Positions 1 to 32,282 of a stretch of 32,282 nucleotides of DNA are shown here, one piece after another; position 1 is the first letter of the stretch, and the number at the start of each line of letters is the position of its first letter. The stretch is from IMG/VR virus record IMGVR_UViG_3300033146_002631, positions 1-32,282 of that record. The stretch is one strand, 5' to 3'. The notes beneath the pieces were generated by a model. The model was not told where the DNA came from and did not search any database. It was given only the letters and a program-made list of their open reading frames with translations. This DNA is from a virus. The position numbers and the translations under genes were made by a program.

Positions 1-49
1 CACCGAGGGATTTTAAGTCCCTTGCGTCTACCAATTCCGCCACTTTGGC
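1..49 (-). tRNA. tRNA-Leu (anticodon UAA), partial at left edge
   Basis: Read on the minus strand, the 5' part of a leucine tRNA is visible: a 7-base acceptor strand GCCAAAG (49 to 43), TG, the Leu-type D arm GCGGAATTGGTAGACGC, then an anticodon stem AGGGA/TCCCT around the loop CTTAAAA, so the anticodon is UAA. The start of the long variable arm (CGGTG) follows and the gene is cut by the window edge. It reads UUA, the commonest leucine codon in these genes. The identity is clear, but the 3' half cannot be seen. Confidence 0.9.
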
Positions 50-60
50 ACCTATGAATT

Positions 61-456
61 TTATAAATTTGTCTGTTTCACTTTTAAAAAAGCATTAGGT
101 GAAATAGTATAATAAGATCTATAATCACCTTTTATACGTAATTGAATTACAGAAAGATCATTATTTATTTTTTTAAATTCTTCCACATAACATATATCTT
201 TTGATGATAATTTATATACTTGATCTGGTAATCTTGAAATTATAAATTTTGCAGCCGCTTCACTATCATTAACTAACAACAAATCAACAAATTTCATTTC
301 ATCATCTGGATTAATAAAAACATAATATATTGGATATTTATTAGTATTAAGAACTATTTTATCACCTTTCTCAAATATTTGCCCAGAAAAACAAATACTT
401 GAATAAAATAATATTGCTATAATAATACATATACTAATTATTTTAATATTTTTCAT
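61..456 (-). CDS. small exported protein of unknown function
   Basis: A 131-residue protein. Residues 1-24 form a typical export signal: Lys at positions 2 and 5, a hydrophobic stretch rich in Ile/Leu, then CFSG before Gln25 as a plausible signal peptidase I site. It is not a proper lipobox because Ile precedes the Cys. The mature part is about 105 residues, mixed alpha/beta, with no motif I recognise. A ribosome site AAAGGAAA lies just upstream of the ATG. It follows the 487-1116 gene on the same strand by 30 bases, so the two are probably co-transcribed. A role at the cell envelope is inferred only from the signal sequence. Confidence 0.7.
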   Translation of the reverse strand: MKNIKIISICIIIAILFYSSICFSGQIFEKGDKIVLNTNKYPIYYVFINPDDEMKFVDLLLVNDSEAAAKFIISRLPDQVYKLSSKDICYVEEFKKINNDLSVIQLRIKGDYRSYYTISPNAFLKVKQTNL

Positions 457-486
457 CTTTTTATATTTCCTTTCATTAAAATATTT

Positions 487-1116
487 TCATCTATTAATAA
501 TTAATACCATTTGTTTTGACCACTCTTGCATTAATACAAATGCACTATTATTTTTTTCTTTAACTTGGTCCATTATTTTTCTAGTTTTAATTAAATCAGT
601 ACATGCATCACAAATAAATCTTAAACCATCAATATTATCAATTGATATTAGACCAATTAGAGTAGTAAATATTGAACCTAAACTTGGAGCATTAAGGTCT
701 ATACTTCTTTCCACACAAGTATACAAATTATCAAGTATAGCACCTATTGGATTTAACTCATCATCTTTTATTAATTGATTTTCTTTATTAAAATTATTAA
801 TTGGGATATTTTTAAAATCCTTTAAATATTTTTCATTAATAATTTCATTAAATACATTACAAATATAATTATATTCATCAATATTATCATCTTTAATAGT
901 TTGAAGAACATTCGTATTTGCAATAATATCTTTTCCTACTTTAAGAATATATTTCATACCTCGTGGATGTGATGATATTAATAACATATATACCAACAAT
1001 AAACTAAATGTTTGTCTATCTCCATTTAAATTACGAGATACTTCAATTGATTCTTTAACTAAATTTAATATTTTATTAATATCTTTTTCAATTTGTTCAT
1101 CAGTTCTTTGATTCAT
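487..1116 (-). CDS. helical protein of unknown function
   Basis: A 209-residue protein beginning MNQRTDEQIEKD. I chose the ATG at 1116 because AAGGATCT sits at normal spacing before it. The frame is open to a TTG at 1143, but that start would place the ribosome site inside the gene. The protein looks mostly alpha-helical, with two similar hydrophobic stretches (roughly residues 35-60 and 140-175, each containing a Leu/Ile-rich helix followed by ISS/ISID). This could be a duplicated helical repeat. No family recognised. It is the first gene leftward from the divergent gap at 1117-1261, which carries both recurrent motifs of this window. Confidence 0.7.
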   Translation of the reverse strand: MNQRTDEQIEKDINKILNLVKESIEVSRNLNGDRQTFSLLLVYMLLISSHPRGMKYILKVGKDIIANTNVLQTIKDDNIDEYNYICNVFNEIINEKYLKDFKNIPINNFNKENQLIKDDELNPIGAILDNLYTCVERSIDLNAPSLGSIFTTLIGLISIDNIDGLRFICDACTDLIKTRKIMDQVKEKNNSAFVLMQEWSKQMVLIINR

Positions 1117-1160
1117 TTTTCCAGATCCTTCTTTTTTAATCAAATTCCTTTACTTATAAA

Positions 1161-1171
1161 AATATTTGTTC
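1161..1171 (-). promoter_or_regulatory. GAACAAATATT leader motif, minus strand
   Basis: On the minus strand GAACAAATATTTT matches the GAACAAATWWTAA motif at 11 of 13 positions. It lies about 55 bases before the start at 1116, downstream of the TATATATA element, in the same arrangement as seen to the right of this gap. Confidence 0.4.
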
Positions 1172-1193
1172 ATTTTTTTATTGGTATCAATAA

Positions 1194-1207
1194 TTAATAT
1201 ATATAAC
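1194..1207. promoter_or_regulatory. TATATATA element in a divergent gap
   Basis: TTAATATATATAAC lies between the minus gene starting at 1116 and the plus gene starting at 1262. The same 14-base pattern occurs in the other three divergent gaps (3435, 5647, 11389). The near-palindromic core could serve either direction. A promoter role is inferred from position and recurrence. Confidence 0.5.
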
Positions 1208-1236
1208 CTAAGTAGTAGTTAAAAGATTTAAAAAAA

Positions 1237-1249
1237 GAACAAATATTAA
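1237..1249 (+). promoter_or_regulatory. GAACAAATWWTAA motif before the 1262 gene
   Basis: GAACAAATATTAA begins 25 bases before the ATG and is followed directly by the AGGAG ribosome site. It is one of five exact matches to GAACAAATWWTAA, all between genes and on the strand of the gene they precede. It is either a promoter element or a conserved mRNA leader element. Confidence 0.5.
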
Positions 1250-1261
1250 AAGGAGATTAAT

Positions 1262-1798
1262 ATGTTTACAATAGGGAATCTGATACAAAATATATCTCAT
1301 GGACAAAGTGGTATACCTACCAGATTAATTTTTAAACAATTAGATAATGTATATTTTCAACTATTTCCAAATATTAAATTATTAAAAGTGATTGAAAAAA
1401 ATAATGGTACATTAGTATATTTACTTATTCCATCACAAAATGATAAAAATAAATATTATGATATTGTATTTTGGTTTGATACTACAACTAAATTAAACAA
1501 TAATGTTAAATTTAAAGTATATAGTAATAGTCCTAATTTTGGTTATTCATATGCATATTTATTTAATCAAAATGGTTCATTATTATTTCCTGAAAAATAT
1601 CCATCTATTATGATTAAACAACCTCCTAAAATAAGAAATCCATTTCAGGTTACAAGTTTTGATAAACATGTTTATGCTGGTTTTAAATTTTTATTTTCAC
1701 AGAATTTAAAAGCATTATCTATAATGAATCAATCATCAGGAAGTATACATGTTGCTTCATTTAATGAAAAAATGAAAGAAATTAAAAAGAAAAAATGA
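1262..1798 (+). CDS. phage protein of unknown function, probable virion component
   Basis: A 178-residue protein with an AAAAGGAG ribosome site eight bases before the ATG. It is rich in Tyr, Phe and Asn with beta-type alternation through residues 25-130 and a lysine-rich C-terminus (KEIKKKK). There is no signal peptide, membrane segment or motif I recognise. It stands alone between two divergent or convergent units and is preceded by the same GAACAAATWWTAA motif that stands before the tail tube and gp25-like genes. It is therefore probably expressed late with the structural genes. The virion role is an inference from that context only. Confidence 0.7.
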   Translation: MFTIGNLIQNISHGQSGIPTRLIFKQLDNVYFQLFPNIKLLKVIEKNNGTLVYLLIPSQNDKNKYYDIVFWFDTTTKLNNNVKFKVYSNSPNFGYSYAYLFNQNGSLLFPEKYPSIMIKQPPKIRNPFQVTSFDKHVYAGFKFLFSQNLKALSIMNQSSGSIHVASFNEKMKEIKKKK

Positions 1799-1799
1799 T

Positions 1800-2195
1800 G
1801 TTCATATCCCTTTCGGGATAGAGATATATAGGGAACGAACGGAAGAAAAATATTTTTAAAATAAAATTATATATTTTATTATTTTTTAATATTATTGATT
1901 ATTATTAATTAAAAATTTAATGTTTATAAAATAATTTGATTTTATACAGAATAGCTGTGTGAGATAACATACGCAAGCAGATTCAAATATATTCATTCTG
2001 CGACCATTACATTCAAGAAAAATTCAGGAAGAATATTTCAATAGTAAACTCGTTGCTATGTCATATTAGAGAAAAGAAAACTTCTTATATAAATGCTACA
2101 ATATTACATTTGTACTACATTTTTTAATAATAATCAGAAACATTAAAATATAATAAACTATATTTTCTTATTTCAAAAATAAATATATATAGTCA
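1800..2195 (-). ncRNA. possible structured RNA in a 450-base gap (minus strand)
   Basis: No open frame of note lies between 1799 and 2250, yet 1945-2065 is visibly less AT-rich than its surroundings. On the minus strand ATGACATAGCAA (2064-2053) pairs with TTGCGTATGTTAT (1976-1964) as 12 base pairs with one G-U pair and one bulged G. On the plus strand the G-U becomes an A-C mismatch, which favours the minus strand. Inside it GCAGA/TCTGC (2001-1977) can form a hairpin. Further on, TATCCC-GAAA-GGGATA (1820-1805) is a hairpin with a GNRA-type loop followed by a T-rich stretch near 1797. A TATATATA element sits upstream at 2180-2193. Expression is not shown. Confidence 0.3.
2180..2193. promoter_or_regulatory. 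TATATATA element, variant copy
   Basis: TAAATATATATAGT matches the divergent-gap element at 12 of 14 positions. It is not between divergent genes. Read leftward it would transcribe the putative structured RNA at 1800-2175; read rightward it would run into the end of the HD-GYP gene. Confidence 0.3.
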
Positions 2196-2212
2196 AATGA
2201 TACTATACATTA

Positions 2213-2243
2213 ACAAAAAAAAGGTGGTATAACTACCCACCTT
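2213..2243 (-). terminator. terminator of the HD-GYP unit
   Basis: On the minus strand AAGGTGG and CCACCTT form a 7-bp stem, with a few further pairs possible inward, followed at once by a run of eight T. It lies 8 bases after the stop codon of the HD-GYP gene and has the form of an intrinsic terminator. Confidence 0.75.
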
Positions 2244-2250
2244 TTCATTA

Positions 2251-3225
2251 TCATACTACTTTATTGGATCCAAGTAATAAGATAAATCTTATTAATATTC
2301 TTAGATCAAAACTTCCTTTCATCTCTCCAATCATTAATTCAAGAGTATCTTTTGCAGATACACTTTCTTTATATGTTCGAACAGATGTCATAGCAGAAAA
2401 TACATCTGCTATTCTTATTATTCGTGATATAAAAGGAATTTCATCTCCTTTTAAATTATAAGGATAACCAGTACCATTATAATTCTCATGATGATGTATA
2501 ATTCCTTTTACTACATTTACTGGTAAATCAACATCTACTAATACAGCAAGAGAATGAATTGCATGAGTTTTAATAACCTCAAATTCATCTAAATTCAATT
2601 TCCCTTTTTTGTTAATGATATAATGTGGTATTTTCACTTTTCCAATATCATGAAGAAGTGAAGCTATTCCACATTCATATCTATATTGATCTAATTCACT
2701 TTTTGACATTTTAGGAAGAAGATCAATACATTCATCAAATAAAAGAATTGATAACCAAAATACCATTAAACTATGACTAAATGTATTATAATCATGTCCA
2801 ATAAAATCGGATATCATTTTTACAGAATTCTCATTAGTTAAGAAATAAATATTCTGTTTTACTACATCAGTAATCTTTTTTAAAACCATTTTTGTCATTG
2901 GTTTATCAACTAATGATTCAAATGTTTCTTGTAAAAGATGTACTGATACATCGGCAAATATTTCAATTCTTATTTCTAATTCAATAGAAGTATCAGAAAG
3001 AATATTTACGATATTTTGAAGAAGATAATTTTGATAATTATTTTTATCATCTTTTGAAATATAAACTTCAGAAATAGATTTCTTTTCTAATTCTGAAATT
3101 TTATTTTTTGTAAAATGTCCTTTACTTGCATAAAGAACATATTTACTGGAACGCTTTAAATATAAATCAAATGTTCCAGTTATTTCAGTTAAAATACTTT
3201 TTAATGGAATTTGAATGTATTCCAT
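2251..3225 (-). CDS. HD-GYP domain protein, probable cyclic-di-GMP phosphodiesterase
   Basis: A 324-residue protein. Residues 1-70 form the small N-terminal domain often seen before HD-GYP domains (LYLK..SKYVLYASKG, then ISEVYIS). The HD-GYP domain covers about 140-320. It has His151 (FSHS), the HDIGK motif (His192-Asp193), His221, the HHHENYNGTGYP block (His244-246, Gly253-Tyr254-Pro255), Asp274 in RIAD, and the family ending FDLRILIRFILLLG. All expected metal ligands and the GYP signature are present, so it looks active. Family members hydrolyse cyclic di-GMP (some act on related cyclic dinucleotides). AAAGGAGG precedes the ATG, inside the end of the 51-residue gene upstream, which ends two bases before. 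The substrate and the effect on the host are inferred. Confidence 0.92.
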   Translation of the reverse strand: MEYIQIPLKSILTEITGTFDLYLKRSSKYVLYASKGHFTKNKISELEKKSISEVYISKDDKNNYQNYLLQNIVNILSDTSIELEIRIEIFADVSVHLLQETFESLVDKPMTKMVLKKITDVVKQNIYFLTNENSVKMISDFIGHDYNTFSHSLMVFWLSILLFDECIDLLPKMSKSELDQYRYECGIASLLHDIGKVKIPHYIINKKGKLNLDEFEVIKTHAIHSLAVLVDVDLPVNVVKGIIHHHENYNGTGYPYNLKGDEIPFISRIIRIADVFSAMTSVRTYKESVSAKDTLELMIGEMKGSFDLRILIRFILLLGSNKVV

Positions 3226-3227
3226 TG

Positions 3228-3383
3228 TTATTCCTCCTTTTCATAATCTTCATTTTTACATGGAAGAGTCATAAGAAAAATTCTTTTCATATCTCTTCTA
3301 GTTTGTTCAATAATATCATTAATTGCTTCATCTCGAAATATTTTTTTCATTCTTCTTTCTTCACACATCATTGTATTTAGCAT
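3228..3383 (-). CDS. 51-residue protein upstream of and coupled to the HD-GYP gene
   Basis: A short frame beginning MLNTMMCEERRMKK and ending KNEDYEKEE, with a strong AAAGGAGA ribosome site before its ATG. Its last codons (AAG GAG GAA TAA) form the ribosome site of the HD-GYP gene, which starts two bases after its stop, so the two are very likely translated in a coupled way. It is charged and helical in the middle (about residues 8-38) with two Cys (7 and 42). No homology recognised. It could be a small regulator of its neighbour, but nothing in the sequence shows that directly. Confidence 0.7.
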   Translation of the reverse strand: MLNTMMCEERRMKKIFRDEAINDIIEQTRRDMKRIFLMTLPCKNEDYEKEE

Positions 3384-3434
3384 TTTATTATTCTCCTTTA
3401 TTAAATTTAAGTTAATTTTTTAATACATCAACTT

Positions 3435-3448
3435 TAAATATATATAAC
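3435..3448. promoter_or_regulatory. TATATATA element in a divergent gap
   Basis: TAAATATATATAAC lies between the HD-GYP unit (minus, start 3383) and the gene at 3518 (plus). It is the same element as at 1194, 5647 and 11389. Confidence 0.5.
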
Positions 3449-3481
3449 AAAAAACTACCATTCAAAGTAATCAAAAAAAAT

Positions 3482-3494
3482 GAACAAATAATAA
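3482..3494 (+). promoter_or_regulatory. GAACAAATWWTAA motif before the 3518 gene
   Basis: GAACAAATAATAA is an exact match to the recurrent motif, 36 bases before the ATG and upstream of the ATAGGAG ribosome site. Confidence 0.5.
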
Positions 3495-3517
3495 AAATAT
3501 TACAATAGGAGTTAGAA

Positions 3518-4216
3518 ATGAATCAATTTGAAGAAATTAAAGATATGTTAAATGAATCTACAAATGATATAAAAGCAATGTCAAAAATCAAAGATTTCTT
3601 AATGAAAGCAAGACAAAATTTAAGAAATAATAAAATAGACGAACTTAAAAAAATAAGTCCAGAATTAAAATCTATTGCAAAAAAATTTAATGCAAAAAAA
3701 TTAGTTCAACAATCAGGAATAGATAAATCGAAATTATTAAAAATGCAAGATGAATATGAAAAAAATATAACACCAAATAAATATTTTAGTTTCATATTAG
3801 CTTATACAACAATAATGAAATCAAAATTAACAAATACATCAATCGATTCTATAAAAAGAAAAAATATAACACAATATAATAAAAATAGAAGAAGTGGAAA
3901 AGGGCCTGTAATAGCAGCTACAATATTAGTAATAACTACTTTATGGACATCATTATATTTTTCAAGTAAAACTATAAATTCTCAATTAAATCTACCAGAC
4001 AAATTAACTGAAAAATTACCAAAAAATTTAAAAAATGGTAATATTCAAATACCTATATTTATTATGTTAGTAGCAGCATTTATAATAGGAATATATGTTA
4101 AAAGTGAAAATGCAACACCACCATCAGATAATGCACAAATAAAAACATCTTCAAATCAACCTAAACCAAATAAATCAAAAAATAATAATGATAATAATAA
4201 TGACTTTGTATTATGA
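3518..4216 (+). CDS. two-helix membrane protein of unknown function
   Basis: A 232-residue protein. Residues 1-125 are lysine-rich and mostly helical. Two hydrophobic segments follow: about 130-149 (VIAATILVITTLW) and 177-194 (IPIFIMLVAAFIIGIYV), with a 27-residue loop between. The last 38 residues are polar, rich in Asn, Lys, Pro and Asp. Its stop overlaps the start of the next gene (ATGA at 4213-4216), so the two are translated together. Two membrane spans would allow a holin or another envelope role, but holins rarely carry such a long N-terminal domain and I cannot choose. Codons end mostly in A, unlike the T-ending codons of the large tail genes. Confidence 0.75.
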   Translation: MNQFEEIKDMLNESTNDIKAMSKIKDFLMKARQNLRNNKIDELKKISPELKSIAKKFNAKKLVQQSGIDKSKLLKMQDEYEKNITPNKYFSFILAYTTIMKSKLTNTSIDSIKRKNITQYNKNRRSGKGPVIAATILVITTLWTSLYFSSKTINSQLNLPDKLTEKLPKNLKNGNIQIPIFIMLVAAFIIGIYVKSENATPPSDNAQIKTSSNQPKPNKSKNNNDNNNDFVL

Positions 4217-5049
4217 AAATATATGAATGTACTGGATATAATAAAATTTATTGGAGTGCTAAACAAAATGAAGAAGGTTTATCTGATGTAAAATTATTAT
4301 TATATCAACATGATGGAACTATATTATTAAATGATGTTTCTATGACTGAAACAGGAGATGGTGTATATGAATATGATTATAATTTTACAAAACATGATTG
4401 GTATTTAGCAGTAGGTTATTCAGAAAGTAAAGGTGGTAAAACCACAGATTCAATAAGAATTGGTAATCCTAATAAAGATTATATTTATGGAGTAGTTCCT
4501 AATGATTCAACTGTATATTATGAAATTAATTTATTAGATGATACAAATATAAAAAATGGCTATATGACAAAGATTACTGGAACTGATATATGGTGGGTAG
4601 ATATTTCAGAATTACAAAAAAATAAATATTTTTTTAAAATGAATCATCGAGATACTGCAAGATTTGATTATCCTTTTATTAATACATTCACTTTAATATT
4701 AGAACCTGGATATAATATATCTTCATATCCTGGAAGTGGAAAATATAATTTTGACACAACTGCTTATACATGGATTCATATAGTAGATGAATGTGATACA
4801 ACTACTACAAAAGCTTCCGATATAAGTAATTATATTAAATATCATTATCCTGAAGCAAATGTTAAATATATTAAAAGTTATTATGAACATCCAATTAAAA
4901 GGTTTAAAGTCTTTATACCAGATATAACACCTATATCAAATGATAATAATTTTCAATTAGTACAAATAAACCAAAAAAATGATATAGAAAAAAATGCATT
5001 CTATATTGATATTGATTCAACATGTAATATCATTATAGAATGCAAATAA
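4213..5049 (+). CDS. beta-rich protein of unknown function, possible virion surface protein
   Basis: A 278-residue protein, overlapping the upstream gene by ATGA. The first 85 residues resemble an immunoglobulin-like or fibronectin-like beta module: a cytosolic start with no signal, VKLLLYQHDGTILLNDVSMTE, then a D-G-V-Y-E-Y-D-Y strand and WYLAVGYSE. The rest is aromatic-rich, alternates as in beta strands, and has a few Cys. Such modules are common in phage fibres and decoration proteins. I do not recognise a specific family, so the virion assignment is an inference. It ends 3 bases from the end of the convergent minus gene at 5053, with no clear terminator between. Confidence 0.65.
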   Translation: MKIYECTGYNKIYWSAKQNEEGLSDVKLLLYQHDGTILLNDVSMTETGDGVYEYDYNFTKHDWYLAVGYSESKGGKTTDSIRIGNPNKDYIYGVVPNDSTVYYEINLLDDTNIKNGYMTKITGTDIWWVDISELQKNKYFFKMNHRDTARFDYPFINTFTLILEPGYNISSYPGSGKYNFDTTAYTWIHIVDECDTTTTKASDISNYIKYHYPEANVKYIKSYYEHPIKRFKVFIPDITPISNDNNFQLVQINQKNDIEKNAFYIDIDSTCNIIIECK

Positions 5050-5052
5050 TTA

Positions 5053-5592
5053 TTAAGCAACTCTTTTACATTTATTTTTTCTTAAAGCAACTCTTTTTGT
5101 TTTATATCCGGGTTTTCGTTTAATATGAAATACTTCAATTAAATGTTTAATTGATGATTTTGTTAAAAGATTTTTAATCTCACTTGCAATTTCTACCATA
5201 TTCATATCTTTTTCAGAATATAAATATGATAATAATGATTTAACAGATTTATATTCAGTAGAATGTCGTTTATTATAATCTAATAGAAGAGCGTACCATT
5301 TTTGATATGCTGCTACTCTTTTAAAAGCAATTTGATCTTCTTTAGGTATAGTAGTACAATAACGATATTCTTTATTATCTTTTTCTGTTCTAATATGTAA
5401 ATGACTATTGATATAATATTCATCATCAATTATTATTAAACATGCAGTTTGTTGAATATATTTTTCATATTTTTTTTCTATTAAACATGTACCACATTCA
5501 CAAGTTAATTCTTGAACTATATTTCCATATTCACATTGTATTTTATAATGCTTTTTACATTTAATACAAATAGCAATTCTAGTTTTGTGCAT
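5053..5592 (-). CDS. zinc-ribbon protein with possible C-terminal helix-turn-helix
   Basis: A 179-residue basic protein. Cys9-x2-Cys12 and Cys33-x2-Cys36 (with Cys20 and Cys31 nearby) look like a zinc ribbon. Residues about 130-158 (NMVEIASEIKNLLTKSSIKHLIEVFHI) have the spacing of a helix-turn-helix, followed by a very basic tail in which KRVA occurs twice. Together these suggest nucleic-acid binding, for example a transcription factor or an endonuclease accessory protein. No nuclease motif is visible. It is a single minus-strand gene set between late plus-strand genes, with an AAAGGAAA ribosome site and a TATATATA element upstream at 5647. The function is inferred. Confidence 0.65.
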   Translation of the reverse strand: MHKTRIAICIKCKKHYKIQCEYGNIVQELTCECGTCLIEKKYEKYIQQTACLIIIDDEYYINSHLHIRTEKDNKEYRYCTTIPKEDQIAFKRVAAYQKWYALLLDYNKRHSTEYKSVKSLLSYLYSEKDMNMVEIASEIKNLLTKSSIKHLIEVFHIKRKPGYKTKRVALRKNKCKRVA

Positions 5593-5646
5593 AAATATTT
5601 CCTTTCTTTCAAAAATTATAATAATACAAATTCTTATTTCTAAAAA

Positions 5647-5660
5647 TTAATATATATAAT
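5647..5660. promoter_or_regulatory. TATATATA element in a divergent gap
   Basis: TTAATATATATAAT lies between the zinc-ribbon gene (minus, start 5592) and the PKD protein gene (plus, start 5694), only 34 bases before the latter. Here no exact GAACAAAT motif follows; AAACAAAG at 5672 is the nearest likeness. Confidence 0.45.
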
Positions 5661-5693
5661 AATAATTTTCTAAACAAAGAAAAAAGGATATAA

Positions 5694-7112
5694 ATGGCTT
5701 ATTCAATATCAGGTGTTATATATGATCAATATGAATCACCTGTACCTAATTGTTTTTATCAATTTTTATTTATTAATAATAATAATGAATTATCAAGTCC
5801 TACTACTTGGAGTGAAATAAAACAAGCAGATCAATTTGGTTATTATTCTGCTGATATTTTAGATGGATCTATTCTTACTACTAATGGGACATTTAATACT
5901 TATGATGAAGTAGTTGTAGTTTGTTGGATTGGTGATTCAACAAGAAGTGAAATTATTACTGAATGTTCAGATTGGGTACATCCTATTATTGATACTAATA
6001 AAGAAATTACTATTCAAAATATTAAAATTTATCCAATACAATCACCTGAAGCAAGATTTATAAATTTACCTCCTAATGGTATTGTAGATTCTAATTATAA
6101 TATTATTAATACTAGTTTAAGTAATTGGTCTACTACTGAAGTTTCTCCATTTAATACCATATTTTATCAACATTGTGAATTTAAAAATATTCCTATATTT
6201 AATAGTAATTGTATTGCATCTAGTAAATGGGAATATGGTATTGGTCCTGATGATATTTTTCCTGGTAAACATGACACTAATCATAGTTGGCATGATCCTG
6301 GGATATTTAATGTAACTCTTACAATTACTAATAATTCAGGATTAATTGATTCTTATAGTGAACAAATAATTATAAAATATACTATTAATGTTGATTTTGA
6401 TTATTTACCTAATCCACCACATATAAATGATTCTGTTAATTTTACAAATACTTCAAATGACATATGGAACAGAGTTTCAAATTATAGGTGGGAATTTTTT
6501 GATGGTGATATATTAGCTCCACCCACTGATACTTATGATGGTAATTATTCATTTTCACCAAATTATGTATTTAGTAATCAGCCAGATAGATGTGTTAATT
6601 TAATTGCTTTTTGGAATGATGGTATTGAAAATACACAAACTTCAATTACTAAATGTTTAGCTTTTATTCCAATAGCAGATTTTGAAAAAATTGATACTAC
6701 TTGTTCACCTACTTATCGAGATAGATCTGTTGCAGGTTTAAGTCCTAAAATATATTATTGGTGGTCAATAAAAAAACAAATAGATAGTGGATGGAAAGAA
6801 ATATTATCATTAGAAGGTGAAGATGCATTTGAAATACAATTTCATTTTCCTTCTATTGGTAATTATCAAATATGGCATAAAGTAAAAGATTCTAATGATT
6901 TAACAGATGAAATCATTAAAAATTATGATATAAAAGTATGTCCTGTTCAACCTGGGGGTTCTGGTGGTGGGGGAGGAGTAAGATATTATTCCCAAAGAAA
7001 AAAAGAAGAGATATTAAAGGCAAAAGCTACATTAATTAAGATAAAAGAAAAAAAGAAAGTTAAATTAAAATTAAAATTAATTCAAACTGAAAGGATTAAT
7101 TATGAAATTTGA
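5694..7112 (+). CDS. PKD-domain virion protein (fibre or appendage candidate)
   Basis: A 472-residue protein. Residues 1-115 start like a carboxypeptidase-regulatory-type beta domain (ISGVIYDQYESPVPN). Three PKD-like modules follow at about 118-228, 232-322 and 326-415. The first has the classic ending WHDPGIFNVTLTITNNSG and the third FPSIGNYQIWHKVKDSN. A glycine run (421-428) leads to a strongly basic tail (430-472). PKD modules mediate protein or carbohydrate contacts on surfaces, and in phages they occur in fibres and decoration proteins. The basic tail could anchor it to the particle or to DNA. AAAAAGG precedes the ATG. It overlaps the next gene by 11 bases. Confidence 0.75.
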   Translation: MAYSISGVIYDQYESPVPNCFYQFLFINNNNELSSPTTWSEIKQADQFGYYSADILDGSILTTNGTFNTYDEVVVVCWIGDSTRSEIITECSDWVHPIIDTNKEITIQNIKIYPIQSPEARFINLPPNGIVDSNYNIINTSLSNWSTTEVSPFNTIFYQHCEFKNIPIFNSNCIASSKWEYGIGPDDIFPGKHDTNHSWHDPGIFNVTLTITNNSGLIDSYSEQIIIKYTINVDFDYLPNPPHINDSVNFTNTSNDIWNRVSNYRWEFFDGDILAPPTDTYDGNYSFSPNYVFSNQPDRCVNLIAFWNDGIENTQTSITKCLAFIPIADFEKIDTTCSPTYRDRSVAGLSPKIYYWWSIKKQIDSGWKEILSLEGEDAFEIQFHFPSIGNYQIWHKVKDSNDLTDEIIKNYDIKVCPVQPGGSGGGGGVRYYSQRKKEEILKAKATLIKIKEKKKVKLKLKLIQTERINYEI

Positions 7113-7410
7113 AGATAATATGAAAATATTTGATTTATTCTTAGAATATGATGAAATTGATGAAGCTTTTATGCCGATTGGAAAAATGGTCAGAAAACCT
7201 GTTCAAATGGTAGGAAAAACTATTCGGAAAGTCGGAAGAACAATGATGGGAAGATCTGTTAAAACAGGTGCAAGATTAAAGAAGTCACCAGGTATGATGC
7301 AAAGAATGAAAAATGCTGCAGCACAAACTAAAAAAGGTTTAAGAACTGCAGGAAAACAATTAAAAAAGAATTATTCAACTATGAAACCAACAACTTCTAT
7401 ACAAAGGTAA
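7102..7410 (+). CDS. small very basic protein, possible DNA-associated virion protein
   Basis: A 102-residue protein. The first 25 residues are acidic (FEDNMKIFDLFLEYDEIDEAF). From residue 26 on it is packed with Lys, Arg, Met and Gly, with a recurring pattern VRKPVQMVGKTIRKVGRTMMGRS. That layout, an acidic head with a basic arginine/lysine body, suggests DNA binding or packaging into the head, possibly with the acidic part removed. That is inference. AAAGGATT precedes the ATG within the end of the PKD gene, and the 7417 gene follows 6 bases after the stop, so it belongs to that operon. Confidence 0.65.
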   Translation: MKFEDNMKIFDLFLEYDEIDEAFMPIGKMVRKPVQMVGKTIRKVGRTMMGRSVKTGARLKKSPGMMQRMKNAAAQTKKGLRTAGKQLKKNYSTMKPTTSIQR

Positions 7411-7416
7411 ATAAAA

Positions 7417-7938
7417 ATGTTAAAAATAAAATCAACTACTGGACAAAAATTAACATTTGATATAGATGTACAAGGTACTGAGTCTAATAATATTACTGGT
7501 AAAATGAGAATAGTAAAAGAAAATATTGAATATGGATTTGATGCAATTATTAAAAGTGGAAAAATGATTGTCGATTTACCAGCATTAGATACTGTTATAC
7601 TTAATTTAGAAAATGGTACTGTATTAGAATCTAAAATTGATATAATTGCAAATAATGAAACTTTTACTGAAGCATGGAAAGATAATATAACAATTGAACG
7701 ACCAGTTGAAGTAAAAGCTACTGTATCAGAATCAAAAGAAATTAAAAATGAAATAAAAGTAACTGTAGGAAAATCAAAAAATCCTGTTATTGTAGAAGGT
7801 TCTGGTACTAGAAAAAAAGGAAAGAAAATACCTAAAGATAAAGCATCACACAACTTAGCAGCAAAGAAAAGACAATTTCCTCAAAAACCAGTTAATATAG
7901 AAGAAAAATTAAATAAATTTATAAGTAAATATAATTAA
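7417..7938 (+). CDS. phage protein of unknown function with beta N-terminus and basic tail
   Basis: A 173-residue protein. Residues 1-100 are beta-type (FDIDVQG, MRIVKENIEYGFDAIIKSGKMIVDLPAL, then TVLESKIDIIANNETFTEAW), a layout I associate with small phage structural or assembly proteins but cannot name. Residues 125-150 are basic (TRKKGKKIPKDKASHNLAAKKRQ) and a short helix closes the protein (IEEKLNKFISKY). It sits in the same operon as the PKD protein and the basic protein, with AAAGGTAA before its ATG. No membrane segment or catalytic motif is seen. Confidence 0.65.
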   Translation: MLKIKSTTGQKLTFDIDVQGTESNNITGKMRIVKENIEYGFDAIIKSGKMIVDLPALDTVILNLENGTVLESKIDIIANNETFTEAWKDNITIERPVEVKATVSESKEIKNEIKVTVGKSKNPVIVEGSGTRKKGKKIPKDKASHNLAAKKRQFPQKPVNIEEKLNKFISKYN

Positions 7939-7983
7939 ACCTATTAAGTATACTTTATGAACTTTCTATAAGGAAATGATATT

Positions 7984-8664
7984 ATGGCAAGTAGAAAATT
8001 AGATGATTTATATTCACCTTTAGAAAATGTAATTAAAGAAGCACTTTTAATTGCTAAAAAAAGAAATCTTCCTATATTAATAACATGTACACAACGATCT
8101 CCTGAAGAACAAAAAGCTTTATATGCACAAGGAAGAGAAAGTTTAACATTAGTAAATCATTTACGATTAAAAGTAGGACTACCAGCTATATCAAAAATTA
8201 CAAATAAAAGGAAAATTACTTGGACTTCAACAACTTATCATTCAACTTTACCAAAAGCAATGGCAGTTGATTTTGCAATAAGTGATAATAATAAAGTATA
8301 CTGGGATTTAAAAACTGATATAAATACTAATCATATTTCAGATTATAAAGAATTTGCTACTATATGTAAATCATTAAATTCAAACATTGAATGGGGTGGT
8401 GATTGGAATAATACTGATCCATGTCATATACAATGGAAAAATGGTTTAAATATAAATCAAGAAGAACCAATAAAGGAAGTAGAAAAAGAAGAACCAATAA
8501 AGGAAGTAGAAAAAGAAGAACCAATAAAGGAAAAAGAAGAACCAATAAAGGAAGTAGAAAAAGAAGAACCAATAAAGGAAGTAGAAAAACCTGAAACAAC
8601 ACTACAAAAAATAATAAATTTTATATTTAATATTATTTTAAAAATAAAGGGGATGATAAAATAA
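7984..8664 (+). CDS. M15-family L-alanyl-D-glutamate peptidase-like endolysin with repeat linker
   Basis: A 226-residue protein. Residues 1-155 match the M15 (VanY/Ply118-like) fold: TQRSPEEQKALYAQGR, His86 and Asp96 in the H-x(9)-D zinc motif (YHSTLPKAMAVDFA), and WGGDWNNTDPCHIQW with His148. These are the usual zinc ligands, so it should cut the peptide stem of peptidoglycan, either in lysis or as a virion-borne enzyme. Residues 160-202 are five tandem EEPIKEVEK-type repeats. Residues 205-226 form a hydrophobic, amphipathic helix (TLQKIINFIFNIILKIKGMIK) that may bind membrane. There is no signal peptide. AAGGAAATG precedes the ATG. The end overlaps a strong terminator. Confidence 0.88.
   Translation: MASRKLDDLYSPLENVIKEALLIAKKRNLPILITCTQRSPEEQKALYAQGRESLTLVNHLRLKVGLPAISKITNKRKITWTSTTYHSTLPKAMAVDFAISDNNKVYWDLKTDINTNHISDYKEFATICKSLNSNIEWGGDWNNTDPCHIQWKNGLNINQEEPIKEVEKEEPIKEVEKEEPIKEKEEPIKEVEKEEPIKEVEKPETTLQKIINFIFNIILKIKGMIK
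8461..8589 (+). repeat. tandem 27-base repeat inside the peptidase gene
   Basis: Five head-to-tail copies start with GAAGAACCAATAAAGGAA at 8461, 8488, 8515, 8536 and 8563. The third copy lacks 6 bases (21 instead of 27), so the frame is kept. The copies are identical apart from that deletion, which points to recent expansion and likely length variation. Confidence 0.95.
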
Positions 8665-8675
8665 TCATCCCCTTT
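8646..8675. terminator. bidirectional terminator between convergent genes
   Basis: AAAGGGGATGAT (8646-8657) pairs perfectly with ATCATCCCCTTT (8664-8675) around a 6-base loop. The stem contains the peptidase stop codon and lies 7 bases before the end of the minus-strand AAA gene. In the minus direction a T-rich stretch follows. In the plus direction the tail is weaker. Confidence 0.8.
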
Positions 8676-8682
8676 AAATTAC

Positions 8683-9978
8683 TTACAATAATAAACTTCC
8701 AATTTCTTTAAAATTATTATTTGTATTTGAAACTAATTTTCTAGTAAATGTAATTTTATTATTTAATTTCACTTCATTCTTTACTAATATACCAAGAGCT
8801 AATGCTACAAGATGTTTATTATTCTTGTATATTAAATTAAGAATTTTTTCAAAATTTTTATTACAAAGTGATTTATTTGGTTTATGTTTTTGATTATATC
8901 TCATTCTACTAATGATTTCAGAAACACAAACTGATATAATTGCAAAAACTTCAGTATGATTTAACTTATCATAATCATAAGTAATTTTTTCTTCTAAAAT
9001 ATCAGAACCATTATAATTAGACATAAATACTTTGTATTTAATAAATTCTATTGCTGAATCATTATCAACATGTCCTTTTACAATATTAAATAAATTATCA
9101 GTAGTAATATTATCTTCTCCTATAGTATTAATAAAAGAATTTAATTGTTCTGATGCATATGTCCAACTACGAGGAGATGACCATGAAACATTTTCAGTAG
9201 GAGGTGTCATAAAACAATTTTCATTATGTTTTAAAAACATAATTATATCTAATCTGATATTATTTTTTACAGCATAATGTTCAATCCAGTCATCAACTTC
9301 AGCACAAACTTCAAGAAAATAAATTCTATTAGTTATTGGCGCTAACATTTGTTGAAATCCTGCTAAATCACATGATCTATTACCAGCCATTAATAAAATA
9401 ATATTTTGAGGTAAAAAGTGTGAATTAATTCCTCTATATGTTAATAACTGAAATAAATAACTTTGCATTGTTTTATTTACTAAATGAATATCATCAAGAA
9501 ATAAAATAACAGGATCTGTATTAATGTTAAAATTCTTTTTAGGAAATTTTACATTCTTCAATGATATAATATCTGGTCTAGACCAAATAGTATGTGAAGG
9601 ATCTTTTTTAGGATTATATAAAGGAACTGTATCTACTATAGTTTGAATTTCATCAGGAAGATTTTTATTTTTCTTTAATAATTTTAAACTATCAGAAAAC
9701 CATTCAAAAAAGCAAGTCATTGCTGCTGTACCAGTTTTTGGAAGACCTGATAAAGCTTCTAATTGACTTGTACTTAAATAATAAATATCTAAACCCCATT
9801 TATTATTTTCGCATAATGTTTCAATTAATTCAGATTTACCAATTCCAGGAGGTCCAGTTAAACACATACATGAAATATGTTTTTCTGGATTATTCATATG
9901 TGAATTCACATAACTTTCAATATAAGGTATTGAATCATTAATTACTATATTCTTTTCCCACTTACTAGTCATTTTCAT
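8683..9978 (-). CDS. MoxR-type AAA+ ATPase
   Basis: A 431-residue protein. The AAA+ module has Walker A GPPGIGKS (42-49), Walker B VILFLDD (157-163), a sensor-1 Asn in LLMAGN (200) and a likely arginine finger region APITNRI (Arg218). After the module come about 200 helical residues. The pattern is that of MoxR-like ATPases, which work as hexameric chaperones with a VWA-domain partner to mature or remodel a target complex. The next gene upstream on the same strand encodes exactly such a partner, 20 bases away. In a phage tail cluster the target may be a virion or host protein, but this is inference. AAAGGATTTGTAA precedes the first ATG; a second ATG two codons later is also possible. Confidence 0.88.
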   Translation of the reverse strand: MKMTSKWEKNIVINDSIPYIESYVNSHMNNPEKHISCMCLTGPPGIGKSELIETLCENNKWGLDIYYLSTSQLEALSGLPKTGTAAMTCFFEWFSDSLKLLKKNKNLPDEIQTIVDTVPLYNPKKDPSHTIWSRPDIISLKNVKFPKKNFNINTDPVILFLDDIHLVNKTMQSYLFQLLTYRGINSHFLPQNIILLMAGNRSCDLAGFQQMLAPITNRIYFLEVCAEVDDWIEHYAVKNNIRLDIIMFLKHNENCFMTPPTENVSWSSPRSWTYASEQLNSFINTIGEDNITTDNLFNIVKGHVDNDSAIEFIKYKVFMSNYNGSDILEEKITYDYDKLNHTEVFAIISVCVSEIISRMRYNQKHKPNKSLCNKNFEKILNLIYKNNKHLVALALGILVKNEVKLNNKITFTRKLVSNTNNNFKEIGSLLL

Positions 9979-9998
9979 TTACAAATCCTTTCTTTTTT

Positions 9999-11348
9999 TT
10001 AATTAATTCTTATAATTCTACCTCTTATATCATTAAATTTATTTGTTGAACTTGTTATGTACATAATTGGAATATTTATTGGTAATAATTTTTGACAAGT
10101 TTGAATGTCAGATTCCATATCAGTTATACATATTACACATGAAATTAATTTATTATAATCTTTTTTAATAAATTTAACAACTCTATTAAATACATCATGA
10201 TGAGAAGTTCCTCCATTTGATCTTCTAATATTAATTTCATCAAAATCAACTGTTTCTATATCATCATAAAATTTCTCCCATGTAATAGTTGAATCATGTT
10301 TTAAAACAAAAAGATTTTTAAAGTAAGATCTTGATTGATATACTATTTCAAAAGCTTTTTTAACATCCTTATTAGATACTGAAGCAGATTCATCTATTGC
10401 AAAAAATACTGTTCCTAATTCTTCTTCTTCTGCATATGTTGGTCTATATCCTATACTTGGATAATTAGCTAAATATGAATATGATGGACGACTCCAACAT
10501 AAATCAGTACTCTTTTGTAATGCAGTTGCTAAACAATCTTTTGTAATTTTTTCCCAATCAACTTTAACCTTATATATTTTATTTAATATTTGTTGATATT
10601 TAATTGTTCCTTCCCCTTTTTGAGAAACTATTAATTGTTTAGTTAACTCAGTAGAATCAAAATGTTCTTGTTCAATTTGTTTAACTGTTTCTGCATCCAT
10701 TTCTTCTGGTACTTTAACTTTATACTGAATGTATTCTTTCCCATTAATGTTAGTAATTTGTTCTTCTATTTCTATTTCATTTTCTTTTCCATTTTCTTTT
10801 TCATATGTGAATTTAATATTTTGCTTTTTTATTTTTACGTTATTTGTTAATTTTGAATATATTTCTTCTTCACACATATTGTCAAATTTATTGTTAAAAT
10901 AGAAATTTTTCTTATATAACGTATTTTGATGAACATCTAAATACAAATTCATTCGATTTTTTTCTTGTGCAAATAAAAGACTTAAAACTTCAATAACATG
11001 ATTTATTACATAATCTCCTGCAATATTCCATATCATATCATTTCTATTATTTATTCTAAAACGATGTTGAAATATTTCATGCATTATTTCATGTAGTAAT
11101 ACAAATGTTAAATATTTTTGTTTGTCTTGAAATTTATGAAGAGTAGCACCTTCACTACAATTGATAATTATTACTTTAGAATATATATCAATTAACGCAT
11201 CTGCTTTTTTAATAGGAAAATTATCCATCGGTACTATTTCATAAGCTAATAAATGTAATCCGTATGGAGATGTTAATTTTGTTAGTATTAAATTAGTTAT
11301 TGATTTTTGTATCATCATATTAATATTTTTTAAAAAATTAGTTTCCAT
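9999..11348 (-). CDS. metallopeptidase-like/VWA-domain protein (DUF2201-like), MoxR partner
   Basis: A 449-residue protein if it starts at the ATG at 11348, which has AAAGGAAA before it. An ATG five codons earlier (11363) would put that ribosome site inside the gene. The N-terminal half has a zinc-peptidase HEIMH motif (86-90) in LLHEIMHEIFQH, followed by NIAGDYVINHVI. The middle is charged and less ordered. The C-terminal part is a VWA-like fold with the metal-site motif DESAS (Asp319, Ser321, Ser323) and a later TDMESD. This is the layout of DUF2201 proteins that pair with MoxR-type ATPases. The first gene of this two-gene unit drives leftward from the gap at 11349-11543. Confidence 0.85.
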   Translation of the reverse strand: METNFLKNINMMIQKSITNLILTKLTSPYGLHLLAYEIVPMDNFPIKKADALIDIYSKVIIINCSEGATLHKFQDKQKYLTFVLLHEIMHEIFQHRFRINNRNDMIWNIAGDYVINHVIEVLSLLFAQEKNRMNLYLDVHQNTLYKKNFYFNNKFDNMCEEEIYSKLTNNVKIKKQNIKFTYEKENGKENEIEIEEQITNINGKEYIQYKVKVPEEMDAETVKQIEQEHFDSTELTKQLIVSQKGEGTIKYQQILNKIYKVKVDWEKITKDCLATALQKSTDLCWSRPSYSYLANYPSIGYRPTYAEEEELGTVFFAIDESASVSNKDVKKAFEIVYQSRSYFKNLFVLKHDSTITWEKFYDDIETVDFDEINIRRSNGGTSHHDVFNRVVKFIKKDYNKLISCVICITDMESDIQTCQKLLPINIPIMYITSSTNKFNDIRGRIIRIN

Positions 11349-11388
11349 AAATTTCCTTTCCATAAAAAATTAATTACCTATCTAATAA

Positions 11389-11402
11389 TAAATATATATA
11401 AC
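11389..11402. promoter_or_regulatory. TATATATA element in a divergent gap
   Basis: TAAATATATATAAC lies between the VWA gene (minus, start 11348) and the tail block (plus, start 11544). It is identical to the copy at 3435. Confidence 0.5.
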
Positions 11403-11474
11403 TAATGTTTTAGTTATGTATATTTTCTGAGTTCTTTTTTTTATGTTTTAATTTAAATGGTTATTCTTTTTAAT

Positions 11475-11487
11475 GAACAAATTATAA
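11475..11487 (+). promoter_or_regulatory. GAACAAATWWTAA motif before the tail block
   Basis: GAACAAATTATAA is an exact match, 69 bases before the first ATG of the plus-strand tail block at 11544. Confidence 0.5.
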
Positions 11488-11543
11488 ATATTAAATTTAA
11501 ATACTTATAAGAAGAAAATATTAATTTCAAGGATCTCAGAAAA

Positions 11544-11699
11544 ATGAATATAAATAAAATAGCATCAAATTTAAGGAATGATTATATAGAAGAAAATTGT
11601 TCTGCAAGTATAAATGCATATGAATCATTACCAACAAAAAAAAGATATTCACAATATGAAGAATTAACAGAATTAATAGATGAAGATATTGAAGAATGA
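11544..11699 (+). CDS. 51-residue acidic protein at the head of the tail block
   Basis: A short frame starting MNINKIASNLRNDYIEEN and ending ELTELIDEDIEE. AAGGATCT lies at good spacing before the ATG, the same ribosome site as that of the 1116 gene. Its stop overlaps the next start (ATGA at 11696-11699), the same coupling as seen elsewhere in this genome. The protein is helical and acidic at the C-terminus. No family recognised. As first gene of the tail operon it may be a small virion or assembly protein. Confidence 0.7.
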   Translation: MNINKIASNLRNDYIEENCSASINAYESLPTKKRYSQYEELTELIDEDIEE

Positions 11700-12598
11700 A
11701 AATAATACCAGAACTTAATTATTGGATTTATCAAAGATATTTTGAAGGTCCAATAAATGAATATCCATTTGAATTTCCTACAGAAATGAATAAAAGTAAA
11801 TGGTGTTCAGATAATTCAGTATTGAACCTTTTATTTAATGAAACATTTAACGAAGATTCATATCAAATATTATATAAACAAATAAGTTTTCAAAATTTAA
11901 ATGATATAATATTAACAACTAGATTAGTACAATTTAGAAATGATATTCAAATATATAAATGTTCAAGAGGTTCTGTTTTACCATATCCACCTCCTACAAC
12001 TCCTTGTTCATTACCAAATGAAAATGGTGAAAATATTTTTGAATTTGATGAAGAAGAAATTAATCTTTTAAATATATTATTTGATTATAGATCAACTGGT
12101 TATGACACATCTTCTCAATTAGATGTTATAATATTTGATGATTTAAATAGTAGTTTATCAAAATTAATTTATATATATTTACAATTATCGATTTATGATA
12201 ATTTTGATATATATGATAATAGTTTAACATATAGTAATCAAAACAGATTAATAGAATTGTTATTTGAAAAATATGTAATAGATACTTATTTTCGATTATT
12301 GCAAAAATCTTATTTAGTATTAGATTCTACTACTACATTAAAAACAATTGAATTACAAACAATTGATGAAGTTATTACTGTTAATAATATATATTTTAAT
12401 GCACAAAGAGCACCTTTACAATATACACCTTTTGAATTAGAAGATTTTACATTGATTGTTAATGGTGAAGTTAAAAAAATAGTTTTTGATTATGATGTTT
12501 ATGTTCATAATGATATTCCTTATCTTAGTTGGGAAGATTTAGAATTACAAGTGAATGTAAATGATAAATTATATGTATGTTATTCATATGAAATTTAA
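11696..12598 (+). CDS. putative tail or baseplate protein of unknown family
   Basis: A 300-residue acidic protein. Residues 1-200 are mostly helical with many Leu, Ile, Asn and Tyr and a proline patch (LPYPPPTTPC, about 94-103). Residues 205-300 look beta-rich (DEVITVNNIYFNAQRAPLQY, then a DFTLIVNGEVKKIVFDYDVYV stretch), as in small sheet domains of baseplate proteins. It is translationally coupled to the 51-residue gene and followed 20 bases later by the gpI-like baseplate gene, so a role in the tail is likely from context. I do not recognise a named family. Confidence 0.65.
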   Translation: MKIIPELNYWIYQRYFEGPINEYPFEFPTEMNKSKWCSDNSVLNLLFNETFNEDSYQILYKQISFQNLNDIILTTRLVQFRNDIQIYKCSRGSVLPYPPPTTPCSLPNENGENIFEFDEEEINLLNILFDYRSTGYDTSSQLDVIIFDDLNSSLSKLIYIYLQLSIYDNFDIYDNSLTYSNQNRLIELLFEKYVIDTYFRLLQKSYLVLDSTTTLKTIELQTIDEVITVNNIYFNAQRAPLQYTPFELEDFTLIVNGEVKKIVFDYDVYVHNDIPYLSWEDLELQVNVNDKLYVCYSYEI

Positions 12599-12618
12599 AA
12601 TTAAGAGGATAGTTATCA

Positions 12619-14949
12619 GTGTTTAATACAGACGATTTCTTCAAGGTATTAGAATACCTTAAAAATGGTGAGGAAGATCCAACAATACCACCAGAGATTC
12701 GTCAATTAGCACAAAATGCAAAATTAAAAACAAAACAGTTTTTTAAATATGTAATTGATCAAATTGCTTTTAATTCAGATGATTATAATAGACTTAGAAC
12801 ACTTATTATAGATTGGTATTCATCACAAAAAACTTTACAAGATTTATCAAAAAATACTTCAGATGCATTTAGTTTACCTGGTACCTTATTAAATATTTCA
12901 TGTAGAAGTTTTGGTTTTCCTTATGCAGATGGTATTGGTAGTAGAGTTGATAAAGCCTTATTTTTATATTCGTTAACTGAATTATATAAAATTAAAGGAA
13001 GTCCTAAATCTATTAAATCTGCATTAGAATTCTTTGGTGTGTATGATACTCAAATATTCGAGTGGTGGATTAAAAAAGATCTTGTAACCGATAAATTATA
13101 TTTTGAAAGTTCTTATGTTGATTTGGGTGGAGTTGATCCTGAAAGTTTACAAAATCAAAAAATACCTTATGATCATTTTACTACTGATCCTCATTGGTGG
13201 TATAATGAAGAACAAATTAAAATACTTGATAATACATTACCCATAAGGTTACCTTCAATTACTCCATATTTTAATATTCAAGCAAGTGCTTCATTAGATA
13301 AATTAACTGAATTATATTCTGTTATTAGTAGACGTATTAGTGATCAATATACTACTTATATAAATGATAATATTCTTGATCAAAATATATTTGTAGATAT
13401 TTATGCTCAAAATTTATCTTTATTAGAATTAGTTCTTTCTATATCTTATACATTTAATACTTGGACCAATAGAACATATGGTAGTGATTCTACTTCATAT
13501 ATTCATTATGTTGGTGATGAAGAAGATTATGATGTAATTATTGATGAATATAATAATATAACCCAAAGACCAACTACTAAAGATGAATTAGAAGCACGTA
13601 AACAAGAATTCAATAGTAAATTTACAAAACAACAATCCGCTAATTTTTTAAGTAGTGATGTTGATACTGCAAATATTTTAAGTACAATTAATCCTGATTT
13701 AAAAGCATGGATTGATAATAAGTTTATAACACCTGATATTATTGAGTCTATTTTATCTCAATTCTTAAGAGAATTAGATATTTATATACGAATGGAATTT
13801 GGTACTCAAGCTTTATCATTTTCTCAAATTATGTTAGGTAATGATGTTGATGATATTCTTGATGTGATTAATTTCTTTAAACCTAAACGTGCTCGATTAT
13901 TAGCGTTTAATTTAGTTTATGCAGTCGATGATCCTCTGTTTAATTCTATCCTTTTAGGTGATACTTTACATAATAGAATAAGACAATGGGATGAAGAACA
14001 ATATAATTATTATGATCATTTAAATAATACAAAAATAACTCAATGGAATTATGAAGCATTTTTTCATTCAAGTAGTGGTACTGGTCATAATTCTTGTGGG
14101 TTTGATGTTGGTAATTATTTTGATAATTATCCCAGTTGTATAAATATTCATGATGATTTATTTACTATTATTAGACATTTTAATAAAGATGTTTTATTAA
14201 CTTATGATAAATTTCAAATACCATATATTAATTTATCTTTTAATGAATATGGTAGATCACCTATTTTTGATAGATGTGGTATTTTTGATACGAGAATGCA
14301 AGTGTGGGATTGTGAAAAAACAAGTTTAACACAAACATTCCATGATCGTGCATATATGTGTAGACATTTACCTTTTGATTTAGGTGATCATTTTGATACT
14401 TGTGGGAGAATAGCCAATCCTTATGATAGAAATAAAACATTTGATTCTGGTTATATATTTGATGTAGATGGGTATCCTTTACCAAGAAGATATGATAGTA
14501 ATACACGATTCGATGAAAAAACTGGTCTGTTTATTCCGTGGTGGGTTGAAGGACCTGATCCTGAATATGTATGTACTTGTGATAAATTAAATTTAAGTTT
14601 AAGAAAAAAATATAATGATAATGTTAATATTACAGAACAAATTAATTATTCACCTATTTTATCTTTTAATGATAAATTAGAACAATCTTTAACTACATTT
14701 GATATGGATGATCATTTTGATTCACCTAGTGTATATTTTAAAGATGGTTTAATTCAATCTACTAATATATTTTTAGGTGATTCATTAAGTGATACCCTTA
14801 ATAGAATGTTTAATTTTTCTTTTATTAATCAACATTCAGTTGATATTGAAGATAATTTGCAACATGTTAAAGTTAATGATAATTTTAATGATTCTGTTCC
14901 TTTATTAGATTCTATACAAATTGTTGTAAATGCAGTACCACCACCTTAA
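12619..14949 (+). CDS. baseplate protein with gpI-like segment and FD repeats
   Basis: A 776-residue protein starting with GTG, supported by AGAGGAT 8 bases before. Residues 121-140 (ELYKIKGSPKSIKSALEFFG) match the core of P2 gpI/TIGR02242-type baseplate proteins, where the usual form is YrlKGT..gi...l...G. The region 50-460 is alpha/beta and likely forms the wedge. Residues about 493-701 hold six copies of [FY]D-x4-FD, spaced irregularly, with seven or more Cys between them. The C-terminus ends VNAVPPP. Role inferred: wedge protein near the rim that carries or docks a fibre. The length is well above gpI (around 180 residues), so the C-terminal half is an addition. Confidence 0.75.
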   Translation: MFNTDDFFKVLEYLKNGEEDPTIPPEIRQLAQNAKLKTKQFFKYVIDQIAFNSDDYNRLRTLIIDWYSSQKTLQDLSKNTSDAFSLPGTLLNISCRSFGFPYADGIGSRVDKALFLYSLTELYKIKGSPKSIKSALEFFGVYDTQIFEWWIKKDLVTDKLYFESSYVDLGGVDPESLQNQKIPYDHFTTDPHWWYNEEQIKILDNTLPIRLPSITPYFNIQASASLDKLTELYSVISRRISDQYTTYINDNILDQNIFVDIYAQNLSLLELVLSISYTFNTWTNRTYGSDSTSYIHYVGDEEDYDVIIDEYNNITQRPTTKDELEARKQEFNSKFTKQQSANFLSSDVDTANILSTINPDLKAWIDNKFITPDIIESILSQFLRELDIYIRMEFGTQALSFSQIMLGNDVDDILDVINFFKPKRARLLAFNLVYAVDDPLFNSILLGDTLHNRIRQWDEEQYNYYDHLNNTKITQWNYEAFFHSSSGTGHNSCGFDVGNYFDNYPSCINIHDDLFTIIRHFNKDVLLTYDKFQIPYINLSFNEYGRSPIFDRCGIFDTRMQVWDCEKTSLTQTFHDRAYMCRHLPFDLGDHFDTCGRIANPYDRNKTFDSGYIFDVDGYPLPRRYDSNTRFDEKTGLFIPWWVEGPDPEYVCTCDKLNLSLRKKYNDNVNITEQINYSPILSFNDKLEQSLTTFDMDDHFDSPSVYFKDGLIQSTNIFLGDSLSDTLNRMFNFSFINQHSVDIEDNLQHVKVNDNFNDSVPLLDSIQIVVNAVPPP

Positions 14950-15009
14950 TAAATGTTTTAAGTTAATAAAAATTTTTTTGTTTGATAATAAACTATAGGA
15001 GGAATTCCA

Positions 15010-15699
15010 ATGAGTACTAAAAAAGTTCGTATATTCGATAACCAGAAAAGAAATATGGGAGATGCATTATCTGCAGGTGAAAAAAGACCACGTGGTCATG
15101 TTGAAATTTTTGATAAAAGATCCGGTGAAAGAATAGGTTTTTCTGATAATGTTTCTTTTCCTACTTTAAATAAAATAGGTGATCGAGAAAATTTAATTGT
15201 TTATTCTGGGAGAACTTGGTTGATGCAAAGATCTTTTAATCAAGACCTTATTCCTAGTTCTAATGAGTCAAATCGTTATATTTCATGGTTCGGTTTAGGT
15301 ACTGGGGGTGCTACTCCTGGTGATCCTTTAAATCCTGTTGCACCTACTTCCACTGATACTGTTCTTGATACTCCAGCTATTATTAATACTTCTGATGCAA
15401 ATGTTGCAAATAGTGGTTATCAACATCCTTTTGATTCTATTGTGTATGAACAAGATTCGTCAAATGATAATCAATATCTTATATCAAAAGTGACTACTAC
15501 TATTTCAAATAATGATGCAAATGGTCCTACTGGTTCTAGTTATTATGATTTAAGTGAAGCTGGCCTTTATATTTCAGATTCAAATGTTGCTACTAGTATG
15601 ACACCTGCTTCTTTAATTCTTTTTGCTCGTGTTACTTATAGTACTATTCGTAAACATAATGAGAGAGAAATTGTTTTTATATGGTCGATTTATTTTTAA
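15010..15699 (+). CDS. virion structural protein, probable tail or baseplate component
   Basis: A 229-residue protein with a strong TAGGAGGAA ribosome site. The start is basic (MSTKKVRIFDNQKRN), followed by RGHVEIFDKRSGERIGFSDN, VYSGRTWLMQRSF, and a glycine-rich stretch ISWFGLGTGGATPGDPLNP. The remainder is beta-rich and ends ERVIFIWSIYF-like (EREIVFIWSIYF). Proteins with the W-FGLG-GG-GDPLNP pattern occur next to the sheath in large myoviruses, but I cannot name its function. It stands between the gpI-like gene and the sheath gene and is closed by a strong terminator, so the sheath must have its own promoter. Confidence 0.75.
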   Translation: MSTKKVRIFDNQKRNMGDALSAGEKRPRGHVEIFDKRSGERIGFSDNVSFPTLNKIGDRENLIVYSGRTWLMQRSFNQDLIPSSNESNRYISWFGLGTGGATPGDPLNPVAPTSTDTVLDTPAIINTSDANVANSGYQHPFDSIVYEQDSSNDNQYLISKVTTTISNNDANGPTGSSYYDLSEAGLYISDSNVATSMTPASLILFARVTYSTIRKHNEREIVFIWSIYF

Positions 15700-15732
15700 T
15701 AAAGTAAGGTTTTTTAAAAACTTTACTTTATT
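15698..15732 (+). terminator. terminator after the 15010 gene
   Basis: AATAAAGTAAGGTTTTT (15698-15714) and AAAAACTTTACTTTATT (15716-15732) form a 17-bp inverted repeat with a single G-U pair and almost no loop. The left arm overlaps the stop codon. The A/T-rich inner part allows a normal loop, and T-rich sequence follows. Confidence 0.8.
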
Positions 15733-15779
15733 CTTCTGTATAGTAATAAATAATCTCTAAAAGATTTAATTAAATTTTA

Positions 15780-15792
15780 GAACAAAAATAAA
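15780..15792 (+). promoter_or_regulatory. weaker GAACAAA-type motif before the sheath gene
   Basis: GAACAAAAATAAA resembles the GAACAAATWWTAA motif but has mismatches at two or three positions. It lies 57 bases before the sheath ATG, just after the terminator, where a new promoter is needed. Confidence 0.3.
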
Positions 15793-15836
15793 AATAAATT
15801 TAAGATCAAAATTTTTACAAAGTAGGAGGAAAAAGA

Positions 15837-17477
15837 ATGGCTATTCCTATTTCACCAGGGGTTTATACTAAAATAATTGATCTTTCTACATATGTTCAGG
15901 CAGTACCTGGAACTATTGGATTTATTTGTATTATATCCAGAAAAGGACCAGATAATAAACTGACATTTGTAGGAAGTCAACAAGAGTTGTTTGAGAAGTT
16001 TGGTAAACCAAATGTTACAGATTATGGAAAAACATACGGTCAAGGATTATATGTAGCAAATAATCATATGACTGTATCATATTCATTATATGTAATTAGG
16101 TGTTTACCTTCTGATGCAACATATGCTAATTTATTTATGGTAGCAGATACTACCGCAGCAGCAATAGTTACATCCAGTGAAGCAAGTCAAAATTCACTTG
16201 ATGAATTAAATACTACATTACAAATTGAAGCTGGTGGTAGAATTCCACTTTGTTATTTTATACCTGAAGGTCGTGGTGATGCATATGAAGATTTAGGTAT
16301 TAGAATAACAGAACATGCAAATCCTGAAGTTGAAGGTATTTATATATTAGATGTATATGAAACTCAAGCAGATGGTGATGATGTTATCGTAGAATCTTTT
16401 GAAGTATCATTTGATAATACTGCACTGGATGATTCAGGTGAGTCAGTTTTCATTGAAGATGTTCTTGAGAAGTATTCGAAAAAATTAAGATGTAAGACAA
16501 ATGAAAAAGGTATTTTAATTGCAGATAATAATTCACTTGATGTTACAACTCCTTTCTTATCACCTTCTGCAGTTCATTTGGATGAAGGTAGTGAAGGATC
16601 ACTTATTAATGTTTCACCTGAAGGTAAAAAACAAATTGAACAAACAGTAGCAGATCAAATATTATCACAAGCATATACTGGTATTATTGATGATGATGTT
16701 GTTGATTTAGATAATATATATTTTACTTTAGTTTGGGATCCAGGTTATCCTACAAATGTAAAATTTTCTATTCATCAATTAGTTAATGATATTCGTCTTG
16801 ATTGTGTTGCTATTATGGATAATGGTGATAATACCAATTATGCTGCTGCAATGGATTCAAGAACAAATGATCATACTTTCAATTCAAGATATGTAGCACT
16901 TTATGAAAGTTATAATAAAGTATATGATAAATTTACTGGTCGTGATATATGGGTTTCACCTGTTTATCATATGGCCACTATGATTCCTTTAAATGATAAA
17001 CTTTATGAACTTTGGTATCCAAGTGCTGGTTTTAATAGAGGTACTATTGCTTATATTAAAGAACTTCGTTTTAATCCTAAACTTGGTCAAAGAGATCAGA
17101 TGTATTTAGCTCAACTTAATCCTATTGTTAAGTTTAATGTAGGTTATACAGTTTGGGGTCAATTAACTACTCAAAAGAGACCTAGTAAATTGCAAGATCT
17201 TCATGCAATTAGAACTGTTCTTTATATTAAGAGAGCACTTGAACAATATTTGAAATTTTTTGTATTTGAATTTAATGATCCTGAAACTTGGGAACAAATG
17301 AAATCAGATATTTCTCCTTTCTTAGAGTCTATTAAACAAGCAAGAGGATTACGTTCTTATAATGTAGATGTAGGTGCTACCGATTATGAATTAAAAACAA
17401 AAACATGTCATGTTAATGTTTTACTTGAACCTATGCCTATCATTGAAAAAATTATGCTTAATTTATTTATTAAGTAA
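15837..17477 (+). CDS. contractile tail sheath protein
   Basis: A 546-residue protein. The N-terminus ISPGVYTKIIDLSTYVQAVPGTIGFI is the standard sheath start. The C-terminal domain has the full set of sheath signatures: ELWYPSAGFNRGTI, YLAQLNPIVKFNVGYTVWGQLTT, LHAIRTVLYIKRALEQYLKFFVFEFND and a closing LLEPMPIIEKIMLNL strand pattern. Subunits polymerise around the tail tube and contract on infection to drive the tube through the envelope. The middle part (about 110-300) is the variable outer region. GTAGGAGG precedes the ATG. The tail tube gene follows 43 bases later, as in most myoviruses. Confidence 0.95.
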   Translation: MAIPISPGVYTKIIDLSTYVQAVPGTIGFICIISRKGPDNKLTFVGSQQELFEKFGKPNVTDYGKTYGQGLYVANNHMTVSYSLYVIRCLPSDATYANLFMVADTTAAAIVTSSEASQNSLDELNTTLQIEAGGRIPLCYFIPEGRGDAYEDLGIRITEHANPEVEGIYILDVYETQADGDDVIVESFEVSFDNTALDDSGESVFIEDVLEKYSKKLRCKTNEKGILIADNNSLDVTTPFLSPSAVHLDEGSEGSLINVSPEGKKQIEQTVADQILSQAYTGIIDDDVVDLDNIYFTLVWDPGYPTNVKFSIHQLVNDIRLDCVAIMDNGDNTNYAAAMDSRTNDHTFNSRYVALYESYNKVYDKFTGRDIWVSPVYHMATMIPLNDKLYELWYPSAGFNRGTIAYIKELRFNPKLGQRDQMYLAQLNPIVKFNVGYTVWGQLTTQKRPSKLQDLHAIRTVLYIKRALEQYLKFFVFEFNDPETWEQMKSDISPFLESIKQARGLRSYNVDVGATDYELKTKTCHVNVLLEPMPIIEKIMLNLFIK

Positions 17478-17483
17478 ATAAAA

Positions 17484-17496
17484 GAACAAATTATAA
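17484..17496 (+). promoter_or_regulatory. GAACAAATWWTAA motif before the tail tube gene
   Basis: GAACAAATTATAA is an exact match in the 43-base gap after the sheath, 37 bases before the tube ATG. A promoter here would raise tube over sheath expression. Confidence 0.5.
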
Positions 17497-17520
17497 AATT
17501 TAAATAAGGGAGCAAATATT

Positions 17521-18246
17521 ATGAAATCTTCATTTTCAAATATTGCGGGCAATAGATTTGATCGCAATTTTGGTGGTACTCGAAAAGGTACTGCTGATCC
17601 TTATATGTCAGGTTACCATTATATATGGTTTAAAGAACTTCCTAATGATTTAGTAGCTAATATCAATGTTGCTGATAATTCAAATCTTGGTGATATTAAT
17701 GCTGTAAAAAATGTCCTCGCTGCTTCAGCACAATCAGTTACTCCTCCTGGTGGAACACTTAATAAAACTGAATTTGCTGCGCAAGGTGGGACAAAGTGGG
17801 GAGCACCTACCAATATAGATTATAGTAATAATTTTACTGTTAAGTTTTTAGAATATTCTTCACTTCCTATCCTAAGTATTTTTCATGGATGGATTAGGAT
17901 GATAAGAGATTATAGAACTGGTGCGTCTACTTTAAGTGGTGATAATTATACTAAACAAAATTATTCTGGATCAATGTTTTATTGGACTACTAAACCTGAT
18001 GGTATTACTATTGAATATAGTGCCTGTTATGTTGGTGTTTTTCCTACTAAAGATCCTCAAGACCTTTATGCTGGTGATATTTCTACTGTTGATAAACTTG
18101 AAGTTGATATGGAATTCCATGTCGATAAAGCATATAATGAAACTTGGGTAAGAAGTGCTTGTAGTGAACTTGCTACAAGATTTAAAGAAGAAGGTGTTGG
18201 TATGCATGGTCTTGGCGCTACTACTGGTAGTGTAGAAAATATTTAA
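17521..18246 (+). CDS. tail tube protein
   Basis: A 241-residue protein directly downstream of the sheath gene, with TAAGGGAG before the ATG. The start MKSSFSNIAGNRFDRNFGG and the segment TVKFLEYSSLPILSIFHGWIRMIRDYRTG are typical of gp19-like tube proteins, followed by a beta strand-rich C-terminal half (ITIEYSACYVGVFPTKDPQDLY, KLEVDMEFHVDKAYNE). Hexamers stack to form the inner tube through which DNA passes. The assignment rests on these patterns plus position. A strong terminator follows 14 bases after the stop, closing the sheath-tube unit. Confidence 0.88.
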   Translation: MKSSFSNIAGNRFDRNFGGTRKGTADPYMSGYHYIWFKELPNDLVANINVADNSNLGDINAVKNVLAASAQSVTPPGGTLNKTEFAAQGGTKWGAPTNIDYSNNFTVKFLEYSSLPILSIFHGWIRMIRDYRTGASTLSGDNYTKQNYSGSMFYWTTKPDGITIEYSACYVGVFPTKDPQDLYAGDISTVDKLEVDMEFHVDKAYNETWVRSACSELATRFKEEGVGMHGLGATTGSVENI

Positions 18247-18259
18247 TTTTTAATATTAT

Positions 18260-18296
18260 GAGGGTATTAATATTAATTTATTAATACCCTCTTTTT
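18260..18296 (+). terminator. strong terminator after the tail tube gene
   Basis: GAGGGTATTAATA (18260-18272) and TATTAATACCCTC (18279-18291) form a perfect 13-bp stem with a 6-base loop, followed by TTTTT. This is the clearest intrinsic terminator in the window. The 208-base gap around it (18247-18454) holds no gene. Confidence 0.9.
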
Positions 18297-18339
18297 AGTT
18301 AATAAAAAAAGGAATTATTGTTTTCTTGTATTTATATAA

Positions 18340-18353
18340 GAAAATATATACAT
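18340..18353 (+). promoter_or_regulatory. possible promoter before the gp26-like gene
   Basis: GAAAATATATACAT is a weaker relative of the TATATATA element and shares the following TAGTC with the copy at 2180. It lies after the tube terminator, about 100 bases before the next ATG, where transcription must restart. A loose GAAACAATAAATA follows at 18430. Confidence 0.25.
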
Positions 18354-18454
18354 AGTCGATTTAATATTATTAAAGAGATTTTTTGATATTAAAAAAGTAA
18401 GATTATTAATTAAAACCATATAGAAAATAGAAACAATAAATAGGAGATTATAAA

Positions 18455-19387
18455 ATGGAAATACTACCTAATATTCAAATCAATTATCCAGAATATTCAT
18501 TAATTACACCACAGACATTACAAGAATTTACAATAAGATCATTAAGTGTACAGGAAGAAGAAAATTTTAAAGCAAGTATATTAACACCAAATCAATTTGC
18601 AGATCATTTAAATAAAATCATATGGAATTGTCTAGTAAAAAAACCTGAATCAATTAAAACATATGATGATTTTGAAAATAATATATCTGTTAAAGATAGA
18701 GATGCATTATTATATGGACTGTATCATATATCATATAAAGATATAAGTGATTATGATGTAACATGTCAAAATTGTGGAAAGTCTTTTCCTGTTAAAATAG
18801 ATATATCAAAATGTTTTTCAATAAATAGATATATACCAACCGGTGAAGATGTAATACTTGATAAAATGCAAAATGAAAAAATTGAATATGAAAATAAAAA
18901 ACCAGAAACAATAACTGAAAATAGAGAAGTTATTGTTAAACATGATAAACCAACTCCTGCAGTTGATAATTTTGAATTAATTAAGAAAAGAATTAAATTA
19001 CGTTTAAAAGTAGCTTCTAATATAATTGTATATATTAAACAACCTTTACTTCGTGATGAAAGATTGTTATCACAAGATCCGTTGTTTCAATCTACAAAAC
19101 AACAAGATATAGGAACTGAGTTATTAGTAATTGATCATGTTGAAATATTAAATGATAGTAAAAATGAAAATGATAGGTCTAAAATCATAATTAAAGAAAA
19201 AGATAATTTAAGTATACTTTATAAAAAATTACCTTCTCAAGATAGAAAAATGATCAATGAATCTTTTATTGAAAATTTTGCTAAATATGGTATAGAGTTG
19301 AAAGTTGTATCTCGTTGTATTTCTTGTGGAGAGGAGGCGGAAACTAACATTGATCTAGTTTCCCAGTTCTTTCGATCATTGTATTAA
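18455..19387 (+). CDS. gp26-like baseplate/tail assembly chaperone with two Cys pairs
   Basis: A 310-residue protein. Residues 1-135 match the T4 gp26-type baseplate chaperone pattern: an early FTIRSLSVQEEENFK segment, NKIIWNCLV, then VKDRDALLYGLYHISYKDISDYDVTCQNCGKSFPVKIDIS. A CxxC (CQNC) near residue 108 and another (CISC) near 288 may together bind zinc. The family is used during baseplate or tail assembly rather than as a major part of the particle. It sits just after the tube gene, where myoviruses and siphoviruses keep their tail chaperones. Its last 26 bases overlap the window in which a +1 shift would open the downstream frame. ATAGGAG precedes the ATG. Confidence 0.8.
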   Translation: MEILPNIQINYPEYSLITPQTLQEFTIRSLSVQEEENFKASILTPNQFADHLNKIIWNCLVKKPESIKTYDDFENNISVKDRDALLYGLYHISYKDISDYDVTCQNCGKSFPVKIDISKCFSINRYIPTGEDVILDKMQNEKIEYENKKPETITENREVIVKHDKPTPAVDNFELIKKRIKLRLKVASNIIVYIKQPLLRDERLLSQDPLFQSTKQQDIGTELLVIDHVEILNDSKNENDRSKIIIKEKDNLSILYKKLPSQDRKMINESFIENFAKYGIELKVVSRCISCGEEAETNIDLVSQFFRSLY

Positions 19388-19577
19388 CGAGAAGTCATTA
19401 GATCAATATAGTAAAGTACTTGAAGAAAATATTTTTTTAATGATTGAATTGTTAAAACAAGATTATCAATCTATTATGAATATGCCTATAGATAGGTTTT
19501 ATAAGTTTTTACAATTAAAAGATAAATTCGATAAAGAAGTTCAACAAGCACAAAAAGAGGAATTAGATAAAATATAA
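19359..19577 (+). CDS. C-terminal extension frame, reached by +1 frameshift or internal start
   Basis: An open frame in +1 relative to the gp26-like gene runs from a TAG at 19356-19358 to a TAA at 19575-19577. It encodes, from 19374, DHCINEKSLDQYSKVLEEN and then a helical segment ending KEVQQAQKEELDKI. The first ATG is only at 19440, with no good ribosome site, and would give 45 residues, yet protein-like sequence starts well before it. The overlap contains TTT CGA (19370-19375), where a slip from UUU to UUC before a rare CGA codon would join the frames and give about 373 residues. Alternatively it is a short separate gene. The helical MPIDRFYKFLQLKDKF segment fits a chaperone tail. Confidence 0.5.
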   Translation, partial: FPSSFDHCINEKSLDQYSKVLEENIFLMIELLKQDYQSIMNMPIDRFYKFLQLKDKFDKEVQQAQKEELDKI

Positions 19578-19601
19578 TCCCTTTCAGTCATTTAGTTTAG
19601 T

Positions 19602-19614
19602 GAACAAATATTAA
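19602..19614 (+). promoter_or_regulatory. GAACAAATWWTAA motif before the gp25-like gene
   Basis: GAACAAATATTAA is an exact match 30 bases before the ATG. It lies in the loop between CAGTCA (19585) and TGACTG (19622), the latter touching the AAGGTGA ribosome site. Confidence 0.5.
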
Positions 19615-19631
19615 AAAAAGGTGACTGATTT

Positions 19632-20063
19632 ATGACAACAAGTAATTCTCTTAAAAAATTTGAAGAGAGTGTTAGGGGAAAAAGCGGAGTCGCTCACGAT
19701 TATATAGATACGATCGGCTCCGCTGGGGATTTTACTCGAATACATGGAATTAATGTTATTGTCAATTCTCTACGTAATCTTTTAATCACACCACTTGGTA
19801 GTTATCCTTTTAATCCTGAATATGGTTCAGAATTATATAAAAAAGTATTTGAACCATTAGATAATTTTACAATTGAAGAAATACAATTTGAAGTGAAAGA
19901 TAGGATAGCTATGTTTGATAGTAGAATTAATGTTATAAATGTTTCAATTGATTTACTTTCAGATAATAAAGGAGTAGCAATTTCAGTATTTATTAAAAAA
20001 GGTGATGAATCTGGTGATATTAAATTGAATTTTTCTAATCTACCTACATTTGGTTTGGAGTAA
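19632..20063 (+). CDS. gp25-like baseplate wedge protein (GPW/gp25 family)
   Basis: A 143-residue protein, normal for the family. The core INVIVNSLRNLLITPLGSYPFNPEYGSELYKKVFEPLDNFTIEEI matches the GPW/gp25 signature (a glycine-rich turn, the NPEYGS-L motif and the F-P-D segment), followed by the RINVINVSIDL strand. In T4, P2 and related tails this protein sits in the inner baseplate ring and helps start sheath assembly. Codons 18-31 lie in an unusually GC-rich patch able to form a 10-bp hairpin (19683-19724). It starts the second part of the baseplate gene set, with the next gene 6 bases after its stop. Confidence 0.9.
   Translation: MTTSNSLKKFEESVRGKSGVAHDYIDTIGSAGDFTRIHGINVIVNSLRNLLITPLGSYPFNPEYGSELYKKVFEPLDNFTIEEIQFEVKDRIAMFDSRINVINVSIDLLSDNKGVAISVFIKKGDESGDIKLNFSNLPTFGLE
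19683..19724 (+). other. GC-rich hairpin inside the gp25-like gene
   Basis: AGCGGAGTCG (19683-19692) and CGGCTCCGCT (19715-19724) can pair over 10 bp with one U-G, around a 22-base loop. It begins about 50 bases after the ATG. The patch uses GC-rich codons rarely seen elsewhere in this window. Confidence 0.6.
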
Positions 20064-20069
20064 TTAATT

Positions 20070-20720
20070 ATGCAAAAATGGAGTAGAATACATGAATATT
20101 CATATCAATATCAAAAATGGGTATATAAAGTTTATGCAGAACATGGTCCTGGTTATCTTTGTACATATTGGAATTTAGATCTTACTAATTCTATTTATGA
20201 TGGTAATATATTAGATGGATCAACATATGAAAAAATGGGTGACCTTTCTGGTTTAAAGTGGAGGAAGATACATTTATTACCTGTATTTCAAATAGAACAA
20301 ATACAACCTGTATTTAATGCAGATGAAGATGGGTATACTAAAAAAGAACAAACTACTTCATTTACAATACCCACTGAATATAATTTTCAACCTTCTCCTA
20401 TGGATTTTGTTAAATTTGAACAAGAGATTTTACATCCTACTGATCAAACTTATCCTTTATATCAAGTAGTTAATTTTGAAAAAGCTACCAATACTGATAA
20501 AACATTTTGGAAAGTATCTTTAAAAGTTGATTATCATCATGAATCACAAATAGATAAACAATTATCTCAAGTTTGTGTATTTTTTGATTATACTAAAAAA
20601 ATATATGATTCAGAAAAAGGTGCTTTTCTTTATAAGTTATTAGATAAAAATATTGAACTTAATCCTATTAATAATTTTTTTAGTCCAAATAATGGTTTAT
20701 TTTTTCAGGAAACATTATGA
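20070..20720 (+). CDS. putative baseplate protein of unknown family
   Basis: A 216-residue protein rich in aromatic residues (KWSRIHEYSYQYQKWVYKVY at the start, YLCTYWNLDL later), with beta-type alternation and a conserved-looking middle (FTIPTEYNFQPSPMDFVKFEQEILHP, then KVSLKVDYHHESQIDKQLSQ). It starts 6 bases after the gp25-like gene and ends by overlapping the coiled-coil gene, all upstream of the gp6/J-like wedge. Position suggests a wedge protein comparable in place and size to T4 gp53, but I see no sequence match to that family. The ribosome site is TTGGAG. Confidence 0.65.
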   Translation: MQKWSRIHEYSYQYQKWVYKVYAEHGPGYLCTYWNLDLTNSIYDGNILDGSTYEKMGDLSGLKWRKIHLLPVFQIEQIQPVFNADEDGYTKKEQTTSFTIPTEYNFQPSPMDFVKFEQEILHPTDQTYPLYQVVNFEKATNTDKTFWKVSLKVDYHHESQIDKQLSQVCVFFDYTKKIYDSEKGAFLYKLLDKNIELNPINNFFSPNNGLFFQETL

Positions 20721-21130
20721 ATATATTAAATGAACAATTTCAAAATTTAGAAGCACATTTATCATTGTTACATGAAAAAAAGAAACATAATATGATTGAT
20801 AATTTAAAAAAGAAATTGAAAAAATTTAAAAAGAAAAAAGATGATGATGATAAAAAGAAAACTGAAATAACTAGAAGTATTAAGTTTTTAATTAAACAAT
20901 ATAAACAGTATAAAAAAGAAGCTGCAAAAGTTTATAAATCTATTGTAGGTAAAACTCATAAAGAAATTGTTAATTTAAAAAAACATCATGTTAAATTAAA
21001 AAATAAAGAAAAAGAATCATTTAAAAAATTACATAAACAAAGAAAAGAACTAAAGAAAATAATATCTGAGATTGAAATTAAAGAAAAACATATTAAAATA
21101 ATTAAAAAACATATTAAAAAAATAAAATAA
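20717..21130 (+). CDS. lysine-rich coiled-coil protein
   Basis: A 137-residue protein, about one third Lys, predicted as nearly continuous helix from its heptad-like spacing of Leu, Ile and Val. A run of KKKK-DDDD-KKK lies at about residues 37-48. It starts with an ATGA overlap on the preceding gene and ends 30 bases before the gp6/J-like gene. A long charged helix in a baseplate operon could be a linker, a trimerisation stalk or a scaffold. No family recognised and no catalytic motif. Confidence in the frame is good because of its ribosome site (CAGGAAAC) and tight packing. Confidence 0.65.
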   Translation: MNILNEQFQNLEAHLSLLHEKKKHNMIDNLKKKLKKFKKKKDDDDKKKTEITRSIKFLIKQYKQYKKEAAKVYKSIVGKTHKEIVNLKKHHVKLKNKEKESFKKLHKQRKELKKIISEIEIKEKHIKIIKKHIKKIK

Positions 21131-21160
21131 TTACACTTATAATATAAAGGATGATTATAG

Positions 21161-23746
21161 ATGTTTGATATTAATTCTCCCAGTATAAATATACTAACTT
21201 CCAGAGATGGTATTAGAAATCAATTAGTAGATTATGCAAAATCATATTTGGAATTAGAAAATGTAGATTTATATTATACTTCATTTCTTTCCTATATAAT
21301 AAATGTATTATCTGTACTTACTTCTAATCAATTATATTATACTTCTACTATATATAGAGAGTTTTTTCTTACTGAAGCACAATTAGAAGAATCAGTTTAT
21401 AATCTAGTAAAGTGGATTGGTTATACTCCTTCTACTGCTACTCCCGCTAAAACTGATATATTAATGACATTACCATTAAAATTTAAAGATAATGATGTTA
21501 CTTTTAAAATACCTAATAATTTTAAAGTGAAGTCTGGTGATATTATATATACTATTGATTCTCCTTTGATTGTGAAATTAGATAAAGATGATATCCAATC
21601 TGAAGAAGATGATATGGATAATGAAGGTATTAATATCAGAGTCCTTAATAATAAAGCAGTAACTGTAAGAAATGATAAAGGATATTTCTTTCCTGTTCTT
21701 TTAGATTCTAAAAATGAAACTGCTTCTTTTATGATACCGTTTACTCAATATGAAATACATGAATTTACATATCAAGTTCCTGAAGATTTAGAAATTTATC
21801 AATTTTGGTCTGTAACTTTAGAATATAGTGGTATGGCTTGGACTCAAAAAGTTTATGAAGTTTATGATGATGGAAGTGGTACAGTTACTACATTATTACA
21901 ACAAGCTGAAGCAAATTCTTTATATACTATGACATCTCATGATAAAAAATATGTGTTTGTTCCAAGTTATAATAAAGCAGATATTTATTTTGGTAATGGT
22001 ATTATTGGAAAACAACCTACACCTGGTTCTACTATTAAAATAGAAGTATTAATTACTAAAGGTGAAAGTGGTAGAGTTATTACTGGTGCTTTAAATCAAT
22101 CTGATAAATTATATTATTCTGCTGGTGGTAAAACTTTACCTATTAAATTAACTGTTACTAATCCTTCTCCTGCATTAGGTGGTGAAGACGCACCTTCTAT
22201 TTCACAAATTAAATCCAGGGCTATCGCAAACCTTACTAGTAAAGAAAGATTTGTATCTGAACAAGATTATAATGATTTAGAAGATATTTTACCACAAACA
22301 CCATTAGCTGATTCAGTTCCTATTTTAAAAAGATCTGATATTAAAATAAATGAAATAATGTTATTTACTAAATTAAAATATCAAGATATGATTTGTCCTA
22401 CCAGAAATATTACACTTGGTATTGATACATCTAGTTATCTTGTTACTGATATTATTCCTGCTGGTACTATCGTAGATGTTGATGGTGAAGATTATGAAAC
22501 CTTATTTACTTTACAACCTCAGTATTTAGAAAATTATGTTCAATATCAATATATTATTAATGAAATAAATACCACTCCTGTACTAGAAATTAATACTGAT
22601 TATTCTCAATATTGTTATATTATAATGACTAATGTTAATTATAAAAAAAATAATGATGAATTTATTGTTACAGCACAAATTACTGAAATTCCTGATGAAG
22701 TTACTGATTTTGAATGTACGTTAATTACTGATTGGGATGGTAGACATTATCCTATGACTTTAAATATAGATGTAAGTGGAGCACTTGAAAGTTTTACATA
22801 TATATTTCCAAGCTATTTAACTATTCCTTTAAATAAACAAACCTTTAGATTTAATATTACTGGGATGTGGAATGGTGAAAGAAAACCTATTTCTACTTAT
22901 GTTGCTAATACAATAGTTAGGAAAAATTTAGATGATTTTATGATGAGTTCAATGACAGTTAATTCACCTACTCAATACCTGATACATAATGTACCTGTTA
23001 TTAGACATTCGTACTTTGCAGATGAAGATATAAATAGACCTTTATTTGAATTATTAACTTTACAAAAATTAATATATAATATTGACATTAATAGTAGAAA
23101 AATGTTAACAGATTTTATTAATATTAAATTTTCAGATACTACTGGTAAATTAAATAATATGAAATACAATACTCCTACCAAAGGAAATGTTATTTCAAAA
23201 ACTCAAACATTAGTTCCTTCAAGTCCTTTAAATGAACAACAATGGCTAGTTAATGGTACTGAAGATCCTTCATGGTTTAATTATAAAAATTATATAGCAA
23301 TTTGGTATGATGTAGGAGGGTGGACTTTTATTAAACCTTCTGTTAATGATAGTGTTTATGTAATAGATGAAAATAAAAGTTATGTTTATACTTCTTGTGA
23401 ATGGATAGAACCTATTTTTGATATTCCTTTTGAAGTTAAAGCTATTGTTACAAAAGATCCTAATTCTCCTATCTCTAGTTCTATTTTAATTGAAAATATT
23501 AAAAATGCTTTATTAAATACTTTTGTAACTAAATTTGGTTTAGATAGAGATATTGATAAGTCTGAAATACTTTCTGTTATTAGAAGTGTTGATGGCGTAA
23601 CTTATGTAAAATTACAAAAACCAGAGATAGATATTAGATTTAAGTTTAATGTAGAAGATCTTACATTAAATACATTACTTGATTATACTCCTCAATTAGT
23701 TGCTTTTACATATGATAATATAACAATTTCAATTAAAGAAGAGTAA
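21161..23746 (+). CDS. gp6/J-like baseplate wedge protein
   Basis: An 861-residue protein. The N-terminus has the standard wedge pattern: RNQLVDYAKSYLELENVDLYYTSFLSYIINVLSVLTSNQLYYTSTIYREFFLTEAQLEESVYNLVKWIGYTPSTATPAKTDI (residues 19-100). At 268-305 comes the beta motif DIYFGNGIIGKQPTPGSTIKIEVLITKGESG, and at 340-370 GGEDAPSISQIKSRAIANLTSKERFVSEQDY, both hallmarks of baseplate J/gp6 proteins. The C-terminus (VIRSVDGVTYVKLQKPEIDI) also fits. Dimers form the ring linking the wedges that drives sheath contraction. AAAGGATG precedes the ATG. Confidence 0.92.
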   Translation: MFDINSPSINILTSRDGIRNQLVDYAKSYLELENVDLYYTSFLSYIINVLSVLTSNQLYYTSTIYREFFLTEAQLEESVYNLVKWIGYTPSTATPAKTDILMTLPLKFKDNDVTFKIPNNFKVKSGDIIYTIDSPLIVKLDKDDIQSEEDDMDNEGINIRVLNNKAVTVRNDKGYFFPVLLDSKNETASFMIPFTQYEIHEFTYQVPEDLEIYQFWSVTLEYSGMAWTQKVYEVYDDGSGTVTTLLQQAEANSLYTMTSHDKKYVFVPSYNKADIYFGNGIIGKQPTPGSTIKIEVLITKGESGRVITGALNQSDKLYYSAGGKTLPIKLTVTNPSPALGGEDAPSISQIKSRAIANLTSKERFVSEQDYNDLEDILPQTPLADSVPILKRSDIKINEIMLFTKLKYQDMICPTRNITLGIDTSSYLVTDIIPAGTIVDVDGEDYETLFTLQPQYLENYVQYQYIINEINTTPVLEINTDYSQYCYIIMTNVNYKKNNDEFIVTAQITEIPDEVTDFECTLITDWDGRHYPMTLNIDVSGALESFTYIFPSYLTIPLNKQTFRFNITGMWNGERKPISTYVANTIVRKNLDDFMMSSMTVNSPTQYLIHNVPVIRHSYFADEDINRPLFELLTLQKLIYNIDINSRKMLTDFINIKFSDTTGKLNNMKYNTPTKGNVISKTQTLVPSSPLNEQQWLVNGTEDPSWFNYKNYIAIWYDVGGWTFIKPSVNDSVYVIDENKSYVYTSCEWIEPIFDIPFEVKAIVTKDPNSPISSSILIENIKNALLNTFVTKFGLDRDIDKSEILSVIRSVDGVTYVKLQKPEIDIRFKFNVEDLTLNTLLDYTPQLVAFTYDNITISIKEE

Positions 23747-23752
23747 TATATT

Positions 23753-24367
23753 ATGTATATAGTTGAAAAATTTTTAAATGAATTTGTAGGTGTTCTTTCT
23801 TATTATACTTATAAATTAGTTTCATCAGATAAGACAATTGTAGTTGATGAAGCAAAATTCATATCTGGTGAGTCTAATATTTTATTAGTATGTGGTCTTT
23901 CTCATAAGATTTCTAAAACAGTAGGTAAAGATTTTGCAATGAAAAATAATGCTACTTATATTGATTTAGATATTATATGGGAAAAAGTACTTGAAGATAA
24001 AAGCGGTGATGAACTTAAAAATATGTCAATATCTACAATACAATCATTAAGTCAAAATATTATGAATATGATACTTAAAAAAGTAGGTCATAATAAAGTT
24101 GTTATTGAAGGTATAGCTATTTTTACTGGACCTCCTAATTTTTGTAATATGATTATATCAAAATATCCTTGTGTATTTATTTCCACTTCCATTATATCTG
24201 CTGCAATGAGAAAAGTTCTTACATTAATTAAAAATAAAAAAAATTTCTTTTATATTTTAAAAACTATATTTGTTAATAATAGACAGTTATTTAAATTACT
24301 TCAGCATTATAGAACCCAAAAAGCTGCTACTGGTAGTGGTGAAATTACTTTAGTAACTTGGAAGTAA
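23753..24367 (+). CDS. protein with degenerate P-loop kinase-like pattern
   Basis: A 204-residue protein. The pattern ILLVCGLSHKISKTVGKDFA (about 43-62), then NATYIDLDIIWE (67-78) and NKVVIEGIAIFTGPP (114-128), resembles small nucleotide kinases: P-loop, an Asp-rich strand, and the strand before the second substrate loop. However the glycine of GKT is replaced by Ser and the spacing is off by one, so ATP binding is doubtful. It starts 6 bases after the gp6/J-like gene. It may be a kinase relic reused in the baseplate or an unrelated structural protein. No experimental analogue comes to mind. Confidence 0.55.
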   Translation: MYIVEKFLNEFVGVLSYYTYKLVSSDKTIVVDEAKFISGESNILLVCGLSHKISKTVGKDFAMKNNATYIDLDIIWEKVLEDKSGDELKNMSISTIQSLSQNIMNMILKKVGHNKVVIEGIAIFTGPPNFCNMIISKYPCVFISTSIISAAMRKVLTLIKNKKNFFYILKTIFVNNRQLFKLLQHYRTQKAATGSGEITLVTWK

Positions 24368-24393
24368 ATTATTAAAGAAAGGTTTGTAATAAA

Positions 24394-25506
24394 ATGATCA
24401 AATTATCAATGAATGGGTTTGAAGTTAATAAACAAGATGGGATTATGTTACGTAGGTATATTGAAAATATAAGTGGGAATGTTTTAGCTCAGATGAGTAA
24501 AGATTGTTATTATCCAAGAGTAGCAAGTTTTTTTAAAGAACTTATGCATAAAACTAATACTAATGAAAAATTACTTAAAGATTATTCAAAACATAAATGG
24601 CCAAATTATAAGTTTAGACTTTTACATGATCCTTATACCACTTTATTAATTCTTATTATTCAATATTTTCTTAATGAGAAAAAAGATGAAGTTGGTGCTA
24701 TATGGACTTTTAATTACTTTGCTTTAAGAACTTATTCAAATTTAATGTTTAGATATATTAAACTTGGTTGTAATTCTGATTATTGGCGTTTTGCATTAGA
24801 GAATCTTTCTCATTCTCATATATTTAAACAAAAGAAGACCATTGGTAATAGTGTACTTTATTATTCTACTCAAGTTTATAAAATATATAAACCTTACCTT
24901 ATTAAAGATGATCCTGAAAAAATTAAAGATTGTATTCTTTCTATCAGAACAAGAATTAATCAATCATTAAGATCTTTTTATAATAAATATTATTCTGCAA
25001 AAGATGAACAAGAAAAAATAAAATCAAAATCTGAAGATGAAATTTATAATGATAAGTCTTTTGAAAATAGTGTTCTTAATTTTTCAAATAGAGTGTCAAA
25101 AGATATTTGTGTTTATGGTAAAATAAATAGAGAAGCTATTTATCAATCTAGACAAATTACCAGGTTTAATAAGTTATTATCTTTAAAATATATTGAAACA
25201 TTAAAAAATTCAGATATTTCAGATCAATTAGAAGTATTGTTTGTCCTTATGTTTAAAGGTCTTAATAATACTAAACAAGTTTGTTCTGTTCAATTCCTTG
25301 ATCATATTAAAAAATTAATGTCCGTTAAGACTAGTACTAAGCCTGTTTACTTTAAAAAGAATTTAATTATTCTTCATGATACTTATATAATTCCTAAACT
25401 TGATTTGACTAAATGGTTTAATGAAAGATCTGTTCAAACTAAAAAAGTTTCTAGAGATTATCTCGCTTATTATCTTGCTTTGTTTATTAAATCATATATT
25501 TGTTGA
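24394..25506 (+). CDS. phage protein of unknown function at the end of the tail block
   Basis: A 370-residue, mostly helical, basic protein with many Tyr, Phe and Lys. Notable segments are YPRVASFFKELMHK, a hydrophobic helix TTLLILIIQYFLNEKKDEVGAIWTFNYFALRTYSNLMF, RTRINQSLRSFYNKYY and the C-terminal DYLAYYLALFIKSYIC. There is no signal or clear membrane topology, and no family recognised. It follows the kinase-like gene by 26 bases and has AAAGAAAGG before the ATG. The last gene of the plus block, it faces the minus-strand cap gene. The 79-base gap (25507-25585) has only weak CTTTC/GAAAG repeats and no convincing terminator. Confidence 0.65.
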   Translation: MIKLSMNGFEVNKQDGIMLRRYIENISGNVLAQMSKDCYYPRVASFFKELMHKTNTNEKLLKDYSKHKWPNYKFRLLHDPYTTLLILIIQYFLNEKKDEVGAIWTFNYFALRTYSNLMFRYIKLGCNSDYWRFALENLSHSHIFKQKKTIGNSVLYYSTQVYKIYKPYLIKDDPEKIKDCILSIRTRINQSLRSFYNKYYSAKDEQEKIKSKSEDEIYNDKSFENSVLNFSNRVSKDICVYGKINREAIYQSRQITRFNKLLSLKYIETLKNSDISDQLEVLFVLMFKGLNNTKQVCSVQFLDHIKKLMSVKTSTKPVYFKKNLIILHDTYIIPKLDLTKWFNERSVQTKKVSRDYLAYYLALFIKSYIC

Positions 25507-25585
25507 GGAGATCTTTTTATCCATTCTTTCTTTTTTATATTGAAAGAGTATATTCTATGAGGTTCCTATATAGCTTTCAGTGATT

Positions 25586-27196
25586 TTAAATTACTTTTTC
25601 TAATTCTTTTAATTTATTTGCTGAATGATCACAATATGAAGCTGAATCATTTAAATTTTGTCTTGCAGTGTCAATATAATTTTCTCGTGATGTTGGATCT
25701 GATGAAGCTAATGAATGGTTTATATTAATACCTGCTTCATCTGCATATTGTTGTGCTAATTCCGCAGCATCTGCAGCTTCCGAAGCTAATTGTTTTGCTT
25801 GTTGATCTAATTCAGCTGCTTCTTCTAAATTAGTAGCCAAACTTTTTGCTTTTGTTATTTTTTCATTTGCAAGTAAACTTTGTGCTAAAGCTTCATCTGC
25901 AAAAACTTTAAATGATGCAGGATCATTTATTGAATTTCTTGCTTCTTCTAATAATGCAGTTGCTGATGACATATTACTTTTTGCATCTTCTAATAATCCT
26001 TGACCTCTATTTGCAATATCTCTGTTGTTATTTTTTAATATATCTTTTTGTGTTTTAATTGAATCATTTATCCTACCATCTGTATTATCCCTATTACTTT
26101 CCGTTATATTTTTTCCATCCTTTGTAAAAAATCCTCCTGCAGGTTGTGTCCCTACTTCAAATGAACTATCATGTATTTTTTTAAGTCCTCCCCATGCAGT
26201 ATAACTTGATGGTGTTATGTTTTTTCCTGTTCGTAATTCTTTTATGTAATTTGTAAGTGTTGGTAAATCATGTGCTTTTTCATCAACTTGATCAGTATTT
26301 AACATTACAGAATATAATATCCCTAGATCGAGCTTAACATCCACAATAGACGGTCGTTGATTATACCCGAATACATTATCATCCCCACCCTTAACTACTG
26401 AAATTGATCTAATATAACCAGCATAGGAGTTAATGACACCAGTCATTTTAAAATAACACATATAAGGCCAAGTATATGTCTGACCATCTTTTGATTTAGG
26501 AACAACAAATAATAATAAGGAAGCAAGAGGACCAACTATCCTAACATCCATTGCATTACTATCACCAGGTGTTAAACAATACAATCTTATATTACATGAA
26601 TAATTAGGAGAAAAGTCTGTAGACTTCCATACATGCGCTAAATCTATTTTAGAACCAGTAGCCAGATTTGATAATACATCTGAAGCACCTTCACCAGCTA
26701 CTTTATCAATAACACCTTTCATTTGTCCTACCTTTTTTTCAGCACCTTCAACTAATCCTTGTAACATACCACCTTGTTCTTTTGCCCATTTAGTAATATC
26801 TTGTATACCAGTACCACCTGTTCTAAAATTCAATTCACCTATTCCTTGACTTGCTACATCTGTAAATTTTGTTAATACTGATTCACCAAAAGTATTATTA
26901 AATTGTTCTGTAGGAGGATTTTGTGCTAAACAAGCAAACTGTATTTTACCTTGTCTTGCGGGATATACAAAATCACCTAGTTTTTTTAAATCTGCAGCAT
27001 AATCTTCCCATGCTTTTTTTAACCTATATCCTTGTAATGAAATTGCCCATTCAGGCATAGCAGGCCATACTTCAAGTATTTGCATTGAATCTTTAACTAA
27101 ATCTTCGTGAATGAATTGCTGAGAACCTGAAGTTGTATCAACTTCATTTGCAATAGGTGGTAATCCTATTATATTATTTAATGTTATATCACCCAT
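25586..27196 (-). CDS. tail-tube-cap/baseplate hub-like structural protein
   Basis: A 536-residue protein. Residues about 195-300 form a beta domain with WKSTDFSPNYSCNIRLYCLTPGDSNAMDVRIVGPLASLLLFVVP, then WPYMCYFKMTGVINSYAGYIRSISVVKGG and IVDVKLDLGILYSVM. This resembles the domain of T4 gp48/gp54-type cap proteins that sit between hub and tube. From residue 380 on it is a long Ala/Gln/Glu-rich coiled coil (many AxxAxxL heptads). The start lies one base after the tape measure stop, so the two are translationally coupled. In T4 these cap proteins contact the tape measure. The specific name is uncertain. It could instead be a hub protein. Confidence 0.65.
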   Translation of the reverse strand: MGDITLNNIIGLPPIANEVDTTSGSQQFIHEDLVKDSMQILEVWPAMPEWAISLQGYRLKKAWEDYAADLKKLGDFVYPARQGKIQFACLAQNPPTEQFNNTFGESVLTKFTDVASQGIGELNFRTGGTGIQDITKWAKEQGGMLQGLVEGAEKKVGQMKGVIDKVAGEGASDVLSNLATGSKIDLAHVWKSTDFSPNYSCNIRLYCLTPGDSNAMDVRIVGPLASLLLFVVPKSKDGQTYTWPYMCYFKMTGVINSYAGYIRSISVVKGGDDNVFGYNQRPSIVDVKLDLGILYSVMLNTDQVDEKAHDLPTLTNYIKELRTGKNITPSSYTAWGGLKKIHDSSFEVGTQPAGGFFTKDGKNITESNRDNTDGRINDSIKTQKDILKNNNRDIANRGQGLLEDAKSNMSSATALLEEARNSINDPASFKVFADEALAQSLLANEKITKAKSLATNLEEAAELDQQAKQLASEAADAAELAQQYADEAGININHSLASSDPTSRENYIDTARQNLNDSASYCDHSANKLKELEKVI

Positions 27197-27197
27197 A

Positions 27198-30100
27198 TTA
27201 AATTAACCCATCCCCTTTTAAGATTTTTGATATCATATTAGGAGATGAACTATCTCCACCATTATTAGTAATATTGGTTTGTGTGCTAGTACCACCTTTA
27301 CTATTTGATACATTTGTAGTTGATATTAATACTGCGCCTTTTGCAGTAGTTTTTGATATATCTTCACCTGTTTCTTTTGTAGCTTGTATTTGTTGTTTTG
27401 ATAATTTAGATTGTACTTTTGCTTTAAGTACTTCTTTATTTGCTTCTCGTTGTTGTATTTCTTGTGCATTTACTTTAGAATCATTAATAGGTGTAACTTT
27501 ATTTTCACCAGATTTACTTATATATTTTTTACGTTTTAATAATGCTGGAATTTGACGTTTATTATATGTTGAGAAATTTTTAGGTATTGGTGTTATTGAT
27601 TTCCCAGCTTGAATTTCTTTAAAACGTTGACGTAATAATCGAATAGTTTTATGTTGAAGTTCAGGAAAGAAATTGATGAATTCTTCTAATTCATCTGGAT
27701 CATCTATACCCGGATCATTTATTAATTGATTATATGCAAATAATAATATATCTCTATGTTTATTTGCTTTCTTTATTGATGTGCTATATGGTGACATCAT
27801 ATATGAACGCCAATAAGATGCTCTGGATGATAAAACTTCTGCTAATAATTCTTTCTTATTTAATACTTTTTTATTTAATACTTTTTTAGGAGTTACTCCT
27901 ATTTTCTTTTGTTGTACTTTCTGTTTATGTATATCTAATGTTTTTCCTTTAGGTAATGTTATTGTAGGAGCTCTATTAGCCATATTATCTAAAGTATTTT
28001 TAACTGCATGAAATCCTTTACCAAAAGTATCTGCTATAATACCACCTTTTCCTCCTATTGGATCTCGATAAATCTTACCTTTTGAAGCTGCTTTTTTAAT
28101 ATCACTTGAATGTTGTGAACTTGATATATGAGGAGATACACCCTTTATAACTCTATTAAAAGGATTTAAAAATATTTCATCAAATATGGAAGCTTTCCTT
28201 ATTACTTTTTTATTTTTCCAATATTCCATATCTTCTGCTGCTCTTGTTTTAACCATTGCTTTTAATAATGAAGGTTTAAAACCATATTTATTTTTTAATT
28301 GTTGTTGATATTTTATATATAATTTTTGATATTGAATTACATAATCTTCATTATTTTTTAATGTTTCACTTATTGCTTTTGTTTTTGCTTCTTTTTTACT
28401 TAAATTATCTTTAATGTATTTATTATATCTTACTTTATATTCTTGTAACATTTCATCAGAAAATGGTATTCCTGCAATAAAATTATTTTTACTGTATACT
28501 GATGATAACATATCATTTCTTATTTTATGATTTACTTTAATACCTTTCTTTTGATTTATTTCTTTTTGTTTTTTAATTCTATCATATAGTAAAGTTTTCA
28601 TTGTACTTGCTGTATTAATTGCTGTACTTGCTACTCGTTTACTTCTTATAAAGTTTTCTTTACTTAAATCACCTGTTTTACCAAATCCTTTTTCATTTGG
28701 TACTCCTACTAATGATCCAGTCTTTTTAGGATTAGTTAAGAATTTTTTCCTTAACCATTCTGCAGCTGTTGAACCTACAAATGGTATTTTTTCTACTAAT
28801 GATATTATAGCACCAAATATTGAATCTTTAAATGATGTAAATAACTTAACAAAAGAAAAGTCTTTTATTTTCTTTAAAGCTTTATCTGCAGCTTTTTTCA
28901 TTAACGTAAATGGTAACTTTATTAGTCTCCATGCAATTCTGAATGGAATTGATGCTAAATTAGTTATACCTTTTGTTATATTCCATCCTAACTTAAGTCC
29001 ACCTTTTAAAGTTGCCCATACCAATCTAAATGGAGCTTTTATTACCCACCATGCAAGTGATATTAATTTCTTTGAAACCCATAATGCAGCTTTTGGTAAA
29101 TTGATTATTCCTTTACCTACTGATTTTATTACCCACCACGCACCTTTTCCAATCATCTTTATTAATGAAAATAATTTTTTACCCATCCATAGTTCAAATT
29201 TAAGTATTTTTTTCCCACCTGCAAATACTTTATCTACAAATTTTTCAGGATTTGTAAATGGTAACTTTATAAAATTCCATCCTGCTTTTAATACTTTCCA
29301 TATTAATCTAAATGGAAATGTTACGAATTTCCATATTCCTTTTATTAATTTTTTTAATCCTTTCCATACTCCTTGTAAAGATTTTGCAATATTTTTTCCT
29401 CCTAAAAATCCTAATAGTCCACCTGCGATTGTTCCTATTGCTCCTCCTATCATAGTACCTACTCCAGGTACTATCATTGATCCTATTCCGGCACCTATTG
29501 TTCCACCTTTTAATGCACCTTTTGCTGCGCTTTTTATCCCACCTTTAGTATTACCACCAAAAAATCCTCCTAATCCTGCAGTTACTTTTTCAGATAATAA
29601 TACTTTTTCACCTTTCTTTTTATCGTGAATAGCTCTTGCATTTTTTGATGCTGACATCATATCAGATAATCCCATACCAGCACCAGCAGAAATCGCCAGA
29701 GGACCAGCAAACTTCATCATAGGAGAAAGTTTAGATAGTCTCCCACCATTAGTAAACAGACCAGCTATTTTTCCTTTTAAACCTCCCATAACGCTTAATC
29801 CATTACTTGCAGCAAGTGTTAAAATTGCATTACTAAGAAGATTTATACCTTTCAAGAAAACATCTTTAACAAGACCGAAACCAAAAGCTAACATTGAAAA
29901 GATATTATCTTTCATCGTCTTAAGTTTAAACCACCTATTATGCCGACTTACCTTTTTCCAGTGGTAACGTTCTTTTCTTTGTTGTATTCTTGTATCATGA
30001 TATTCTTTTTTATTAACTTTATATATATTGGTTAATATACTAATGATTTTATTATTTTTTTCTGCTTCATTTTTAACAGCAGAAGAAGTTACAACTTTTT

Positions 30101-32282
30101 CACCTTTATGTAATATAGCTAAACCAGTATGTTTAATGAACTTATTACCAGTACCTGAAGCAAACTTCGGAATATTATTTCGATTTAATTTATCAAATAA
30201 TATATTTTTACCTTTAGTATATAAGTTTTTAGCTTTTCCTTTAAGACGATTTAAATATTCTTTATTTTTAACCCAACTAATTCTTAATCTTTTAATTGCA
30301 TCTGCTTGATCTTTCTTTTTCTTAATATCTTCTTCAGCTTCTTTTATCCATGCATTTCTTATTTTATTTGCAGTAGATTTAATTAACTTCCAACTAAAAC
30401 CAAATACACCACCTGCAGCACGTTTACTTTGTGCAAATTGAATAGCTTTTACTAATTGTTTTTTATTAAGTTTTGCAAAACCTTTAATACCAAGTTCAGA
30501 AGCTAATTGTCTTAAATCATTCATATGTTTCTGTTCTAGTATATCTGCAGGTGTAACATACATTTTTGTAACCCAACGTTTCTTAGTCTTCTTCCACCAC
30601 TTTAATTGTTTATCCCACCATTCACTTGAACTTTCTTTAACTAATTTTGAAACAACATTTAACCATGAACCTTCTTCTTTTTTCATCTGCTTTAATTTTT
30701 TAATATAATTACCAATTCTACGAGGAGTATTAATAACCCAACTAATAGCATCAATTGTAAGTGTAGGTAAAGTATAACGTAAAAAAGAATAAGCTTTACG
30801 AGCACCAATAGCAGCTTTTTGAATTTTATCCAATCCGAATTTACTAATAGGACCAAGTATTTTAGTAACAGCAAACTTTGGAATATCAATTACAGCAAAC
30901 TCTAAAGTCCTAACAGCCATTTTAATAGGTGCGGAAAGAACATTTAACATTGCAGTAGTACCTAATTTTGCTAATCCTTTTTTTGCTAACCATTTCGGTA
31001 AATCATATGCAAATGTTTTTGCTAACCAGAAAGTACTTTTAATGGTACTAGTAATCATATATTTTGGTAAAGACCATAAGAAGAATTTGGTAGTACCACC
31101 TAACATAGAAAGAGGAGTATCAATAAGTAAACGTTTCATTACACGTTGTACTTTTTCACCTTTCTTTAAACTTCCCCATTCTTTAACATCACTTTGTAAT
31201 GTAGCTGTACCTTTTTGTAATCTATTACCCATATCATTTTTAGTAGAAGTTACTAATGTCTCAATATCTTTTAATGCAGACTTCTTATATTTTTTTTCAG
31301 CTAATGCTTCAATCATACGATTTTTTGATTCTGCAGCAATAGCACGTGATATTTTTTCATTTGTCCAATTAGGTTTAACTTCAACATTATGATCAGCTGC
31401 AATTTTTAATAAATCTTTTTTCCTTTTAAATCTTTGTAAAGATTTAAATCTTTGTTCATCAGCACCTTCTAATTGTTTTTCTGCTAATTTATGAGCACCT
31501 TTTTTAGTATAAAAACCTACTTGATCTGTAAAATTAGCTAATTTAGCTTTTGCTGCATACGCTGCCGGTAATATCTTTTCACCTTTATGTATAATAGCAG
31601 CACCAGTTTTTTTAACATCTCCACCAGAAGCAGCTTTAGGAAGTTTATCTTTTATTTTATTAATTATATTATTAACACCTTTTGAAGTATCTGGTGCTAC
31701 ATCTTCAAAAGATTTTTTAATAGTTGAAATCAAAGCACCTATAGAAAGACCTATTCCTCCCATAGACATATCTGGTTCATTACCTTTACCAAAACCACCT
31801 TCCCAACTTTCTCTTCCTTTACTCTTTAATAATTTTCTCCACCATTTAGCACTTGAATCCATATAACTTCTTAATGCTACATATATAGAAGAAGTATTTG
31901 CTACAATATCAGTTAAAGGAGAACCAGTACTTTTTAATTCTTTAAAATATTTTGCTCCTAGTTTAGGTTTTGCTTTACCTTTTTTCTTATTAAAAAAATC
32001 AAATATTTTAAAACCCCATTGTCCCATTCTAGTAACAGATCTTAATAAAGGATTTCTACTTAGTACTGTATTAAATGAATGTCCTATACGATCTGCTAAA
32101 GTAGTATCTTGCTTACCTAATTTTTTATTAATTTGTCTTAAATATGCAGCTGAACGAGCACTATAATCTGCAATTGATTCATTATCTTCTCCACCAGCAG
32201 TAAGAAAAGCCCGAAGTGCTCTACCTGCAGTTCCTAATTCACCCATCTGGGCAACTTTAATTCCTTTATCATAACCCGGTAA
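27198..32282 (-). CDS. tape measure protein, 5' end beyond the window
   Basis: At least 1,682 residues from the ATG at 32246. The frame stays open to the edge (LPGYDKGIKVAQ before that Met) and no good ribosome site precedes the Met, so the gene probably starts outside. Numbering from that Met: an HKGEKILPA motif at 220-228 and a second HKGEKVVTS at 713-721, as in other tape measures; a SAP/HeH-like segment at 277-303 and a Rho-N-like one at 576-604; a glycine zipper at about 905-950; and W/F-containing amphipathic repeats at about 955-1150. It sets tail length and probably crosses the host membrane. It is the first gene of a minus-strand pair. Confidence 0.9.
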   Translation of the reverse strand, partial: LPGYDKGIKVAQMGELGTAGRALRAFLTAGGEDNESIADYSARSAAYLRQINKKLGKQDTTLADRIGHSFNTVLSRNPLLRSVTRMGQWGFKIFDFFNKKKGKAKPKLGAKYFKELKSTGSPLTDIVANTSSIYVALRSYMDSSAKWWRKLLKSKGRESWEGGFGKGNEPDMSMGGIGLSIGALISTIKKSFEDVAPDTSKGVNNIINKIKDKLPKAASGGDVKKTGAAIIHKGEKILPAAYAAKAKLANFTDQVGFYTKKGAHKLAEKQLEGADEQRFKSLQRFKRKKDLLKIAADHNVEVKPNWTNEKISRAIAAESKNRMIEALAEKKYKKSALKDIETLVTSTKNDMGNRLQKGTATLQSDVKEWGSLKKGEKVQRVMKRLLIDTPLSMLGGTTKFFLWSLPKYMITSTIKSTFWLAKTFAYDLPKWLAKKGLAKLGTTAMLNVLSAPIKMAVRTLEFAVIDIPKFAVTKILGPISKFGLDKIQKAAIGARKAYSFLRYTLPTLTIDAISWVINTPRRIGNYIKKLKQMKKEEGSWLNVVSKLVKESSSEWWDKQLKWWKKTKKRWVTKMYVTPADILEQKHMNDLRQLASELGIKGFAKLNKKQLVKAIQFAQSKRAAGGVFGFSWKLIKSTANKIRNAWIKEAEEDIKKKKDQADAIKRLRISWVKNKEYLNRLKGKAKNLYTKGKNILFDKLNRNNIPKFASGTGNKFIKHTGLAILHKGEKVVTSSAVKNEAEKNNKIISILTNIYKVNKKEYHDTRIQQRKERYHWKKVSRHNRWFKLKTMKDNIFSMLAFGFGLVKDVFLKGINLLSNAILTLAASNGLSVMGGLKGKIAGLFTNGGRLSKLSPMMKFAGPLAISAGAGMGLSDMMSASKNARAIHDKKKGEKVLLSEKVTAGLGGFFGGNTKGGIKSAAKGALKGGTIGAGIGSMIVPGVGTMIGGAIGTIAGGLLGFLGGKNIAKSLQGVWKGLKKLIKGIWKFVTFPFRLIWKVLKAGWNFIKLPFTNPEKFVDKVFAGGKKILKFELWMGKKLFSLIKMIGKGAWWVIKSVGKGIINLPKAALWVSKKLISLAWWVIKAPFRLVWATLKGGLKLGWNITKGITNLASIPFRIAWRLIKLPFTLMKKAADKALKKIKDFSFVKLFTSFKDSIFGAIISLVEKIPFVGSTAAEWLRKKFLTNPKKTGSLVGVPNEKGFGKTGDLSKENFIRSKRVASTAINTASTMKTLLYDRIKKQKEINQKKGIKVNHKIRNDMLSSVYSKNNFIAGIPFSDEMLQEYKVRYNKYIKDNLSKKEAKTKAISETLKNNEDYVIQYQKLYIKYQQQLKNKYGFKPSLLKAMVKTRAAEDMEYWKNKKVIRKASIFDEIFLNPFNRVIKGVSPHISSSQHSSDIKKAASKGKIYRDPIGGKGGIIADTFGKGFHAVKNTLDNMANRAPTITLPKGKTLDIHKQKVQQKKIGVTPKKVLNKKVLNKKELLAEVLSSRASYWRSYMMSPYSTSIKKANKHRDILLFAYNQLINDPGIDDPDELEEFINFFPELQHKTIRLLRQRFKEIQAGKSITPIPKNFSTYNKRQIPALLKRKKYISKSGENKVTPINDSKVNAQEIQQREANKEVLKAKVQSKLSKQQIQATKETGEDISKTTAKGAVLISTTNVSNSKGGTSTQTNITNNGGDSSSPNMISKILKGDGLI

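Follow-up and report, generated by a model that had tools for sequence, protein, structure and literature searches.

An accessory HD-GYP cassette in a jumbo-phage lineage, possibly directed at a host cyclic dinucleotide

The commonest substrate of the HD-GYP family is c-di-GMP, and some HD-GYPs degrade 3′3′-cGAMP (PMC8177086). Specificity for cGAMP, as in enzymes of the V-cGAP and PmxA type, has no reliable sequence signature (PMC8177086), and family membership alone does not decide between these two substrates. In PmGH, alanine mutants of the metal ligands had essentially lost activity, with E185 and D305 as the exceptions; D183, K225 and D308 proved as important as the ligands, and mutations of the GYP motif had little effect (PMC4159591). 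In 2021 Iyer et al. predicted that HD-GYP enzymes across jumbo phages, QDB70412.1 being one example, serve as counter-nucleotide defences against cyclic di- or oligonucleotides (PMC7824862). Phage proteins with anti-CBASS activity have been described as well (cited in PMC12072042).

The stretch of DNA analysed here, referred to as the window, is the 32,282-base virus record IMGVR_UViG_3300033146_002631 (positions 1 to 32,282). This record is a fragment of a jumbo phage, and its clade is one of jumbo myophages because the relatives of its sheath include contigs of 152, 207, 236, 275 and 312 kb. The sheath, tube and baseplate genes of the window were located at ~15–24 kb. An affinity to AR9 and PBS1, hinted at by the sheath, was weakened by the terminase of the relative G004 (locus label L011), which was nearest to those of huge uncultured phages and Flavobacterium phages, with cyanophages next. 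Elsewhere in the window, an operon at 8683–11363 (−) encodes an AAA ATPase and a DUF2201 metallopeptidase/VWA protein, a MoxR/VWA-like pair that is kept in the clade members L005, L109, L110, L112 and L121; the DUF2201 protein is almost without relatives among named phages. Two small ORFs, at 11544–11699 (+) and 19440–19577 (+), showed strongly phage-like codon usage and are probably real genes that were missed at the 60-aa cut-off. In relatives, we observed an apparent stand-alone response-regulator receiver domain protein (L011:500–961, +), a further signalling gene in the clade, and, in the sister phage L186, ∼12 tandem, similar-looking leftward genes of 91–124 aa (L186:7848–11248, −; '...KLITI..G..KGIL...'), apparently an expanded family. 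The locus under study comprises the following features.

1262–1798, + strand: left flanking conserved phage gene, with 53–58% identical homologues in the sister contigs L186 and L187
2215–2246, − strand: intrinsic terminator with stem AAAAGGUGG/CCACCUUUU, a 9-nt loop and a U tract (folding)
2251–3225, − strand: HD-GYP protein of 324 aa (Pfam HD_5, PDB sequence matches, alignment, Bd1817 fold match); residues 1–104, Bd1817-like N-terminal domain; residues about 140–320, HD-GYP domain
3228–3383, − strand: small protein of 51 aa, first gene of the unit (codon usage)
3233–3240, − strand: HD-GYP gene ribosome site AAAGGAGG, lying within the final codons of the small ORF (sequence)
3393–3399, − strand: small-ORF ribosome site AAAGGAG (sequence)
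3436–3447, − strand: promoter-like element TTATATATATTT, 64 bp upstream of the small ORF (motif enrichment)
3518–4216, + strand: right flanking conserved phage gene, with GAACAAAT upstream at 3482 and homologues in L186, L187 and G004
1195–1206, 3436–3447, 5648–5659 and 11390–11401: TTATATATATTW sites, in all four divergent intergenic regions
1237, 3482, 11475, 17484 and 19602, + strand: GAACAAAT, 25–69 bp upstream of rightward genes

In the sister contigs, whose sheath is 78–79% identical to that of the window, the two flanking genes are separated by 418 and 356 bp that contain no HD-GYP gene, whereas in the window the distance is ∼1720 bp and includes the unit. A family profile search gave no HD-GYP match over the cut-off in 44 sheath-relatives, nor in seven earlier relatives, G441, AR9, PBS1, phiR1-37, LPJP1 and BpSp; since many of these records are fragments, the absence can be relied on only in the long records and at the locus itself. 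This search for homologues at the same locus, which had been proposed together with the original prediction, thus returned a sister locus without the unit and no tested relative with an HD-GYP gene. Because the two sisters keep the flanks adjacent and no tested relative has the gene, the HD-GYP unit is an accessory cassette without a counterpart in the sister phages, and it was therefore either gained by the lineage of the window or lost in the others. In GC3 (0.095, versus 0.073–0.097 in the other phage genes tested) and codon use the HD-GYP gene matches the phage, so that it is codon-ameliorated and a recent arrival is improbable. The flanks are conserved phage genes, but the earlier description of the unit as lying between virion genes holds only loosely, since the recognised virion genes start ∼8 kb to the right of its immediate neighbours. 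The first flanking gene is followed by ∼400 gene-free bases (1799–2215), a gap of similar size being present in the sisters; an Rfam scan of the window, this gap included, gave no match. Compared between L186 and L187, the sisters' gap ends in a conserved stretch, TATATATACTAATTTTATTCC.

The codon usage of the 51-aa ORF was phage-like at 0.356 bits/codon, the same as that of accepted genes, versus −0.706 for the ORF opposite, and its product had no match in NCBIfam or PADLOC. The last codons of this ORF build AAAGGAGG, the HD-GYP gene's ribosome site, and translational coupling of the two genes is likely. After the HD-GYP stop codon, the terminator hairpin at 2217–2246 (−) folded with a dG of −17.4 kcal/mol (z −4.12, 0/200 shuffles); a simple terminator scanner had missed it because its loop is 9 nt long. 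With strong ribosome sites at both ORFs and a U tract behind this hairpin, the claim that the unit has its own ribosome site and terminator was borne out. As for transcription initiation, TTATATATATTW was found five times in the window against 0.56 expected, a count reached by 0/100 shuffles, and is a candidate for a second promoter class. The direction of this element is uncertain because its core, TATATATA, is self-complementary, and we held back from assigning it strictly to leftward genes in view of this core, the divergent setting of all four sites and a similar element in the sisters that precedes a rightward gene. The second motif, GAACAAAT, occurred 14 times against 3.1 expected and was also present ahead of rightward or virion genes in the relatives L005, L011, L013 and L015; it is likely to be a late-promoter element of the jumbo clade. 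The T4 late promoter, TATAAATA, was not enriched in the window (10 versus 17.6 expected). No GAACAAAT was found upstream of the HD-GYP unit on its own strand, and the unit therefore probably falls into an expression class other than that of the virion genes, an assignment to be read with the TATATATA core in mind, which reads the same both ways.

The 324-aa protein matched HD_5 (PF13487) far beyond chance, with 98.1 bits (E 6.1e-28; cut-off 27.2); it had no PHROG match and no sensor domain by Pfam. Alignment showed the metal motif H...HD...H...HH...D to be complete, with all seven ligands (H151, H192, D193, H221, H245, H246 and D274) in place. The loop HHENYNGTGYP at 245–255 fits HHExx(D/N)GxGYP, GYP being G253-Y254-P255, and the conserved Ile is I263. 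In addition, D145/K196 correspond to the PmGH pair D183/K225 and R283/K286 to its base-binding R314/K317. The original prediction of a full-length, intact HD-GYP protein was in agreement with these data, including the positions of H192-D193, H221, the GYP signature and D274. It had further listed His244–246, of which H245 and H246 are the metal histidines and H244 is an extra histidine, and had spoken of all ligands: the seven metal ligands are indeed intact, including H151, which it did not list, but the wording is slightly too strong in view of three substitutions relative to PmGH (E185 to Asn147, R192 to Met154 and D308 to Ser277). R192 is the partner of D308 in PmGH, so that both members of this pair are replaced. 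At the D308 position, a second-shell site that is near-invariant yet no formal defining residue of the family, we compared 49 homologues taken from bacterial genomes and unannotated faecal fragments, of which 45 had Asp and none Ser; Ser together with intact ligands was found in three other virus-borne copies (L076, L085 and L093, among 37).

The E/D-T-G cluster that defines the trinuclear subfamily (PMC4159591) is absent from the phage protein, which has N147-T148-F149 at the position of PmGH E185. In the catalytic-domain tree the protein was placed with bacterial Y/F-type HD-GYPs (SH-aLRT 81) on a long branch. That subfamily has Y/F at the E185 position, in clusters of the Y-T-Y or F-T-F type, and the phage cluster reads N-T-F and not Y-T-F. 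This grouping supports an ultimately bacterial origin, as suggested earlier by the remark that the gene may have been taken from a host. One copy of this HD-GYP lineage is known. Peptide patterns retrieved no close relatives from IMG/VR, tblastn against named phages gave no credible relative, and GTDB contigs yielded matches of 39–40% only, in Magnetococcales. Candidate precedents in INPHARED were rejected; 29 were unannotated 'Bacteriophage sp.' faecal scaffolds (6/6 inspected were marked UNVERIFIED), and in Microcystis phage MaAM05 (L014, MW495066.1) the 'cGAMP phosphodiesterase' is flanked by rplK, rplA, nusG and ilvD, a bacterial stretch. Other virus-borne HD-GYPs were scattered in the tree, where strongly supported branches require no fewer than 3 changes and parsimony gives 10, and HD-GYP genes have therefore entered viruses more than once, independently. 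H192, D193, H221 and D274 were conserved in 37/37 virus-borne copies, these residues having been left out of the search patterns that collected them; viruses therefore keep the HD-GYP catalytic site. The ∼200-aa stand-alone HD-GYPs L077 and L085, the latter with the Ser noted above, come from two AT-rich virus contigs and form a supported pair (SH-aLRT 96).

In a PDB sequence search, residues 1–104 matched the N-terminal domain of Bd1817 (E 8e-8), giving the phage protein a Bd1817-type architecture of this domain plus an HD-GYP domain. The AlphaFold2 model, built from an alignment of only the window proteins and the proteins of the collected HD-GYP loci, was of good quality over the HD-GYP part, with pLDDT values mostly of 80–97, and weak at the N-terminus. 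With this model, Foldseek returned Bd1817 as the best match over 324 columns, the full length, followed by the HD-GYP domains of DvhD, PmGH and PA4781 (E 5e-12 to 7e-8). A BFVD fold search gave no match at E ≤ 0.001, and no match to the N-terminal domain was found in plasmids and the collected HD-GYP loci.

From the ligands, the fold, the anatomy of the transcription unit, the phage context and the empty sites in the sisters, we infer catalysis, substrate, timing and benefit as follows. A cassette made up of a promoter-like element, the 51-aa protein, the HD-GYP protein and a terminator, carried by one lineage of the jumbo myophage clade, would deliver an enzyme that hydrolyses a host cyclic dinucleotide, most likely c-di-GMP; we give this reading a probability of roughly one half. 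The HD-GYP protein would bind Fe or Mn, with two metal ions or perhaps three in its site. It is likely binuclear if it belongs to the Y/F-type subfamily with which it groups, and would then stop at the linear dinucleotide, converting c-di-GMP to pGpG (PMC4159591, PMC8177086). Host c-di-GMP would then fall during infection, and the cell might leave its sessile, matrix-making state or change its physiology or surface in another way. The Bd1817-like domain, and perhaps the 51-aa partner too, could control dimerisation, activity or placement. That the protein is an active cyclic dinucleotide phosphodiesterase is quite probable. Met154 at the R192 position and Ser277 at that of D308, whose Ala mutant was inactive like the ligand mutants, count against activity; c-di-GMP as the main target is an evenly balanced expectation.

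Conceivably, the enzyme could instead degrade the 3′3′-cGAMP of CBASS, or another cyclic dinucleotide, and so block effector activation in infection. This tentative alternative is favoured by the best PDB sequence match, V. cholerae V-cGAP3, a 3′3′-cGAMP phosphodiesterase (E 1.3e-24), by the cGAMP activity of some HD-GYPs (PMC8177086), by the role already proposed for jumbo-phage enzymes (PMC7824862) and by the rare, patchy distribution of the cassette, which suits an arms-race gene. However, the cGAMP-degrading HD-GYPs of V. cholerae hydrolyse c-di-GMP too, and a reliable mark of cGAMP specificity is lacking (PMC8177086); in Foldseek the similarity to V-cGAP3 was below that to other HD-GYPs, and next to the unit no known anti-defence gene was recognised, the PADLOC defence-protein library giving weak cross-matches only. 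It is doubtful, by extension, that the cassette as a whole serves as an island of counter-defence, its HD-GYP enzyme removing a CBASS cyclic dinucleotide while the Bd1817-like domain and the 51-aa partner tune the activity. Such an island would provide the first experimentally tractable anti-CBASS enzyme of the HD-GYP type known from a jumbo phage; it would also account for the repeated, independent capture of HD-GYPs by large phages. Nothing favours Pycsar, which the original prediction had also raised and whose signals are cyclic mononucleotides (PMC12072042).

Both readings presuppose hydrolysis, and the architecture shared at full length with Bd1817, which is inactive on c-di-GMP (PMC8177086), could point to a non-catalytic receptor or sponge for cyclic dinucleotides or to a protein–protein adaptor; DvhD is such a c-di-GMP receptor (PMC13090378), and Ser277 would fit a loss of activity. 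We consider this unlikely, since all metal ligands and the GYP motif are intact, unlike those of the degenerate Bd1817 and DvhD, and the same Ser occurs with intact ligands in three other virus-borne proteins. A recent carry-over from a host or an assembly chimera, in either case without function for the phage, is very improbable. The absence of the gene from relatives, and the example of MaAM05 as bacterial sequence filed as phage, would be in line with it, but the unit sits on a single contig between syntenic phage genes, has the GC, GC3 and codon use of the phage, and carries its own regulatory signals, including a motif that recurs where genes diverge elsewhere in this phage. Hydrolysis of a host cyclic dinucleotide, most likely c-di-GMP, is the reading we prefer; an active enzyme would mean that the phage resets a host second messenger directly by means of a captured bacterial enzyme.

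The window protein shares its ligands, the HHExxNGxGYP loop and the residue pairs D145/K196 and R283/K286 with the bacterial Y/F, probably binuclear, HD-GYPs, of which V-cGAP3 (5z7c) is the best solved sequence match. In contrast to these, it has N in place of E185/Y, S in place of D308 and M in place of R192, reaches a top identity of 36% over 182 columns, is encoded by a phage and lacks a sensor domain known to Pfam. With Bd1817 of Bdellovibrio bacteriovorus (3tm8) it has the two-part architecture in common, but there the GYP motif is broken, Asn replaces the last Asp and activity on c-di-GMP is absent (PMC8177086); DvhD, catalytically silent on c-di-GMP (PMC13090378), also lacks residues retained in the phage protein. 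The other HD-GYPs from IMG/VR (L074, 211 kb; L087, 182 kb; L096, 98 kb; L077/L085 and others) have the conserved active site and reside in large AT-rich contigs, several of which, at 98–211 kb, contain a terminase; many are ∼200-aa stand-alone proteins and some, such as L074, REC-like fusions, and they lie on different branches of the tree and therefore represent separate acquisitions. Acb1, Apyc1 and Acb2, which act against CBASS or Pycsar, would have the end effect in common if the counter-defence reading is right; their folds are unrelated to HD-GYP. The enzymes of Iyer et al. share the setting of an HD-GYP in a jumbo phage, but named phages held no credible relative of the window protein. 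With the counter-defence idea for jumbo-phage HD-GYPs published in 2021 (PMC7824862), the locus does not represent a novel type of system. The present analysis contributes a bounded cassette, sisters without the unit, an architecture like that of Bd1817 in which the active site is intact, and evidence of repeated capture with that site conserved. The clean bounds, the empty site in the sisters and the known catalytic residues to mutate make it well suited to testing the 2021 prediction, and the repeated, separate acquisition of HD-GYPs by large phages, together with the retention of their active site, suggests that the removal of cyclic dinucleotides is often useful to them.
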